Positions 1 to 64,000 of a DNA stretch of 64,000 nucleotides are shown here, piece after piece. The notes below the pieces were generated by a model that worked only from the letters and a program-made list of their open reading frames with translations, was not told the DNA's origin and did not search any database. The position numbers and the translations under genes are program-made. Origin of the DNA: Methanoplanus limicola DSM 2279 (GTDB lineage: Archaea > Halobacteriota > Methanomicrobia > Methanomicrobiales > Methanomicrobiaceae); assembly GCF_000243255.1 (NCBI RefSeq), contig NZ_CM001436.1, positions 532,077-596,076 on the forward strand, in the 5' to 3' direction. Position 1 is the stretch's first letter. Each line of letters opens with the position of its first letter.

Positions 1-783
1 GCCGGAAAAACTGCCTATACCAGACCTTGACGATGGTCTGCCTGTTATCTCCGTTCCTTCGTAACCAAGACCTGCCGCAAATCTCTCCATCTCTTCAGGA
101 GTTGCCGCCCTGATCCAGTCAACCACTCCGGGACGGTCAAGAGTATTGAGCTGAACCCTGTCAGGCGCAATCCTGTGCACTGCCTCCGACAGAGCAGCAA
201 GTTCTTCTTCAGTATCGTTCAGTCCCGGAACAACAAATATTTCAAGCCAGATCTCACCGGAAAACTCCTTTCTAAGTTCTGCAAGCCCAAAGATTATCTC
301 ATCAATCACTACTGAACTACACGGACGGTCAATCTTCATAAACCCTGCCTCTGTCGCAGAGTCAAGCGAAGGGATAATCACATCCATATCCATGACCTCA
401 TCCCGGACACTCTTATCTGAAAAAAGACCGCCATTGGTTAGAAGAGCGATTCTGTAACCCGGAAATTTACTCTTTATGTAACGGCAGATCTCACCTGTAC
501 CGCTGTGAAGCGTCGGCTCACCTGAGCCGGAAAATGTGATATAGTCAAGCCTGGGAGAAGCTGAAAGGTACGAGTCAAGCTCTTCTGTAACTTCTGCGGT
601 GGGGACATACTCGCGCCTCTTTGCAGTAAGGGAGGTGGTCCTGCCGCATTCACAGTATATACAGTTGTAGTTGCATGTCTTCGGCGGTACAAGGTCTATC
701 CCAAGAGATATTCCAAGCCTTCGCGAAGGAACAGGCCCGAAGAGATGCCTGTAATTATTAGCATTATTTGTATCGTTATTCAT
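1..783 (-). CDS. Radical SAM protein (COG0731-like), 3' end cut by window edge
   Basis: The minus frame is open from an ATG at 783 to the left edge, giving 261 codons without a stop. The CxxxCxxC motif that binds the SAM [4Fe-4S] cluster is seen at about residues 37-44 (CNYNCIYC), preceded by FGPVPSRRLGISLGID, a signature of the COG0731 'Fe-S oxidoreductase' group. TFSGSGEPTLH at about residues 85-95 is the usual second radical-SAM strand. The enzyme should cleave SAM reductively in the cytoplasm; the substrate cannot be read from sequence. The end of the gene lies outside the window, so total length is unknown. It has no close operon partner inside the window. Confidence 0.85.
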   Translation of the reverse strand, partial: MNNDTNNANNYRHLFGPVPSRRLGISLGIDLVPPKTCNYNCIYCECGRTTSLTAKRREYVPTAEVTEELDSYLSASPRLDYITFSGSGEPTLHSGTGEICRYIKSKFPGYRIALLTNGGLFSDKSVRDEVMDMDVIIPSLDSATEAGFMKIDRPCSSVVIDEIIFGLAELRKEFSGEIWLEIFVVPGLNDTEEELAALSEAVHRIAPDRVQLNTLDRPGVVDWIRAATPEEMERFAAGLGYEGTEITGRPSSRSGIGSFSG

Positions 784-1020
784 ATGCACCGGCAGGGATC
801 AATATTCACAATTGATGATAATTAAAGCATCCAAAATATCACATCACCAAAAAGGCCCTGATGACGGATGAAGCAGAGAGATGTATCACAGGAACTATCC
901 ATAAACAGAAAAATCTGACTTTACACAGATTACAGACGTAATGCAGATGCATAGATCAGAAATTAAAGAGACTTTAAAATCCGGAGAAAATCTGCAAAAA
1001 TCGTGACAAAAAATATAATA

Positions 1021-1093
1021 CGCCCAGTACGGAATTCGAATCCGTGTCGCAGCCGTGACAGGGCTGCATGATAGGCCACTACACTAACTGGGC
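1021..1093 (-). tRNA. tRNA-Asp (GTC), copy 1
   Basis: The reverse complement folds into a full cloverleaf of 73 nt. The 7-bp acceptor stem is GCCCAGT/ACTGGGC with discriminator G, the anticodon loop reads CTGTCAC (anticodon GTC), and the T-arm holds GATTCGAAT. CCA is not encoded. The 73 nt are identical to the copy at 1847-1919. An A/T-rich TATA-like stretch lies upstream at about 1096-1112. Confidence 0.97.
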
Positions 1094-1309
1094 AGTAAAG
1101 TAATTTTACCATACTAGATTGTCACAATAAACATTTTAACCCTTCGGTTTGGATATTTGTAAAGAATCAGGGAAAATGAAGAGATATTCAACGGTGCACA
1201 CTCAGGAGAAATTCCGGCAGGAAACAAAACCGGTAATGAACAGGAAAAAAAGAAAATATTCACGGGCATTTCAGACAGAATAAAATAATAATAGTGAAAA
1301 TACTGCATA

Positions 1310-1588
1310 ATGGAAGATGACGAGTCATACAGGCGCGCAAAGGAGAAGGTACAGGAGCTGAAGGGTTTTTATTCACATCTCTCAGCATACATCCTCGTGA
1401 ACATCATACTTATTCTGATAAATCTGATAACATCCCCGCAGTCACTCTGGTTCTACTGGATAACTCTCTTCTGGGGGATAGGTATACTGGTTCATGCATG
1501 GAACACATTTGGACACTGTAAAATCCTCGATAAGAACTGGGAAGATAAAAAAATAAAGGAATACATGGATAAGGAGAAGAAGAACTGA
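1310..1588 (+). CDS. Small 2TM-domain membrane protein
   Basis: A 92-aa protein with a hydrophilic N-terminus (about residues 1-20), two hydrophobic helices (about 25-42 and 48-65) separated by a short turn, and a charged lysine-rich tail. It matches the 2TM domain pattern: RRAKEKVQELKGFYSHL before helix 1 and NTFG after helix 2. Function unknown; it should sit in the cytoplasmic membrane with both ends inside. An A/T-rich TATA-like run lies only about 20-30 nt upstream of the ATG and no Shine-Dalgarno is visible, so the mRNA is probably leaderless. It lies between two tRNA-Asp genes on the opposite strand. Confidence 0.8.
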   Translation: MEDDESYRRAKEKVQELKGFYSHLSAYILVNIILILINLITSPQSLWFYWITLFWGIGILVHAWNTFGHCKILDKNWEDKKIKEYMDKEKKN

Positions 1589-1846
1589 AAGGAATATTCA
1601 GAGGCAAATCAGATTATAATTAACAGAATATGAAGAATAATGAGATAATGATCAACTTTTAGCTGAAGGGAATACCGGAAAACTTCAGATTAACCTTCAT
1701 CCGTCTCCGGAAAAATAATAAGGAACTTTTTTTGCAGTCATCCGGGAACTTATCCGGGCGTCCGGATTATCATAACCGGATAAATCAGTATAAAGGTAAA
1801 TATTCACAGTTAAAACTTAAGAGAAATAATAAAACAAAAAGGGTTA

Positions 1847-1919
1847 CGCCCAGTACGGAATTCGAATCCGTGTCGCAGCCGTGACAGGGCTGCATGATAG
1901 GCCACTACACTAACTGGGC
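1847..1919 (-). tRNA. tRNA-Asp (GTC), copy 2
   Basis: The 73 nt are identical to the gene at 1021-1093: same acceptor stem, GTC anticodon and T-arm. It lies 35 nt downstream of tRNA-Tyr on the same strand, so the two are probably made as one precursor. The flanks of the two Asp copies differ, so the duplication covers little more than the tRNA itself. Confidence 0.97.
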
Positions 1920-1935
1920 AAAATTCAGACTCTTT

Positions 1936-1956
1936 GACTCACCAAAAAGGTGAGTC
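1936..1956. repeat. 8-bp perfect inverted repeat at the 3' end of tRNA-Tyr
   Basis: GACTCACC and GGTGAGTC flank a 5-nt A loop (T5 on the tRNA strand). The hairpin touches the last two bases of tRNA-Tyr and lies in the Tyr-Asp spacer. It could act as a processing signal or weak terminator; this is inference. Confidence 0.5.
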
Positions 1957-2065
1957 CCGCCTCCCGGATTCGAACCGGGGACATCGCGGTAGCCGCGCAG
2001 TTACTCCTTTCGTCAGAGTAAACCAAACTACAGCCGCGCACTCTACCAGTCTGAGTTAAGGCGGG
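1955..2065 (-). tRNA. tRNA-Tyr (GTA) with an intron of about 37 nt
   Basis: The reverse complement begins CCCGCC and ends GGCGGG plus discriminator A, giving the C1-G72 pair typical of archaeal tRNA-Tyr. The anticodon stem CGCGG/CCGCG encloses the loop C-T-G-T-A-G, giving anticodon GTA. About 37 nt then follow between positions 37 and 38 before the 3' stem strand. This is the canonical archaeal intron site, normally cut by the splicing endonuclease at a bulge-helix-bulge. Spliced length is about 74 nt. A TATA-like GTTTAAAC lies about 30 nt upstream. Confidence 0.93.
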
Positions 2066-2561
2066 CATGGTGCTCTACAATATACGCCAGTCTGACGTTT
2101 AAACATTTCCTTTTTGATTTGTTAGAGAGTTCCGGGGAGAACCTGCCGAAAACATACTGAAAAATAGTAAAACATCCTTAGAATTAGAAAAAAAGCCCAA
2201 AATACAGACATTAAGAAACAACAATAACACGAAAGGAAAAATTAACCCGGAAAAAATATTCAAAGAAAAACGCCTGAATCAGAAAAGCGCAGAGAAGAGA
2301 TCAGCCATACACAACCCATCCACCAGGTACACAAAACCACATTAAGAGCAAAAAATGCAGGTCCTAAGAATCACCTCCCATCATGAGAGTGAGAGAGAGA
2401 GAGAGAGATTACCAGAAATACGCCAGGCAGGGAAACGTGCAGAATATTCATTCAAAACCTTTGAGATCCTGAAAAAAGACCCGATAAAAAAACTCATCTG
2501 AAGAGAATAAGCGATAGAAAATAAAAATTAATCTGCCGGAAATAGAAAGTTAAAAAAATAT
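2066..2561. other. Non-coding spacer with a GA microsatellite
   Basis: No convincing gene is seen. The tRNA-Tyr promoter (TTTAAAC near 2097-2103) lies at the left. A simple (GA)9 run lies at 2391-2408. The rest is A-rich sequence downstream of the minus-strand pfdB operon. Confidence 0.6.
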
Positions 2562-2921
2562 TCAGATGGCCGTCTCCTGGCCACCCTCAAATGCTGCTTT
2601 GATCTGAGACTGAAGCTGTTCAAACTTCGTCTGAAGAGCCTTCTCCTGCTTGTCAAGTGATTTTACCCTGAGCTCAAGTGTCTCGATCTTTTCAGCAAGA
2701 TCCTCAGTTACTTTCGGCTTATCCTTCTGCATCATAACAGAACCCACCATAACAAAGACTTCAGCATCTTCAGAGACAGTCCTGAGTTCCTCTTCAGCTT
2801 TCTTTGCCTCTTTTACAGACATCTCATAGTTCATCTTCTGCTGCATGATTGTCTGGAGCTGCTGCTGCACCTGCTGGAGCATTGCAATCTGATTCTGCAT
2901 TTTTGGTGAAATATTATTCAT
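2562..2921 (-). CDS. pfdB: Prefoldin subunit beta
   Basis: A 119-aa protein with the prefoldin beta layout: a long N-terminal helix rich in Gln and Glu (about residues 5-50), a beta-hairpin segment with VFVMVGSVMMQKDK at about 55-70, and a second long helix to the C-terminus. Prefoldin is a cytoplasmic hexamer (alpha2 beta4) that holds unfolded proteins and hands them to the thermosome. It is the last gene of the minus-strand operon and overlaps pcc1 by 4 bp (ATGA). Length and coiled-coil pattern are normal for archaeal PfdB. Confidence 0.95.
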   Translation of the reverse strand: MNNISPKMQNQIAMLQQVQQQLQTIMQQKMNYEMSVKEAKKAEEELRTVSEDAEVFVMVGSVMMQKDKPKVTEDLAEKIETLELRVKSLDKQEKALQTKFEQLQSQIKAAFEGGQETAI

Positions 2922-3175
2922 GAATCAATTACCTCTTTCATCTCGTTCGCAATATTAATTAGTCTCAGCCACGTATTAAGAGCCGCTCTCATAGCGTGTA
3001 TATCCTTTGCAGAGATCCTCAGAAGAACCTCAGTATCACTATTCAGAATAACCTCTGCAAAAGATCTCCCGGACTCATCATCCGCTTCAGGCAGGACAGA
3101 TTCATATATCAGCCCTGCATCTGAAGTCTGAAAAGAAAATACAGCCTCATGAATCATATCTGATTTTAAGGACAT
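2918..3175 (-). CDS. pcc1: KEOPS complex subunit Pcc1
   Basis: The protein is 85 aa from the ATG at 3175, chosen because AGAGGAGAAGG precedes it; an in-frame start at 3199 would have no such site. The C-terminal pattern SAKDIHAMRAALNTWLRLI, after a beta-rich N-terminal half with YESVLPEADDESGRS, is the Pcc1 signature. In archaea Pcc1 dimerises and organises KEOPS (Kae1, Bud32, Cgi121), which makes the t6A37 modification on ANN-decoding tRNAs. The start overlaps the end of the Brix gene by 29 bp and the stop overlaps pfdB, so translation is probably coupled. Confidence 0.88.
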   Translation of the reverse strand: MSLKSDMIHEAVFSFQTSDAGLIYESVLPEADDESGRSFAEVILNSDTEVLLRISAKDIHAMRAALNTWLRLINIANEMKEVIDS

Positions 3176-3548
3176 ACCTTCTCCTCTGCGGACCGTCAAA
3201 GATAAGCTTTGACTCCCCGCAGTCAGACATTACAGTATTCATGTGCGGACTCAGAATCTCATACAGGGCATGGTTGCCGGTCCGGATACCGTAAACAAGC
3301 TCACCTTCCCTCACCTCTTTACTGACAGATGAAAAAAAGATCTCCGCTTTCAGTTCAGAATCCGAATAAAAATTTATTGAAAAATTCCGCCCTGATCCTG
3401 ACACAATCAAAACGTCTTCATCAATTGAGATTATATCGCCAATTCCTGACTTTCCTCTCGGAGTATAATGACAGCCAAGAGAGAAAGCAAGATCCTTTGA
3501 AAAAGTCCTGATCCCCGGATTAGGTTTCCGGGATGTAGTAACTTCCAT
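3147..3548 (-). CDS. Brix domain protein (archaeal Imp4-like rRNA-processing factor)
   Basis: A 133-aa protein beginning [20 protein letters not shown], the start of archaeal Brix/Imp4 proteins; YTPRGKSGIGDI follows and the C-terminus ends in a basic segment (RRRYVLKIRYD). In eukaryotes Imp4/Brix proteins act in ribosome assembly by binding pre-rRNA; the archaeal role is inferred from that. It is short, the minimal archaeal form. It shares one base with the rpoP stop (TAATG) and overlaps pcc1, consistent with one operon of translation and RNA genes. Confidence 0.82.
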   Translation of the reverse strand: MEVTTSRKPNPGIRTFSKDLAFSLGCHYTPRGKSGIGDIISIDEDVLIVSGSGRNFSINFYSDSELKAEIFFSSVSKEVREGELVYGIRTGNHALYEILSPHMNTVMSDCGESKLIFDGPQRRRYVLKIRYDS

Positions 3549-3679
3549 TATCTGGCTTTTATTTTCTTTATTGCTGCACCGCGCTCCTTAAAGAGAATAC
3601 GGTGACCACAGTAGGGACATCTGACATTGACGTCGATCTCAACCTTCTGCTTGCATCTGGCGCACTTATATCCGGCCAT
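3548..3679 (-). CDS. rpoP: DNA-directed RNA polymerase subunit P (Rpo12)
   Basis: A 43-aa protein, [16 protein letters not shown] then [15 protein letters not shown], with two CxxC pairs (residues 6-9 and 21-24) forming the single zinc ribbon of the archaeal RNA polymerase subunit homologous to eukaryotic Rpb12. The stop overlaps the Brix start codon by one base. Position between rpl37ae and the Brix gene is the conserved archaeal order. Confidence 0.95.
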
Positions 3680-3695
3680 GAAATATCAGCTACCT

Positions 3696-3986
3696 TTATT
3701 CCTTAATCAGTGAGCGCTCAATTGTACGGAGTGCCACCTTAAGGTTAGGTGTCTGCGGGACATATGCTCCGCCTGCGAACTTGTTTCCGCACTTGCGGCA
3801 TTCCCAGATACCAGTACCTTTACGCTTTACTGCAATGGTCTCGCATTTCGGGCAGACATGCTTTGCCTTTGCGACCTTTTCAATCTGGTTGACACGCTTT
3901 CTGATAAAACGGCCGTACCTTGGTCCATATCTTCCTGCACTACCACTGATTCTTCCTTTTGCTCTTTGTTTTCCTGCTTTAGCCAT
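3696..3986 (-). CDS. rpl37ae: 50S ribosomal protein L37Ae
   Basis: A 96-aa basic protein with a zinc ribbon CPKCE at about residues 45-48 and CRKCG at about 63-66, [15 protein letters not shown] in the N-terminal half and the family ending [15 protein letters not shown]. It is a structural protein of the large ribosomal subunit. It follows sbds in the operon after a 72-bp gap. Many archaea carry the exosome genes rrp4-rrp41-rrp42 here; none is present. Confidence 0.96.
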
Positions 3987-4058
3987 TTTTACAATTCCCT
4001 GAAATTTTGGTCTGTATATATTACTCTTTCAACCTTATTAATACTGACATTATCTTTT

Positions 4059-4760
4059 TCAGGCCTGGTCAAGGATCTTAACCTCACCGTCGCCCTTTGT
4101 CAGCCGGTTTATCATATTATAGAACTCTTCCTGAATCCCTGCCGGAATTGTGCATACGCACACCCAGGAGCCGTCATTCTGCCACTCTTCCCTCTCAACC
4201 GTTGTTCCGGATGAGATCTCACCATATGCTTTTGGCGCATAGTCAGCCGGAATTTTTACAGCAAACTTAATCTCTGCAAATTTAATCGGAAGAATGGGCC
4301 TTAAGGCCTTAACAACGCTCTTAACCTGTTCATCGAGATGCTTAAAAGGATCAACTGATATTTTTGCCTCCTCCATAGCCATCTCAATTCTTTTGGGGGG
4401 ATGCGGAAGTTTGTTCTGTGGATTAATTGCATTGCGGGAGATGAAATTGACGATCTGTTTTCTTTTATCCTCAACCATCTGCTTTCTCTGCTCTGCTGTA
4501 AGGTGAATCTCACCTTTGTGAATGATCCTTCTTGCAACAGTCTCAAAATCCGTAGAATCAAAAACCTTCTTCAGATTCTCTTCAGAGGCTTTCTCTGCTT
4601 TTGACGAGTTTTCAAAGATAAAAAGCGCAGCAACTGCATCCTCAATATCAATATCCGTCCCGTGCCGGATATCTGCCACAAGGTCGGGATCGACAAGTAT
4701 CTCAAACTTCTCACCATGGCTCTCAAGCCTTGCGACAACTGCCTTATCAAGAGGGATCAT
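4059..4760 (-). CDS. sbds: Ribosome maturation protein SBDS/Sdo1
   Basis: A 233-aa protein with the three-domain SBDS layout: the N-terminal FYSH domain ([21 protein letters not shown] to about residue 90), a central helical domain with [23 protein letters not shown], and a C-terminal ferredoxin-like domain from about residue 165. SBDS works with EF-2-like GTPases to release the anti-association factor eIF6 (aIF6) from the large subunit. It lies between psmA and rpl37ae with short spacing (20 and 72 bp). Length is normal. Confidence 0.95.
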
Positions 4761-4780
4761 ATCATCACTACTCCTTTAAT

Positions 4781-5542
4781 TTACTCCTCAGTTTCTTCTT
4801 CAGAAGATGCTATGGATGCCTCAAATTCATCAACATAAATTTTGACATCCTCTTTGGTCATCTTCTCAAACAGCTGATTTTCAAGCTTTACAACGCCCAT
4901 CTCTACATTATTGACATCAAAACGGCCCTCAGTCGCAGCATGAAGCGCCTTCAGTCCCATAGGAATTGCATTCTGAATAGTCATTGACTCGTCATACTCC
5001 TCTTCAAAGACCTTCATCACAGCCGGACGCCCGGTTCCGATTGCCGTTGCCTTGTACTCAAGGAGAGTCCCTGAAGGATCAGTCTCAAAAAGCCTTGGAG
5101 TATCCTCACTGATACCTGCAATAAGAAGCGCAGTACCATACGGCCTTGCGCCGCCATACTGTGTAAGTGTCTGCATATGGTCACAGAGTTTCTTTGAGAG
5201 GGTTTCAATGTCGATGGATTCGTTATATGTCACCCTGTTGATCTGTGATTCAACCCTTGCCCTGTCAACAAGCGCCCTTGCATCACCCACAAGTCCGGAT
5301 GAAGCAACCGCGATATGCTCATCTATCATGAAAATCTTCTCAATTGAAGTCTGTTCAAGAAGTTTTGAGCTAATCCTCTTATCAACAATAAGTACAATTC
5401 CGTCCGAGCATTTGATACCCACAGCAGTTGTTCCTCTCTTAACCGCCTCACGTGCATATTCTACCTGGTATAACCTTCCGTCAGGGCTGAAAACAGTAAT
5501 TGCCCTGTCATATCCACCCATCTGAGCATTCATTGGCTGCAT
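4781..5542 (-). CDS. psmA: Proteasome subunit alpha
   Basis: A 253-aa protein with the alpha-subunit N-terminal gate region ([22 protein letters not shown]) and the conserved RDPYG-like stretch [16 protein letters not shown]. Alpha rings cap the 20S core particle and bind the PAN ATPase; they are not proteolytic. In-frame ATGs at 5542, 5533 and 5521 are all possible starts; the first overlaps rnp2 by 13 bp. The C-terminus is acidic (EEETEE), as in other archaeal alpha subunits. The beta subunit gene is not in the window. Confidence 0.97.
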
Positions 5543-6024
5543 AATATCTCCTCAATATCTTCTCTTGTAAAATACAATATCTTCTGGTGTTTAATTCCTT
5601 TTTGATGTAAATCAACCTTTTCCTGTGACCGGAAAGAATATACAAATTCCTCGCCGCCGATAGTGATGCCACAATCATTTCCCGGAGGAGGAGGCACAGG
5701 TATCTTTCTCTTAAGGGCGGCAATCGTTCCGGAGACTGAAACAGACCTCAGTGCAGATACAGCACCCGACTCTGCGGTGACAAACGAAAGTGCAGTCTCA
5801 AGCTTTCTTTCCTGTCCTCTGCGGCATCTGACTATAATATACCCGGCTTCTGAATATACAACCGACATATTAATCTCAGCCGCTCCTGCATCACCGAAAA
5901 GTCCTGCCAGAATCTCCTGGAGGAGATAATAGACAGTTTTTCCGTCAGGAACTGCACCATGGGGCACAACCCTTGCAAGAATGTACCTCTTCTTCTCTCT
6001 CATAGTCGGAGGGACAGGTTTCAT
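5530..6024 (-). CDS. rnp2: RNase P protein component 2 (Pop5-like)
   Basis: A 164-aa protein of the Rpp14/Pop5 family: [12 protein letters not shown] at the N-terminus, then [25 protein letters not shown], the central RNP-like strands of archaeal Pop5. With Rpp30 it supports the catalytic RNase P RNA in 5' maturation of tRNA. The C-terminal 40 residues go beyond the usual 120-130 aa and hold a PVPPPPG run. It overlaps rnp3 by 4 bp and psmA by 13 bp, so all three are cotranscribed. Confidence 0.9.
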
Positions 6025-6668
6025 GCAGAGATCACCTCTACACTCTCCGCCGGATTTAAAATCCTTTCAACAGACGTGAGAGACTGCCTCACCTCATCCG
6101 TAGTCATGCCAAAGAGTGAACAGATATTCTCCACTTCACGGATACCTTTCATCTCCGGATATGAACGGGCGCCGGATGAGACAGAGAGCATAAAGCCGTA
6201 TTTCCGTGAAAATTTCAGTATGTCCCCATACATCGTCAGTGTCTTCTGCCTTAAAAATCCGGATTTTCTGATTATTGCAGACAGGTCAATATCCACTGCC
6301 ACACCCTTCTCAGCAGCATATCTTGCAGATACATCATCAAAAGATCTCCTCTCGCATCTCTCAATTCCTTTTAAAATATTTACCTTCCCGGATGAGATGA
6401 CGGATCTGTTAAAAGAGGCATCACCTGCATATGCGGCAATGATATCACAACCCCTGCACTCCTTCTTCAGGATTTTCCGGAAGTCGTTAAACCCGGAAGA
6501 GCAGATAAGGCAGCCTTTCAGGAGAGATACACCGTAAAACTCCCCTGAAGTTTCACAGTCCATACAGACCAGACGCCCGTACCCGAGATAACGGCCCTCA
6601 AGCGCCATCCTGCGGACACTCGAATCTCCGGAAGGGTACGGATATACGCAGGCGTCAGAATATAACAT
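6021..6668 (-). CDS. rnp3: RNase P protein component 3 (Rpp30-like)
   Basis: A 215-aa protein with the PHP-like TIM-barrel pattern of Rpp30: MLYSDACVYPYP at the N-terminus, KGVAVDIDLSAIIRKSGFLRQ in the middle, and FSRKYGFMLSVSSGARSYPEMKGIREV, the conserved 'SSGA' strand, near residue 165. It pairs with Pop5 in archaeal RNase P. The start at 6668 lies 30 bp from the rpl15e stop. Divergent but of normal length. Confidence 0.88.
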   Translation of the reverse strand: MLYSDACVYPYPSGDSSVRRMALEGRYLGYGRLVCMDCETSGEFYGVSLLKGCLICSSGFNDFRKILKKECRGCDIIAAYAGDASFNRSVISSGKVNILKGIERCERRSFDDVSARYAAEKGVAVDIDLSAIIRKSGFLRQKTLTMYGDILKFSRKYGFMLSVSSGARSYPEMKGIREVENICSLFGMTTDEVRQSLTSVERILNPAESVEVISA

Positions 6669-6698
6669 ACAATAAGAGATCCTTAAAAAAAGAAAAAA

Positions 6699-7289
6699 TT
6701 ATTTCCCTTTGTTCTCGTTGGAACGGATACTCGGGCGGGTCTTTTCAGTTCCCTTGCCTCTTTTACCCATTCCACGTCCCTTAACACCGGCGCTGGTCTT
6801 ACCACGCTCAGCACGTCCCCTGTGAACAGAGTCTGCCATCCATGAGAGATGCGGATCGTTTTTGATCGCCGGGTGATGTCCGTCAACAAGAATGACTTCA
6901 TACCACTTTGCTCTTCCGTCCTGACCTACCCAGTAGGAGTTGAGAACTTCCATGTTGACATAGCGGACCGATGCACGCTCTTCAGCGATTCTCTGGATGC
7001 TCTTGCCGGCAGTGCGGCGGCGCATACCCATACGGTTAGTACGGCGTCCGCGGATATAACGCGGAACTCTGCGGCCACCACGGCGTACCTTCACACGGAC
7101 TACGATGATACCCTGCTTTGCACGGTACCCAAGAGTGCGTGCACGGTCAATCCTGGTTGGGCGGTTAATACGAACGATACTGCCTTCTCTGCGCCAGTCC
7201 TGCATCCTGTGCCAGAGAAGATCTTTAACTTCCGATTTGTCCGGACGCTTCCATGCGTCACGAACGTATGAATACATAGATTTTGACAT
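6699..7289 (-). CDS. rpl15e: 50S ribosomal protein L15e
   Basis: A 196-aa basic protein with canonical L15e sequence: [38 protein letters not shown], then [18 protein letters not shown] and a Lys/Arg-rich C-terminus. It is a structural protein of the large subunit. The ATG is preceded by AAGGTGATGAC, a strong Shine-Dalgarno, and by a TATA-like CATAAAATT about 45 nt upstream, so this is probably the first gene of the superoperon running down to pfdB. Confidence 0.97.
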
Positions 7290-7513
7290 TTGTCATCACC
7301 TTAAAGGTTCAGCCCAAATTTTATGGGCCACATCCCTTTCTCCTGATGGGACTAATCCAACAGTTCTTTACAAGTTTGTCCGGGAGAGTATTAAAGTAAT
7401 GGGCAGAGCGCCGGAAAATTCCCGGACTGCAAAAACAGCAGATCTTCACCGGCCCGAAAAAAAGCAGTATTGTAATCCGGAAAAAAGGGCAGGATTACAT
7501 ATATCTGCCGGAT

Positions 7514-7984
7514 TCAGCCCTTAATCTTCTCAATTACGTGAACGTCCTCAATTCCGGTTTCAGGATACTGTCCGTCCTCATCTTTTTCAGCGGATTTTAC
7601 CATATCCCAGACTGTCAGAAGCGCGACTGAAACTCCGGTGAGGGCCTCCATCTCAATACCAGTCCGTCCGAATGTCTTTGCAGTGCACTTCGCCTCGATA
7701 TAGCTCTCATCCTCACCAAATTCAAAATCAACCGAGACCGAGCTTACCGGAATCGGGTGGCACATAGGAATCAGGTTTGATGTATGCTTGGCCGCCATAA
7801 TACCGGCGACCCTTGCTGTGGCAAGGACATTGCCCTTTATGACATCCCCGTTCTTTATAGCATCAAGAGTTTCAGGCCGGAGGTATATCCTGCCGCCGGC
7901 TGTTGCCTGCCTTGATACGTCCTTCTTCTCCGATATATCGACCATGCTTGCACGATCGTTTTCTATGTGTGTAAATTCAGGCAT
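7514..7984 (-). CDS. moaC: Cyclic pyranopterin monophosphate synthase MoaC
   Basis: A 156-aa protein with the MoaC active-site segments: [13 protein letters not shown] at about residues 70-83 and [23 protein letters not shown] at about 108-131, which contain the conserved His, Asp and Lys. MoaC makes cyclic pyranopterin monophosphate in molybdopterin/tungstopterin synthesis, needed for formylmethanofuran and formate dehydrogenases in methanogens. It lies 3 bp downstream of nnr on the same strand; no other moa gene is nearby. Confidence 0.96.
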
Positions 7985-7987
7985 AGT

Positions 7988-9439
7988 TTAAATCTCCATA
8001 TTCATTATTTCCGGTATTTTATCAATAATATCGGATGCTAAAAGTCCGTTTTGGTATAGCCCGGCGGCCTTCTCTCCTGCCGCCCCGTTTATCCACGCCG
8101 AAATGCACGCTGCATCAAAAGCACTCATACGGCTGAAGAGTGCACCTGTAAGACCGGCAAGGACATCCCCTGTGCCGCCTTTTGTCATAGCCGGAGAGCC
8201 GGTCCGGTTGAAACGGACAGACCCTCCGTCTGATATTACATCAGTTGCACCTTTAAGAAGTACTGTGAGCCTGCCATCTGCACTTCCGGCGAAATTCCGG
8301 ACTGACATCCCCCTGGCATAGAGATCCTTCGGGGGAAGACTTCCGGAAATTCTCTTAAATTCTCCAGAATGAGGAGTGATTATGGTTTCATTGCCAAATG
8401 GCAGAGGATAATTTAAGGCATCGGCATCAAAGACGACTTTTCTGAAATACGGCGCAATCTCCCGGATTACATCATGACTCTCATTCCCAAGCCCGCAGCC
8501 GCAGACAACGCAGTCGGAACTTTCGCCAAGGGAGATAAGTTCCTCCGTATGCTCCCCTGAAATTATCCCGCCGCTCAGAGGGCTGACAATCAGATCAGGG
8601 TAATGCATCATGCATGGTGTCGCAACACGGACTATATCGGCCCCGCCCCTTAAAGCGGAGAGAGCTGCAAGGTACGGCGCACCCTGGTACGGGCCGCCGC
8701 CGATTATCAGCACCTTCCCGCCCGCACCCTTATGTGAACCGCTCTTCTTCGCCGGAACCATAGTCAGATCGCCGGGACCTGTGTATATCTCGGCATCAAG
8801 CGGGATGCCTATATCCACAAACTCAGATTCAGGACTTTTGGGCAGGTGAAACCCGATTGTCCGGTCAGCATTAAACCCTTCAGTCGGAATATCGGCAGAG
8901 ATTTTAACTGCACCCACCGAATCCGCAAGCCTGACCATCGAGAGATAAGGTTCCACAAGACCCTTTCTGGCCCCCGTGCCAAGCATAGCATCGACAATAA
9001 CATCGGCTTTTGAAAAGAGTGACTCAGCCGCAATCAGGTCACCCGGGCATCTGATCCTGTGAACAGACACATCACAGTATAAAAGCGTCCTCAGGTTTGC
9101 CTCAGCATCAGGAGTCATATCTCCGAAACTGTAATACAGCAGATCCACATCGCAGACATTCTGAAGATATCGTGCGGCGACAAAACCGTCCCCGCCGTTG
9201 TTCCCGCTGCCGCACAGAATAAGAACCTTTTCGGGAGCATATTCCATAACAACCCCGGCAAGGCTCTTTCCGGCACTCTCCATCAGCTGAGAACCGGACA
9301 CACCAAGAGCCATCGCATTTTTATCAATCGCCCTCATTCTTCCGGGGGAGACGACTCCCGTCCGCCTGAAATCCCTTAAACTGCCGTTGCTGTGCAGATC
9401 TTCTATCGAATCACTTCCAGCCTCATCCTCTAAAACCAT
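7988..9439 (-). CDS. nnr: Bifunctional NAD(P)H-hydrate epimerase / dehydratase
   Basis: A 483-aa fusion. The N-terminal epimerase half contains VLILCGSGNNGGDGFVAARYL at about residues 72-92; the C-terminal ribokinase-like dehydratase half contains TPHSGEFKRISG and GTGDVLAGLTGAL near residue 440. Together they repair damaged NADHX/NADPHX: epimerisation of S/R forms and ADP-dependent dehydration. The start at 9439 is supported by GGAGTGCAGGT just upstream, though the first 30 residues are not conserved-looking and a start at residue 35 (MRAIDK) is possible. It faces the RecJ-like gene divergently across 144 bp. Confidence 0.94.
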   Translation of the reverse strand: MVLEDEAGSDSIEDLHSNGSLRDFRRTGVVSPGRMRAIDKNAMALGVSGSQLMESAGKSLAGVVMEYAPEKVLILCGSGNNGGDGFVAARYLQNVCDVDLLYYSFGDMTPDAEANLRTLLYCDVSVHRIRCPGDLIAAESLFSKADVIVDAMLGTGARKGLVEPYLSMVRLADSVGAVKISADIPTEGFNADRTIGFHLPKSPESEFVDIGIPLDAEIYTGPGDLTMVPAKKSGSHKGAGGKVLIIGGGPYQGAPYLAALSALRGGADIVRVATPCMMHYPDLIVSPLSGGIISGEHTEELISLGESSDCVVCGCGLGNESHDVIREIAPYFRKVVFDADALNYPLPFGNETIITPHSGEFKRISGSLPPKDLYARGMSVRNFAGSADGRLTVLLKGATDVISDGGSVRFNRTGSPAMTKGGTGDVLAGLTGALFSRMSAFDAACISAWINGAAGEKAAGLYQNGLLASDIIDKIPEIMNMEI

Positions 9440-9583
9440 ACCTGCACTCCAAAAGTATCATAAAAAAATTCAATGAAAATATGACGATAAACACCATAAA
9501 ATCAGATCATCATCACCTTCTCCGGACCGCCATTATTACTCCATCACAACCATTTTTCCGCCATCCTCACCAACCATTATACA

Positions 9584-10984
9584 ATGGGTCTATACAGGGA
9601 TGCACAGGAAGCGGCAGAAAAAATAAAAGAGGCTGAATCAGCCACAATAATATCACATATAGACGCTGACGGCATTGCAAGCGAGGCTGTGATGCGCCAG
9701 GCGATATCACGCGAAGCCATTGATGTCAAATCAGTATTTGTAAGGCAGCTCGAACCGCTTACGATGAAGCATGTGCCCGAAGACGACAGCCTGAAGATCT
9801 TCATCGATCTCGGCGCAGGGCAGCAGAACCTCCTTGAAGAGAGAGGCCTGTCAGAAAATGAAGTGATAATCATCGACCACCACATATCACAGGATACGGA
9901 TACACCGTACTTCCAGGTCAACGGCTTAAATTACGGCTATGAAAAGCTCTCAGCCGCCGGAATAGGTTACTTCGTCGCAAAGAAGATAGACGACAGCAAT
10001 ACAGATCTTGCAAAGATTGCAGTAGTCGGCAATGTGGGCGATATGATGGCAAGGGAGCACTGCGGCCTCATCGGACCTGCAAGAGAAATTGTTGAAGACG
10101 GAGTAATGCACGGAAATATAATTGTTAAGGAAAATGAGCTTAACTGCTATGGGATATCCACAAGGCCGCTTCATTTCTGCCTGTCATACTCAGACGACCC
10201 GTATATCCCCGGCATCACCAACAATGCACGCGAGGCTGAAAACCTGCTCAGGTATGATGCAGGGATAGATATTAAGAAGAGAAACGGGAAATGGCTCGTC
10301 TGGGAGGACTTAAATCCGGAAGAGAAGCGAAGCATCATTTCAAGGCTTGCCCTGAGACTTTATAACGCCGGTGAACCGACAGACAGGCTGATGGCCGAGC
10401 ATTACATATTCCCGGACGAGTTCAGATATTCTCCGCTCAGAAACGCCTCTGAGTTTGCGACCATGCTAAACGCCTGCGGAAGGTGGATAAAACCAAAGAC
10501 CGGCAGTGCAGTATGCTGCGGTGACCGGGGAGAAGCCTACAGGGAGAGCGAGTACATGCTCAGGCACCACAGGAAGATAATCCGTGAGATGATGGAGTAT
10601 ATCATTGACAACGGAGTCACTGAACTCTCGCACCTCCAGTACCTCCATGTCGAGGACAAATTTCCGGATACGATAGTCGGCATAGGCGCAGGAATGGCAC
10701 TTTCAAAACTTAACTGGCGCCTTCCGATAATGATTCTCTGCTACCTCAGGGACGAAAATGAGGAGGGGAAGGATTATGACGATGTCGTGAAGGTGTCCAT
10801 GCGCACCAATGAGAGGATGGTCAGGGAAGGGGTCGATCTCCAGGCAGCACTCCAGATCGCATCAGAGAAAGTCGGCGGCGGAGGCGGAGGGCATAAAATA
10901 GCTGCCGGCGCATATATACCAAGAAGTGCAGAAGGGGAATTTGCAGAAAATGTCAATAGAATCCTCAGAGAACAGTCATCTTAA
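9584..10984 (+). CDS. DHH-family phosphoesterase (archaeal RecJ-like nuclease)
   Basis: A 466-aa protein with motif I SHIDADGIASE (Asp27, Asp29), motif III IIIDHHISQ at about residues 95-103, and the C-terminal DHHA1 glycine-rich motif VGGGGGGHKIAAGA near residue 430. The combination is that of archaeal RecJ-like exonucleases, including the GINS-associated nuclease group, which degrade single-stranded DNA or RNA with Mn2+. Its first ATG, at 9584, begins immediately at the conserved N-terminal helix. It overlaps the PUA gene by 35 bp, and NAC and trmI follow, so it probably heads an informational operon. Confidence 0.9.
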   Translation: MGLYRDAQEAAEKIKEAESATIISHIDADGIASEAVMRQAISREAIDVKSVFVRQLEPLTMKHVPEDDSLKIFIDLGAGQQNLLEERGLSENEVIIIDHHISQDTDTPYFQVNGLNYGYEKLSAAGIGYFVAKKIDDSNTDLAKIAVVGNVGDMMAREHCGLIGPAREIVEDGVMHGNIIVKENELNCYGISTRPLHFCLSYSDDPYIPGITNNAREAENLLRYDAGIDIKKRNGKWLVWEDLNPEEKRSIISRLALRLYNAGEPTDRLMAEHYIFPDEFRYSPLRNASEFATMLNACGRWIKPKTGSAVCCGDRGEAYRESEYMLRHHRKIIREMMEYIIDNGVTELSHLQYLHVEDKFPDTIVGIGAGMALSKLNWRLPIMILCYLRDENEEGKDYDDVVKVSMRTNERMVREGVDLQAALQIASEKVGGGGGGHKIAAGAYIPRSAEGEFAENVNRILREQSS

Positions 10985-11423
10985 AAGGGCAAGAACAATC
11001 GCCTCATTCCAGTTCGGACGGGGCGCAGGAGAAGCGCTTTTTCCTGATGAATGCACATTTAAGCTTTCATCAACGAAGAGGATACGCTACGTAATGCTGA
11101 ATAAAGAGAGGCTTGCCACGGTCAGGGCCGGAGACGGCAGGCTGACTCTGAGCAGGGAAGGAGCAAAGAGGCTGTACAGCTTTCTTGATGCACCTTCATG
11201 CAGGGTAACTGTCCTCACAGAAATTGAGGAGTTCATCATTAAAGGCAAAAATGCAATGGCAAAGCATGTGATCTCTGCCGATCCCGGCATACGGTCCGGA
11301 GATGAAGTGCTCGTCTGCAATGAGGAAGGTCAGTTCCTCGGCACAGGTAGCGCAATACTCTGCGGAAAAGAGATGGCTGCATTCAACTACGGCGTTGCCG
11401 TACAGATAAGAAAAGGAAACTGA
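10950..11423 (+). CDS. PUA domain protein
   Basis: A 157-aa protein from the ATG at 10950; an in-frame ATG at 10926 lies deeper inside the RecJ-like gene and adds only eight residues. The C-terminal half (about residues 80-157) is a PUA domain: GKNAMAKHVISADPGIRSGDEVLVCNEEGQFLGTG is the usual PUA strand-turn pattern seen in archaeosine transglycosylases and pseudouridine synthases. No catalytic domain is present, so it is probably an RNA-binding accessory protein. The N-terminal half is not recognised. The NAC gene follows after 5 bp. Confidence 0.8.
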   Translation: MSIESSENSHLKRARTIASFQFGRGAGEALFPDECTFKLSSTKRIRYVMLNKERLATVRAGDGRLTLSREGAKRLYSFLDAPSCRVTVLTEIEEFIIKGKNAMAKHVISADPGIRSGDEVLVCNEEGQFLGTGSAILCGKEMAAFNYGVAVQIRKGN

Positions 11424-11428
11424 TTATT

Positions 11429-11764
11429 ATGATACCAGGTGTAAATCCAAGACAGATGAAGGCAATGATGAAGAAACTCGGCATGAAATCCGAAGATATT
11501 GAAGGTGTCGAGAAGGTTGTCATATACACAAAATCAGGCAATTACGTCTTTGACAATGCTGAGATCGTTGCAACAACAATGCAGGGTATGACAACATACC
11601 AGATCAACGGCGAGCCAAGGTTTGAAGAGGGCGAGGCTGAAATTCCGGACGAGGACATCGCACTTGTAAGCGAACAGGCACAGGTTAGCAGAGAGGAAGC
11701 TAAAGAGGCCTTAAAAGCAGCAGGCGGCGACATCGCCGAGGCAATAATCAAACTCTCAGAATAA
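11429..11764 (+). CDS. nac: Nascent polypeptide-associated complex protein
   Basis: A 111-aa protein with N-terminal NPRQMKAMMKKLGMKSEDIEGVEKVVI (NAC domain start), a beta-barrel core to about residue 65, and a C-terminal UBA domain (IALVSEQAQVSREEAKEALKAAGGDIAEAIIKL). Archaeal NAC forms a homodimer at the ribosome exit tunnel and contacts emerging chains. Typical length. It stands 5 bp after the PUA gene and 19 bp before trmI. Confidence 0.96.
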   Translation: MIPGVNPRQMKAMMKKLGMKSEDIEGVEKVVIYTKSGNYVFDNAEIVATTMQGMTTYQINGEPRFEEGEAEIPDEDIALVSEQAQVSREEAKEALKAAGGDIAEAIIKLSE

Positions 11765-11783
11765 GGCGCCGATATAACATTAA

Positions 11784-12509
11784 ATGATAGAAGAAAACGA
11801 CCGCATACTTCTATGCGGGAGAAAAAGAGAGTACTTCGTCACCGCAGGAGAGGGCAGGTTTTCAACAGACAAGGGAATTCTGGAGCTTTCAGAACTTGTC
11901 GGAAAAAATGCAGGAGATGAGATAAAGACACATCTCGGTGACCCCTTCAGGATTAAGATCCCGCGTCCGACCGACTTCTTCTCTTATGCAAAACGGACAG
12001 GCGCCCCAATGCTTCCAAAAGACATCGGGCTTGTCATTGCATATACCGGAATGAACCATAAGGACAGGGTGCTTGATGCCGGAACGGGAAGTGCAATTGC
12101 AGCCATCTACTTTGGCGGAATTGCAGAGAGCGTCGTTACATGGGAGCAGAGAGAGGAGTTCGCCTCCGTATGCAGGAAGAACATAAACGATGCAGGACTT
12201 TGCAATGTCGAGGTCAAAACCGGAGATGTGCTTGAGGAGAAAGGAGTTTTTGACATAGTTCATCATGACCTCACCATAACTCCGGAGCATATCGTCCATG
12301 CCTTTGAATGTTTAAAACCGGGCGGGTACCTTGCAGCATATACACCGTTTCTTGAGCATACATTCACAGTGATTGATACAGCAGAAGATCTCTTCACGGA
12401 AGTTGTATGCCACGAGACGATAGGGCGCGAACTTACACGGACAAAGAGAGGCACAAGACCGTCAACAAGGGTCTGCCATTCCGGCTACATCACAGTCTGC
12501 CGGAAGTAA
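11784..12509 (+). CDS. trmI: tRNA (adenine-N1)-methyltransferase TrmI (A57/A58)
   Basis: A 241-aa protein with an N-terminal small beta domain and a Rossmann methyltransferase domain. The SAM-binding motif VLDAGTGSAIAAIYF starts near residue 97; TWEQREEFASVC (motif II acidic residue) and HHDLTITPEHIVHAFECLKPGG follow. Family members methylate N1 of A57 and/or A58 in the T-loop of tRNA as homotetramers. Start at 11784 is 19 bp after nac, in the same operon. Confidence 0.9.
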   Translation: MIEENDRILLCGRKREYFVTAGEGRFSTDKGILELSELVGKNAGDEIKTHLGDPFRIKIPRPTDFFSYAKRTGAPMLPKDIGLVIAYTGMNHKDRVLDAGTGSAIAAIYFGGIAESVVTWEQREEFASVCRKNINDAGLCNVEVKTGDVLEEKGVFDIVHHDLTITPEHIVHAFECLKPGGYLAAYTPFLEHTFTVIDTAEDLFTEVVCHETIGRELTRTKRGTRPSTRVCHSGYITVCRK

Positions 12510-12678
12510 ATTTACTTTTTTTAAGCGATTCAAAGAACTTTCCCGCCATTATCTGATAAAATGGCCAGGAATATCTGCCGGTTATTCCGCAGTTGCCGAT
12601 TCCCGTGATCTCAGGATATGGCGGTTTGATTGAGAACAATATTTACCCGATGGGGTTTTACGAATAACTGAAAGGCGC

Positions 12679-13575
12679 ATGCATCACATAATCTCAATCA
12701 AGGATTTTGGAAGGGAGGAGATAGACTCCCTTCTGGACAAAGCGGAAGAGATCCGGAATAAGGGTATATATAAGAGAACCCTTGAAGGAAAAATTGCCGC
12801 AATGCTGTTTTTTGAACCGAGCACAAGAACAAGGATGTCCTTCACATCGGCTTTAAACCGGTTGGGCGGGGTCGCAATAACGGTTGACAGCGTTGAGGGA
12901 AGTTCGATATCAAAGGGTGAGACGCTCTCCGATACAATAAGGGTTGTCAGCAGTTATGTTGATGTGATTATCCTCAGGCATCCAAAAGAAGGTGCGGCCA
13001 GGATGGCATCTGAGTTCTCATCCGTCCCCGTAATCAATGCAGGGGACGGTGCAGGCCAGCACCCCTCACAGACTCTTTTAGACCTCTATACAATCAGGGA
13101 GAATATGCCGCTTGACGGTATTGATGTCGGCCTTCTCGGGGACTTAAGATACGGACGAACGGCTCATTCACTCGCCTGTGCACTCACAAATTACGATGCC
13201 GTCCTGCATACTATAGCACCCCCCGGACTTGAGATGCCCGATAGCCTGATGAACGACCTGAGAGAGAAGGGACTTGAGATCATTGAGCACGAGAACCTTG
13301 AATCTGCGGTTAAGGAGCTTGATGTCCTCTATGCCACACGGATACAGCGTGAGAGATTCCCGGACTCGGCAAGTTTTTCAAGTATTGCAAATTCATACAG
13401 GATTACTCCGGAAATTCTTGAGGGTGTGAGAGACAGTCTGATCCTGATGCACCCACTCCCCCGTGCAGGCGAGATAGACCCTGCGGTTGACAGCCTCCCT
13501 TATGCAAAATATTTCAGGCAGGCCGAGAACGGGATTCCGGTAAGGATGGCCATGCTCGAGGAGACGATATTATGA
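12679..13575 (+). CDS. pyrB: Aspartate carbamoyltransferase catalytic subunit
   Basis: A 298-aa protein with the carbamoyl-phosphate loop FFEPSTRTRMSF (STRTR at residues 48-52), QHPSQTLLDLYTI near residue 130, and LMHPLPRAGEID near residue 258. It condenses carbamoyl phosphate with aspartate in pyrimidine synthesis. It overlaps pyrI by 4 bp. A 169-bp non-coding stretch upstream probably holds the promoter; I see no clear attenuator. Confidence 0.97.
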   Translation: MHHIISIKDFGREEIDSLLDKAEEIRNKGIYKRTLEGKIAAMLFFEPSTRTRMSFTSALNRLGGVAITVDSVEGSSISKGETLSDTIRVVSSYVDVIILRHPKEGAARMASEFSSVPVINAGDGAGQHPSQTLLDLYTIRENMPLDGIDVGLLGDLRYGRTAHSLACALTNYDAVLHTIAPPGLEMPDSLMNDLREKGLEIIEHENLESAVKELDVLYATRIQRERFPDSASFSSIANSYRITPEILEGVRDSLILMHPLPRAGEIDPAVDSLPYAKYFRQAENGIPVRMAMLEETIL

Positions 13576-14039
13576 GCGAAAAAGCGCCTGAAGAAGGCCT
13601 TATGATAAGTCCGATCCGTAACGGAACTGTAATAGACCACATCTCTCCCGGAGAGGCGTTTCATGTACTAAGAATTCTTGGCATAACCGGCACAACAGAG
13701 GAATGCCTCTCCATTGCAACCAATGTGGAGAGCAGACTTTCGGGCTTAAAGGATATAGTCAAGATCTCAAACCGGGAACTTAAGAAGGAAGAGGTTGACA
13801 GAATTGCACTTATTGCGCCAAAAGCTACAATAAATATTATAAGAGATTTCGGAGTTGCTGAGAAACTTACCGTACAGATTCCAAAAAGGCTTACAGGCGT
13901 TATAAAATGTCCAAATCCCGGATGTATCTCAAATTCAGACGAACCTATTTTAAGCAAGTTTAAGGTTGAGGGCGGAACTCTCAGATGCCACTACTGTGAC
14001 AATGTGATCACAAGGGATATTGCATATTATATTATTTAA
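13572..14039 (+). CDS. pyrI: Aspartate carbamoyltransferase regulatory subunit
   Basis: A 155-aa protein with an N-terminal effector-binding domain (RNGTVIDHISPGEAFHVLRIL at residues 17-37) and a C-terminal zinc domain with four cysteines in CPNPGC and CHYC near residues 116-146. It binds CTP/ATP and links PyrB trimers into the allosteric holoenzyme. It starts inside the pyrB stop (ATGA overlap). It extends about 15 residues further at the N-terminus than many homologues; the ATG at residue 11 is an alternative start. Confidence 0.96.
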   Translation: MSEKAPEEGLMISPIRNGTVIDHISPGEAFHVLRILGITGTTEECLSIATNVESRLSGLKDIVKISNRELKKEEVDRIALIAPKATINIIRDFGVAEKLTVQIPKRLTGVIKCPNPGCISNSDEPILSKFKVEGGTLRCHYCDNVITRDIAYYII

Positions 14040-14236
14040 TTTTACATATTTTTTATGAACCTGCAATACTCTTCAAACGCCGTTTTTCTTGTTACAACAT
14101 CCATATAACCATCAGATTCTATCCATTTCATCAGCTCTGCAGCGCGCAGCACTGCCCATGGATGAGTCATACCAAACGTAGGACTATATTCTATGGTCCC
14201 TTTGATGTAACGATTTACGATCATGGCAGCAGAAAG

Positions 14237-14256
14237 CCCACGACTTTAGTCGTGGG
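14237..14256. repeat. Left-end hairpin of the IS200/IS605 element
   Basis: A perfect 8-bp stem, CCCACGAC/GTCGTGGG, with a TTTA loop. It resembles the right-end hairpin and is the expected TnpA recognition structure. Confidence 0.85.
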
Positions 14257-14315
14257 ATGAATGCGTCTATATCACGACAATAACTATATATTCTTACCTC
14301 TAGATAATTATACTG

Positions 14316-14720
14316 TTGGCAAAAAAAGAACGCTGGACTCATGCGAATACCTGCGTATATAATATTGGGTATCATATTATTTGGTGTCCTAAATATAGGC
14401 GAAATGTCCTACAACCAGATGTTGCAGTAAGGTTGAAAGAGTTATTGCATGAAAAGGCATCTGATATTGATGTGATAATTGAAGTTATGGAAATCATGCC
14501 GGACCACCTACATTTATTTGTTAAAACAAAACCAACTGCAAGCCCACATTGGGTTATTCAGCAATTTAAAGGTTATACTTCAAGAATTTTAAGACAGGAG
14601 TTTAGCACATTGAGAACCCGTCTTCCAACATTATGGACCAGAAGTTATTATTGTGAGAGTTGTGGTCATATTTCAGACGAAATTGTAAAAAAATACATCG
14701 AAGATCAAAAAAAGAACTAA
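14316..14720 (+). CDS. tnpA: IS200/IS605 transposase TnpA (Y1 HUH)
   Basis: A 134-aa protein starting at TTG 14316. The HUH motif is HLHLF in EIMPDHLHLFVK at about residues 58-69, and the catalytic tyrosine lies in IVKKYIEDQ near residue 128. NTCVYNIGYHIIWCPKYRR at the N-terminus is the family start. TnpA excises and inserts single-stranded DNA as a dimer, using the hairpins at both ends and a short target on the left flank. Full length and without frameshift. tnpB begins 2 bp downstream. Confidence 0.95.
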   Translation: MAKKERWTHANTCVYNIGYHIIWCPKYRRNVLQPDVAVRLKELLHEKASDIDVIIEVMEIMPDHLHLFVKTKPTASPHWVIQQFKGYTSRILRQEFSTLRTRLPTLWTRSYYCESCGHISDEIVKKYIEDQKKN

Positions 14721-14722
14721 TT

Positions 14723-15766
14723 ATGATTCTGACCTATAAAATCCGTCACAATCAGGACTTCACTGAAGACCTAAAAAAAGCCTTTAAAGTAGCGGAGTTT
14801 GCAGTCAGGAATCCAAAGTGCAGGTCTTCTAAAGCAGTTAAAGATATTGGATTAAAATCAGCAATATCTAACCAAATATTGCGGAAATATGGTAACCAGA
14901 AAAAGATTAAACGAGTACATAATGTAAATTTAGTTATTCCAAATCAATCAATCAGAGTCGATAAAGATAATCGGATTATCAAAATAGTTCCATTAAAATT
15001 AACATTGAATTATCAATTCCCTGATTTTGAGAAAATAAATCAAATTGAAATTGATAAAGAGTTTGCTTATATATCGTGCACCGTCAAAGAAGAGTCCGAG
15101 ATGATACCCTCTGCATTTATAGGGGTTGATCGGAACACTACGGGCCATATTGCTGTATTGGCAAATCCAGATACTGGAAAAATTGAAAAGCTTGGTAAAA
15201 AAGCACTTCATATCCACAATAAATATTCTGCAATTCGTAAACGACTTCAAAGACAGGGAAAATTCAGACAATTGAAGAAGATAAAGGATAAAGAATCCCG
15301 AATTGTCAAAGATTTAAACCATAAAATAAGTCGCAGGATTGTTAATATTGCTAAAGAACAAAATGCAGGTCTTGTATTTGAAGATTTAAAAGGGATTCGT
15401 AACTCCCGGAAACAGAGTAAATCGTTTAAATACGCCTTGAACAGTTGGTCATTTTATCAACTACAGTTATTTGTAGAATATAAGGCTAAGCTGCTTGGCG
15501 TTCCGGTGTATTATATAGATCCTGCATATACATCTCAAAACTGTTCAATTTGTGGTAAAATAGGAATTCGTAACGGAAAAGAGTTTAAGTGTCCACATTG
15601 TGGCCACGTTGATCATGCTGATGTAAATGCTGCATTCAACATAGCAAATCGTCAAAAAAGCATGGTTGATCGTGTACAGAAAGAGATGTACACGATGGGA
15701 GCACTGATACCCCACGACGCAATGTTTGAAGAATGTCAAACAACGTCAGAACCCCACGTGCTTTAG
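14723..15766 (+). CDS. tnpB: TnpB, RNA-guided nuclease of the IS605 element
   Basis: A 347-aa protein from ATG 14723, which follows the tnpA stop; an in-frame extension to 14660 overlaps tnpA and lacks conservation. RuvC motif I is FIGVDRNTTGHIAV, motif II is GLVFEDLKGI, the zinc ribbon has CSICGK and CPHCGH, and motif III is DHADVNAAFNIA. All catalytic acidic residues are present. TnpB proteins cut DNA next to a TAM, guided by an RNA from the right end of the element. It is compact, at the small end of the family. The stop codon (15764-15766) lies in the loop of the right-end hairpin. Confidence 0.94.
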   Translation: MILTYKIRHNQDFTEDLKKAFKVAEFAVRNPKCRSSKAVKDIGLKSAISNQILRKYGNQKKIKRVHNVNLVIPNQSIRVDKDNRIIKIVPLKLTLNYQFPDFEKINQIEIDKEFAYISCTVKEESEMIPSAFIGVDRNTTGHIAVLANPDTGKIEKLGKKALHIHNKYSAIRKRLQRQGKFRQLKKIKDKESRIVKDLNHKISRRIVNIAKEQNAGLVFEDLKGIRNSRKQSKSFKYALNSWSFYQLQLFVEYKAKLLGVPVYYIDPAYTSQNCSICGKIGIRNGKEFKCPHCGHVDHADVNAAFNIANRQKSMVDRVQKEMYTMGALIPHDAMFEECQTTSEPHVL

Positions 15767-15780
15767 CCGTGGGAGTATGT
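15600..15780 (+). ncRNA. Probable omega (reRNA) scaffold at the tnpB 3' end
   Basis: In characterised IS605 elements the guide RNA scaffold overlaps the 3' end of tnpB and runs to the right end, and the guide is the flanking DNA. Here that segment ends with the hairpin 15753-15773, and the guide would begin at 15781 with CAGTGTCTGG. The 5' limit is a guess; nothing in the sequence fixes it. Confidence 0.35.
15753..15773. repeat. Right-end hairpin of the IS200/IS605 element
   Basis: CCCACG and CGTGGG form a stem with an inner GC/GC pair, one bulged T and a TTTA loop; it is a near copy of the left-end hairpin. It contains the tnpB stop codon. Confidence 0.85.
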
Positions 15781-16230
15781 CAGTGTCTGGTAATCATAAT
15801 CTTTAAAATCCCTTGCCTGCCGGATAAAATCACGGGGATCAATCTGATCTTTCTGTGAGACCGGGATCCCGTCAAGCTTCATAGATGCTCCTGCGGCAGT
15901 CATTATGTCCTGACAGGCAAGAAGCCCCGCACGATCTGCTGTGAATTCACTCATGCGTGACCAGTAGAGCAGGGCAACCTGAGCAGTAGTAGTGATAAGA
16001 GAACCAATCCCAAGCGTTACGTCACTGAAAACACCTCCCATCAGCATCAGGATTTTAGCAGTCTGCCGGTAGAGCATATGGCAGCTCCTGGCGTGTCCCA
16101 TCTCATGACCGATGATGAAGAGAAGTTGGCACAGTCGGAGCTTTTAGTGATACATAAGCGGGAGACTGATTTTTCAGACAGTTCCACTCCATCAAAACTA
16201 TTATTACCCTTTATATATCCATATGTTAGT

Positions 16231-16440
16231 ATGTCATCCATAACAGTAAGTCTTTCAGAAGAAGCATATGGCAGGCTTAATAAATGGAAAAAAACTGAGG
16301 ATGAGAGCTATTCAAGTATTATTCTACGATTAATCCCGGAAGTCAGAACATCAGAGGAATTTCGTAAGGCCCTTGACAGAATAGGTTCTATTTCCGATGA
16401 AGATGCTGATATAATGGCAAAGAGCGTAGATGAGGATTAA
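16231..16440 (+). CDS. vapB: VapB-type antitoxin (COG1753-like)
   Basis: A 69-aa protein from ATG 16231. It begins SSITVSLSEEAYGRLNKWKK, then EDESYSSIILRLI, the pattern of the archaeal PF02697 VapB family with a short DNA-binding N-terminal part and an acidic C-terminus (SDEDADIMAKSVDED) that should wrap the toxin. A longer open frame upstream is only the antisense of the M48 remnant. A TATA box, TTTATATATCC at 16210-16220, lies 10-20 nt upstream, so the transcript is almost leaderless. The stop is followed at once by vapC. VapB should also repress this promoter. Confidence 0.85.
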   Translation: MSSITVSLSEEAYGRLNKWKKTEDESYSSIILRLIPEVRTSEEFRKALDRIGSISDEDADIMAKSVDED

Positions 16441-16854
16441 ATGATCATCCTTGACAGTACTTTTTTAATTGATTTAATCAGAAGTCAAAACAGTGTCAAA
16501 CATAAAAGGGCCATGGCATTCCTTGATGATATTCTAAACGGGGAAAAAACGGTAAGTACTACCTTTATAAATATTTACGAACTTTACAAGGGAGCATATA
16601 AAACAGTAAATACTCCGGATTCCATAAATAAAATAAATGAAATATTAAAGCTTATTGTGGTAATTGATCATTCTGATGATTACTACGTCAGATTTGGAGA
16701 ACTTTCAGCTGAGCTTGAGAAAAGAGGGACGCCAATCGGAAAATATGACGAAATTGTTGCCGCAATTGTTCTCCAGCACGGAGCAAAACTTGTTACCAAT
16801 AACACAAAAGACTTTGCAAGGATAATCCCACGTTCAGAAATAATTAACCATTAG
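16441..16854 (+). CDS. vapC: VapC-type PIN-domain toxin
   Basis: A 137-aa PIN ribonuclease. The acidic residues are in MIILDSTFLIDLI (Asp5), NIYELYKGA (Glu), KYDEIVAAIVLQHGA (Asp/Glu) and TNNTKDFARI (Asp), the usual four-acid set. VapC toxins cut tRNA or rRNA when released from VapB. It starts on the base after the vapB stop. The pair sits where the N-terminal part of the M48 peptidase gene should be, so it probably arrived with the event that truncated that gene. Confidence 0.92.
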   Translation: MIILDSTFLIDLIRSQNSVKHKRAMAFLDDILNGEKTVSTTFINIYELYKGAYKTVNTPDSINKINEILKLIVVIDHSDDYYVRFGELSAELEKRGTPIGKYDEIVAAIVLQHGAKLVTNNTKDFARIIPRSEIINH

Positions 16855-16991
16855 AGGCTGTTGCGCAGTTATTTTCCAATGAACAATGAGGTAAATTAGC
16901 CCAATAAATGAGCGATTAATACTTGATTTCAGCTAATATACTTCAAATAATTTATACAATTGTCCACAGAATTTCATTCGTGCAACAGCCT
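16855..16991. mobile_element. MITE-like element with 10-bp terminal inverted repeats
   Basis: AGGCTGTTGC at 16855-16864 and GCAACAGCCT at 16982-16991 are perfect inverted repeats (11 of 12 when extended) 137 bp apart. The interior is A/T-rich without an ORF. Ends of the type GGCTGTTGC occur on several bacterial and archaeal IS families. No clear target duplication is seen. The left end abuts the vapC stop codon. It could instead be a solo IS remnant. Confidence 0.5.
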
Positions 16992-17144
16992 AATTGACTG
17001 TTGTATAATTTCATCGCATTAAGTATCAACCATCACCCAATGTTACAATTTATATGGATGCTTTTGATCTGATCCGGGTGGTGATTCCGGACAGGAAAAC
17101 ACCCATCTATCCAATATAAATACAATACAGGCATTATTTTCATT

Positions 17145-17726
17145 ATGTTAGATGATTTCCCAGAAAAGTTAAAGTCATTCATCCTCAGTCCGGCTGAGGC
17201 ATTCAGAAAAGTTAAGGATGGAGATACCGGAGAGGCCCTCGTGTATTATGTCGTGCTTCTCGTCATATACTCGGTTTTATCCGGAATTGTAAACTACTTC
17301 AGGATTGACCCGATAATGGAGGCGCTCTACTCAACAGTTCCTGCCGGAACGGTTGCAATCTTTGACATAATGTCCATTATATACGGAATTGTCGGAGGAA
17401 TTGTCGGATTTTTCATAATAGGCATCATAATTCACCTCTTTGTCCTTATTGTGGGTGGAAAGATGGGTCTTGAGCAGACATTCAAATCTGTTGCATATGC
17501 CTCAACACCGGGATTTTTACTTGGATGGATACCTGTAATCGGAATATTATTTGCACTCTATGGAATAATCGTTCAGATAATCGGTATCAGGGAGCTCCAG
17601 GAAGTTTCAACCGGAAGAGCAACCCTTGCTGTAATGCTCCCGGTGATAATACTCTTCGGACTGATCTTTATTGCGATATTCTTCTTCCTCTTCGCAGTTG
17701 TTGCTGCTACAGGCATGGCAGCGTAA
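17145..17726 (+). CDS. Yip1-family membrane protein
   Basis: A 193-aa integral membrane protein with five hydrophobic segments. FPEKLKSFILSPAEAFRKVKDGD at the N-terminus and FKSVAYASTPGFLLGWIPVIG near residue 115 are the archaeal/bacterial Yip1 (PF04893) pattern. Function is unknown; it should lie in the cytoplasmic membrane. It is monocistronic: the MITE and about 150 bp of spacer lie upstream, and the minus-strand coaD follows convergently. A TATA-like AATATAAATA lies at about 17115-17124. Confidence 0.82.
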   Translation: MLDDFPEKLKSFILSPAEAFRKVKDGDTGEALVYYVVLLVIYSVLSGIVNYFRIDPIMEALYSTVPAGTVAIFDIMSIIYGIVGGIVGFFIIGIIIHLFVLIVGGKMGLEQTFKSVAYASTPGFLLGWIPVIGILFALYGIIVQIIGIRELQEVSTGRATLAVMLPVIILFGLIFIAIFFFLFAVVAATGMAA

Positions 17727-17765
17727 GGCAAAAGAAGAAAATAAGTGGATTTATCCCCACAAAAT

Positions 17766-18230
17766 CTATTTTTTATTCACAATTCTGCCTTTATTGTCAA
17801 TCTCGCCGTTCCAGATCCTTGTGCTTGAGATCCATTTTCCGTCATCAGCAAGAACGCAGGTTATCTGGTGAAGGTCAACCTTCTTTTGCCCCTTCTCCTT
17901 TCTGATCTGATTGATCTCAACTCCGGTCTTAAAGGTCTCCTCACTGACAACAAGGGCATCAAAGTCAGACTCAAGGGCCGAACCAAACCTGTCATTTAAG
18001 ACCTCAATCTCATACCTGCCACTGTAACCGGCAGAGTTAAGAAATTCCGTAAGTTCAGACTTACGGACCTCAAAAGGCCTTATAGGGTGTGACTTCCTGT
18101 TTGCAAAACCATCAGCCGTAAGTCCGACTGTCACAAAACCATTCCTTCCGGCGATCTCAAAAGACCTCTTCAGCAGTTTCTTATGACCATCGTGAAGGGG
18201 ATCAAAAGTTCCTCCTACCATAACCTTCAT
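17766..18230 (-). CDS. coaD: Phosphopantetheine adenylyltransferase (archaeal)
   Basis: A 154-aa nucleotidyltransferase. GGTFDPLHDGHKKLL near residue 6 carries the HxGH motif, and WISSTRIWNGEI near residue 135 carries the C-terminal ISSTR motif. It transfers AMP from ATP to 4'-phosphopantetheine in CoA synthesis. The archaeal form is COG1019 rather than bacterial CoaD. Its start codon is only 29 bp from that of the divergent carbonic anhydrase gene. Confidence 0.94.
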   Translation of the reverse strand: MKVMVGGTFDPLHDGHKKLLKRSFEIAGRNGFVTVGLTADGFANRKSHPIRPFEVRKSELTEFLNSAGYSGRYEIEVLNDRFGSALESDFDALVVSEETFKTGVEINQIRKEKGQKKVDLHQITCVLADDGKWISSTRIWNGEIDNKGRIVNKK

Positions 18231-18259
18231 TGAACCATAAGGTCAACTTATACACTATT

Positions 18260-18751
18260 ATGAGTAGTGATACTCCGAAAAACTCCACTGAATTTGTGGC
18301 CGGCAATGCCACAATTGTAGGAGACGTCAACCTTGGGAAGAAAACCGGGATATGGTTCGGCGCAGTCCTCAGGGCAGACAATGATTCAATAACAGTCGGT
18401 GACGGATCAAACATACAGGACAACTGCGTGGTCCATGTATCAGATAAACACCCCGTAACAATAGGAAAAGACGTATCAATAGGCCACGGAGCAATAGTCC
18501 ACGGCTGTACAATCAAAGACAGAGTCCTTGTGGGAATGGGGGCGATAATCCTCAACGGCGCAGAGATAGGTGAAGACACAATAATAGGCGCAGGTGCAGT
18601 TGTAACCGAGAATAAGGTAATTCCGCCGGGATCACTTGTAATGGGAGTTCCCGGAAAGGTAATCAAAGAGCTGACAGAAGAGCAGAAAATAAGCATTGAG
18701 AGGAATGCAGAGATTTACAGAGGTCTTGCAGAGAGGTACGCCAATGAATGA
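18260..18751 (+). CDS. Gamma-type carbonic anhydrase / LbetaH hexapeptide protein
   Basis: A 163-aa left-handed beta-helix protein with hexapeptide repeats (IGKDVSIGHGAIVHGC, VGMGAIILNGAEIGEDTIIGAGAVV). The three zinc histidines of the Cam/CamH group are in NCVVHV and GHGAIVHGC. It is expected to be a homotrimer interconverting CO2 and bicarbonate. The ATG at 18260 is preferred; a TTG at 18230 would coincide with the coaD start codon. The stop overlaps the hdrA-like start (ATGAATGA), so the two are translationally coupled. Confidence 0.88.
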   Translation: MSSDTPKNSTEFVAGNATIVGDVNLGKKTGIWFGAVLRADNDSITVGDGSNIQDNCVVHVSDKHPVTIGKDVSIGHGAIVHGCTIKDRVLVGMGAIILNGAEIGEDTIIGAGAVVTENKVIPPGSLVMGVPGKVIKELTEEQKISIERNAEIYRGLAERYANE

Positions 18752-20024
18752 AGTTGCTGTCATAGGTGCAGGTGTTGCAGGCATACAGGCAGCCCTTGAC
18801 CTTGCTAACCACGGGATAAAAGTCCACCTCATAGAGCGTGAGCCTACAATCGGAGGACACATGGCTCAGCTCGACAAGACTTTTCCAACAAATGACTGTT
18901 CCATGTGCATACTCTCGCCAAAGATGGTGGATGCAGAGAGAAATGAGAATATCGTCCTGCATACAATGACCGAGGTGGATTTCCTCGAAGGTGAGGCCGG
19001 AAATTTCAACCTAACCCTTGTAAGGCACCCGCGTTACATTGACCCTGTAAAATGCACAGGCTGCGGCGACTGCATGGAGGCATGCCCTGTTGAGGTTTAC
19101 AACCGGTATGATGCAGGCATAGGTGTCAGAAAGGCCATATACAAACCACATTCACAGGCAGTCCCGAATATCGTTGTCAGGGATGCTGAACACTGCATAG
19201 AATGCGGCATGTGTTATGATGTATGCGGCCCGGAAGCTGTCCTTCACACCGATGAGGACAAAAAAGAGGAGTTCACCATCAATGTCTCCGCAATCGTTGT
19301 CGCAACCGGATTTGAGACCTTCAATCCGGTTGAAAAAGGGTCACTTAGATACCTTAAAATCCCGGATGTGATCACAAGCCTTGAATTTGAGAGGATGATC
19401 TGTGCCAGCGGGCCGACAGGTGGAAAGCTCAGGAAACTCTCAGACGGAAGAACACCCGAATCAATAGTATTCATACAGTGTGTGGGATCGAGGGACATGC
19501 AGCTGAGAAGGCCGTACTGTTCATGTGTCTGCTGCATGTACGCAATAAAGAACGCAATTCTTCTGAAAGAGAAAAATTCGTCGCTCGACATAAAAATGCT
19601 CTACATGGACATCAGGGCATACGGCAAAGGCTATGAAGAGTATTACGAGCGGGCAAAGCAGCTTGGAATTGAGTTCATACGCGGAATACCTGGTGAGATT
19701 ATAGACGACCCAAAAGGTGAGATCACAATACCGGTTGAGAATACCGAAACCGGAGACATCCTGCAACTAAAACCCGACCTGGCAGTGCTCTCAGTAGGAA
19801 TGCAGCCGGCAAAGGGTGCTGAGAGACTTGCAGACATACTCGGCCTGAAGAAAGATGAGAGCGGATTCTTCGCCGCTCCTGACCTGAAGTTAAATCCGGT
19901 TATATCAAACAGACCAGGCATATATATAGCAGGCACGGCACTCTCACCAAAAGATATACCTGACAGTGTCATGCAGGGTGAAGCCGCCGCAATGAAGGCA
20001 TTTATTGATGCCATTAAGGCATAA
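18744..20024 (+). CDS. Short HdrA-like flavoprotein (CoB-CoM heterodisulfide reductase subunit A family)
   Basis: A 426-aa protein starting at ATG 18744. It has the FAD motif VIGAGVAGIQAALDL (residues 6-20), MAQLDKTFPTNDCSMCILSPKM, two [4Fe-4S] motifs CTGCGDCMEACP and CIECGMCYDVCGP (about residues 97-165), and CSCVCCMYAIKNAILLKE. HdrA carries the bifurcating FAD. Canonical HdrA is about 650 aa, with an N-terminal cluster domain and a C-terminal two-cluster ferredoxin domain; both are absent here. No hdrB, hdrC or mvhD is nearby. It is coupled to a carbonic anhydrase gene, and mtnA follows after 15 bp. Probably a stand-alone electron carrier or oxidoreductase; partner unknown. Confidence 0.88.
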   Translation: MNEVAVIGAGVAGIQAALDLANHGIKVHLIEREPTIGGHMAQLDKTFPTNDCSMCILSPKMVDAERNENIVLHTMTEVDFLEGEAGNFNLTLVRHPRYIDPVKCTGCGDCMEACPVEVYNRYDAGIGVRKAIYKPHSQAVPNIVVRDAEHCIECGMCYDVCGPEAVLHTDEDKKEEFTINVSAIVVATGFETFNPVEKGSLRYLKIPDVITSLEFERMICASGPTGGKLRKLSDGRTPESIVFIQCVGSRDMQLRRPYCSCVCCMYAIKNAILLKEKNSSLDIKMLYMDIRAYGKGYEEYYERAKQLGIEFIRGIPGEIIDDPKGEITIPVENTETGDILQLKPDLAVLSVGMQPAKGAERLADILGLKKDESGFFAAPDLKLNPVISNRPGIYIAGTALSPKDIPDSVMQGEAAAMKAFIDAIKA

Positions 20025-20039
20025 TTTTTTAGATATTTT

Positions 20040-21080
20040 ATGACAGAAAGAACAATATTCTGGGATTATGCCAGCAGGAGCATTTCCCTTATAGATCAGA
20101 CACTACTTCCGGCAGAATACAGATTTAAAAAATGCAGCACTGTTGAGCAGCTTGCAGAGGCCATAAGAAGGCTCGAAGTAAGGGGCGCACCGGCACTTGG
20201 CGTTGCCGGAGGTCTTGGCATTGCCCTTTCAGCAGCAGTATCTGAGAGCACAGATAAGACCGGAATGTTAACAGGTCTAAGAAGAGATGCAGAACTCCTG
20301 AAAGCCACAAGGCCGACAGCAGTAAACCTCGCATGGGGCATTGAGAGGGTGCTTAAGACGGCAGAAGGCTGCGGTAACCCTGAAGAGATAAAAGAGGTCA
20401 CCCTGAGAGAAGCAGAGGCGGTCGGAGACGAAGATGCCGCCATGTGCAGGATGATAGGAGAAAACGGTGCAGAACTTCTCCCTGACAGGTGCACCGTCCT
20501 TACACACTGCAATGCCGGTGCACTGGCATGCTCAGAATGGGGCACAGCACTCGGAGTAATAAGATCAGCCTGCAAAGCCGGAAAGGAAGTCTCGGTTATA
20601 TCATGTGAGACAAGGCCCTTAAACCAGGGTTCACGCCTCACAGCATTTGAACTCTCACGTGACGGAATTCCGGTAAAGACAATCACAGACTCATCCGCAG
20701 CAATGCTTATGAGAAAGGGCCTGATCGATGCAGTGATCGTTGGCGCCGACCGGATAACCGATGACGCGGTCTTCAACAAGACAGGCACATATATGCATGC
20801 GGTCTGTGCAAAGCACCACAACATTCCTTTCTACGTTGCCGCACCATACTCCACATTTGACCCGGAACTCTCGGAAGCCGATGTTGAGATTGAACTGAGA
20901 TCAAGGGACGAACTTGCATTCTGCGGCGATAAGATGCTCATGCCCGATGGCGTTGAAGCATTAAACTACGCCTTTGACCCGACACCTATGGACCTGATTA
21001 CGGCTGTCATCACGGAGAAAGGAGTATTTAAACCACCTTTTGACAGAAATGAAGCTCTGCCAGGACGAAGAGATATTTAA
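20040..21080 (+). CDS. mtnA: S-methyl-5-thioribose-1-phosphate isomerase
   Basis: A 346-aa protein of the eIF2B-like isomerase family. RGAPALGVAGGLGIAL near residue 48, SCETRPLNQGSRLTAFEL near residue 182 with the catalytic Cys, and IVGADRIT near residue 233 with the catalytic Asp are those of MtnA rather than ribose-1,5-bisphosphate isomerase. It converts methylthioribose-1-P to methylthioribulose-1-P in methionine salvage. The C-terminus has FDPTPMDLITAVITEKGV, typical of the family. It is 15 bp after the HdrA-like gene and 27 bp before the DUF116 gene. Confidence 0.93.
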   Translation: MTERTIFWDYASRSISLIDQTLLPAEYRFKKCSTVEQLAEAIRRLEVRGAPALGVAGGLGIALSAAVSESTDKTGMLTGLRRDAELLKATRPTAVNLAWGIERVLKTAEGCGNPEEIKEVTLREAEAVGDEDAAMCRMIGENGAELLPDRCTVLTHCNAGALACSEWGTALGVIRSACKAGKEVSVISCETRPLNQGSRLTAFELSRDGIPVKTITDSSAAMLMRKGLIDAVIVGADRITDDAVFNKTGTYMHAVCAKHHNIPFYVAAPYSTFDPELSEADVEIELRSRDELAFCGDKMLMPDGVEALNYAFDPTPMDLITAVITEKGVFKPPFDRNEALPGRRDI

Positions 21081-21107
21081 ACCAATAAAAACCAGTTTTT
21101 TGTAAAT

Positions 21108-21773
21108 ATGTTATCCGACATTTCAATATGGCAGAATCTGATGATAATGATAGGTGAGGCCACAATCATAATAATTGTCGGAATGTTTCTCCTCTCATTT
21201 CTTGTTGTGGCAATCTCATTTTACTCAATAAAGAACGGCCAGTTCTATTTCCCTACAATTCTTAAGCCCGGACTTGTGATGACAGAAGGGTTTGCAAAGG
21301 GGATATGCAGGTTCTTCGGGCTTGACGACCAGGAGCTCGTCACTTTCTTCATAAGACTCCACAACAAGATGAACACAGTTCCATTCTCAAAAATACCATA
21401 TAACAAAAGGGCAATATTTCTCCCACAGTGTCTGAGAAATGCACAGTGCCCTGCACACCTGACGCCCGAAGGGCTTGTCTGCCGGAGATGTGGCAGGTGT
21501 GAAATAGGAGCACATATAGACGAACTGGAAAACCTCGGCTATATGGTATGGATTGCTCCGGGATCGACCCTCATAAAGAGAATGGTAAAAAAATACAGGC
21601 CGGAAGGAATAATCGGCGTAGGATGCCTCATGGAAGTCAAAGAGGGTCTTGAGCTTACCGATAAAATGTCAATTGTCGGTATGGGAGTATTAACCGCAAC
21701 AGACGGGTGTGTTGAGACTACTATGAACTGGAATGACCTCCTTGAAGTCGCTCTTCTCAGCAGCCCGGAGTAG
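21108..21773 (+). CDS. DUF116 family protein
   Basis: A 221-aa protein with one N-terminal membrane segment (about residues 12-40) and a soluble DUF116 domain. LPQCLRNAQCPAHLTPEGLVCRRCGRC near residue 105 holds six cysteines, and CLMEVKEG plus DGCVETTMNW carry further conserved cysteines. The cysteine set suggests an Fe-S or zinc site at the membrane; function unknown. It ends the plus-strand cluster that starts with the carbonic anhydrase gene and overlaps the convergent bactofilin gene by 17 bp. Confidence 0.85.
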   Translation: MLSDISIWQNLMIMIGEATIIIIVGMFLLSFLVVAISFYSIKNGQFYFPTILKPGLVMTEGFAKGICRFFGLDDQELVTFFIRLHNKMNTVPFSKIPYNKRAIFLPQCLRNAQCPAHLTPEGLVCRRCGRCEIGAHIDELENLGYMVWIAPGSTLIKRMVKKYRPEGIIGVGCLMEVKEGLELTDKMSIVGMGVLTATDGCVETTMNWNDLLEVALLSSPE

Positions 21774-22215
21774 CCTCTTCAGGAAAATCATTATTGGCAG
21801 CAGCATCGGCTCTCAGCACTTTAACCTGCCTGCCGAATAATTTCCCGGACTTTACTTTTCCATACACAAAAAGTGTTCCTTCGCATTTTACATCACCCAC
21901 TTCAATTCCGGGTCTGAGAATCACATCACCGCCGGCATTTATCGAAGATATCCTGGCCCTGTCGCATACTGTAACACTGCCGGAGGCATTGACAGGGCCT
22001 TTAATCTCAGTACCTGAGCCGATCACAGCTTCACGGCATGTTACCCGTGAGCCTACCGTAGAATTGGGGCCAAGCTCAAGCCTTCCGTCCACAACAAGTA
22101 TCCCCCAGAAATGAGTGCAGGGTGGGACAATAAAATCGCCGTTAATCTTAACATTGCCCTCAAAATATGTCCCTTTTGGTGCGATGTAAGTATTTCCGTC
22201 CCGGTAAATCTTCAT
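21757..22215 (-). CDS. Bactofilin-like polymer-forming protein
   Basis: A 152-aa protein of short beta-helical repeats, for example VKINGDFIVPPCTHFWG, VVDGRLELGPNSTVGS and VGDVKCEGTLFVYGKVKSG, in the pattern of bactofilins (PF04519): right-handed beta-helix proteins that polymerise at membranes. No transmembrane segment. Function in archaea unknown. Convergent with the DUF116 gene; downstream of the minus-strand UbiA gene by 32 bp, so possibly cotranscribed with it. Confidence 0.75.
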   Translation of the reverse strand: MKIYRDGNTYIAPKGTYFEGNVKINGDFIVPPCTHFWGILVVDGRLELGPNSTVGSRVTCREAVIGSGTEIKGPVNASGSVTVCDRARISSINAGGDVILRPGIEVGDVKCEGTLFVYGKVKSGKLFGRQVKVLRADAAANNDFPEEATPGC

Positions 22216-22247
22216 TGATTAAAATGGTTTCTCAATTTGTATTAATA

Positions 22248-23105
22248 TTACCCTATGAGAAGAGCAGAAAGAATGAAAATCACCACCGCAAGAAACATTC
22301 CGTTCTTTAAAATTCCGGTTGCGCCCGATCTTTTTAAAGTGCCGGAGTCGTCACCTGACATAACGCCCTTAACTGCACCTGCCATAATCACAGCATCGGC
22401 AACCAGAATCAGAAGGATATAATATAATCCCCACCACCTGAAGACCGGCATCAGACTGATAATTACTGCGATCAGAGCGAAAACAAACGCCAGAACGGAT
22501 GATTTATAAATTCCGGTGTACATCGGAAGCGTCTTTACACCGCCGGCTCTGTCACCCTCGACATCCTCAGCGTCCTTAAGTATCTCCCTTGACAGAATCG
22601 CAAAGAAGGTAATAAGGGCTACAGGGAAATTGTTGATGAGGCCGGAAAGCCCATACAGTGCGCCCCCGAAGAGAAATATGCTTGCAGAGAGATAGGAGAC
22701 CGAGATATTCCCTGCAAACGGAACTCCTTTAAGCTTCATTGCATAGAGAACAAGAAGAAGAGAATTTACAGAGGCTATTATCAGGCAGAGAAATCCTGCA
22801 AAGAACGAGATTGAGATTCCTGCTGCAAAGAGAACTGCGCTGTATAAGAGAGCACCCTTCGGACTGACGCTTCCGGACGGAATCGGCCTCTCAGGGCGGT
22901 TGACTGCATCAATCTCCCGGTCATAATAATCATTGATGACATTGCCCGCAGCAGTAATCATAGCTACAACAGGAATCAGTATAAGGTATTCAGCCGGACT
23001 GTCACCCGGAATTGTGCCCTTTGCAATTATTATGCCGAGAAGAACCGCAAAACCGGCAAAGAGCGAGTTTACCGGCCTTGTGATTTTTATATAACCTCTG
23101 TTCAT
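22248..23105 (-). CDS. Digeranylgeranylglyceryl phosphate synthase (UbiA family)
   Basis: A 285-aa integral membrane prenyltransferase with about eight helices. The two Asp-rich motifs are NVINDYYDREIDAVNRPERP near residue 55 and DAEDVEGDRAGGVKTLP near residue 177. It transfers a second geranylgeranyl group to GGGP, the committed step of archaeal ether lipid synthesis. The start MNRGYIKITRPVNS is typical. Length is normal. Confidence 0.93.
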   Translation of the reverse strand: MNRGYIKITRPVNSLFAGFAVLLGIIIAKGTIPGDSPAEYLILIPVVAMITAAGNVINDYYDREIDAVNRPERPIPSGSVSPKGALLYSAVLFAAGISISFFAGFLCLIIASVNSLLLVLYAMKLKGVPFAGNISVSYLSASIFLFGGALYGLSGLINNFPVALITFFAILSREILKDAEDVEGDRAGGVKTLPMYTGIYKSSVLAFVFALIAVIISLMPVFRWWGLYYILLILVADAVIMAGAVKGVMSGDDSGTLKRSGATGILKNGMFLAVVIFILSALLIG

Positions 23106-23250
23106 TTTGTTCTATAGTAATAAGGGGGAATTCAGATTAATGTAACTTCTTTTTAGTCTGTCACATGAGCCTGTGATCGTTTTTGTCCGTTAACCAGGAG
23201 CTGAAAAATAATCACAAAAATGTCTTTAGAAAGCAATAAGGTAATAATTA

Positions 23251-23325
23251 CGGGCTTGAGGGGATTCGAACCCCTGACTTTTAGCTTAGGAGGCTAACGC
23301 CATATCCAGGCTAGGCCACAAACCC
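23251..23325 (-). tRNA. tRNA-Arg (CCT)
   Basis: The 75-nt reverse complement has acceptor GGGTTTG/CAAGCCC with discriminator G, an anticodon stem TTAGC/GCTAA around loop CTCCTAA (anticodon CCT, codon AGG), and T-loop GGTTCGAATCC. No intron and no encoded CCA. It lies between the divergent UbiA gene and trm1. Confidence 0.96.
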
Positions 23326-23408
23326 ACAGAAATAAAGCACACCCTGTGCCAATATAGATTGTACAGGATAAGGTATAAGATTTCCTAATTATAAGTTTTT
23401 AGGATATA

Positions 23409-24524
23409 ATGGATCTTGTTGAAGTAACAGAGGGCACCACAAAATTTCTGGTGCCGAAACAGGACAATACTGAGAAATTTCCGCCCGGAACAGCGCCTGT
23501 TTTCTTCAACAGGCGCATGGAAATTAACAGAGACATAACCGTTTTACTTATGAAATGCCTCAGCCCGTCCACATATCTTGACGCAATGGGCGCAACTGGT
23601 GTGCGTGGTTTCCGCGCAGCCCATGAATGCGGCATTGAGACCACAATAAACGAGAAGGACTCTGATGCAGTCGCACTTCTTGAATATAACAGTGAGACAT
23701 ACTGCCGGAATATTGAGGTAGTTCATTCGGACGCGAAGGTTATAATGAACGAGAGGCGGTTTGATGCAGTCGATGTCGATCCCTTCGGTTCTCCTGCGCC
23801 TTTTCTGGACTCAGCTTCAGGATGTGCAAAGAGGTTTTTATTTGCCACAGCGACCGATACCGCACCGTTATGCGGAGCGCACCTTAAGGCAGGAATACGC
23901 AGGTATGCCGCAAGGCCGCTGAATACTGATTACCACAGTGAAGTTGGCCTCAGGATTCTTCTCGGTTATGCCTTAAGGGAGGCGGCAAAGTATGACAGGG
24001 GCATTGAACCTTTATTCTCCTTTGCAAGGGAGCATTTTGTAAGAATCCACCTTAAGATGACAAACGGAGCAGGAAGGGCAGATAAAGCGCTTGAAAATCT
24101 GGGATATATCCACCAGTGCCCAAAGTGCCCGTACAGGGAGGAGGAGAAGGCAGTATTGCCGGAGAGAAGAACCTGCCCGGACTGCGGAGCAAGACTCACC
24201 CCCGCCGGTCCGCTATGGCTTGGTGCCGTGTCAGATACCGGAATTATCCGGCAGATGACGGAAATTCTGCCTGAGACTGAGTTAGGCTCTAAAAACCAGA
24301 TAGAAAAACTGCTAAATACCTGCATGAATGAACTGCCTTCATCGACATTTTACGACTACCACAGGCTTGCAAAGACCTGGAGGGTATCGCCAAAGGCCAT
24401 TGATACCGTCATTGAGGAACTCATAAATTCCGGTTGGAAAGCCTCAAGAGTTCATTACGCAGGCACCGGAATAAAGACGGATGCTCCTTTAAAGGAGATT
24501 AAAGAGATATTGTGCCGGAGATAA
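23409..24524 (+). CDS. trm1: tRNA (guanine26-N2)-dimethyltransferase
   Basis: A 371-aa class I methyltransferase. VTEGTTKFLVP begins the protein, YLDAMGATGVRGFRAAHE near residue 57 binds SAM, and DAVDVDPFGSPAPFLDSA near residue 118 is the DPFG catalytic motif. A zinc site CPKCPYREEEK to CPDCG lies near residues 236-265. Trm1 forms m2,2G26 in tRNA. Full length. It follows tRNA-Arg by 83 bp on the other strand. Confidence 0.96.
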   Translation: MDLVEVTEGTTKFLVPKQDNTEKFPPGTAPVFFNRRMEINRDITVLLMKCLSPSTYLDAMGATGVRGFRAAHECGIETTINEKDSDAVALLEYNSETYCRNIEVVHSDAKVIMNERRFDAVDVDPFGSPAPFLDSASGCAKRFLFATATDTAPLCGAHLKAGIRRYAARPLNTDYHSEVGLRILLGYALREAAKYDRGIEPLFSFAREHFVRIHLKMTNGAGRADKALENLGYIHQCPKCPYREEEKAVLPERRTCPDCGARLTPAGPLWLGAVSDTGIIRQMTEILPETELGSKNQIEKLLNTCMNELPSSTFYDYHRLAKTWRVSPKAIDTVIEELINSGWKASRVHYAGTGIKTDAPLKEIKEILCRR

Positions 24525-24712
24525 AAATTCATTTACCAATACCCCCATATCTTAAATAGGCAGTTCAATAATATTATAGACAGTAATATTACAGAAACAA
24601 AAAAATATTCATTTTGCTTATATTCATATATACAGGCAGAGACTGATCGCTTAATTTACATAAGGGGCGGATATTAAGCAGATCAGATAATTCTGTAAAA
24701 TTAAGGACGGGG

Positions 24713-25546
24713 ATTTCAATAAACAGGATATATTCAGATAATGCCGGATTAAAAGAGGTATTAATCGTAGAGAACGATGATGTAATTGCCTCCCTTATTG
24801 AGAGATTTCTCAACCAGAAGGATTATCTTGTAATTGATAAGGTTTCAAAAGGTGAGGATGCCATTAAGAAAGCAATCAGGCATCTGCCGAAGATTATTAT
24901 AATGGATGTAAATCTTGATGGGAATATAAACGGAATTACAGCGACAAAATATATCACATCACTCTTCAATATCCCGGTAATTTTCATCTCCGGAGATAAC
25001 ATCATGAAACTACCGGATGATGTTGCATCAGCAGGTGCTGCATGCCTCCTCTCAAAGCCGTTCGGTGCCGGAGATCTCTGCGTCAATATTGAGATTGCAC
25101 TTAAAAATGATGCACTGCTGAAAAAATCCAATAATTTTGCGTATAACAAGACCGGAATTCTGGCATGCCAGTCTATATCAGAACTTGACGCCTATTTCCT
25201 GCTGGATGATATGGGCAGAATAATATTTATGAATCCCTATGCGGAGCACCTGATTAATCAGGATGAGAGCCGGGTGCTGATGAATTCGATAAATAAATTC
25301 ATTCTCTTCTATGACACAAAAACGCATGAGCCGATACTGGATACATATATGAATGTGGTCAGGGAGAGTATACTCTTTGGCGGAAAGACAAATATCGCTA
25401 TTAAGACAACCAAAAACGGATATAAACACGCCAGTGTGAGATCTATGGTGGTCAATGATCCGTTTGGGAATAAGGTAGGGACATTTTTTAAAATCCACTT
25501 CAAGTCAAAAGGCGAGATTGACGTAACCGGTTCTAAGAAACGCTGA
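24713..25546 (+). CDS. Response regulator receiver + PAS-like protein with no canonical start codon
   Basis: The frame is open from 24647 to 25546. It encodes a receiver domain, EVLIVENDDVIASLIERFL, then KIIIMDVNLDGNING (phospho-Asp), FISGDN (Thr/Ser switch) and LLSKPFGA (Lys), followed by a PAS-like region (YFLLDDMGRIIFMNPYAEHLINQ). The first ATG (24902) encodes the Met beside the phospho-acceptor Asp, so it cannot be the true start. No ATG, GTG or TTG lies upstream in frame. I place the start provisionally at ATT 24713, behind AAGGACGGGG. The alternative is a decayed start. No output DNA-binding domain and no kinase gene next to it. Confidence 0.65.
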   Translation: MSINRIYSDNAGLKEVLIVENDDVIASLIERFLNQKDYLVIDKVSKGEDAIKKAIRHLPKIIIMDVNLDGNINGITATKYITSLFNIPVIFISGDNIMKLPDDVASAGAACLLSKPFGAGDLCVNIEIALKNDALLKKSNNFAYNKTGILACQSISELDAYFLLDDMGRIIFMNPYAEHLINQDESRVLMNSINKFILFYDTKTHEPILDTYMNVVRESILFGGKTNIAIKTTKNGYKHASVRSMVVNDPFGNKVGTFFKIHFKSKGEIDVTGSKKR

Positions 25547-25696
25547 CCACCTGACAATTCTCAGTTTCCGGCAGGAAGGTCCTATCATAATCCAGGGATA
25601 GTTCAGAGATAATACGCCGCCGGAGAAATATCCGGACGGGATGATACCCATCCGGAAATCACCAGGTTAAAATATAATATTTTCTTTCCCGACCAC

Positions 25697-26809
25697 TTAT
25701 GCCCTTGTTACAACAGTAAGTATATCCCCGTCACAGAGTTCATGCGGAAGACCTACACGCTGGGCATCGTGCTTTACTGAGTCACCCCATACCTTGGCAT
25801 ACCTGAACTTCTCCACAAAATCCCGGTGGAGTTTGTTGCATACCGATTCTACGGTTGCCGGTTCTCTGATAATTAAAGGCTCTTCCATATCTGCCTTTCC
25901 TCCTACCGGTTTTAAGTAGATCCTGATAAAGCCGAGGTTGTCATAGATCGAATCCTTCAATTCTTCGACATTATATCCGCTGTGGGCTGAGATCATAACC
26001 GGCGGAAGGCCAAACCTCTCTGTGACGTCTGCGTCAATCTCCTTTCTGGTCTCAGCGTCAACGAGATCGATCTTATTGATTGAGAAGAAGGCGGGGATAT
26101 AGACGCGGTTGCCAAACATGGCATCTATGAAGTCGTCCTGATCTACACTGCCTCTGACAAGTACGTCAGCATTCATTATCTTGTTCTCTGCAAGGATTGC
26201 CCTGATTTCACCAAGGTCAAGATCGGAGTTGCCCACCGAGTTGAACCTGATTCCACCGCTTGAGGTCTTTTTGATTGTAATATCAGGTTTTTCCTTGTTG
26301 AGTCTTATCCCTGCATCATACAGTTCCTTTATAAGGACATTGACATGCTTTTCATTGTACACATCGCCGAGAAGAAGGATTAGATCTGCACCTCTTACAA
26401 CCGCAATTACCTCTTTTCCGCGGCCTTTGCCCATCGCAGCACCGGCGATAAGTCCGGGGATATCAAGAATCTGAATATTTGCCCCTTTATGCTCCATCGC
26501 ACCCGGAATTACGGAAACTGTGGTGAAGGCGTAACCCGCGGTTTCACTCTCAGTGCCTGTAAGTTTGTTCAGGAGTGTTGACTTTCCGACTGAAGGAAAA
26601 CCAACCAGGACGACTGTACCGTCACCTGATTTCTTTACATTATATCCTTCGCCGCCTCCGGACGATGCCATTGCCCTTGTGACGGCATCATCCCTGAGCC
26701 GTGCAACCTTTGCCTTCAGGCGGCCGATATGGTGTGATGTCGCTTTATTGTATTTTGTATTTTTAATTTCATCCTCTATTTCCCGTATCTGCTCCTCAAT
26801 TGAAGACAT
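25697..26809 (-). CDS. DRG-family GTP-binding protein
   Basis: A 370-aa developmentally-regulated GTPase. G1 is GFPSVGKSTLL near residue 70, G3 is DIPGLI, G4 is NKID near residue 246, and the C-terminal TGS domain spans about residues 295-370 (IRIYLKPVGG to DILTVVTRA). The N-terminal helix SIEEQIREIEDEIKNTKYNKATSHHIGRLKAKVARLR is the family signature. DRG proteins bind translating ribosomes in eukaryotes; the archaeal role is inferred. Single gene, normal length. Confidence 0.96.
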   Translation of the reverse strand: MSSIEEQIREIEDEIKNTKYNKATSHHIGRLKAKVARLRDDAVTRAMASSGGGEGYNVKKSGDGTVVLVGFPSVGKSTLLNKLTGTESETAGYAFTTVSVIPGAMEHKGANIQILDIPGLIAGAAMGKGRGKEVIAVVRGADLILLLGDVYNEKHVNVLIKELYDAGIRLNKEKPDITIKKTSSGGIRFNSVGNSDLDLGEIRAILAENKIMNADVLVRGSVDQDDFIDAMFGNRVYIPAFFSINKIDLVDAETRKEIDADVTERFGLPPVMISAHSGYNVEELKDSIYDNLGFIRIYLKPVGGKADMEEPLIIREPATVESVCNKLHRDFVEKFRYAKVWGDSVKHDAQRVGLPHELCDGDILTVVTRA

Positions 26810-27078
26810 AATTCTGGTTATTATGGGACAGGAAAATACTTAATAGGATGGATGAAGGATGCAGTTATTTACCGGAGATGTGATGAGGCCACATGACAAA
26901 TGCGGGCAATATAGACCAAAATTTAAATAAATTGATTAAATTGGGCTTTTCCGCCAGGCAGCATAATTTTTGGTTTTATGAGATATATCGGAGGTTGTGG
27001 TGCGCTGTTATGAATGTGGATGACAAAAAATAATATGCTACCAAAAAAAAGGGCTGTATAAACTATCTGACGGAATCA

Positions 27079-28008
27079 TCATATTCCGGTTAAGAACTTA
27101 GTGCCATTGAAATGAATCATATGTTCAGGGCTGTCAGAGATCCAGACCTCAGTCTCCCAGGCGATATCTGATATATACCGTCTGAATGTCTTCTGATCAG
27201 GAAAAGCTGTCATGTATATCTTCAGGCTGTCATGACCAGTTAATGCTTCATCTATCTCGGTTATCCTCTTGGGCGTCATTGGTCCGTGTGAAGTGACAGC
27301 CTCAATTAAGAATAACAGATTCCTCTTCTCTTCATAATATACGACATCGGGGAGATTTTCATGTTTTTTTACAGGGAATTTCAGTCTCCGGATCAGAACT
27401 TCATTCAGATAAAGCATTTTATCCGAAGTGTCACCGACATAGAGAAGTTCTGCATCGCTGAAAAATTCCGGCTTTAACTTCTGAATGATATCAATCTGAA
27501 GCTGATTGTGTTTTCCGGGAGAAAACTTCAGTTCCACACCCTCAGTGTTTACCGTTAACTGGTGCTTTCGTCTTCTTTTATTATAGGCATCAACAAGACT
27601 GCCATTATTTAAGATGAAGTCATCCACAGAAGTCTCAAATTCATCTGTACCATAACTATGAAGAACATTCAGCAGATCTCTGGTTGCGGCATAATCTGTC
27701 TTTGGGCTGTTTGTCGGTCTTTTTGGGTCATCAATATTTTTAATCAGCAGACCGGCCTGTTCAAACTGATGAATTGTCTGTCTTCTGATAGTTTCTCTTG
27801 AATTTTCTGCATAATCTACATTATAATTTTCCCGGATGAAATTCATAATATCATGAATTATTATTGATCTCTGAACGGCTTTGCCCCAGTCTGATCCCTC
27901 TTTCAAACCAACAATTGCAAGAAGGGTAAGTGCAGATCTATCATTTAACTGTGCCTTTGGAATACCCAGTTTATTCAGTATCTCAAGTGCTTCATCAGTC
28001 TTTGCCAT
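27079..28008 (-). CDS. BsuBI/PstI-family type II restriction endonuclease
   Basis: A 309-aa protein. RDLLNVLHSYGT, LTVNTEGVELKFSPGKHN and the C-terminal block PDVVYYEEKRNLLFLIEAVTSHGPMTPKRI, containing the PD...E-x-K-like nuclease core, match the BsuBI/PstI family (PF06616), whose characterised members cut CTGCAG. Specificity here is inferred from family. It starts 4 bp after the methyltransferase gene on the same strand. Codon use is more A/T-rich than the neighbouring DRG gene. Confidence 0.88.
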   Translation of the reverse strand: MAKTDEALEILNKLGIPKAQLNDRSALTLLAIVGLKEGSDWGKAVQRSIIIHDIMNFIRENYNVDYAENSRETIRRQTIHQFEQAGLLIKNIDDPKRPTNSPKTDYAATRDLLNVLHSYGTDEFETSVDDFILNNGSLVDAYNKRRRKHQLTVNTEGVELKFSPGKHNQLQIDIIQKLKPEFFSDAELLYVGDTSDKMLYLNEVLIRRLKFPVKKHENLPDVVYYEEKRNLLFLIEAVTSHGPMTPKRITEIDEALTGHDSLKIYMTAFPDQKTFRRYISDIAWETEVWISDSPEHMIHFNGTKFLTGI

Positions 28009-28012
28009 TGTA

Positions 28013-29692
28013 TTAACTCCTGTATTTCAGGCATTTAATCAGATCATTATCAATACCAAGGATATTTCCAACAATCTCATCCGGATTTGCGGATGAAACC
28101 TCCGTTAAATCCCGGAATTTTGATCCTATATCAGTTATAAAAGAGATATCCGGAACTGGAAGAATATTAATTTCTGACGCATTCACCTGGGTATTCCCGT
28201 TCATTGCCCTGAAATAGAGATCTATTAATTTTGTATTCAGGAAGGCAGTCAGGCCGAATGTCTCATCCTCAGAGAGAAAACCTTTTGGCCGGTGAATGTA
28301 ATTCAGATGGTTTTCAAAACCGATCATCTCATAATTACTGAAATCTTCTTTGAGGAAAGGTGTTGCAGAGAGACGCCTCTTCTGTTCTTTGGAAGTAAAA
28401 CGCTTAATCAGGACGTAATTTTTCACAGGCAGAAGAATACCGGCAGTTGTTGAATTTACCTCAATGGCACAGGGTTTTTTTAACCCTTCAACAGGCCAGA
28501 TTATCTCTTTGCCCTGAAAATTCTGCATCCAGAGAAGAGGGGCATCTTTACCTTCAGAATAATTATCCCTCAGATTTTCTTTTGTCCTGAAATCAACCAC
28601 AGGGCCGGTTGACATCCTAAGCCCGAAATCACTCAGGGTGTATTTCCATGAATCCACAAGTTCAATTATCTTCAGTTCTGTTTCTGAAGTTGGAATCCGG
28701 ATAATGTTTTCATCAGCTCTGTTAAAGATCAAATCTCTGTAAGGCACTTCTATCTGATGACCGTCAGTGAAGAGATTGTCATATGAACTGCTTATAAGGG
28801 AGGAAGGGCACATTTCAGCCTTTGTTTTAACTGCATGAACTATTACATTCTCCTGAAGAATGGAATCATTCAAAAACCGGTTTTTTCTTGACTCAAAATT
28901 ATGTATCCGATCAATGCAGGTGTATTTAATAAACCAGTTCCTGACCTTTCTGTAATATAACCCTGAGCAGAAGCTTCTGGGTGTAATAAATACAATATCT
29001 CCGGAATCTTTCACCATATGGGCTGAAAGAGCCATGAAAAGACCATAAATATTCGGCTGACCTGACAGGAAATCCTTCATTATAAGAGCCTGAGAGGACT
29101 GTTTATTAATCTTGTAATATGGTGGATTGGAGATTACTGCATCGTAGCAGAAGAGATCTTTTTCCCGGAACAAAGAGCCTTTTTCAAGATATTGCTCATT
29201 ATGAAGTATAAAATCCTCATCAATGATATTAAACTGAAATCTGTGTCCTTCTGCCTGCAAAAAGTTCCGGCAGTTCTCCATAACCTGTTTCAAAGATGGA
29301 ATTACCAGAGGATCACACTCAAAGGCATCAACCCTGATATTCATCGGACTTTCTGCTTCATTCAGTATTCTCTGGCATACTGCTGAGAGCAGGTTTCCGG
29401 TTCCGGCTCCAGGGTCCATAAGAGAAAATTCAGCCATATCAGAGTTGTTATCACAACCGGAAATATTGCTTTTACCGGGATTAATATTGATAAATCCGGC
29501 CATGAACACTGCCGTCTCTTTGGGGGTGAAGATCTGTCCTATCTTCTTCCTCTCATCTATTGAAATTCCGGCTGAATGCTTTAAAGATAGATCTATAGCC
29601 AGATCAATCAGACTGAAAGAATCCTGATTATCATCCGGAACAGTTAAACCTGAATTTTTAAATCCTTCAGCCGGAGAATTCAGAGAGGACAT
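28013..29692 (-). CDS. Adenine-specific DNA methyltransferase of the PstI-like R-M system
   Basis: A 559-aa N6-adenine methyltransferase. Motif I SLMDPGAGTGNLLSA lies near residue 92 and motif IV VISNPPYYKIN near residue 190. The C-terminal half, with KRLSATPFLKEDFSN and NYIHRPKG, is a target-recognition region like that of M.PstI/BsuBI. It would protect CTGCAG sites from the companion nuclease. It is transcribed ahead of the endonuclease, the usual order for early protection. No controller protein gene is seen. Confidence 0.88.
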   Translation of the reverse strand: MSSLNSPAEGFKNSGLTVPDDNQDSFSLIDLAIDLSLKHSAGISIDERKKIGQIFTPKETAVFMAGFININPGKSNISGCDNNSDMAEFSLMDPGAGTGNLLSAVCQRILNEAESPMNIRVDAFECDPLVIPSLKQVMENCRNFLQAEGHRFQFNIIDEDFILHNEQYLEKGSLFREKDLFCYDAVISNPPYYKINKQSSQALIMKDFLSGQPNIYGLFMALSAHMVKDSGDIVFITPRSFCSGLYYRKVRNWFIKYTCIDRIHNFESRKNRFLNDSILQENVIVHAVKTKAEMCPSSLISSSYDNLFTDGHQIEVPYRDLIFNRADENIIRIPTSETELKIIELVDSWKYTLSDFGLRMSTGPVVDFRTKENLRDNYSEGKDAPLLWMQNFQGKEIIWPVEGLKKPCAIEVNSTTAGILLPVKNYVLIKRFTSKEQKRRLSATPFLKEDFSNYEMIGFENHLNYIHRPKGFLSEDETFGLTAFLNTKLIDLYFRAMNGNTQVNASEINILPVPDISFITDIGSKFRDLTEVSSANPDEIVGNILGIDNDLIKCLKYRS

Positions 29693-29854
29693 CTGTATTA
29701 ATATTGTACTCCGTTTTTAAAGATATTGGGTGTCGGGGAAAAAGAAATATTCCCAACACCCCATAAAACATAGGTAATATTGCAGATCAGATAAATTAAC
29801 AAAGCAACACCTAAAAAATATATTAATTGGTATTCATCAGTGCAATTGCAGACA

Positions 29855-30064
29855 TTAAATCATCCTGAAATGTCTAAAAGCTTCAATTATCAAGTCTCTT
29901 TTTTCCGGGGGGCATGAATATTTCCTTTTATTTGAGTCAATTCTATTTGGTGCCTTCCTTAATTCCAAACCTACATCCTCTTTAATGTTCGCAATCCAAC
30001 ATGTTTTAACGGAAATTCCATAATTTTTTTTAACCCAATCCATAATTTGCTTATATGTTGCCAT
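29855..30064 (-). CDS. Small conserved protein of unknown function
   Basis: A 69-aa protein, MATYKQIMDWVKKNYG, SVKTCWIANIKEDVGLELRKAPNR and CPPEKRDLIIEAFRHFRMI. I recognise the pattern as a widespread small hypothetical family but know no function. It is helical, basic and without membrane segments. It lies 162 bp upstream of the methyltransferase gene on the same strand and may share its transcript. Confidence 0.65.
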   Translation of the reverse strand: MATYKQIMDWVKKNYGISVKTCWIANIKEDVGLELRKAPNRIDSNKRKYSCPPEKRDLIIEAFRHFRMI

Positions 30065-30488
30065 AATTATTACAAAAACATGCTATAATATATAATTATT
30101 CATCACAGGCGGCACAGTCGGGTTTTCAGTGATGCCTAAACATAAAACTAATTTCTCTGGCCCTAAATCAATAAAAAAGGGACCTGTAAATATGAACAAT
30201 CTCCCATCACTGGATTTTCAGACAGTGCCCCACTGGAACAACCAGATCAGAAAACAAATGCCACATGATAATCCGTTTCCCGCCATTAACTTTGGACAAT
30301 GATCATTCTGACAACAGGGATTCCTTTCCGGTAAGTTTTGCCTCATCAGACTGCTGAATTAAAAACTGCCCGGACCAAAGATCAAACTCCAGGAAATACT
30401 AATATAAATTAATATCCAATGTTGAATTCACAACAAAAACTGAGAACTTTGCAGCAAAAATACAATGAAACCAGATGAGGAGAGAGAA
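30065..30488. other. Intergenic region upstream of the ImmA/IrrE gene
   Basis: No gene that I trust. A 36-codon ORF from ATG 30192 has weak support. TATA-like AATATAAATTAATAT near 30398-30412 could serve the ImmA/IrrE gene. Confidence 0.4.
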
Positions 30489-31652
30489 ATGGAGACTATC
30501 ATAAAGGGTGAAATGATTAAGTGGGCAAGAGAAAGGGCCGGACTGTCCATAGAAGAACTGGCAGAGAAACTTAAAACGAACACAGATAAAGTCAAAAAAT
30601 GGGAATCCGGAGAGCTTGCAATAACAGTAGCAAAAGCCAGATCCCTCTCAAAGATATCACTCGTCCCCTATGGTCTCCTATTTGCAGACAATCCCCCGGA
30701 AGATGAACTTCCAATAGCAGATTTCAGGACACACGGTCTGGAAGACATAATAATACCAAGCGCCGAACTTCTTGAGACCATAAGCGATGCCAGACTTAAA
30801 CAGGAGTGGTATCGTGATTACCTAATCGCAGAAGATTCAGAACCCCTAAAATATATCGGGAAATATGACATAAATTCAGATCCAGAACTAACTGCAAAGA
30901 ATATTAAGAAAATTCTCAGAATTGATGAGGACGAATATCTGAAGTGCCGTGACTGGGAAAGGGCATTTGGTTACCTCCTAAACCATGCTGAGGATGCAGG
31001 AATTACCGTAATCGTCAACAGTTCACTCAAAAACAATACCCGCCGCCCCCTGGACGAAGAAGAATTCCGGGGATTTGTACTCTCAGACAGATATGCACCA
31101 ATTATCTTCATTAACGGCAGGGATGCAAAACCCGCCCGGACATTCACCCTGATCCATGAGATAGCGCACCTGTTAATAGGAGTCAGCGGAGTTCTGGACA
31201 ATACACTTGAAATTAACCATTCAGTCCCACAGGAGAGATGGTGTAACCAGGTTGCTGCTGAGTTCCTTACACCAAAAGAACGGTTCATAAGTATCTGGAA
31301 TAAAAAAGAGAGCATAGATAAAAATCTGGACAATATACGGCTCAGGCTTAAAGTCAGCAGGCTCGTATGTGTCTACCGTGCTTATCAACTGAACTTAATA
31401 AGCTGTGACGAGAAGCAGAAGTTATACTCAGAGGAAATAACCCGCATTGAGGCAATGAAAGAAAAGAGAAGGGAAGAGCATGGCGGACCAGACCCATATC
31501 TGCTGAGGAGGTTTAAAACCGGAAGAAACCTTGCTCTGGCTGTAATATCGGAAGTAAATTCCAACCGGATGCTCTACCGTGATGCCTTCAGGCTGCTCGG
31601 TATAAGAAATGCAGAGAGCCTTAAGGAATTTTCAGGAAGGCTGGGATATTGA
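30489..31652 (+). CDS. HTH + ImmA/IrrE metallopeptidase (antitoxin-like)
   Basis: A 387-aa protein from ATG 30489, chosen because AGGAGAGAG precedes it; an in-frame ATG at 30465 lacks such a site. The N-terminal 60 residues are an XRE helix-turn-helix (MIKWARERAGLSIEELAEKL). The middle carries the ImmA/IrrE zinc protease motif TFTLIHEIAHLLIG (HExxH) near residue 225, with WCNQVAAEFLTP after it. Such proteins cleave repressors or act as antitoxins. It is followed at once by a DUF4411 PIN-like gene, forming a two-gene module known from genomic surveys of toxin-antitoxin loci. Confidence 0.9.
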   Translation: METIIKGEMIKWARERAGLSIEELAEKLKTNTDKVKKWESGELAITVAKARSLSKISLVPYGLLFADNPPEDELPIADFRTHGLEDIIIPSAELLETISDARLKQEWYRDYLIAEDSEPLKYIGKYDINSDPELTAKNIKKILRIDEDEYLKCRDWERAFGYLLNHAEDAGITVIVNSSLKNNTRRPLDEEEFRGFVLSDRYAPIIFINGRDAKPARTFTLIHEIAHLLIGVSGVLDNTLEINHSVPQERWCNQVAAEFLTPKERFISIWNKKESIDKNLDNIRLRLKVSRLVCVYRAYQLNLISCDEKQKLYSEEITRIEAMKEKRREEHGGPDPYLLRRFKTGRNLALAVISEVNSNRMLYRDAFRLLGIRNAESLKEFSGRLGY

Positions 31653-31654
31653 AT

Positions 31655-32143
31655 ATGAAGTATCTGCTGGATTCAAATGTATTCATCGAAGCGAAGAACA
31701 GATACTATTCATTTAAAATTGCTCCGGGATTCTGGAACTGGCTGGAAATATTTACAGAAGAACAGTCTTTCCTGACAATACGCGAAGTCAGAAATGAGAT
31801 CACTGAAAATGATGATGAATTGAAGGAATGGATCTCAGAATTTCCTTTAAACTGCTTTATTGAAGCAGACCGGGAGATTCAGGATAAAATGAGAGAAGTT
31901 ACAAATTACGTAACAAACAACAGGAGATTCAGCCGCGAGAACAAAAACTTCTTCCTCTCAAGGGCCGATCCCTGGCTGATTGCTACTGCAATGACCGGCG
32001 ATTATGCTGTTGTAACCCATGAAGCAAAAGCAGGGCCGGGAACAAAAAAAGTGAAAATACCGAATATATCTGAGACATTTAATGTCGAGTACATAACAAT
32101 ATTTGACCTTATGAAAATTCAGAAAGTCAGCCTGAAAATATAA
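31655..32143 (+). CDS. DUF4411 PIN-like protein (probable toxin)
   Basis: A 162-aa PIN-superfamily protein: KYLLDSNVFIEAKNRYYSF at the N-terminus (Asp6), REVRNEI (Glu), and FLSRADPWLIATAMTGDYAVVTHE (Asp) near residue 108. This is the DUF4411 pattern, predicted to be an RNase. ATG 31655 lies just past the ImmA/IrrE stop (TGA at 31650-31652); a TTG at 31649 overlaps that stop. Tight coupling with the HTH-protease suggests a toxin held by the upstream protein. Confidence 0.88.
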   Translation: MKYLLDSNVFIEAKNRYYSFKIAPGFWNWLEIFTEEQSFLTIREVRNEITENDDELKEWISEFPLNCFIEADREIQDKMREVTNYVTNNRRFSRENKNFFLSRADPWLIATAMTGDYAVVTHEAKAGPGTKKVKIPNISETFNVEYITIFDLMKIQKVSLKI

Positions 32144-32396
32144 ATTACTACTCATTTATACCATCAGGAAACAGAACACCTGAAAAATTACAAACACACA
32201 GAAAACCTATTTATTGCCAACCAGAATCTTAGCAAAACATAAATCCACCCGGAAAATTAACAGATAAGTACTGCCAAAAAATAGAGAAGATGTTATTACC
32301 GGAAAAATCGACATTTAATAAATAAAAACCAAATAACGTAAAACCGGATAAAAGGGACCAGTAAAAAATTATCCGGGGATTTTTAAGGGTGCTTAA

Positions 32397-32702
32397 GTGA
32401 AACAGGTATTGTGGTGGCTTATAGCCGGTTCTAAAGGAGGAATAAACCGTGCCAGAATCATCATTGCCCTGCATAAAAGGCCATACAATGCCAACCAGCT
32501 GACACAGACACTTAGTCTGGACTATAAGACCATCCGCCACCATTTAGACGTCCTGAAAAAAAACAACCTCATCACACAGGTAGGAGAGGGATATGGCACC
32601 ATGTATTTTCTGTCAGAAGGATTAAACAAAAAATATGATGAGTTCATAGAAATCTGGAGACAAATTGATATTCCGGATGATAATTTGGGAGAAACAGAGT
32701 AA
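32397..32702 (+). CDS. Winged-helix transcriptional regulator
   Basis: A 101-aa protein starting at GTG 32397. GGINRARIIIALHKRPYNANQLTQTL then DYKTIRHHLDVLKKNNLITQVGEGYGTMY is an ArsR-like winged helix with the recognition helix at about residues 42-55. No metal-binding cysteines. It overlaps the following membrane protein gene by one base (TAATG) and probably regulates that pair. A similar fold is common in Methanomicrobia regulators next to membrane proteins. Confidence 0.85.
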   Translation: MKQVLWWLIAGSKGGINRARIIIALHKRPYNANQLTQTLSLDYKTIRHHLDVLKKNNLITQVGEGYGTMYFLSEGLNKKYDEFIEIWRQIDIPDDNLGETE

Positions 32703-33142
32703 TGAAAAATAACAGTATCATCTTAATAATTACCATCTCAGTGATTGCAATTCTGGTTGCAGGGTTTACCATTCCTTCATTTATTAAGATGCCCCACCAT
32801 GAAGCCAGTGAAAATCCGGAACAGCCGCAAAACACCGGAAACATGGAACCCCCAATAAAGGAAGAAAATATCCAGATAAAAACACTGATCTCATTCATAA
32901 ACCTCGGTCTGATAATCCCGCTCTTCATCATCTACGCCGGGATATACAGAAAAATAAAGAGTTCATTCACCCTTGGACTCATAGCAGTTATCATATCCCT
33001 GGGCATGTATGCCGTCACATCAAACCCGATAATCGTAACCCTCCTTGGCGGAATTCCGGGCTATGTAGGAATATTCCAGATAATCCCGGACCTCTGTGCA
33101 ACAGCAGCCCTCTTAATCCTCATCAGAATCAGCCTTGAATAA
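32702..33142 (+). CDS. Membrane protein paired with the winged-helix regulator
   Basis: A 146-aa protein with an N-terminal membrane helix (residues 5-25), an extracellular Pro/Glu-rich loop (MPHHEASENPEQPQNTGNMEPP) and about three more helices from residue 60. No recognised domain. The His/Glu loop could bind a ligand or metal; that is inference. It starts on the regulator stop codon. Confidence 0.7.
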   Translation: MKNNSIILIITISVIAILVAGFTIPSFIKMPHHEASENPEQPQNTGNMEPPIKEENIQIKTLISFINLGLIIPLFIIYAGIYRKIKSSFTLGLIAVIISLGMYAVTSNPIIVTLLGGIPGYVGIFQIIPDLCATAALLILIRISLE

Positions 33143-33271
33143 TCCTTTTTTTGCCGTTCTTTTTTATCACCCCATACGTAAATTTGGGTATGATTTGGGT
33201 GTAATCCGGAAGTGATTCCGGCATTTGGTTATCACTACTCCAAAGTACAACTCTATGCAGAGGAGAGAGAG

Positions 33272-34510
33272 ATGAAATATCATAAGGGAATTATTGCACT
33301 CATCGTTGCAATGGCCATAATGGCCCTCTTTGCCGGATGTATATCGCAGACAGATTCAGGACAGACAGAATCACCATCAGCAGAAGAGACAGATACCGGT
33401 TCTGTTCCCTTAAGTACTGCTTCAAAGAATACCGCCCCGGCAGGAAAGACGACATACACCATAGTTGATACAGGGCAGACAAAATTCTTCAATAACATTG
33501 AAGAGATCACATGTCCGGCTGAAGGAGAGGCATTCTACGGACAGGATTCCCAGTATTCGGGCAATCAGCCGGCTTACGAGACCAGCAGTGACGGCCTTAC
33601 AGTATATGACTTAAATACAGGGCTGACATGGCAGAGGACACCTGAAAATACCGGCCTGAACTATGAAGAGGCTTATGATTACTGCGAATCCTTAGAACTT
33701 GGCGGATATGACGACTGGCGTATGCCAACAACGAAAGAACTCTTCTCCATAAGCGATTTCTCAGAAGGATGGCCTTATCTGGACACAGAATATTTTGACT
33801 TGGCAGATTCAGGGGAAGTCAGCAAGGACGAGCAGTACTGGACAGAACCCTACGTCGGCACAACAGTTGAAGGCGGCACAGATGCAGCTTTCGGTGTCAA
33901 TCACGGAACAGGACATATCAAAGCCTATCCGGCTAAAGTTTCAGGCCGGATGGGCAACCACGTCAGAGCAGTCCGCGGATATTCATACGGAGTAAATGAT
34001 TTCACAGACGATGGTGACGGCACCATCACAGACAGTGCAACAGGACTTATGTGGCAGCAGGCAGACATCGGCAGCGGTATGGACTGGGACAGTGCACTGG
34101 TCTATGCAGAAGATCTGACACTGGCAGGATATGATGACTGGCGTCTGCCAAATGTTAAAGAACTACAGAGCATCGTTGATTACGCCCATTCACCAAGTGC
34201 CGCTGATGCAGCAGACTTAGGTCCTGCTATTGACACAGACTTCTTTACAGTAACCAAACTTCCGGCTGGAACAACCAACTATGACCCTGATTACGGCTAC
34301 TACTGGACAAGCACAAGTGCCTACTTCAACAAACAGGATCCCGGATACTACTACGCCTGGTATGTGGCAATCGGAACTGCGGTAGGCAATAGTGGTACTG
34401 ACTCTCACGGTGCCGGTGCTGTCAGGTTTGACACAAAAGTTGAGGACGGACCACTGGGTGAAGGAGGAGAGCGTTATTATAACTACGTCCTTTGCGTGAG
34501 GGACACTTAA
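33272..34510 (+). CDS. DUF1566 (Lcl-type) lipoprotein with two domain repeats
   Basis: A 412-aa protein from ATG 33272, behind GAGGAGAGAGAG. The signal peptide ends in the lipobox LFAGC (Cys23). Two copies of the DUF1566/Lcl_C domain follow: one with TGLTWQRTPENTG and GGYDDWRMPTTKELFSI, one with TGLMWQQADIG and AGYDDWRLPNVKELQSIVDY. The protein is predicted to be anchored outside the membrane. Lcl_C domains occur in secreted adhesin-like proteins; the ligand is unknown. Single gene. Confidence 0.85.
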   Translation: MKYHKGIIALIVAMAIMALFAGCISQTDSGQTESPSAEETDTGSVPLSTASKNTAPAGKTTYTIVDTGQTKFFNNIEEITCPAEGEAFYGQDSQYSGNQPAYETSSDGLTVYDLNTGLTWQRTPENTGLNYEEAYDYCESLELGGYDDWRMPTTKELFSISDFSEGWPYLDTEYFDLADSGEVSKDEQYWTEPYVGTTVEGGTDAAFGVNHGTGHIKAYPAKVSGRMGNHVRAVRGYSYGVNDFTDDGDGTITDSATGLMWQQADIGSGMDWDSALVYAEDLTLAGYDDWRLPNVKELQSIVDYAHSPSAADAADLGPAIDTDFFTVTKLPAGTTNYDPDYGYYWTSTSAYFNKQDPGYYYAWYVAIGTAVGNSGTDSHGAGAVRFDTKVEDGPLGEGGERYYNYVLCVRDT

Positions 34511-34644
34511 GTCAGAGAATACTCACTTTGCAGGATAGTTATCAGTTTCCCCAATCCCTTCTGAGAGATTACCATCATTAATTTCTCTTTTTATACAGGA
34601 AATAATCTGCCTTAAGGACTCAGATTTTAAGGCAAAATCAGCAT

Positions 34645-34875
34645 TCATTTCTTAAGTGCTGAACCTTTAACAGTAAACGAACCGCCGTGAAGGTTTATCC
34701 ACTTCGTTTCAACAACTCCGATATGCTGACCGCAGGTACAGTAAACGTCATCACCTCTCCTGACAGAATGATTGGATGATATCCGGGTATGCCAGCAGTG
34801 AAGCAGTCTGCCCTTGCCAATCTTTTGGTACCGGAATAGTTTTTTCCCGCAGGCAGCACAACAGACTGTAATCAT
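34645..34875 (-). CDS. Small zinc-ribbon protein
   Basis: A 76-aa protein with two CxxC-type pairs, CCAACGKKLF at the start and YCTCGQHIG near residue 46, plus KIGKGRLLHCWHTRI between them. This is a recognisable small zinc-ribbon family in methanogens; function unknown. The start ATG lies at 34875. No operon partner. Confidence 0.7.
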   Translation of the reverse strand: MITVCCAACGKKLFRYQKIGKGRLLHCWHTRISSNHSVRRGDDVYCTCGQHIGVVETKWINLHGGSFTVKGSALKK

Positions 34876-35319
34876 TGATGATATAATATTTGCAGAAGAG
34901 GAATGTTATGGCTTGTCATCCGGAATTTTACAGATCACCGGAAACTTATGCAACAACCGGTAAACAGATCAGAGATTTATCAGGATATCCAGCAGATATA
35001 TACAATTACAGGTGGAGGGTATTAAATTGTCAAAATAAGACATAGATATATTATAACCAAAGATGACAGATCAAGAAACATTACTTTTGCTATTTCAGGA
35101 TTCTGCAATAATTGATGAAATAATCGAAGATCACGGACTCGCAAAACTGATGACATAATCTGATTACGATGAACCATTATCAAAAACTGAAGCGCCCAAA
35201 TACTACAAAAAGCTGAAAAACTGACAGACAAATATTTATCCTGTGAAATTCTGCAATATAATATTAGAACGATCAGACCTTACGGTTGAGAGGATTAAAT
35301 CAGGGAAAAAGGAGAAATC
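34876..35319. other. Intergenic region with a broken short ORF
   Basis: From ATG 35063, 31 codons run to TAA at 35156-35158, and the same frame then continues 21 more codons to TGA 35222-35224 (SDYDEPLSKTEAPKYYKKLKN). It may be a gene fragment with a nonsense mutation; I do not recognise it. TATA-like AATATAATATT near 35258-35268 and GGAGAAATC before 35320 belong to the S24e-like gene. Confidence 0.4.
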
Positions 35320-35589
35320 ATGACCACAATAGACATAAACTTCACAAAATACGAAGAGAGCGTTGAGATGAAGAGAAAAGATATCGAATTTACCTTAAAC
35401 TTTGAGGGTGCAATTCCGGCAAGAAAGGACATTCTGGATGAAATATCGCTCTGCTACGGAGCACCACAGGAACTTGTGGCACTCGACAAACTAAGGACAG
35501 TCAGGGGAAAGAAGCAGGCTAACGGAAAGGCAAGGATTTACCCGGACTCACAGACAATGAAGCGGTGTGAGAAGAAACCCAGGAAATAA
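35320..35589 (+). CDS. Ribosomal protein S24e-like protein (orphan paralogue)
   Basis: An 89-aa protein. MKRKDIEFTLNFEGAIPARKD, LVALDKLRTVRGKKQANGKARIY and TMKRCEKK match the S24e core (family pattern RKEIEF...PSRKD...LVVVDKLKT.FGK...G.AKIY). The usual archaeal context, with rpoE/spt4 and S27ae, is missing: neighbours are accessory genes and repeats. GGAGAAATC precedes the ATG. It may be a second, diverged S24e or a displaced single copy. The C-terminal tail is unusual (CEKKPRK). Confidence 0.75.
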   Translation: MTTIDINFTKYEESVEMKRKDIEFTLNFEGAIPARKDILDEISLCYGAPQELVALDKLRTVRGKKQANGKARIYPDSQTMKRCEKKPRK

Positions 35590-35725
35590 ACCTTCAAAAA
35601 TATTTTTTTTACTCCTTTACTGACTAATCAGCCACATGCAGCAGGACATAGATTATCACAGTAATCTTCTGTCATATCCCTGCCGGACATCTGTTGATTA
35701 TTCATCCCAGTAAATGCTGTTTTTC

Positions 35726-35780
35726 AGATTTACAGCAACATTTGAGTTTTTTTAGATTTGCAGCGACATTAGAGTTTTTT
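35726..35780. repeat. Two tandem copies of a T-rich repeat of about 28 bp
   Basis: AGATTTACAGCAACATTTGAG and AGATTTGCAGCGACATTAGAG, each followed by a run of 6-7 T, are direct repeats. The sequence just after them, TTTCAGCAGAATACTGCAATC, has a near match at about 50370-50390. The T runs might terminate plus-strand transcription. Confidence 0.55.
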
Positions 35781-35925
35781 TCAGCAGAATACTGCAATCA
35801 TGAAGATCTTTTTGCGGGGCTAAAAACCAGTAACACAGAGGAATAGATTGATGAGGAGAGAAGCATCTTCATAAGATGCTCGACACTGCGATAATTCCCA
35901 CCCGTTATTCCGGTAAAATCCTAAT

Positions 35926-36043
35926 CTCCTATGAAACAGGGCACTGCTTCATTCATTATCTGTGAGCCATTGCTCATGAATGACTCCTATGAAACAATAC
36001 ACTGTTTCATTCATCATCTGTGAACCGGCTGGTTCATGAGGGA
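35926..36043. repeat. Two tandem 58-bp hairpin repeats
   Basis: Units start at 35926 and 35984 with CTCCTATGAAACA. Each holds a first palindrome (GAAACA...TGTTTC in unit 2) and a second one (TGAACC...GGTTCA in unit 2, GAGC...GCTC in unit 1). A third, dispersed copy lies at 62302-62350. Not a CRISPR: no unique spacers of constant length and only two units. Confidence 0.75.
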
Positions 36044-36052
36044 CTTTTTTTT
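36021..36052 (+). terminator. Hairpin plus T8 tract
   Basis: TGAACC/GGTTCA stem (36021-36036) then GAGGGAC and eight T. Archaeal terminators rest mainly on the T tract. It would end plus-strand transcripts. Confidence 0.5.
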
Positions 36053-36062
36053 CTGCACAATA

Positions 36063-37124
36063 TCATGTTATTTCCGGAAGAATGTGTGACGGATAAGAAT
36101 GACCAACTTTCACAACCGTACCTGAGGCATTAAGATATGGGATTACAGAACCATAGGGATATTCTCCTTTATATCTCCAAATCTGCACCTGATATAATGG
36201 TTCACCCCGATCTTCAGTTATGCAGACTCCGGACACTTTATAATCAAGACCTCCTATTGAATCAATAACCCCTCCGTCTGCAAGTGCAAGCGATACTACC
36301 TCATCCTCTGTCAGGTCCATACCGGGATAATCTTTCGGGATGCATACATCAGCAGGACATGTTCCCCTGCCTACAGTCGTGGTGTAATAACTGCCATTAT
36401 ATTCAAAATATTTGCTCCTGTAGTGCATATTAGCATATTCCGTCTCTTCAGGTTTCAGGTAAGCCCTGCCGTGTCCGCCGCCGTACTCATTATAAAATGC
36501 CCTGTAAATGAGCGGATTTTCCTCAAACAGTGAATCATTGTAAGAAAGACGGGTAATATCATAAAGCTCAAGGTTCATTGTAATTTCATTGTCATTGGTA
36601 TAATCAGAGATCATTGAGTATCCTCCTGCACTGACATTGTCAATTGTCAGAATTTCACAAAAACATAAACATGGTTCGATTTTTTCATTGTTATCATCCG
36701 GAAACGGAGAGTAGTCCGGACCCCGGATTAGAGCAATATCCTTCTGCTGCTCCGCAGTTGGTCTCGTCCCTTTCCACCATGCTCCTGTTTCCGGATACCA
36801 GCCGTAACCCTGTTCTGCAAGTACTTCAGTAATATTCTCATCATCCATCCCCTGAACTTTTAGATCACTGATAAGTTTTTCAACCGGAGGAACGTAGTTA
36901 TTTAAGGCTTCAACATCCTCAGGAGTTGCAGGATATATCCCTTTATCAGACAGTTCACTCAGATTATTGTCTGATACGGATAACGGATCATCACCGGGAT
37001 TTTGGTCAGGAACTTCAGCAGCACTATCTGTACATCCGGCAGTACAGACCACAATCAGAAACACAATTAAGATTACAGTTAATCTAAACATTTCCGGAAC
37101 TGTTCTAAGCATATTATATTTCAT
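36063..37124 (-). CDS. Secreted lipoprotein, unknown function
   Basis: A 353-aa protein with a signal peptide ending in the lipobox VCTAGC at about residues 26-31, then an acidic linker (DQNPGDDPLSVSDNN). The mature part is rich in Asn-glycosylation sequons and has paired cysteines (PCLCFC near 150 and CPADVC near 255). I recognise no domain. Its ATG overlaps the stop of the beta-propeller gene upstream by 4 bp, so both are read from the box-containing promoter at 38257. Located outside the membrane. Confidence 0.75.
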   Translation of the reverse strand: MKYNMLRTVPEMFRLTVILIVFLIVVCTAGCTDSAAEVPDQNPGDDPLSVSDNNLSELSDKGIYPATPEDVEALNNYVPPVEKLISDLKVQGMDDENITEVLAEQGYGWYPETGAWWKGTRPTAEQQKDIALIRGPDYSPFPDDNNEKIEPCLCFCEILTIDNVSAGGYSMISDYTNDNEITMNLELYDITRLSYNDSLFEENPLIYRAFYNEYGGGHGRAYLKPEETEYANMHYRSKYFEYNGSYYTTTVGRGTCPADVCIPKDYPGMDLTEDEVVSLALADGGVIDSIGGLDYKVSGVCITEDRGEPLYQVQIWRYKGEYPYGSVIPYLNASGTVVKVGHSYPSHILPEIT

Positions 37125-38200
37125 CTTTTACCTCTTTGACATTTTAGAACCAGAAAAACAGCCAGTGGCAGAGACATGAACACTATTGATCCCATACCGG
37201 ATTCTGCTGCTCTGCCAGCTTCCGGGGAACCATATCCGGCAGACTCGTTATCAGTCATATTTCCGGATAAATCAGGTTCTGTCAGTCCTGAGATATCAGT
37301 GAAATAAAGGTCACCACCGAATGTCGTCCAGGCCACTATATCCCCGTCAACGGAGCAGTCATACTGGGCGAAATTCTGCGGACATATGTGATATTCCTCT
37401 CCGTTCTTCAGGTCATACATATAAATCTGTGAATAACCGGACCGGCAGTCTTCCCAGAAAATCCGGTCTTTAAATACCTGAGGACTGGCATAATCAACAT
37501 AAGGGCCGGATGCAATCAGCGTTTGATTACCGGAATCAGGATCTGTATAATACATATAGAGATCAGAAGTTCCGGCATCTCCGTGAACTACTTCTGTCAG
37601 ATTTGAAGAGAAATCCGGTCTGCGGTTATTTTTGTAACTATAGGATAACTCCCATGCAGATGTGACATCCGGATTTAGCAGTGAGTAGTTGTCTGCCGCC
37701 TCACTGCTTATTCTCTTAAGAGGTACAGAATAGAGTAACAGTTCATAGGGATTTGGATCTCCCGGATCATAGTACGCCGGTGACGTCCTGTCCTCATACC
37801 AGAAGACAGTGTCATTTTCAATCCACGGAAAACCACTACGGGATACGCTTTTGTAAACCGGAACTGACTTATCTGAGGATATGTTGTACAGATATATATT
37901 CCCCCTTGAGAGAAGTCTTAAGGGTGGTTTTCCCCGGATAATCCCGTACCTCTTCCACTCAGGATAATTTCCATAAGGATCGTCCTTAAAGTCAGTATAG
38001 ACAATATAATCCCCAAAGACATAAGGGTCGTATGAATGCCCCTCGGAGAACATGACCGGTTCTCCGGCGGAGACAGTCGGAAAAGAGAGAATAAGTATAA
38101 CCACTGAAAATGCCGGGATTATAATTTTAAAGAGATGTTTTTTCTCCGGAACTTTGCCTGACACGGCAGCTACCCCTGTACTTATTAAAATTCCCACCAT
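37121..38200 (-). CDS. Exported beta-propeller (TolB-like) surface protein
   Basis: A 359-aa protein with an N-terminal hydrophobic export segment (about residues 25-45), propeller repeats (DYIVYTDFKDD, NIYLYNISSDKSVPVYK, DRIFWEDCRSGYSQIYMYDLKNGEEYHI, GDIVAWTTFGGDLYFTDI) and a C-terminal membrane helix with a basic tail (FLVLKCQRGKR). The repeats alternate 'x-I-V-W' strands with 'x-L-Y-x-Y-N-I', the TolB/WD40-like periplasmic pattern. It is similar in design to the protein at 39821-40996. First gene of a two-gene minus-strand operon. Confidence 0.8.
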   Translation of the reverse strand: MVGILISTGVAAVSGKVPEKKHLFKIIIPAFSVVILILSFPTVSAGEPVMFSEGHSYDPYVFGDYIVYTDFKDDPYGNYPEWKRYGIIRGKPPLRLLSRGNIYLYNISSDKSVPVYKSVSRSGFPWIENDTVFWYEDRTSPAYYDPGDPNPYELLLYSVPLKRISSEAADNYSLLNPDVTSAWELSYSYKNNRRPDFSSNLTEVVHGDAGTSDLYMYYTDPDSGNQTLIASGPYVDYASPQVFKDRIFWEDCRSGYSQIYMYDLKNGEEYHICPQNFAQYDCSVDGDIVAWTTFGGDLYFTDISGLTEPDLSGNMTDNESAGYGSPEAGRAAESGMGSIVFMSLPLAVFLVLKCQRGKR

Positions 38201-38256
38201 GAAAAATATCCTGCAGATTATTACTTCTAAAATATTATGCTAAGATACCTTAAAGA

Positions 38257-38277
38257 CCTCTCACCATACCATTGAAC
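38257..38277 (-). promoter_or_regulatory. Regulatory box 1 (minus), GTTCAATGGTATGGTGAGAG type
   Basis: Identical over 21 bp to boxes 2 and 4. Directly downstream on the minus strand is CTTTAAGG (38248-38255), a possible TATA element for the propeller gene starting at 38200. The core holds the direct repeat ATGGTATGGT. Confidence 0.7.
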
Positions 38278-38356
38278 AGTCACGAAAATAAAAGATCCAA
38301 CATGAAATGCGTTACATGACATAACATCATTAACTTTTTTCCAGTCACAGACGATA

Positions 38357-38377
38357 GTTCAATGGTATGGTGAGAGG
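38357..38377 (+). promoter_or_regulatory. Regulatory box 2 (plus), same 21-bp sequence
   Basis: TTCAATGGTATGGTGAGAGG ends 3 nt before the TATA run ATATATATTA (38381-38390), which would start transcription toward the membrane gene at 38526. The position just upstream of TATA/BRE fits an activator site or an extended promoter element. Confidence 0.75.
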
Positions 38378-38525
38378 GACATATATATTATAACTTACAT
38401 AACTGAAGATTAAGGCCTTAAAAGGCAAAAATAAAAATTCATCAGCCAATAAAACAGACAGGGTATTTGACTTTTTATTAAGGGGTATATTGGGGTGTTT
38501 AGAACTGAAGGGGAGTAAAATATCT

Positions 38526-39047
38526 ATGTTAAATTCAGGTTACTGCTTTTACCTGTCTGCTTTGACTGTAGTATTCCTGCTGATCTTCATCTCAGTGATG
38601 TCATATATAGTAACAGAATTCTATATGATCAGCAATTCCACCCTGAATTTGATATTTTTCATTGCACCGGTAATGGCAGTATATTTCGGAATGAATGGTA
38701 ATGTACCAGAACCTGATGAAAAGTATTCAGGTAAATATCCAGGTAGCGGACCTGAAGAATACCAGGTGCTGATTCTTGCTTTTGTCATTCCGTTTCTTAC
38801 ATATTACATAATTGTCCCGTTTATTCCGGTAGCTTTAGCCTGTCTCGCGGATGAAATGATGTACTCCTCAAATTCTGAGATAATTTTTTCATATCTTCAG
38901 AATCACAGAGATAAGATTTTCCCGGCACTGGCAATTGGAATTGCAGGGACAGGAGGAGTATTAAAGAAAAGAAAAACGGTATTGTCCGTCTGCTGCCTAA
39001 TATTAAGCCCGTTTGTGATGGCCATGAATATGATGCATTCACTTTAG
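38526..39047 (+). CDS. Membrane protein, unknown
   Basis: A 173-aa protein from ATG 38526, behind GGGGAG; a TTG at 38490 would add 12 residues. It has two hydrophobic helices in the first 65 residues, two to three more after residue 90, and ends in a short hydrophobic segment. No recognised domain or catalytic motif. It is followed after 23 bp by another membrane protein, and both should be read from box 2. Confidence 0.7.
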   Translation: MLNSGYCFYLSALTVVFLLIFISVMSYIVTEFYMISNSTLNLIFFIAPVMAVYFGMNGNVPEPDEKYSGKYPGSGPEEYQVLILAFVIPFLTYYIIVPFIPVALACLADEMMYSSNSEIIFSYLQNHRDKIFPALAIGIAGTGGVLKKRKTVLSVCCLILSPFVMAMNMMHSL

Positions 39048-39070
39048 CCAAAAGAGATAAGAGTTCAAAT

Positions 39071-39637
39071 ATGATCTGGTTTTTATTGCTGATTCTTCTG
39101 CCTTCAATATTGTCACTGGTGCTCTATTACGCCCTGATGAATTTCAGGCGAACCATCAGGATTACAGTTGCAGTTTTCCTGCAATTACTGGTTTTACCGG
39201 CAGCACTTATTGTAATTTCAGATTATGAAAACATTCCGTTTATTCCGGTAATTACCTGGTTTACACTCATAGCATTCACTGTTGCCTGTTCAGTATCAAT
39301 ATCAATGGCCATATTTGACAATATATTATCCAAAAAAGGTGAGACAATAGCAGCATTCCTTGTCCCGTTTGTATCATTCCCTTTCATCATAACAATGGTA
39401 ATTGTTCCGGAAATGATTGCAGGACAGCATTTTCCGCCGGATTTCTTCGGACAGAGGCTTTTTTTAACCGGCTGGTTTTTAGATCTGATAACTGACAGTT
39501 CACAGTTCATAGCCGGAGAAGAGAGCATAACTGCTCTTGTTATACTTCATTTCGGCTTTTTTGCAGAGATATTAATTGTCATGATAATAATATTCGGGTT
39601 TTTTAAACTGATAACAGACTGCTATAAGAATCTGTAA
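39071..39637 (+). CDS. Membrane protein, unknown
   Basis: A 188-aa protein with five to six predicted membrane helices spread over the whole length (MIWFLLLILLPSILSLVLYY at the N-terminus). No soluble domain and no motif that I recognise. Second gene of the pair that starts at 38526. Convergent with the propeller gene ending at 39821. Confidence 0.7.
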   Translation: MIWFLLLILLPSILSLVLYYALMNFRRTIRITVAVFLQLLVLPAALIVISDYENIPFIPVITWFTLIAFTVACSVSISMAIFDNILSKKGETIAAFLVPFVSFPFIITMVIVPEMIAGQHFPPDFFGQRLFLTGWFLDLITDSSQFIAGEESITALVILHFGFFAEILIVMIIIFGFFKLITDCYKNL

Positions 39638-39820
39638 AGCACAGTCAGATTTTCATTTAAAAAGAGAAAGAACAGGAGGGTGTTTCATCCGGAATATTGT
39701 ATAATTTAAATTACTGCCGGTATTTTGCAGAAGATACGCCTGCAACTATCCTGCTGCCGTTCCTTTCTTAATACTTCCCATAAAGTGATCTGTCAATTAC
39801 GAAACAGGCAATCTGAAGTG

Positions 39821-40996
39821 TTATAGGGATTTTTTTGCATCACGCCATATGGATATGCCTGTTGCTCCAAGAATTCCACAGATTACCGGGACATAGCTAA
39901 ACCCTGGCAGAGATTGATTTTCAGGTTCCGGAATAGCGGAAGGGTCATATGTGAATAAGATTACATCCTGAACTGACCAGACAACCCTGTTGCCGGAGAC
40001 ATCTATTGCCCATCCTCCTTCCCCGGCAGAATTTATAACCATATCATCTCCGGTTGTCATATTCAGCAGATGGTTCTGCCGGTCCGGTACATCAGTACTC
40101 CAGAAGCCAAAATTTGTAAAGACCAGAATATCTCCGGATGCTGAAAAACTCCCGGCATTATCCCTGACCCTTGCAATTTCCTCTGTTGTTTTACTGCCGG
40201 TGTCATATTTCATAACAGAAGAGTGTGAACTGTTGGTTGTATAATCCGCCCATATGACAGTATTGTCATGCAGCAGGAATTCATCACGAAATCCAGTCAG
40301 ATCAGATACAATATCTGTCTTTCCGGTGCTGATATTGTATATGTACAGATCATTTACCGGTGAATCCGGGTTTTCTGTCCCCTCCCAGGCTACGGTTCCC
40401 CCGTCCACACGGCATGTTCCGGTAAAGACTGTTTTTTCCGAAATTTTCTCCGGTTCTCCTTTTTTAAGCTCCAGAAGATAGACATCGTTATGATCCGTCC
40501 ATGCTGCAAATTCTCCGGAAATATCAGGATAACGGGGGGCACCCATCTCAGTTGGAATCAGCTGAATCTCATCTGAGGAGATGTTATAGATGTAAAGGTC
40601 CCATATACGTGTATCAGCAAATTCATTCTCCCATTCAAGCCAGATTACATTGCCATCGGAAATTTTCGGAGAATAGAGTTCATAAAAACCGCCGCCTGAG
40701 ATTTTAACGCTTTTATTCTCCACAAGATTGTGGAGTATGAGTTTTTTATACTCACTCCAGATCACATAATCACCGTCAATACCGCAGTACCGCGGGGGGC
40801 TGTCTGTCCCAATTATACCAGTAGTGCCCGGTGCTGTATCATATGCTGATCCGGACTGAACCATTAAAGAGAGGATTGTCAGGGACAATATGAAGTAAAA
40901 CAAGATACTGGCAGGAAAATCACCATAGTTGCAGCGTCCACCACGCCCGGCATTAGAATGCTTCATGCAGATGAAATAGGGAATGCAGCACACCAT
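39821..40996 (-). CDS. Exported beta-propeller protein with PGF-like C-terminal anchor
   Basis: A 391-aa protein with an N-terminal export signal (FYFILSLTILSLMVQSGSA), at least five propeller repeats (GDYVIWSEYKKLILHNLV, GEFAAWTDHNDVYLLEL, NDLYIYNISTGKTDIVS, GDILVFTNFGF, GNRVVWSVQDVILFTY) and a C-terminal tail PENQSLPGFSY, a hydrophobic helix and WRDAKKSL. The PGF-hydrophobic-basic ending resembles PGF-CTERM archaeosortase targets, but that is inference. Box 3 and TATA lie directly upstream, making the start at 40996 nearly leaderless. Paralogous in design to the protein at 37121. Confidence 0.8.
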   Translation of the reverse strand: MVCCIPYFICMKHSNAGRGGRCNYGDFPASILFYFILSLTILSLMVQSGSAYDTAPGTTGIIGTDSPPRYCGIDGDYVIWSEYKKLILHNLVENKSVKISGGGFYELYSPKISDGNVIWLEWENEFADTRIWDLYIYNISSDEIQLIPTEMGAPRYPDISGEFAAWTDHNDVYLLELKKGEPEKISEKTVFTGTCRVDGGTVAWEGTENPDSPVNDLYIYNISTGKTDIVSDLTGFRDEFLLHDNTVIWADYTTNSSHSSVMKYDTGSKTTEEIARVRDNAGSFSASGDILVFTNFGFWSTDVPDRQNHLLNMTTGDDMVINSAGEGGWAIDVSGNRVVWSVQDVILFTYDPSAIPEPENQSLPGFSYVPVICGILGATGISIWRDAKKSL

Positions 40997-41030
40997 ATAT
41001 ACAACAATCTGATTTCAACCTATAAATATA

Positions 41031-41051
41031 CCTCTGACCATTCTATCGAAC
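41031..41051 (-). promoter_or_regulatory. Regulatory box 3 (minus), 17 of 21 matches
   Basis: On the minus strand it reads GTTCGATAGAATGGTCAGAG plus G, matching box 1 at 17 of 21 positions. It abuts TATATTTATA (41021-41030) directly and points toward the propeller gene starting at 40996. Confidence 0.65.
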
Positions 41052-41072
41052 AACTCTGACATATCATATATA

Positions 41073-41093
41073 GTTCAATGGTATGGTGAGAGG
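41073..41093 (+). promoter_or_regulatory. Regulatory box 4 (plus), identical 21-bp sequence
   Basis: Identical to box 2. It is followed by CATTTATATAG, with TATA at 41096-41103, and drives the plus-strand operon beginning at 41140. Predicted transcription start is near 41125, so the leader is short. Confidence 0.75.
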
Positions 41094-41139
41094 CATTTAT
41101 ATAGTCCCGAAATAAATCCATTAATCAGGGATAAAAGTC

Positions 41140-42153
41140 ATGCGGGGACCCGGGAGAATTAAATTTTTAAAATTAACAGGGATACTGGCTCTTGCTGTTT
41201 CAGTGACACTAATTACAGGATGCACGGAATACAACGCAGATGCCAACAACACAGACAATTCTGACGCCATAGTGCAGCTCCCAACCAAAGAACAATTAAT
41301 AATTAACTATTCAGAGATACCGATATCACAATCAGCAGAGGAACTCCTGACAACAAACGGGTCTTATGTTGCTAAGACAGCTTTAAAGGAGAAAAAAACA
41401 GAGCAGCTCATTAAAGCCGGAGGGAAAATACGCTCAGTTGATTTCATTTTTACCCCATGTCCCAAATATCCGGCATTCTGCCTTTCGTCATATCCACGGC
41501 TGATCATAGATTACAGCGGTCTTACATATTTTGTCAGTGTAAATGAGTCCTCCGGAGAAGTGGCTGGAGACGGAATTATTATGCCACAGGATATAGAGGG
41601 ATATTCAAAAGCTACCTTCGGAGATGAGACATACTTCTTCAACGGAACGAAAATCATTCTGGCCCAGAATGAGACAGACTTCATCTTTCCTGATACAGTC
41701 AAAGGGGATATACTCAGCCCGGAATCATCCGGATATGTAAATAATATCAAAGAGGCGGATTTTACAGTAAAGGAAAATATTACATCCGATATTACGGCAG
41801 TCATAGCTTTGGCCATAAACAACAGCAAGTTTAAAAACCTGATTAATGCCGGATTTAAACCGGAATTCGCAGCGGAAACGGAAGATGAGGCATACAAAAA
41901 AAGAATTCTTGTCGTCCTGACTTTAAGATACGGCGATATGTCATTTGCATTTGCCGCCAATGACAGAGAAGACTTTGTGCGGTATGAATACCCGGAAAAT
42001 GTATCTTACAGTTATTCAGACCAGAACCACCGTTATACGGCAAATCATGACAACCGGATGGAGAACTGGTGGATATTTGACAAAGAGAAAAATGAGGTTG
42101 TTATGATCTTTAACAGGACTGAAGTCAGGTACCTTAACACTGCCGGGATATGA
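41140..42153 (+). CDS. Secreted lipoprotein, unknown function
   Basis: A 337-aa protein with signal peptide and lipobox LITGC (Cys28), then a hydrophilic domain rich in sequons (NNT, NYS, NGS). The mature part has one cysteine pair (TPCPKYPAFCLSSYP near residue 107). No recognised domain. First gene of the plus-strand operon downstream of box 4; the next lipoprotein gene starts 55 bp later. Anchored outside the membrane. Confidence 0.75.
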   Translation: MRGPGRIKFLKLTGILALAVSVTLITGCTEYNADANNTDNSDAIVQLPTKEQLIINYSEIPISQSAEELLTTNGSYVAKTALKEKKTEQLIKAGGKIRSVDFIFTPCPKYPAFCLSSYPRLIIDYSGLTYFVSVNESSGEVAGDGIIMPQDIEGYSKATFGDETYFFNGTKIILAQNETDFIFPDTVKGDILSPESSGYVNNIKEADFTVKENITSDITAVIALAINNSKFKNLINAGFKPEFAAETEDEAYKKRILVVLTLRYGDMSFAFAANDREDFVRYEYPENVSYSYSDQNHRYTANHDNRMENWWIFDKEKNEVVMIFNRTEVRYLNTAGI

Positions 42154-42208
42154 TATCCATGAAGCAAAAACGATTATTTCAGATTCAGGATTTTTGAGAG
42201 GTAATTTC

Positions 42209-43189
42209 ATGAAGAAACTAACAATTATAAAACTGATATTATTGTCTGCCCTTGTAATGGCTATTACTGCCACATGCGGATGCACAGATAACACAAAAAC
42301 AGAAGTATATGACGAAAACGGCAACTGGATCATTCTTCCGGAGGACAACCGTACAGATGGTCCCAAAGGTACACATTCAGAAGCTGATTTTTCAGAAGGT
42401 AAATATGACGGCCTTACAATTCATACATCCCCAAAATCACTCATAGCAACAGAAGGAGGCAGTGCCACAATAGAGGTCACGTTTTTAAACAAAGGTGATT
42501 TGCCTCTTAAAATTGGAAATTACTCCCCAAAGTTTCTGATTAAAGACCCAAGTGACATCTCCCTGCCGTTTGGAATTATTAAGAGATATTCAAATGGGAG
42601 TGATACAGTCGGGATAAAACCCGGTGAAAACCTCACTTATGAGATCATATGGGACCTGACTGATGAATACGGAAGAAACGTTTCTCCCGGATTATACGTC
42701 CTTGAAATGCCGGATGTGATGGTCTGGGACGGCATAACTGAAGAGAAATTTACAGGTGTACTTGGAAAGGCAATATCTGAAGTCATGGTTAAACCGGACG
42801 GTGAAATTATGAATGAAATAATTCCGGTTGATACCAAAAGAGAAGATGAAGATATAACGATTACTTTTGAGAAAATTGATGCCAGGCCCACCGGTACAGA
42901 CCTGCTTTTTTCCGTTCTTCCAAAAAATCCGGTGTATAACATAACCAATGAAGGAGGAGAAGTCCGGACATATACCTATTCACCGGACGATAAAATCAGT
43001 GGATTTTACAGTATTGACGGCGGGAAGGAAAAATATCTCTGGAATGCCGAATTATCGGGAATGAACGGAGAGCTAAGGACTTTTACCTGCACAGTTGAAC
43101 CACTCTCAGTAACGTATGAAAATATCTCTGTGAATATAACCAGCTTTGGTCCGGTGGGCGGGGAATGGAATTTTAAAAAGGAAATATAA
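42209..43189 (+). CDS. Secreted lipoprotein with an Ig-like (BsuPI-type) domain
   Basis: A 326-aa protein from ATG 42209, behind GAGGTAATTTC; an ATG at 42194 is weaker. The lipobox is TATCGC near residue 23. A beta-sandwich stretch, GGSATIEVTFLNKGDLPLKIGNYSP then PGENLTYEIIWDLTDEYGRNVSPGLYVLEM, resembles intracellular-proteinase-inhibitor/BsuPI-like or Ig-like folds seen in exported proteins. That assignment is tentative. Followed by the cysteine-rich triplet after 12 bp. Confidence 0.72.
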   Translation: MKKLTIIKLILLSALVMAITATCGCTDNTKTEVYDENGNWIILPEDNRTDGPKGTHSEADFSEGKYDGLTIHTSPKSLIATEGGSATIEVTFLNKGDLPLKIGNYSPKFLIKDPSDISLPFGIIKRYSNGSDTVGIKPGENLTYEIIWDLTDEYGRNVSPGLYVLEMPDVMVWDGITEEKFTGVLGKAISEVMVKPDGEIMNEIIPVDTKREDEDITITFEKIDARPTGTDLLFSVLPKNPVYNITNEGGEVRTYTYSPDDKISGFYSIDGGKEKYLWNAELSGMNGELRTFTCTVEPLSVTYENISVNITSFGPVGGEWNFKKEI

Positions 43190-43201
43190 GGGTTATAAAA
43201 T

Positions 43202-44179
43202 ATGATTGTTGGAAAATACCCGGTTATTTTGATTTCAGTATCTCTGCTAATGACGATAATATGCCTGCCGGTATCAGGGGATATTATCACCCCAACCAAA
43301 ACAGAAGTTTTCTTTGAAAAAAACGGTCAGCCGTATAATGATTCTGTCGAATTTACAGTAAGATGCTACGGCTATACCTTTTATCCGGGATCAGAGGAAT
43401 TTACGGATTACATAAACGGGAATTATGAAAAGAAAGAACCGGGAACATACAACATGACTGAGGTCTTTTCATACTCCGCAACTGCCGGACATTACGGCGA
43501 TGCGATATATGAACCGTTTTACCTGAACTACCGGGTAATTGATCACTGTACACTCTGTGGAGAGACAAGCGGCAAAAAATTTGTCATTGAATATATTGGA
43601 GACAGTCCAATTCCGGACTGCAAAAGAGCAGAGTATCGTGTAATCCGGGATTATGATTCTGATGTCTGCCACATGGAAACAGACAGTGCATATACCTGCT
43701 TTGAAGAGGAAGAGAGGCTGAAATGCCAAAAAGCCGACCTGTGCGATAAATACCTGGTAATTTATGATGACACCCGGATTTACCCCGATGATACGAGAAC
43801 CATGGAGGCTGACGGTGTCACTATGGTTCTCACAAAAGAATACCTCAGGTGTACTGACGAGGCATACAGCCTTGATCTCAACTGCACCGATCTCTTAAAG
43901 ACGGTTCCATGTGAGGACTACTGCGATCCTGAAGGTCATCCGATTGACAGGGAATGCAGCCTGCATTACACAATCCCGACTGATGAAAACGGCAATATAG
44001 TTGAGACGGATACGAAGCAGGAATCCGGCATACCAGAGACAATTACAGAAAATGGTGCTGCAAAGCAGAATGTCAGAAACGAAACGGCTCTAAACGAGAC
44101 ATCATCCCTAAACCCCGGTAAAGGTGCAGACAATAATCTCTTTACAGTCATTATGAAATTTTTAGGGCTGATTAAATGA
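43202..44179 (+). CDS. Cysteine-rich secreted protein, tandem paralogue 1 of 3
   Basis: A 325-aa protein with a cleavable signal (to about residue 26, ICLPVSG), then PTKTEVFFEKNGQPYNDSVEFTVRCYGY, GTYNMTEVFSYSATA, FYLNYRVIDHCTLCG and more than ten cysteines spread over residues 55-250 (CEDYCDPEGHPIDREC near 238). A Thr/Asn-rich linker follows, then a short hydrophobic end (FTVIMKFLGLIK). Many Asn-glycosylation sequons. No known domain. It overlaps paralogue 2 by 4 bp. Disulfide-bonded or metal-binding surface protein is inference. Confidence 0.8.
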   Translation: MIVGKYPVILISVSLLMTIICLPVSGDIITPTKTEVFFEKNGQPYNDSVEFTVRCYGYTFYPGSEEFTDYINGNYEKKEPGTYNMTEVFSYSATAGHYGDAIYEPFYLNYRVIDHCTLCGETSGKKFVIEYIGDSPIPDCKRAEYRVIRDYDSDVCHMETDSAYTCFEEEERLKCQKADLCDKYLVIYDDTRIYPDDTRTMEADGVTMVLTKEYLRCTDEAYSLDLNCTDLLKTVPCEDYCDPEGHPIDRECSLHYTIPTDENGNIVETDTKQESGIPETITENGAAKQNVRNETALNETSSLNPGKGADNNLFTVIMKFLGLIK

Positions 44180-45156
44180 GCAGCAAACAGATAACAATTC
44201 TGATTATGGCAGGGATTATCCTTATAGCTCTGACTTTGCCGGCATCTGCGGATAGAATAATGCCGACCTCAACCAAAGTCTTCTTTGAAAAGAACGGAGA
44301 GCCTTACAACGGCACTGTCAGTTTCACGGTTACCTGCTATGGTTACATTGTGGACGACACAGACCCGAATTTCAAATATTACTGGCGTGGAAATTACCAG
44401 AGAAGAGAACCGGGGACATACAACCAGACTGAAGTATTCTCATACTCCGCAACCGTTGACCATTACGGTGATGAGATATTTGAACCGTTTTACTTAAATT
44501 ACCGGATCATTGATTACTGCACACTTTCCGGAGAAGCAGAGGGGAAAAAGTTTGTAATTGAAAATGCAGGGGTAAGCCCGATTCCGGACTGCAAAATGAG
44601 AGAGAAATTTGTCAGTTTTCCAAAGGAGAAAAGCTCAGACGTATGCTACATCAGCACCAGTCAGTCAGACAGATGTCAGGAGGAGGAGAACGAATTAAAG
44701 GAAAAAGAGCATGAATTATGCGACAGATATCTTGAAGTTTTTGATAAAAAAAAGAAATACCCAAAAGACACCGGGACCTTTAAACGCGACGGAGTTACAA
44801 TGGTGATCACAGAAGAGTGCAGAAAATGCCATGAAGAAGCAGAAGCCATTGATCTAAACTGCACTGTATTTGACGATGAAGTTTCATGCAGTGATTACTG
44901 TGACCCTGACGGAAATCCTCTTCTAAGATACTGTAACCTGCATTACACCATTCCAACGGACGAAAATGGTAACATAATTGAGATGGATACAAAACAGGAA
45001 TCCGATAAATCTGAAACGATAACAGAACCGGATACAGCATTAAAAGACGTAATAAACGAAACGGCTGAAAACGATACGTCATCTCAAAACACCCGCACAG
45101 ATGCAGATGACAGTTTCTTTACAGCAATTATGAAATTTTTTGGGCTGATTAAATGA
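44176..45156 (+). CDS. Cysteine-rich secreted protein, tandem paralogue 2 of 3
   Basis: A 326-aa protein with the same order as paralogue 1: signal ending PASADR, PTSTKVFFEKNGEPYNGTVSF, GTYNQTEVFSYSATVDHYGD, CSDYCDPDGNPLLRYC and the hydrophobic end FFTAIMKFFGLIK. It has the most charged middle segment (QEEENELKEKEHELC). It lacks the second Cys of the HCTLCG pair (YCTLSG). It overlaps both neighbours by ATGA. Confidence 0.8.
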   Translation: MSSKQITILIMAGIILIALTLPASADRIMPTSTKVFFEKNGEPYNGTVSFTVTCYGYIVDDTDPNFKYYWRGNYQRREPGTYNQTEVFSYSATVDHYGDEIFEPFYLNYRIIDYCTLSGEAEGKKFVIENAGVSPIPDCKMREKFVSFPKEKSSDVCYISTSQSDRCQEEENELKEKEHELCDRYLEVFDKKKKYPKDTGTFKRDGVTMVITEECRKCHEEAEAIDLNCTVFDDEVSCSDYCDPDGNPLLRYCNLHYTIPTDENGNIIEMDTKQESDKSETITEPDTALKDVINETAENDTSSQNTRTDADDSFFTAIMKFFGLIK

Positions 45157-46127
45157 ACAGCAAAGCAATAGTTATCCTGATACTGGCCGGATTTATCTTT
45201 CTGGCACTGATATTACCGGCATCTGCGGACATAACACAGCCTACCGAAACTAAGATTTTCTTCGAGAAAGACGGAGAACCATACAACAAGTCAGTTACTT
45301 ATACCGTAAAATGCTACGGCTACATTCTCAAAGTGAGAACCCAGGAATGGAAAGATTATCTAAGTGGAAATTATGAGAAAAGAGAAACGGGAACATACAA
45401 TATGACAGAAGTATTCTCATATTCCGCTACAGTAGATAATTACGGAGACTCCATCTACGAGCCGTTTTACTATAATCACAGGGTAATTGACCACTGTACA
45501 CTATGCGGAAAAGCCGGCGGTGTGGAATTTACAATCGAAAATATAGGTGATATTCCAAATCCGGACTGCAATTACCTGGAGTACAATGTTTACAGGGATT
45601 ACCATTCAGGAGAATACGGGCCGTGCCTGATGACGACTGACGAATCTGATGCCTGCAATAAAGAGCAATCAAGGCTAATATCCGAAGGATATGACTTATG
45701 CAGAGAATATTTTGAAGAATATGATGAAAATAAGATTTATCCTGAAGGTACAAGAACATTTGAGATGAATAACACAACCATGGTCTGGACTGAAGAATAC
45801 TATGCATGTAATGAAGAAGTACGCAATATTGATCTTAACTGTTCAGATTTACTTGAGACTGTACCATGTGAAGACTATTGTAATCCGGAAGGTCAGCCAA
45901 TAAGAAAAGAAGGCAGCCTGCACTACACCATTCCTACAGACGAGGATGGCAATATAATAAAACATAATACAGAAAAAGAAACTCAGTTTGCAGCAGAAGA
46001 GAAGATAAAACCGGAAAATATCAAAATTTTAACGGCTGATAATATAACTTCATCTCAAAATCTCCGGAATGATACAGATGACAGTTTCTTTACAGCCATT
46101 CTGAAATTTTTGGGCCTGAGGAACTAA
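45153..46127 (+). CDS. Cysteine-rich secreted protein, tandem paralogue 3 of 3
   Basis: A 324-aa protein, same layout: signal ending PASADI, PTETKIFFEKDGEPYNKSV, GTYNMTEVFSYSATVDNYGD, HCTLCG, CEDYCNPEGQPI and the end FFTAILKFLGLRN. It is closest to paralogue 1 around HCTLCG and LLETVPCEDYC and closest to paralogue 2 at both ends, a mosaic that suggests gene conversion. Last clear member of the box 4 operon. Confidence 0.8.
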   Translation: MNSKAIVILILAGFIFLALILPASADITQPTETKIFFEKDGEPYNKSVTYTVKCYGYILKVRTQEWKDYLSGNYEKRETGTYNMTEVFSYSATVDNYGDSIYEPFYYNHRVIDHCTLCGKAGGVEFTIENIGDIPNPDCNYLEYNVYRDYHSGEYGPCLMTTDESDACNKEQSRLISEGYDLCREYFEEYDENKIYPEGTRTFEMNNTTMVWTEEYYACNEEVRNIDLNCSDLLETVPCEDYCNPEGQPIRKEGSLHYTIPTDEDGNIIKHNTEKETQFAAEEKIKPENIKILTADNITSSQNLRNDTDDSFFTAILKFLGLRN

Positions 46128-46202
46128 TGTCCCGGAAAAGATGGAATAAATCAAACCGGTTACCCATACGAAAAGACAAACCAATGACCAACAAACCTGC
46201 AT

Positions 46203-46703
46203 ATGACTTACGAATCCTTATTCCTTGAATCCCTCATCTTTACGTGGATTATGGAAATCCCGCTGATGTACGCCATAATCCGCATTGCAGAAAGAACAGA
46301 TCTCCTGAAGAGAACAATTAGCGGTAGAAAATACAGAGAAGATGCAGACAATTGCACAGACTGTGGAGATGCAGATAAAAAAACAGATGGAGAAAACGGT
46401 GGAAAGAAAGCTGACCGGAAGGACAATCTTAATGTTAATGGTAAGGAAAACCTGAAAGAGAAGATTTCCGAGCCGGATATTTTTGCAGCCGGAATTTTGA
46501 TGACGGCACTGACTCTGCCATACCTCTGGTTTATAATGCCGGTTTATCTTGATATGTCATGGTATCCGGTCAATGGTGAGATTATTGTTGCCGCTGTGGA
46601 GTCAGTGATAATCTGGTATATGCTTAAAATCAGGCTGTATCAGGCCGTGATCATTGCCATCATTGTCAATTCTGTTTCTTACGGGCTTGGACTTCTCATC
46701 TGA
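46203..46703 (+). CDS. Membrane protein with a charged Cys/Lys loop
   Basis: A 166-aa protein: one helix at about residues 8-28, a long charged cytoplasmic or external loop with NCTDCGDADKKTDGENGGKKADRKD at about 53-80, then three helices to the C-terminus. No recognised domain. It starts 75 bp after the triplet on the same strand and may share its transcript. Confidence 0.65.
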   Translation: MTYESLFLESLIFTWIMEIPLMYAIIRIAERTDLLKRTISGRKYREDADNCTDCGDADKKTDGENGGKKADRKDNLNVNGKENLKEKISEPDIFAAGILMTALTLPYLWFIMPVYLDMSWYPVNGEIIVAAVESVIIWYMLKIRLYQAVIIAIIVNSVSYGLGLLI

Positions 46704-47497
46704 CAGGTCACAAAAGTCCTGATTAAAAAAGTGCAACAGGATGACAGTGTAAGACTGATATTAAATTAATCAGGAATGTTCTGAAAACTGAATTTTGGAA
46801 CATTCAAATTCAAATGCCATATTTATAAAATCGATGTCAAAAATATCTTAAATAACGGGAAGACAAAATCCAGACAGAATAATATCAGCAAGAGAAGGAT
46901 AATCGTCTCACAAAATCTCACACCATCTTTCCATGCAGATTCCGGGTTGAAAAATCCTCCCTTTTTTTGATCTGCCTGAATAATTAGCAGAAAAAATATC
47001 AGACAGATGTTAATAACACCATAAAACTGCCGCACCTCAATATTCCGAATATAAATACAGAGAATAACGGCCCGGAATTATAACCACCATGCGCCCACCG
47101 GGACAGTCAGACGGAACTGAAAATTTCAGCCCTGCAAAGAGAGTCACAATGTAAAGCAACGGCTAAATAGACAAATCCACCAAATACAATTTTTTAGGAT
47201 TTTACTTTCACCCTGCGCCCGAATGTTATTATATACCCTGTTATTAACCTCATAATAAGGAAGATAAACCTGGGCGGAAAACTTCTGCCGGAAACAGAAC
47301 TGATAACTCCTGATAATAATCATACCAGGTGTTTTTTGTTAAATCCGGCACCAAACCGTCAGGCGGGATCTGATAAGGAGAACCTGAGAAGAGAGATTTT
47401 CCACGACAACTGAAAATACATTAGCTTAGGCTCTCAAAAAAAATCAGAATCCAAAAAATCCGGAAATTCCCGAATCACAGATCCCAACTTCCAAAAA
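46704..47497. other. Long intergenic region, at most one weak small ORF
   Basis: A 70-codon minus-strand ORF (46823-47035, GTG start) encodes two hydrophobic segments but has no ribosome binding site that I can see; I leave it uncalled. The rest is A/T-rich and holds no recognisable RNA or repeat. A gap of this size before a mobile-type primase gene suggests a boundary of acquired DNA. Confidence 0.45.
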
Positions 47498-47788
47498 ATG
47501 ACGGCAAAACAGGCCGGACAGAAGAACGGTGATAAAATGAGATTAAAATATCAAAGACACAGAGAACCGGAGAAAAAAATCAGCAGAAGATGCAGGATTA
47601 ATATAAAAGGTGTTAACAAGATAAACAGCAGCCCGGAAAAAACTCTTAGGACAGTAAAATTCCACCAGACTGCTAACAGTTATTACCCGGACACTGATAT
47701 AACAATTACTAATTTCTCAACAGAAATTTCCGGGGCTAAATTCCCAAAAAATGCTGCAATTTCCAAAAAAATGGTGATGCCTGCATGA
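47498..47788 (+). CDS. Possible small basic protein upstream of the primase
   Basis: A 96-aa Lys/Arg/Asn-rich frame without a recognised domain. Its stop overlaps the primase start by 4 bp (ATGA), the only real support; codon use is A-rich and no good Shine-Dalgarno is seen. An internal ATG (residue 14, MRLKYQRHREPEKK) is an alternative start. It may be a leader ORF or not a gene. Confidence 0.3.
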   Translation: MTAKQAGQKNGDKMRLKYQRHREPEKKISRRCRINIKGVNKINSSPEKTLRTVKFHQTANSYYPDTDITITNFSTEISGAKFPKNAAISKKMVMPA

Positions 47789-50268
47789 ACTTTGAGGATG
47801 CAAAGAGAAGAAAGGAGGAGATCAGGGAGAATATAAATCTTCTTTTCCTGCCGGAAGATGTGGTCGAACTAAGGGCATTATCCGATTTCAAGACATACAG
47901 CGGCTACTTTAAGGACCATGACAAGCTATCAGACGAAGCCTTCAGACTTGACATATCCGGAGAAAACGGTATTTATGTAACCTTAAACGAGGTAAACCCG
48001 GTTCTATATTCAAGAAGGGCAGACAGAATCAGGCAGCTCACAAAAAAAGATGCAGCAACCTCGGATGCCGACATAATCAGAAGGCGTTTTCTTCCGGTGG
48101 ACATCGATCCCGTCCGCCCGTCAGGCGTATCATCCTCAGATGATGAACATAACTATGCACTTAAAATGGCAGAGAAAATTGCAGCTTTCTTAAGTGAGCT
48201 GGGATTTCCAGAACCAATATCCGCCGATTCCGGAAACGGTGCACACCTCCTGTACAGAATTGACCTCAAAAACAGCGGTGATGCAACTATCCTCATTAAA
48301 CACTGCCTTGAAACACTTGATGCCCTCTTCTCAGACGAAAAAGCCGTTGTTGATAAGGGCAATTACAACGCCTCACGAATCTGGAAATTATACGGGACAC
48401 ACGCCCGGAAAGGTGACAGCACAGAGATTCGTCCCCACCGGAGATCGGGCATAATTTCAGCCGCTGATAATCAGGAGACCGTCCCAAAAAAACTTCTCAT
48501 AAAACTTGCAGAGGCAATTCCGGGCAGAAACAGAAAGGAGATCCCGCCGGCCGCCAATTCAGAAATTACAAGGGAGGGGAATGGAGCAAACCCAATCACA
48601 GTTCCGGGCGGAAAAATACCCCTTGCAGACTGGCTGTCAGCACATAACATAAAGGTCCGGTCAGAAAAGCCCTGGCAGGACGGGACTTTGTATATCCTTG
48701 AAGAATGCCCGTTCTCTTCAGCCCATAAAGACGGGGCATTTGCAATCCAGTTTGAAAACGGTGCAGTTTTTGCCGGATGCCACCACAATTCCTGCGGTGC
48801 AGGCAGGCAGAGATGGCAGGAATTACGGGCGATGTATGAAGGAGAGAAGACTTCCGGCAGGAAAACGGTTAAGGAGCAGAATGACAACCGGAAGACAGTA
48901 ATATCCTCTCTTTCCGGCGGGAATGATAAACTCCCGGAGATAATTCCCGAAGAAAACAGCGATAGCAATCAGGATGACAAATCATTAAATGACATTGACA
49001 CAACCTCCGCCCAAAATTCCGCCATCGAAATTCTCAAAAACGGCGACCCGCTTAAATTCATCCTCGACACCTTTGAGAAGAACCACGTAGGAGACAGAGT
49101 TGTCGCCGAGTGTATGGCAATGTCAGTTGCCTCCCAGTCGGTTTATAACACAAGCGGTCTTCATGTATCTGTCTCCGGAAATTCCGGGAAAGGCAAGACC
49201 CATGCCTGCAAAACAATGCTAAAACTCTTACCTGAGGATTTTAAACTCTCCGGAACTGTAAGCGACAAGGCCCTCTATTATAACCCAAATTTAAAGGCAG
49301 GAACCATCTTCTGGTTTGACGACACAGCCCTGTCAGATGATTTCCAGGAGATAATTAAAAATTCCACCTCAAACTTCACAGAAAGCATTGAACATATGAC
49401 CCTCACAACCGAAAGAAAGCTGAAAATATGCAGAATTCCTGAGAGGTGTGTCTGGTGGCTCTCAAAAGTTGAGGATGCCGGTGATGATCAGGTGTTAAAC
49501 CGGATGCTTACCGTCTGGATTGACGATTCACACCGGCAGGATGAGGATGTTCTTAAGCACATTAAAAGAAGTGAAGCTGAGGGCATACCAGAAACTGCCG
49601 AACACGAAGGCATCCCGGTATGCAGGGAGATCTGGCGTATCTTAAAAGAGAGGCAGGTATATGTCAGAATACCATTTGCAGAGAGAATAAGATTTTCAGA
49701 TGTTCACAACCGGAGAAATCCAACAATGCTCTTTGATCTGATAAAATCACATGCCCTGCTCTTCTCAATGCAGAGGGAGACCCCAAAGGAAGATCCGGAT
49801 GTGAAATATATTGATGCGGATGAGTCGGACTTTTATGCCGCCCTGAAACTCTATAAAAAGATCAGCCGGGATAACGGAGATATGTCATCAAACCTTACAA
49901 AGAACGAAGCCAACACACTGGCAGTTATGGAGAAGATGGAGTGGAACTTCGTCACAGTCGGAATGATCCAGGAGGCGCTCGGCTTCTCCTATTACCAGGT
50001 CAGAAGAGTCTTTCATGGTTATTCAGCAAGAGGTCTGAAATATGCCGGGCTTTTAGAGAAGTGCCCCGCCATATCACTGGATGAGATGGTATATCCTGAG
50101 GAATGTGAATTTGGCACTGCACGAAAGAAGGTCAGAAGGTACTCATTTAATTATCAGACCTACCGTGAGTGGATAACTTCACCCAATATCTCCCTTGATG
50201 GTGACGGGCGGAATTCCGGAGGAGACATTAATAATAACAGACAGGGTACAATATCCAAAAATCCCTGA
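47785..50268 (+). CDS. Primase-helicase of viral/plasmid type
   Basis: An 827-aa protein. Residues 90-230 look like an archaeo-eukaryotic primase core: FLPVDIDPVRPS (DxD), SADSGNGAHLLYRI, and NASRIWKLYGTHARKGD. A zinc motif CPFSSAHKDG then GCHHNSC lies near residues 310-340. The ATPase domain has Walker A VSGNSGKGKTHACKT near residue 465, Walker B GTIFWFDD, and WWLSKVEDAGDDQVLNRML. A C-terminal winged helix (MIQEALGFSYYQVRRVF) ends it. This architecture copies mobile replicons. No integrase, capsid or other replicon gene is nearby, so it is probably an orphan remnant. Confidence 0.8.
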   Translation: MNFEDAKRRKEEIRENINLLFLPEDVVELRALSDFKTYSGYFKDHDKLSDEAFRLDISGENGIYVTLNEVNPVLYSRRADRIRQLTKKDAATSDADIIRRRFLPVDIDPVRPSGVSSSDDEHNYALKMAEKIAAFLSELGFPEPISADSGNGAHLLYRIDLKNSGDATILIKHCLETLDALFSDEKAVVDKGNYNASRIWKLYGTHARKGDSTEIRPHRRSGIISAADNQETVPKKLLIKLAEAIPGRNRKEIPPAANSEITREGNGANPITVPGGKIPLADWLSAHNIKVRSEKPWQDGTLYILEECPFSSAHKDGAFAIQFENGAVFAGCHHNSCGAGRQRWQELRAMYEGEKTSGRKTVKEQNDNRKTVISSLSGGNDKLPEIIPEENSDSNQDDKSLNDIDTTSAQNSAIEILKNGDPLKFILDTFEKNHVGDRVVAECMAMSVASQSVYNTSGLHVSVSGNSGKGKTHACKTMLKLLPEDFKLSGTVSDKALYYNPNLKAGTIFWFDDTALSDDFQEIIKNSTSNFTESIEHMTLTTERKLKICRIPERCVWWLSKVEDAGDDQVLNRMLTVWIDDSHRQDEDVLKHIKRSEAEGIPETAEHEGIPVCREIWRILKERQVYVRIPFAERIRFSDVHNRRNPTMLFDLIKSHALLFSMQRETPKEDPDVKYIDADESDFYAALKLYKKISRDNGDMSSNLTKNEANTLAVMEKMEWNFVTVGMIQEALGFSYYQVRRVFHGYSARGLKYAGLLEKCPAISLDEMVYPEECEFGTARKKVRRYSFNYQTYREWITSPNISLDGDGRNSGGDINNNRQGTISKNP

Positions 50269-50828
50269 AGGGGAGATGGCATGACTCTTAAATACCTCCG
50301 GTTTCTGCCCTTCCCACCCATCTCATCATGGTTCATATTTGCGGATTTGCATCATGTTGGCAGCGTATTTTCAGCAGAGAACTGCAATCAGAAAAAGCTG
50401 TTTAAATCTGCCAAAGCTGGATCTGAAAGAGTATTTGAATTTTATACCGGCAAAAATAATCTTTTGCAGCAGATCCCGGATAACACAGAAGAGAGGGTAA
50501 AAAAGTTATTCATTATAACCTGCTTCCCCGCTTTTTCTTTCTGCAGCAAACAAAGAGAAAAAATGGCTATTATTCATTTAAATCAACATTTATATGATTA
50601 TATCAGTTCTTCTCTTTGCAGACTTCATCCTGAAACTGTACGCAGACATACCGCATGTTGCAAACATCCCGTATTGCAGGTATAAACTATACCAGGTAAA
50701 CGACCTGCCAAAAGATATTCCGGAATTTATTTAAATCAGTTTTTACAAAGATAATTAGTTCAAATTAAATTGTTCTAAATAAAAATAATTTAACTTGGGC
50801 TCGACGTCACGAAAAGGACGTGAAATTT
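50269..50828. other. Intergenic region upstream of mtrH
   Basis: A 134-codon ORF here (50281-50685) has no homology-like features and contains a copy of the TTTCAGCAGA-ACTGCAATCA repeat at about 50370-50390, so I do not call it. The mtrH promoter should lie at 50740-50800, a very A/T-rich stretch (ATTAAATTG, AATAATTTAAC). Confidence 0.5.
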
Positions 50829-51851
50829 ATGTTTAGATTTGATAAAGAACAGACAGTGCTGGATTTTAACGGCATAAAATTAGGCGGACAGCCCGGAGAA
50901 TACCCGCGTGTGCTCAGTGCATCAATCTTCTACAACAAACAGGAGATTGTCCTTGATGATCACACAGGTAAGATTGATAAGGAAAAAGCAGAAGCACTCT
51001 GGCAGAGAACACAGGAACTCTATGATCTCACCGGAAATCCATTCTTCTGCCAGATAATCTCAGAACATGCAGAAGCTTTTGAAAGCTACATCAGGTGGTT
51101 TGACAGCATAGACAGCAAAACTCCCTTCCTGATGGATTCATCAGATCCGGCAGCCCTTGTGCATGCCACAAAATTTGTCGATGAAGTGGGACTCTCTGAC
51201 AGAGCCATTTATAATTCAATAAACGGTTCAATCACCCAGGAGAACATTGATGTCCTCAAAGAAAGTGATGTGAATTCTGCAATCGTTCTGGCATTCAATC
51301 CCGGAGAAGCAACCGTAATCGGGAAGGAGAAAGTCTTAAAGGAAGGCGGAGTAGCCGGACAGGAGAAGAGTATGCTCCAGATCGCAGATGAATGCGGCAT
51401 TACACGCCCGATTCTTGATACAGCTGCAACTCCTCTTGGACTGGGGTCCGGAGCATCATTCCGTCACATCCTCGCCTGCAAGGCAATACACGGACTCCCG
51501 TGCGGAGGGGCATATCATAACATGACCGTTTCATGGACATGGCTCAAACGCTGGCGCAAGAACGGACTATCCGACATATATGAAGGAAAAGAAGCACTCG
51601 CCGAGCAGATGTACCACCATTACTTTGGAGGAATTGATGGCATCAGGCAGGCTGCATGGTCATCACCTGATATTGGATGCAATATCATCGCAATGACACT
51701 TGGGGCCGATCTCATCATGTACGGCCCTATTGAAAGCATGGAGCCGATGGCGACCACTGCCGCATTCTGTGACATAGTACTTGCCGAGACATGGCAGGAA
51801 CTTGGCGGGGAAGTCATGGATGAGAACCATCCGATTCACAGAATGATCTAA
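50829..51851 (+). CDS. Orphan MtrH-like methyltransferase (tetrahydromethanopterin S-methyltransferase subunit H family)
   Basis: A 340-aa protein from ATG 50829 (MFRFDKEQTVLDFNGIKLGGQPGEYPRV, the family start). TPFLMDSSDPAALV, NSINGSITQENIDVLKESDVNSAIVLAFNP and TAATPLGLGSGASFRHI match MtrH, which moves the methyl group between tetrahydro(sarcina)pterin and the corrinoid of MtrA. Canonical MtrH is about 305-316 aa; an extra segment at about residues 238-275 (WRKNGLSDIYEGKEALAEQ) is unusual. No mtrEDCBAFG, corrinoid protein or activator lies near. It may serve a separate methyl-transfer system with the unknown gene downstream. Confidence 0.9.
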   Translation: MFRFDKEQTVLDFNGIKLGGQPGEYPRVLSASIFYNKQEIVLDDHTGKIDKEKAEALWQRTQELYDLTGNPFFCQIISEHAEAFESYIRWFDSIDSKTPFLMDSSDPAALVHATKFVDEVGLSDRAIYNSINGSITQENIDVLKESDVNSAIVLAFNPGEATVIGKEKVLKEGGVAGQEKSMLQIADECGITRPILDTAATPLGLGSGASFRHILACKAIHGLPCGGAYHNMTVSWTWLKRWRKNGLSDIYEGKEALAEQMYHHYFGGIDGIRQAAWSSPDIGCNIIAMTLGADLIMYGPIESMEPMATTAAFCDIVLAETWQELGGEVMDENHPIHRMI

Positions 51852-51874
51852 AGTAAAGCAAAAAGAGGAATCTT

Positions 51875-52336
51875 ATGGCTTTACCACGCTCTCTCCACAA
51901 ATATGTGAAATTCCTGGAGTATTCCGCCAGTGCCCAAAATGACGGGACACCCAGAAAATATCATAAAAATTCATACAAAGCCAATACAGAAAACAGTCTT
52001 CATCAGAAGATCAAAGAACTTGCCGGAATCGGCATTACATCTCTTTATGTCTCTGAAAATGCCTGTTCATGGATAGGATACATTCACAGTCCTCCTGTGG
52101 CATACCCCGCACAGATAGGAAATATACCCTGCTTCAGAAGTGACGAAAACTGCATATCGCTCTTTACAATAAAAAGCAGAGCCGCAGAAAAAGACTCATC
52201 AATAGGTATTATCAGCAGCAGATATATCAAAACTCTCTCCGGTACATGCCAAAAAATCAGCGAAGACGCTGCAAAAGAAATTGCCGGATATATCTCCGGC
52301 AATGATAGAGAATTTAACCTCAGCAGTCTGAAATAG
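51875..52336 (+). CDS. Unknown protein downstream of the MtrH-like gene
   Basis: A 153-aa soluble protein behind AGAGGAATCTT, 23 bp after the MtrH-like stop, hence probably cotranscribed. It has four cysteines (ENACSW, NIPCFR, DENCIS, GTCQKI) and no membrane segment. I do not recognise the family. Context suggests a partner or accessory of the MtrH-like enzyme; that is inference only. Confidence 0.7.
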   Translation: MALPRSLHKYVKFLEYSASAQNDGTPRKYHKNSYKANTENSLHQKIKELAGIGITSLYVSENACSWIGYIHSPPVAYPAQIGNIPCFRSDENCISLFTIKSRAAEKDSSIGIISSRYIKTLSGTCQKISEDAAKEIAGYISGNDREFNLSSLK

Positions 52337-52820
52337 ACATTTCCAAAAACAGAATATGCGGACAGTTTTTTCTGCACTGTGGAGCAGTACATACAAAAAA
52401 ATAAATTCATGTCAACTTCGAACTAACAACGTACACCATTACAGATAATAACAAATACACTTTTTTCAATGCTGTCATGCCGCTCCGCCGGTCAATGCAA
52501 TTCATAACCCGGTAATGCAGAACTATTCTATTAACACCGGAAACGGCATCCGGATTCTAAAGCATCCGTACATGAAGAAGCGCTACAGAATCATCTTATT
52601 GTCTGAATACTGCCACATAGGATAGCGCAGAGTTAGAAAAAAGCGGAACAAAACTGAAATTCAGAGAGGTTATTCAAAGCAACCCAAATAATTTCAGAGT
52701 CAGATATTACTGCACCAAAATATGAAATATGTTATTGTAATTAGCGTAAATCCTTACGGAAGTTAAGCTAATCACAGAAAAAAAAGAGCCGGGTTATTCC
52801 GGTTAAACAGGAGTAAATAA
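52337..52820. other. Intergenic region, no gene seen
   Basis: I find only short frames (best 36 codons from about 52521). Near 52740 the sequence TTAGCGTAAATCC...TAAGCTAA is a weak dyad upstream of the small His-rich gene. AGGAGTAAATAA before 52821 is a strong ribosome binding site. Confidence 0.5.
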
Positions 52821-52985
52821 ATGACAGAAGAACTATTCGAGCATGTAAGTGAAGAGCTTCATCATGTACATGATGATATTGAGCACGTAGGAAGAGACAT
52901 TGAAGAGCTTAACAGCCACATTAAAAACCTTGACGAGCACCTCCATCACCTGATGAAAGAGATGAACAGAAAAGAGGTCCTGTAA
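52821..52985 (+). CDS. Histidine-rich 54-aa coiled-coil protein
   Basis: A small ORF with strong support: AGGAG 8-9 nt before ATG 52821 and a regular amphipathic helix over its whole length. The start is MTEELFEHVSEELHHVHDD; nine of 54 residues are His (positions 8, 14, 15, 17, 22, 33, 40, 42, 43), mixed with Glu/Asp, and the rest follows a Leu/Ile heptad spacing. It has no cysteine and no signal. It could oligomerise and bind metal; function is unknown. No operon partner. Confidence 0.65.
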   Translation: MTEELFEHVSEELHHVHDDIEHVGRDIEELNSHIKNLDEHLHHLMKEMNRKEVL

Positions 52986-53189
52986 GTTATCCCAGCCGTC
53001 CAATCCACATATAATATAATTATAAAATAATTGGCATCTCAGGGGAAAATAAACCTTCATCTTCCATAAGATGACATTATTTCCGGGGATAATATGGACA
53101 TGGCATCCGGAAATAATTCCGGGCCGGAATACTCCCCTGATAATTTTCCCCGGAATTATATTGTAAATGACACTTATAGCAGAAATCAG

Positions 53190-54449
53190 TTAATTATCCC
53201 TGACAGCATCCGGCTCAGTTCTCTTTGCCATGTCATAAGCCGCCGAGGCATCATCATATCTTCCCAGATGAATGAGCGCCTTTCCTTTCTTAGAGTATGC
53301 AGCGGCGTAATCAGGATTTAAAGCAATTGCCTGATCATATACCGATATCGCTTCTTCATACCGGCCGGTTTTTCCAATGGCATCGCCTTTCTGATAGTAG
53401 AATGTGGCATTATCCGGAACTATGCCCAGTGCCAGATCATACGCTTTAACTGCATCATCATAACGGCCAAGTTCAGTGAGAACCGCTCCTCTTAAGCATT
53501 GAACTTCAGAATTTCCGGAATCTATAGCAACTGATCTGTCCAGTGCAATAATTGCCTCGTCATAACGGCCAAGTTCATTAAGGGCAAAACCTTTGTTATA
53601 CTGTGCTTCAGCATCATCAGGATTAATACTGACTGAATTCTCGACTGCCTTAAGGGCTTTGTCATACTGTCCGAGATTATTTAAGGCAAAACCTTTATTA
53701 AACCAGAGATCGGCATCTTTCGGGTTTAGACTTAATGACCGGTCAAATGCTGCCATGGCTTCCTCATAACGGCCAAGTTCAAAGAGAGTGAGTGCTCTGT
53801 TGTTGTGGTACAGGGAATTTTCAGGGATAATTTCAGCTGCCATATCATAGGAAGCCAGGGCTTCATCATGGCGTCCGGCCTCATACAGGGCGTTTCCACG
53901 GTTGTAATACGCCTCTGCATAGTCAGATCTTATGCTTATTGCTTTATCAAAAGCTAAAACTGCGTCATCATACTGCCCAAGTGAAGACAGTGAAAGACCT
54001 TTATTATTGTATCCTTCTGCAAAATCCGTTCCGGCAGCTATGGCACTCTCAAACGCTGCAAGGGCCTCTTCATACCTTCCGGACTTTGACAGAACATTTC
54101 CTTTGTTATTGTAGGCTTCGGCAAGCCGGCTGTCAATTCCGGTTGCCTTATCGTATGCCTCTATTGCCTCGTCAGGACAACCCAGTTTATAGAGGGCATT
54201 TCCACGGTTGTAATGTGCATCAGCATCACCCGGAGTTATGGCAACTGCCTTATTATATGCCTCTGCTGCCTTGTCATACTTTAAAAGACCATAATACGCA
54301 TTTCCTCTGCAATAGTGTATTTCAGGATATTCTGATTCAGATACAGACTCATATGCTTTCAAGGCCTCTTCAAACTTTCCGGAATCAACCAGCCGGTTTC
54401 CTTTCTCAAATGCCTCTTCCGGTGATTTTATTCTGTCTAAAATGCCCAT
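53190..54449 (-). CDS. TPR repeat protein
   Basis: A 419-aa protein from ATG 54449, preceded by CAGGAGAGATGGT; an upstream in-frame ATG at 54476 is weaker. After a short N-terminus (MGILDRIKSPEEAFEKGNRLV) it is made of about twelve 34-residue TPR units of the type A-x-Y-N-x-G-x-A-L-x-x-x-G-R-Y-D-E-A. No signal peptide or membrane helix, so it is cytoplasmic. TPR arrays bind peptides and scaffold complexes; the partner is unknown. The repeats are very alike, suggesting recent internal duplication. Confidence 0.92.
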   Translation of the reverse strand: MGILDRIKSPEEAFEKGNRLVDSGKFEEALKAYESVSESEYPEIHYCRGNAYYGLLKYDKAAEAYNKAVAITPGDADAHYNRGNALYKLGCPDEAIEAYDKATGIDSRLAEAYNNKGNVLSKSGRYEEALAAFESAIAAGTDFAEGYNNKGLSLSSLGQYDDAVLAFDKAISIRSDYAEAYYNRGNALYEAGRHDEALASYDMAAEIIPENSLYHNNRALTLFELGRYEEAMAAFDRSLSLNPKDADLWFNKGFALNNLGQYDKALKAVENSVSINPDDAEAQYNKGFALNELGRYDEAIIALDRSVAIDSGNSEVQCLRGAVLTELGRYDDAVKAYDLALGIVPDNATFYYQKGDAIGKTGRYEEAISVYDQAIALNPDYAAAYSKKGKALIHLGRYDDASAAYDMAKRTEPDAVRDN

Positions 54450-54772
54450 ACCATCTCTCCTGAATAATATGTGCATCTAAAGGCAAAAAATGAATGTTTT
54501 GACAACCGGAAATATGCTGCTTTCAGATAATGATTCAGTAAGGGAGCATTTACAGCAGTTTTATGAATATGGAAGAATTCAACAGATTTAAATGCATATG
54601 CCGGATTCACATATAATAATTTAAATCAGGGATTGCTGACTTCAGAATACAGAGGATATATCCAAATCAGGGAACACAAACCTGAGAATACGGTCCGGAA
54701 ATCTTTTCTGATAAATTATTGCTGCATAGAGATCAATATATGTAAAAAAAGAGATAATTAGTATTTATTCTT

Positions 54773-56116
54773 TCAGGCAGGACTGGACAATTTACCCATA
54801 AAGAGAATATTTCCATCATCCGTATCCTCAATCATGAAGATGAACGGATGATCTGCCATGAATACCGGAACAGGCTCTTCATCCATCACTGCCGTAAGCC
54901 TCATCACAACCGCAGTTGCGGCGGCGGCTTCAGTTCCCTCCTCATTTACATCAACATATGCCTTATGGATAACATCGCTGATAGAGAGGCTCTTTGTCCC
55001 GTCCATTCCGGAAAAATCAGCTTTATCTGAAAATGCAACGGGCATTCCCATATCTGCAAGTGTGTCTGAAAGAGAATATTCGGTCTCAAGCTTAAACTTA
55101 GGGAAGAATACTTTCACCTCCTTTTCTGCAATGGCTGCTTTAAGATCTGTGAGTCTGTCAGAATCAAGACCCTCTTCAAATGTTCTCAGGTCATCTCCCT
55201 TTGGCAGGATTACATACATGGCAAGTTCTCTGCCGGATTCATGATCATAGGGCATCTTAAGCATCTGGAGATCATCATTTTCCATATAGCCAAATACTGC
55301 ATCCTCATCTGTCCTCTGCATCATATCAACCGTTACAGACTTTCCGGAAGCGGTTGTGAAAGCGGCCTCATGGGTATTGTTTACATCAAACTGCTTTACC
55401 CAGTCACCTTTGAAATATACCGCATTGGTGATTACAAGCCGGGTCATTGGGTCAATCATGCCCTGCGGGATTAAGTCTTTAATTTTCTCATGAGTCTCAT
55501 CTTCTGCCCACTTATTAATTGCAAGTCTTGACTCTTCAGGCTGATTTATGAAGTCAAGGTTTGTTGTGTCAGCCGAGTAATAGTCCTTCGCAGTTTTGAT
55601 ATAATCATCCAGAAATGAGTAGGTCTTCTCAGCCCAGAGTGCATTGGCAACACTCAGTTCATACTCAGGATCTCCGGCATTAATTCCGGAATTAATCTCT
55701 AAAAATCCGTCCCTTAAATCCTGGATTTCTGCGGGAAAGTGAAACACGGAATTTATCTCAGCCGCAGTATCCCCTTTTGCCCCCTCATATACTAGTGCAA
55801 AAGCTGATGATATGGAATAAGGCGAGAAGAAGATGTTTTCATCCTGACTGCTGACGCCTGCCAGTTTCTGATAGAGGTCAAATGCAAAGATGCTGTTTGC
55901 ATCCACCACTTCACCGGCAGATTTGGTGATATCTTCGGGCGTTACTGTCGATGCCGGGGTTGATGCCGGCGATGGAGTCTCTGCTGCTGTGCCGTCATCA
56001 CCGGAATCGTTCACTCCTGTGCAGCCCGAAAAAGCAGCACAGAGAATAAGTAAAATTCCGGCTGAAAAAGCCACAATATTCTTTCTGTCCATACCTGATT
56101 TATGGTCATAAGCCAT
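54773..56116 (-). CDS. Lipoprotein serpin (serine protease inhibitor)
   Basis: A 447-aa protein with signal peptide and lipobox AFSGC (Cys32), a Thr/Pro/Ser linker, and a complete serpin fold: FFSPYSISSAFALVYEGAKGDT, FITNAVYFKGDW-like VITNAVYFKGDWVKQF, and the hinge VNEEGTEAAAATAVV, whose small residues mark inhibitory serpins. Counting 17 residues from the hinge Glu puts the scissile bond near LTAVM. HPFIFMIEDTDDGNILFMGKL ends it. It should inhibit extracellular serine or cysteine proteases at the cell surface. The ATG at residue 9 is an alternative start. Single gene. Confidence 0.95.
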   Translation of the reverse strand: MAYDHKSGMDRKNIVAFSAGILLILCAAFSGCTGVNDSGDDGTAAETPSPASTPASTVTPEDITKSAGEVVDANSIFAFDLYQKLAGVSSQDENIFFSPYSISSAFALVYEGAKGDTAAEINSVFHFPAEIQDLRDGFLEINSGINAGDPEYELSVANALWAEKTYSFLDDYIKTAKDYYSADTTNLDFINQPEESRLAINKWAEDETHEKIKDLIPQGMIDPMTRLVITNAVYFKGDWVKQFDVNNTHEAAFTTASGKSVTVDMMQRTDEDAVFGYMENDDLQMLKMPYDHESGRELAMYVILPKGDDLRTFEEGLDSDRLTDLKAAIAEKEVKVFFPKFKLETEYSLSDTLADMGMPVAFSDKADFSGMDGTKSLSISDVIHKAYVDVNEEGTEAAAATAVVMRLTAVMDEEPVPVFMADHPFIFMIEDTDDGNILFMGKLSSPA

Positions 56117-56233
56117 ATTTAATCTGGCGTTGACTTCGGAATTTTTCGCAGCTAATAAAAATTGAACTTTGCAGGCATCAGTTTATATTCACTGAAATTC
56201 ACCGATATGCCACAAATTTCCGGAATAAATACA

Positions 56234-56830
56234 TTACAGCTTCTCATTCAGGATACGCTTCATCCGCCTGAATAACACCATATTATTTTCAAGAATTTCC
56301 GGGTTGAGTTTGCCCAGAATTTCAAAGGAACGCTTATTCTTCTGATAGACATTTGAGCACCCCAAAGTTGCATTTTTCAGGTCATTCTGGATTTCGTGTC
56401 GGTTTCGCTGTTCAATATTATGTAAAGAAGGAAGAGAAGATTTACGGAGACAGTTTCCATAATATCTTATAAGGGAATCAGGATCAGCTGCAATCCAGGT
56501 TTCCATACAGGTAGTCATTAAAAACACCTGATCATCTTCACACTCATCCGGTTTTTCCCATCCGTCACGCTTCATAAGATGAACCCATGTATCTTCCGGA
56601 TTGCTGACCGGTTCTTCACTGTCAACCAGCATTGCGACATAATCAGCATTATTTGAACTGTTAGCGGTTTTAAAATCCCGGTACGCAGAATCACGAGGAC
56701 CACATGCAATAAGCTGAGGCATCCTGCCTTTAAAACCTGATGACTCCAGAAGTCTGCTAAATCCCTCACGGCAGCGGCTGTGCAGTTCTTTTGAATCTCC
56801 ACCACCTTCAATGTAGATCTTCGTTTTCAA
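56234..56830 (-). CDS. DUF4276 family protein (TOPRIM/RloB-like)
   Basis: A 198-aa protein. KIYIEGGGDSKELHSRC at the N-terminus carries the conserved Glu, and YVAMLVDSEEPV near residue 68 the acidic pair of a TOPRIM-like nuclease; FLMTTCMETWIAADP near residue 105 is the DUF4276 core. It overlaps the ATPase gene by 4 bp and is translated after it. The pair resembles RloA/RloB- or AbiL-like modules linked with phage defence. The enzymatic activity is inferred. Confidence 0.85.
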   Translation of the reverse strand: MKTKIYIEGGGDSKELHSRCREGFSRLLESSGFKGRMPQLIACGPRDSAYRDFKTANSSNNADYVAMLVDSEEPVSNPEDTWVHLMKRDGWEKPDECEDDQVFLMTTCMETWIAADPDSLIRYYGNCLRKSSLPSLHNIEQRNRHEIQNDLKNATLGCSNVYQKNKRSFEILGKLNPEILENNMVLFRRMKRILNEKL

Positions 56831-58038
56831 AAGCGCGTGCCTCCAATCTCACCTCTGAGCCATAGTTCACCCAAACGGTAGTTATCCAGCCATCCTTTAA
56901 GATCATCAGATTTAAGCCGTTTCATCTCGGTTTTACCATTCCTTTTCTCACATACAAGAACAGATTCAGGTGTTTCCGTCAGGGCGTCCACAAGCATATC
57001 AGAATGGGTCGTAACTATAAGCTGACAACGCTCTGATGCCGAGATCATCAGATCTGCCAGATGGGGCAGGACGTCCGGATGCAGGCCAAGTTCAGGCTCT
57101 TCAATACATACCAGAGACGGAGGACTGGGATGGCAGAGAATTGCAACCAGACAGAGATAGCGTAATGTGCCGTCAGACAAACGGGTTGCCGGAATACTAA
57201 ACTGTTCTTCTTCAAGATAGAGCTGCACCCACCCGCCGTTGATCTGAACATTGAAATCCTGAATGTCAGGATAGAGATAATTAAGTGCATCTAGAATGTC
57301 AGTTTTTGCACGGGGATTAAAACGGAGTGAATTCAGTACAAGAGCAAGATTTTCACATGACTCTAAAAGGTATTCTGTAGGGAGATCAGCTTTTTGTGGC
57401 TGCCTTGGTGAAGTGTACCTTCCAAAAGTCCACTCGCGGTAAAGACGCGTAGAATCATAGATTTCAGTAATATCAGCAAGTATCGGATAACAATCAGGAT
57501 CTTTAACCTGTGACAGAATAGATTTCTCCGGATCGATTTTCTCTCTTTGGAGTTGCCTCTCATCATCATTATTTATGGATTCTGAACTGACTCCGGCCCG
57601 ATATTGTGGCTTGCCCCTTAACCTGATATAGCCGTTTTTATTCATATAATAAAACACCGGCTCACTATACCCTGAAAATGGCTTATTATTCTCAATGCAT
57701 TCAGTTGTTAATTCAAAACGCATACCATGTTCAACAAATGAAAAAATATGCCTGACTGGCATCTCATGATGATTTAAATTTATTATTACCTCAATTGAGG
57801 CTTCAGGATTCGTGGATCCCTTCCAGAGCCAGTCACGAACCCCACCCGCCTCTTTTACAGGTGCTGAGAGATCTCTTGGTGCAGCACGCAAAAGGCCAAT
57901 TACTTCAAGAAAATTCGATTTGCCGGAACCATTTGGACCGATAAGAACATTCAGAGGGCCTAAAGGAACAGACTTCGTTTCAGGCCCAAAAGACAGTATA
58001 TTTTTCAGCCGAATTTCTTTAAGCACCGGTTCATTCAT
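56827..58038 (-). CDS. AAA (AAA_21/SMC-like) ATPase of a DUF4276 pair
   Basis: A 403-aa ABC/SMC-type ATPase. Walker A LIGPNGSGKSNFLEVIGLL lies near residue 32, the signature RLSDGTLRYLCLVAIL near residue 285, Walker B LVCIEEPELGLHPDVL near residue 310, and the switch His in LIVTTHSDMLVDAL near residue 340. ETKSVPLGPLNVLIGPNG is the AAA_21 start. With the DUF4276 protein it forms a sensor-effector pair of the OLD/RloAB style. No further defence gene flanks it. Confidence 0.9.
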   Translation of the reverse strand: MNEPVLKEIRLKNILSFGPETKSVPLGPLNVLIGPNGSGKSNFLEVIGLLRAAPRDLSAPVKEAGGVRDWLWKGSTNPEASIEVIINLNHHEMPVRHIFSFVEHGMRFELTTECIENNKPFSGYSEPVFYYMNKNGYIRLRGKPQYRAGVSSESINNDDERQLQREKIDPEKSILSQVKDPDCYPILADITEIYDSTRLYREWTFGRYTSPRQPQKADLPTEYLLESCENLALVLNSLRFNPRAKTDILDALNYLYPDIQDFNVQINGGWVQLYLEEEQFSIPATRLSDGTLRYLCLVAILCHPSPPSLVCIEEPELGLHPDVLPHLADLMISASERCQLIVTTHSDMLVDALTETPESVLVCEKRNGKTEMKRLKSDDLKGWLDNYRLGELWLRGEIGGTRF

Positions 58039-58155
58039 TAATGATAATTGATTCTCTTTGATAATTAATTTTACATTGTCAATGCTGCATATAATGATTC
58101 TCCGGAATAAAATCCCACAATGAATTCATATCAAAAAAATAGTAATGATTAATCC

Positions 58156-58407
58156 TTATCCTGGAATATGATACCTTACAGGCCCTGCATCCTCAACCTT
58201 CAGTGTTCTGCCGGAAAATTCCTTCCCGTTTGTCCCGTGAATCGCATTTTCAGCCTCTTCAATGGTTGAATATTCAACAAAAGCAAACCCCTCCTGTGGC
58301 TTAATCTTAACGCTCATGATATCTCCGAATTCAGCAAACAGATCTTCAATTTCCTCTTCAGTAACATAATGAGCCAGATTTCCGACATATACCTTATGAC
58401 TTTCCAT
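58156..58407 (-). CDS. RRM-domain RNA-binding protein
   Basis: An 83-aa protein from ATG 58407; a GTG at 58419 adds four residues, but GTGAGAACT fits the ATG better. It is a single RRM: RNP2 VYVGNLA at residues 5-11, RNP1 KPQEGFAFVEY near residue 43, and FAEFGDIMSVKI and RTLKVEDA in the expected places. RRMs are uncommon in archaea but known in methanogens. It binds single-stranded RNA. A possible TATA, AAAATATTTAAGC, lies about 20-35 nt upstream. Confidence 0.93.
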   Translation of the reverse strand: MESHKVYVGNLAHYVTEEEIEDLFAEFGDIMSVKIKPQEGFAFVEYSTIEEAENAIHGTNGKEFSGRTLKVEDAGPVRYHIPG

Positions 58408-58419
58408 AGTTCTCACCAC

Positions 58420-58724
58420 AACTGCTAAAAATATTTAAGCAAAAGAATAATACCACAATCTTTGGGAGAATCTGCCAGAGCTTCCAGCACAGACAGTGTC
58501 CGCAGAATTATTGGTTATTCATCGTCAACGGAGCTATTCTGAATATCCTTATTGAAATATTTTTGCTTGGCTTTAAACATCGCATACATAATCTCCGGCC
58601 CGCAGACAGAAAAGAGAGAGAAGGACTCCGGGGACATAATTATCCGAAACAACTCCCGGCAATACGGAAAAACAACCAGAAAAATCAATAAATATATATC
58701 CGGACAGAATGAGGATATATATTA
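58420..58724. other. Intergenic region between divergent RRM and MFS genes
   Basis: It holds the RRM gene promoter on the left. On the right, AATAAATATATATCC (58687-58701) is a TATA element for the MFS gene, about 25-35 nt upstream of its ATG. No ORF or repeat seen. Confidence 0.5.
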
Positions 58725-60173
58725 ATGAACGAACAGCCTGCCCGCCAGAAGATGTCCGTAAAGGAACTGATGATAGTCATAGTCATCTCACTCGGATCAT
58801 TTATGGCGGGACTTGATGCCACAATAGTCAATATTGCTCTTCCCTCAATAGCAAAAGCATTTGATGTTTCAACAGTGACGGCCTCCTGGGTTCTGAATGC
58901 CTACCTGATAATCCTTGTCAGCCTGCTGCTTGCCGCAGCCCGCCTTGGTGACATAAAGGGGTACCGGAAAGTGTTCCTGGCAGGTTTTGCTGTATTTACC
59001 GTTGGATCTGCATTATGCGGATTTGCCTCCTCCATTGACATGCTGATAATATCACGTATGCTTCAGGCAATAGGAGGAGCGATAATAGCTGCACTTGGAG
59101 CAGTGATGGTCACAAGCTACCTTGCACCATCACTTCGTGGGCAGGCACTCGGCATTGTTGCCATGTTTACCATGCTTGGAGCAGCACTTGGTCCTGTCAT
59201 GGGTGGATTTTTAACAAGTGCATTTTCCTGGAGCTTCATATTCTTCGTCAATCTTCCGGTGGGAATCATCGCCATTCTGCTGGGACTGCATACTCTGCCC
59301 CGGCAAAATCCGGTCTCGCCAGGAGGTAAAATTGACATTCCAGGAGTGGCACTTGTCTTTATTGCATTAAGTACTCTTATATATGGATTAACCTCCCTTC
59401 AGGGAACAGATTCAACGGGAGGAATTCCGGCCCTGATTATATCTGTAATATTCTGGATCATATTCTGGTTCAGGGAAAAGAGAGCGGAGGAACCGTTGAT
59501 AAATACCGGTCTCTTCTCCAACAGGGCATTTACCATTCAGAATATAAGTGTCATGCTCATACAGATGGCAATGGCAGGAGTGATGATCCTTATGCCGTTC
59601 TTCCTGGAGCTGGTAAAGGACCTGCCGACTGACAATGCAGGAACAGTCCTTCTTGCTCTCCCAATCGGAATGATCCTCACATCACCCATTGCCGGCAGAT
59701 TCTCAGATGTGTTAGGCACAAAAAAACCTATAATCGCCGGATTCGTAGTCTGTGCCATCTCACTCCTGCTACTCTCAACAATCAGCCAGAATACCAGTGT
59801 AGGCCATGTGGTCATATACCTCTTCCTTCTTGGAGCAGGAACAGGAATTGCATATGCACCTCTTAACAGTGCCGTCATGGGGGAATCGCCGGAAAAAGAG
59901 AGGGGAACAACCTCCGGCATGATAAAGATGATGACAAATCTTGGTTCATCACTTGGGGTTGCTCTTGTCATGCTGGTTGCCACCGCAGCACTCGGTCCTA
60001 AACTGGCAAAGGAGTCTGTACACAACCTCCCGGTCTCAGATCTTGCCGGTGCATTTGATGTTGCATTCCTCTTCTTAATGGGAATTGAGATCCTCGGCAT
60101 TGTGCTGATGCTCTTTGTAAGAGAGAAAAATAATGATTTTAGCACTGACGGTGAACCTGTAGCCGGTTTCTGA
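58725..60173 (+). CDS. MFS drug exporter, DHA2 (14-TM) family
   Basis: A 482-aa transporter with about 14 hydrophobic helices. Motif D1 LDATIVNIALPSIAKAF lies near residue 30, motif A ARLGDIKGYRKVF near residue 78, and motif C GAALGPVMGGFL near residue 150, the EmrB/QacA pattern. It should exchange protons for hydrophobic compounds across the membrane. GAGG lies 14 nt before the ATG, and the transcript is nearly leaderless. No regulator adjoins it, so the substrate is unknown. Confidence 0.93.
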   Translation: MNEQPARQKMSVKELMIVIVISLGSFMAGLDATIVNIALPSIAKAFDVSTVTASWVLNAYLIILVSLLLAAARLGDIKGYRKVFLAGFAVFTVGSALCGFASSIDMLIISRMLQAIGGAIIAALGAVMVTSYLAPSLRGQALGIVAMFTMLGAALGPVMGGFLTSAFSWSFIFFVNLPVGIIAILLGLHTLPRQNPVSPGGKIDIPGVALVFIALSTLIYGLTSLQGTDSTGGIPALIISVIFWIIFWFREKRAEEPLINTGLFSNRAFTIQNISVMLIQMAMAGVMILMPFFLELVKDLPTDNAGTVLLALPIGMILTSPIAGRFSDVLGTKKPIIAGFVVCAISLLLLSTISQNTSVGHVVIYLFLLGAGTGIAYAPLNSAVMGESPEKERGTTSGMIKMMTNLGSSLGVALVMLVATAALGPKLAKESVHNLPVSDLAGAFDVAFLFLMGIEILGIVLMLFVREKNNDFSTDGEPVAGF

Positions 60174-60326
60174 CCGGAAATCCGGACATTATTGTCCTGA
60201 ATATTTGCTGAATAAACGGATAAGAACAACCTGAAGATGAATTGTCAGTAAAAAAACCGGCATAAGGATTACACTATGTGCACCATCCTGCCCGGAAACT
60301 GAAAAATGAACGGTTAAAAGAAACAG

Positions 60327-61250
60327 ATGAGAGAACCATCACGTTTAGAAAGGGCCAAAGCACGGATACAGGCACTCATGGAAAAACCGGCGCCGGGTGA
60401 CAAAATCGCCCGGTTCACCCATGTATTCCTTGCACTTGTAATTATTACCAATACGATTGCCGTAGTTATATTCACAATCCCTTCAGTAGAGGTATCCTTC
60501 TCTTCCGGATTAAACCTGATAATCACCTTCTGTCTGCTGGTGTTCACCATTGAATATATTCTCAGGATATGGTCCTGCACCAGTGCACCAACTATAACCG
60601 GGAGATTTTCAGAACGGCTCCGTTATGCAACAGGATTTTATCAGATTATTGATCTTATCTCCATCATACCGCTTATATTTCCGGTATTTTTCCCTACTGA
60701 TTTTGCCCTTTTGCGTGGATTCAGGCTGATATCAATCTTCAAGCTGGGCCGCTATGCCCGCAATTCAACTTCGCTTGCCCTGCTAAAGCGGGTCGTTATC
60801 AAAAAGAGGGAAATCTTCACCATCATGATCTTCTTCCTGGTCTTTGTCATTTTATTCTCATCAACGATTATGTACCTGGTGGAGAACCACGCCCAGCCGG
60901 ATAAATTCTCCAGCATTCCGGCAGCAATTTGGTGGGCGATGATGACAGTGACAACGGTAGGTTATGGCGACATATACCCAATAACTCCGCTTGGAAAGAC
61001 AATTGGATCATTTATCACCCTTGCAGGTGTCCTGCTACTTGCCCTGCCGTCCGCAATTCTGGCTACCGGGTTTATCGAAGAGAGGCAGAAGAATAACGGA
61101 GATAGACCTGATAATTCAGAGGATAATTTAGAGAAATCAGGACAGATGATGGACCTGCTGGAGAGGGCCGCCGGACTTAGGGAGAAGGGTATAATCACTG
61201 ATGAGGAATATTCAGAGATTAAAGCCGGAATTATCTCAGAGAAACTATAA
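60327..61250 (+). CDS. Voltage-gated-type potassium channel with SHOCT-like tail
   Basis: A 307-aa protein with six membrane segments. The selectivity filter TVTTVGYGDIYP lies near residue 210 between helices 5 and 6. The S4-like helix LRGFRLISIFKLGRYAR carries spaced Arg/Lys. The C-terminus from about residue 270, LLERAAGLREKGIITDEEYSEIKAGI, is a SHOCT-like short domain. It should conduct K+ in the cytoplasmic membrane. Single gene. Confidence 0.94.
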   Translation: MREPSRLERAKARIQALMEKPAPGDKIARFTHVFLALVIITNTIAVVIFTIPSVEVSFSSGLNLIITFCLLVFTIEYILRIWSCTSAPTITGRFSERLRYATGFYQIIDLISIIPLIFPVFFPTDFALLRGFRLISIFKLGRYARNSTSLALLKRVVIKKREIFTIMIFFLVFVILFSSTIMYLVENHAQPDKFSSIPAAIWWAMMTVTTVGYGDIYPITPLGKTIGSFITLAGVLLLALPSAILATGFIEERQKNNGDRPDNSEDNLEKSGQMMDLLERAAGLREKGIITDEEYSEIKAGIISEKL

Positions 61251-61286
61251 GAGAAAAGAATAGATAAATGCAGTTGCCTGATGCAC

Positions 61287-61445
61287 TCATATCTCTTTTA
61301 TATTATAGGTATAACATTTCTCCGCAGGAGAGATGCCCTTTTTCAGTTTTTCGACATACTGCCCGCAGTTGCTTCCAATGCTGTTCTCCCCCGACTTACC
61401 GGCACTTAAAATAACATCGTATCCTGCATTAAGAAAAGAATCCAT
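61287..61445 (-). pseudogene. C-terminal remnant of an unidentified protein (52 codons)
   Basis: The minus frame from ATG 61445 reads MDSFLNAGYDVILSAGKSG, then ENSIGSNCGQYVEKLKKG, and ends at 61287. The same frame continues upstream only to a stop seven codons earlier. The motif NSIGSNCGQY looks conserved and protein-like; I suspect the C-terminus of a radical SAM-type archaeal protein, but I am not sure. No ribosome binding site. The region 61251-61541 holds nothing else. Confidence 0.45.
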
Positions 61446-61541
61446 TACAGGCAATGGCGTTTTTCATTTTTTGTATAACCTCTGCTGAAACACAGCTACA
61501 TATCAGAAATTGTTATGATATTTTACATCAACTGTTAATCC

Positions 61542-62138
61542 ATGAAAAATAAAACTCATTTCTCAGGGCTGTCTCCCTTTTCACTGGCAGTTATTGCCGT
61601 AATTCTGTCAGCTCTGTTTATAGCCGGACTGTCGCTTGCAGGAGGCTATGCAATGGATAAAAATGCCCCTGCAAAATCCGGGGACCAGGTAAGTGTATAT
61701 TATTCGCTCTCTTTTCCCGGAGGTGCTGTATTTGAATCAAATGTAAATGACACACCCCTTAATTTTACACTCGGAAGCGGAGCTATGATCTCCGGATTTG
61801 ACAGGGCAATCAGGGGAATGGTTCCGGGTGAGACAAAAACGGTCATTTTAACTCCGGATGAGGCTTACGGCGAGAAAAATGAGAGTCTTGTAAAGAAAAT
61901 TCCATTAAATGAGGCGATTGATTTAGTAAACGGAATGAACAGGGAAAATATCACAATATCATTCATTCCTGGTTATCCCTGTCCGATGATCGAATATAAA
62001 CTTCCGGAAGGGAAATACATGAGATACGTATTTACCAATATAACGGAAGATTCGGTGACTGTTGACACAAACAGGCCGCTTGTTGGAAAAGATCTCCGGT
62101 TTACAATTACTCTTGATTCCGTCATTAAAAGGGCATGA
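61542..62138 (+). CDS. Membrane-anchored FKBP-type peptidyl-prolyl isomerase
   Basis: A 198-aa protein with an N-terminal signal anchor (about residues 13-35) and an FKBP domain: VYYSLSFPGGAVFESN, FTLGSGAMISGFDRAIRGMVPGETKTVIL and TPDEAYGEKNESLVKKIPLNE, followed by the insert-in-flap type extension of archaeal and SlyD-like FKBPs. It should catalyse proline isomerisation outside the cell membrane and help fold exported proteins such as those in the island at 36-46 kb; that link is inference. Confidence 0.92.
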   Translation: MKNKTHFSGLSPFSLAVIAVILSALFIAGLSLAGGYAMDKNAPAKSGDQVSVYYSLSFPGGAVFESNVNDTPLNFTLGSGAMISGFDRAIRGMVPGETKTVILTPDEAYGEKNESLVKKIPLNEAIDLVNGMNRENITISFIPGYPCPMIEYKLPEGKYMRYVFTNITEDSVTVDTNRPLVGKDLRFTITLDSVIKRA

Positions 62139-62544
62139 TGAATATAATTCAACCCTTTTAATGTTATCAGCCCAAAATTTTCTCTTCAATGTTTTATAAT
62201 TACTTTCCCTCAGGCATCCCGCATTGAAATTGTGAGTATCATACCCCAGATATATTTTGCATACGAGATAAATCAAAACAGATTATATCCACCTATAAAA
62301 AAGTGCACCGTTTCATCATCATTTGTGAACCAGGTGGTTCATGGATGACTTTTTTTTAATAGTCAGGCTCTCCGGCAAACTGTGTGAGTGTGCTGAACAT
62401 GCAGTCCTGAAAAACCGGATTAATTATTTTGAGACCAGAACCGGTTTTTCCGGAAATATATTAATAATATCAGTACTAAAAGGAGAATAAGGCTTACCGG
62501 GTCCAGGTTGATAAAAACAAAATTCGGGATGGAGGAATCAGGAA
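62139..62544. other. Intergenic region between the FKBP gene and the chitinase-like gene
   Basis: It holds the third copy of the hairpin repeat (62302-62350) and otherwise A/T-rich sequence. GGAGG at 62532-62536 lies 8 nt before ATG 62545. A TATA-like AAATATATTAATAATAT lies at 62453-62469. Confidence 0.55.
62302..62358 (+). terminator. Dispersed copy of the 58-bp hairpin repeat with a T tract
   Basis: AGTGCACCGTTTCATCATC then TGAACC/GGTTCA (62326-62341) and ATGGATGAC followed by T9. About 80% like the unit at 35984. It lies downstream of the plus-strand FKBP gene, where a terminator is expected. Confidence 0.55.
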
Positions 62545-64000
62545 TGGAAAAAAGAAAGGATAGGAGGATATTCTCCAGAAAATCCTCATTTGAGGGATTT
62601 CTTATCATTATGTTGTTATTCATATCATGCAGCACAATGACAGTTTCAGGGGCATCATGGATAACAGAGTCCGGTTATATTTCTGAACAATCCGGATGGC
62701 CAAATGAAGTATTTGCACCTTATATTGACACAACACTCTGGAGTACCAGTGCCGGAGGTTACTATGACCTGAAAAATGCATATCTTTCTACCGGGCAGAA
62801 ATATTATACCCTGGCATTTATTGTGAGTGACGGAAATGCCAATCCGACATGGGGGGGATATACCAGTCTTGGAATGGATTCAGACCACTTTGTAGATAAA
62901 ATAAATTATATCCGCTCAGTAGGCGGTGATGTTGCGATATCCTTTGGCGGGGCAAGCGGAGTTGAAATTGCATTAAACAATACCAATGTTGATACCCTGA
63001 CATCGAAATACCAGCAGGTAATTGACAAATACAATCCAACATGGATTGATTTTGATATTGAAGGAACCGCAGTTGGTGACAGACCTTCCATAGGAAGAAG
63101 GAGTATAGCTATTAAAAGATTACAGGATAATAATCCCGGACTTAGAATCGGATTCTGCCTCCCTGTAACTCCTACAGGACTTGATGCATTTGGACTTAAT
63201 GTAATTGACAATGCTACCGAAAACGGCGTCGAAATTGACATTGTAAATCTTATGGTTATGGATTACTATGATGCAGCTGTCCATGGAAAAATGGGTGATG
63301 CTGCAATTTCAGCAACTGAAGGAGCTTATAGCCAGCTAAAAGAACGAAATGTATCTGCAACGCTGGGTATGACACCAATGATAGGGCAGAATGATGCTGC
63401 CCAGGAAATATTTACCATTGATAATGCAAATCAGGTTGAAAAATGGGCCGAATCAAAAGACTGGGTTACAATGCTTGGCATGTGGTCAATAAACAGGGAT
63501 AACAACGGCAGTGAGGGTACTGCAATATACCAGTGGTCACAACTGGACCAGGAAAACTTTGAGTTCACAGATATATTCAAAAAATTTACGACCGGATTTA
63601 CATCAGCACAACTACTTATTCCGGACATCAGCATCCCTTTAAACTCCACATATGTAATTCCTGTTATGGTCTCCGGGATAACTAATGCAAAGGAGGTCTC
63701 ATGTTCATTAAAATGGGATTCTTCAGTCATAACGGTTAATAAAGTTAAGGCAAACAATACAGTATTTCTTGGATCTTCAATCACACTTAACCTTACAGAA
63801 GAGCGGGCGGATCTGATTCTTGTCAATACAAATTCAATGACAGATACAGACCTGAATGCCTTATTTGACATCTCAGTAGTCCCAAGAGGAAACAGCGGAG
63901 ATTCAGCCATGATATCAACATTTAATGCAACATGGACTGATACGAATATGGCAGAATACAATCTTGAATGTATTAACGGAACTATCAGTTTTTTTGGGGT
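62545..64000 (+). CDS. Secreted GH18 chitinase-like protein, 3' end cut by window edge
   Basis: The frame is open from ATG 62545 (behind GGAGGAATCAGGA) to the right edge, 485 codons. A signal peptide ends near MTVSGASW. The GH18 domain follows: YYTLAFIVSDGN, GGDVAISFGGASG, the catalytic motif PTWIDFDIEGT (D-x-D-x-E, near residues 167-175), VNLMVMDYYDAAVHG and TMLGMWSINRDN. From about residue 355 a beta-sandwich begins (SIPLNSTYVIPVMVSGI, VSCSLKWDSSVITVNKV), cohesin/dockerin-partner-like. It should hydrolyse chitin or peptidoglycan-like sugars outside the cell. The full length is unknown. Confidence 0.88.

What the first reader, a model, noticed from the sequence alone, without database searches (positions are those of the whole stretch)
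38257..41093. One 21-bp box repeated four times at divergent promoters of an exported-protein island
GTTCAATGGTATGGTGAGAG+G occurs identically at 38257-38277 (minus), 38357-38377 (plus) and 41073-41093 (plus), with a 17/21 match at 41031-41051 (minus). Each pair is inverted within a divergent intergenic region, and boxes 2, 3 and 4 end 0-3 nt before a TATA element. The controlled genes all encode exported or membrane proteins (36063-46703). This looks like the operator or extended promoter of an undescribed cell-surface regulon. Repeats and positions are seen; the regulon is inference.
Basis: partly seen in the sequence, partly recalled or inferred. Interest (0 to 1): 0.78.

Follow-up and report, generated by a model that had tools for sequence, protein, structure and literature searches.

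The report
Archaeal promoter box of secreted-protein regulon
The repeated 21-base box is a real promoter element sitting at a fixed distance before the TATA box of genes for secreted and surface proteins in a family of methane-making archaea, and it is most likely the binding site of a membrane-anchored DNA-binding protein whose paralogues each have their own version of the box.

Summary
Confirmed and extended. The box GTTCAATGGTATGGTGAGAGG occurs exactly as stated (3 perfect copies, one 17/21), and chance gives none. The genome (3,200,946 bp) matches Methanoplanus limicola DSM 2279. It holds 22 strong copies of the box-plus-TATA promoter, in five clusters, all before genes or gene remnants for exported proteins. 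Most lead a family of secreted proteins (S): near-identical signal peptide, unrelated mature parts (several peptidase-like), each followed by a small lipoprotein or membrane partner gene. Related genera carry the same element. Across 83 distinct sites the box-to-TATA register is fixed.

The likely binding protein was found: a two-gene operon A-B, where A is an exported beta-protein and B a membrane protein with two transmembrane segments and tandem winged helices. A-B occurs as many paralogues. Most copies have their own box pair, usually divergent from an S gene, and box sequence follows B paralogy (Mantel r=0.56, p=0.0001). In the window the box drives homologues of the partner genes, not S genes.

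Binding by B, activation, and an effector/immunity role are inferred. Counter-evidence: the sister species keeps the island and boxes but has no A, B or S; a fae-hps scar suggests recent loss.

The parts
38257..38277 (-). Box 1 (type I, exact), promoter of 38200-37121
   Evidence: strong model hit E 3.6e-5
38357..38377 (+). Box 2 (type I, exact), followed by TATA run gaCATATATA, promoter of the ORF starting at 38490 or a later ATG
41031..41051 (-). Box 4 (17/21, carries the type II signature G5/C16), TATA TATATTTATA, promoter of 40996-39821
   Evidence: E 0.0012
41073..41093 (+). Box 3 (type I, exact), TATA TTTATATA, promoter of the 41140-46703 gene run
   Evidence: E 1.5e-5; conserved 20/21 in the sister species G001
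36063..37124 (-). exported lipoprotein, second gene behind box 1
   Evidence: G001 orthologue 81%
37121..38200 (-). beta-propeller-like exported/membrane protein behind box 1; the G002 orthologue (69%) also has a box
   Evidence: repeat reading from sequence (no Pfam hit)
38490..39047 (+). membrane protein behind box 2
39071..39637 (+). membrane protein; homologue (38% over 105 aa) of a gene in the partner position of an S cassette in G013 (L189)
   Evidence: E 5e-20
39821..40996 (-). exported Kelch/beta-propeller protein behind box 4
   Evidence: Kelch_6 E 4e-5, below the curated cut-off
41140..42153 (+). lipoprotein behind box 3; homologue (31% over 140 aa) of the S-partner lipoprotein in G008 (L188)
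   Evidence: E 3.5e-22
42194..43189 (+). lipoprotein; homologue of S-partner lipoproteins in G003 (L106) and M. limicola (L043)
   Evidence: E 4e-19, 6e-15
43202..46127 (+). three tandem exported paralogues (43202, 44176, 45153); five in G001
46203..46703 (+). membrane protein, last gene of the run

Best explanation
The box is the private promoter element, an upstream activator site abutting BRE/TATA in fixed register, of one paralogue (AB1) of a family of membrane-anchored one-component regulators in Methanomicrobiaceae. SHOWN: box plus TATA at constant spacing, before exported-protein genes in several genera; a linked operon A-B, where A is exported and PPC-like and B has two membrane segments and two winged helices; one box type per A-B paralogue, present at the A-B promoter and at the divergent S gene; the window genes include homologues of the S-partner genes. 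INFERRED: B senses an extracytoplasmic state through its loop and A, binds the box while membrane-anchored and recruits TBP/TFB; it thereby switches on S cassettes, its own operon, and in the window an island of orphan partner-type lipoproteins and membrane proteins that may protect against the S proteins.
For: Box/TATA register fixed over 83 distinct sites: columns 25-30 are 92-100% A/T, G14 invariant, A6/A17/A19 and T2/T3 at least 95%. Flanks outside box and TATA differ. Boxes cluster with S genes in G000, G002, G003, G008 and G009. B has tandem winged helices (PF13412 E about 1e-14 to 1e-18, PF24266), ArsR/HlyU-like by PDB sequence search, and two or more hydrophobic segments in all 26 sequences. 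A-B loci carry inverted or tandem boxes; 17 of 20 fetched loci have a divergent S or S-like gene. Two arms of one module differ at 2.9 of 20 positions against 9.2 between modules of the same genome; Mantel r=0.56, p=0.0001. Two S genes lacking the type I box carry the exact box of another A-B paralogue a few kb away: 7 perfect copies, all at 2849.7-2865.5 kb. A third paralogue's box (1441 kb) has exactly two copies in the genome, both at its own A-B promoter region. S, A and B counts correlate over 30 genomes (Spearman 0.92-0.96; all 16 genomes with S have B).
Against: G001 (same genus) keeps the window island and boxes but has no A, B or S. G013 has type I boxes but only a degraded AB1-like remnant. 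In M. limicola the AB1 copies are damaged: one B has an in-frame stop, one is split, and the intact B at 656.5 kb has only a fragment of A. No binding, expression or start-site data. Box/B correspondence partly reflects common descent of whole loci, and the Mantel test does not fully remove that; boxes were put in register by hand. A few A-B loci (L178, L179, L184) gave no clear box pair of this kind.
Confidence: 0.7

Rival explanations
1. The box is a true regulatory promoter element, but it is bound by an unlinked soluble activator; A-B is only another target.
For: G001 retains boxes with no A-B; G013 keeps boxes with only a degraded AB1-like remnant.
Against: Box type tracks B paralogue across genomes and within one genome, which one common activator would not give. 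G001 shows a second partial fae-hps 3' end at the site where AB1 lies in other genomes, suggesting recent loss.
Confidence: 0.15
2. B binds the box but acts as a repressor by blocking TFB/TBP, relieved by an external signal. (This is a variant of the best explanation and shares its probability.)
For: The site abuts BRE/TATA and could occlude TFB; autoregulated divergent modules are common for repressors (general knowledge). B's winged helices resemble ArsR-type repressors as well as the activator HlyU.
Against: Fixed box-to-TATA register over 83 sites fits contact with the basal machinery better than simple occlusion, which tolerates variable placement. Inference only.
Confidence: 0.25
3. The boxes are leftovers of recent duplication of promoter-leader cassettes and have no separate regulatory role.
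For: S cassettes in M. limicola share promoter, about 260-nt leader and signal peptide, with truncated S remnants behind extra boxes.
Against: Window boxes lack the leader and share no flanks. The box recurs in other genera in unrelated contexts with fixed TATA spacing.
Confidence: 0.05

Closest known systems
ArnR/ArnR1 of Sulfolobus acidocaldarius with ArnR boxes (PMC6396743)
   Same: Archaeal membrane-anchored helix-turn-helix one-component regulators acting on boxes upstream of BRE/TATA of a surface-structure gene; activators.
   Different: ArnR has an N-terminal HTH, a HAMP-like region and palindromic TCGAC-N5-GTCGA boxes (fragment tested spans -43 to -84); B has N-terminal membrane segments, two C-terminal winged helices, a linked exported partner A, many paralogues and a non-palindromic box directly at the BRE position.
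Transmembrane transcription regulators (TTRs), surveyed in PMC10269533
   Same: B has a DNA-binding domain plus transmembrane segments; that survey reports Methanomicrobia as enriched in TTRs.
   Different: In the passages read, the survey does not describe this family, its boxes, partner A or targets.
ToxR-ToxS / CadC-type bacterial membrane regulators (general knowledge)
   Same: Membrane-tethered winged helix with an exported partner from the same operon (ToxS-like arrangement).
   Different: No homology tested or expected; opposite domain order; tandem winged helices.
Archaeal promoter-proximal activators such as Ptr2, GvpE, EarA (general knowledge; EarA cited in PMC6396743)
   Same: Site immediately upstream of BRE/TATA.
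   Different: Different protein families and motifs.
Archaeal polymorphic toxin/immunity loci and VARTIG (PMC8416519, citing Makarova 2019)
   Same: Constant leader part with variable exported part followed by a dedicated membrane or lipoprotein gene; orphan partner genes.
   Different: S proteins share only the signal peptide, several look like peptidases, no nuclease toxin domain was seen, and immunity is untested.

Membership tests
Transmembrane transcription regulator (TTR, one-component) | DNA-binding domain in the same protein as at least one transmembrane segment | tested here: met
   Tandem winged helices plus at least two hydrophobic segments in all 26 B proteins
Transmembrane transcription regulator (TTR, one-component) | Regulates transcription from the membrane | not testable with these tools
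   needs binding and expression assays
ArnR family | N-terminal HTH, HAMP-like region, then sensor domain between membrane segments | tested here: not met
   B has N-terminal membrane segments and C-terminal tandem winged helices
ArnR family | Palindromic ArnR box TCGAC-N5-GTCGA | tested here: not met
   box consensus differs
Archaeal upstream activator site (UAS) next to BRE/TATA | conserved element at fixed distance upstream of TATA | tested here: met
   83 distinct sites in fixed register
Archaeal upstream activator site (UAS) next to BRE/TATA | bound by an activator that stimulates transcription | not testable with these tools
   no wet-lab data
Polymorphic secreted effector/immunity system | constant N-terminal part with diverse effector domains | tested here: met
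   shared signal peptide; M12-like, C39-like, DUF6345, transglutaminase-like mature parts
Polymorphic secreted effector/immunity system | cognate immunity gene next to each effector | tested here: inconclusive
   a small exported or membrane partner gene follows most S genes; neutralisation untested

The most novel reading that the evidence does not exclude
Methanomicrobiaceae run a modular secreted-hydrolase arsenal: each cassette class (secreted S protein plus partner) is under its own membrane-anchored sensor pair A-B and a paralogue-specific promoter element at BRE/TATA. Orphan partner islands, such as this window, are wired to the same element as self-protection or protection against kin.
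Probability: 0.4. Interest if true: 0.85.

Novelty: new variant of a known kind. Interest (0 to 1): 0.72.

Why it matters
Few archaeal regulators that read the cell exterior have known target promoters. Here one family gives regulator, promoter element and regulon together, with many natural paralogue/box pairs, so specificity could be tested directly. It also points to a large, unstudied set of secreted peptidase-like proteins with partner genes in methanogens, relevant to how archaea interact with neighbours, and gives a function hypothesis for otherwise unannotated lipoprotein islands.

Tried and rejected
Pfam gave no family for most window proteins. tRNA or Rfam explanation of the boxes: none. 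A genome-contig scan with B returned only five distant loci (Methanoperedens, Methanospirillum, a Methanosarcinales bin). One common operator for all A-B modules was rejected because boxes differ by paralogue. CsmR of Haloferax (TATCA-N4-TGATA, Lrp-like; PMC13286277) was considered and rejected as a relative by motif and protein type. Literature searches for this system found nothing; the main archaeal toxin survey (mBio 2019) is not held, so its coverage is unchecked.

Full report
OBSERVATION. None is expected by chance in the window. In the whole genome 11 sites match within 3 mismatches and none match the reversed control.

GENOME-WIDE. A sequence-only model of box plus TATA finds 22 sites at E<0.02 with a clear gap below. 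They lie in five clusters (570-573, 646-661, 1091, 1138-1143 and 2857-2868 kb). Outside the window they mostly precede secreted proteins with nearly the same signal peptide (MKLKKGVRALSLLLxMALxTAMFVPAVSA) and unrelated mature parts: M12-like metallopeptidase, C39-like, DUF6345 and, in relatives, transglutaminase-like. Each is usually followed by a small lipoprotein or membrane protein gene. Some boxes precede truncated S remnants, as expected from cassette turnover.

RELATIVES. The same element occurs in several genera of the family, again before exported-protein genes. Over 83 distinct sites the TATA lies at columns 25-30 counted from the start of the box; G14 is invariant and T2, T3, A6, A17 and A19 nearly so.

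THE CANDIDATE REGULATOR. In G002, G003, G008 and G009 two tandem type I boxes exactly 107 nt apart precede the two-gene operon A-B. A is an exported protein of about 150 aa; one paralogue has a weak PPC-domain match. B is about 250 aa with two hydrophobic N-terminal segments and two winged helices; PDB sequence relatives are ArsR/HlyU-like. A-B exists as many paralogues: up to 11 B matches per genome, and 75 of 149 genomes sampled in the class have a B match at E<1e-30. In 17 of 20 fetched loci it is divergent from an S or S-like gene, and most have a pair of boxes between.

EACH PARALOGUE HAS ITS OWN BOX. Examples: GTTCAAgnncATrGTGArAG (clade I), ATTCGATGATTTGGTCAGAA (clade II), GTTGGACGATTTGGACATAA (clade III). 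Arms within a module differ by 2.9 of 20 positions, modules of one genome by 9.2; B distance and box distance correlate (Mantel r=0.56, p=0.0001). Two S genes without a type I box carry GTTGGAGACTCTGGACAGAA, identical to the box of a neighbouring A-B paralogue; its 7 exact copies all lie in that one region. The box of the 1441-kb paralogue occurs only at that locus. S, A and B counts rise and fall together over 30 genomes. Boxes were put in register by hand before the distance test.

THE WINDOW ISLAND. Genes 39071, 41140 and 42194 are homologues of genes in the partner position of S cassettes elsewhere; no S gene is present. I read the island as orphan partner genes plus beta-propeller proteins under the type I box. 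Box 4 carries the type II signature (G5, C16), so the 41-kb region may be read by two regulators; the sister species has the same type I/type II pair.

THE MAIN PROBLEM. G001, in the same genus, keeps the island and boxes but has no A, B or S. In M. limicola the AB1/S island lies between duplicated fae-hps copies, and G001 has a second partial fae-hps 3' end after its fae-hps gene. This looks like the scar of a lost island, so its boxes may be leftovers; another binding protein is not excluded. The M. limicola AB1 copies are themselves partly damaged.

MECHANISM. Fixed spacing next to TATA favours an activator touching the basal machinery over simple blocking; this is inference. A-B is laid out like a membrane-tethered regulator with an exported co-sensor. 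ArnR is the nearest characterised archaeal parallel but fails on domain order and box (PMC6396743). TTRs as a class are known and enriched in Methanomicrobia (PMC10269533), hence 'new variant of a known kind'.

Noticed in passing
L042:3190-3420, L105:4641-4876, L106:4554-4890, L113:3039-3286: S mRNAs have a conserved leader of about 200-350 nt across four genera, with a terminal ACCGGCA...TGCCGGT hairpin and some covarying pairs; no Rfam match. Window genes with the same box lack it.
   Followed up: partly
G000 643-664 kb (L042, L228, L231, L232); G001 L229: AB1/S island sits between full and partial copies of fae-hps; G001 has a partial second fae-hps 3' end with a HicAB-like pair (my reading of the sequence) between.
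   Followed up: partly
L043 and L042: Extra boxes about 510-550 nt upstream of intact S promoters precede truncated S remnants, suggesting promoter/signal-peptide recombination.
   Followed up: no
L105 3022/3129, L106 2811/2918, L108, L109: Tandem boxes exactly 107 nt apart before A-B in four genomes from three genera.
   Followed up: no
L180, L185: A-B paralogues with a different promoter repeat, TTTGTCRTAnAAAA, instead of the usual box.
   Followed up: no
window 43202-46127: Three tandem paralogous exported proteins with no Pfam family found for the two scanned; five copies in G001.
   Followed up: no
window 1020-1094 and 1846-1920: Two tRNA-Asp genes on the same strand about 800 nt apart.
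   Followed up: no
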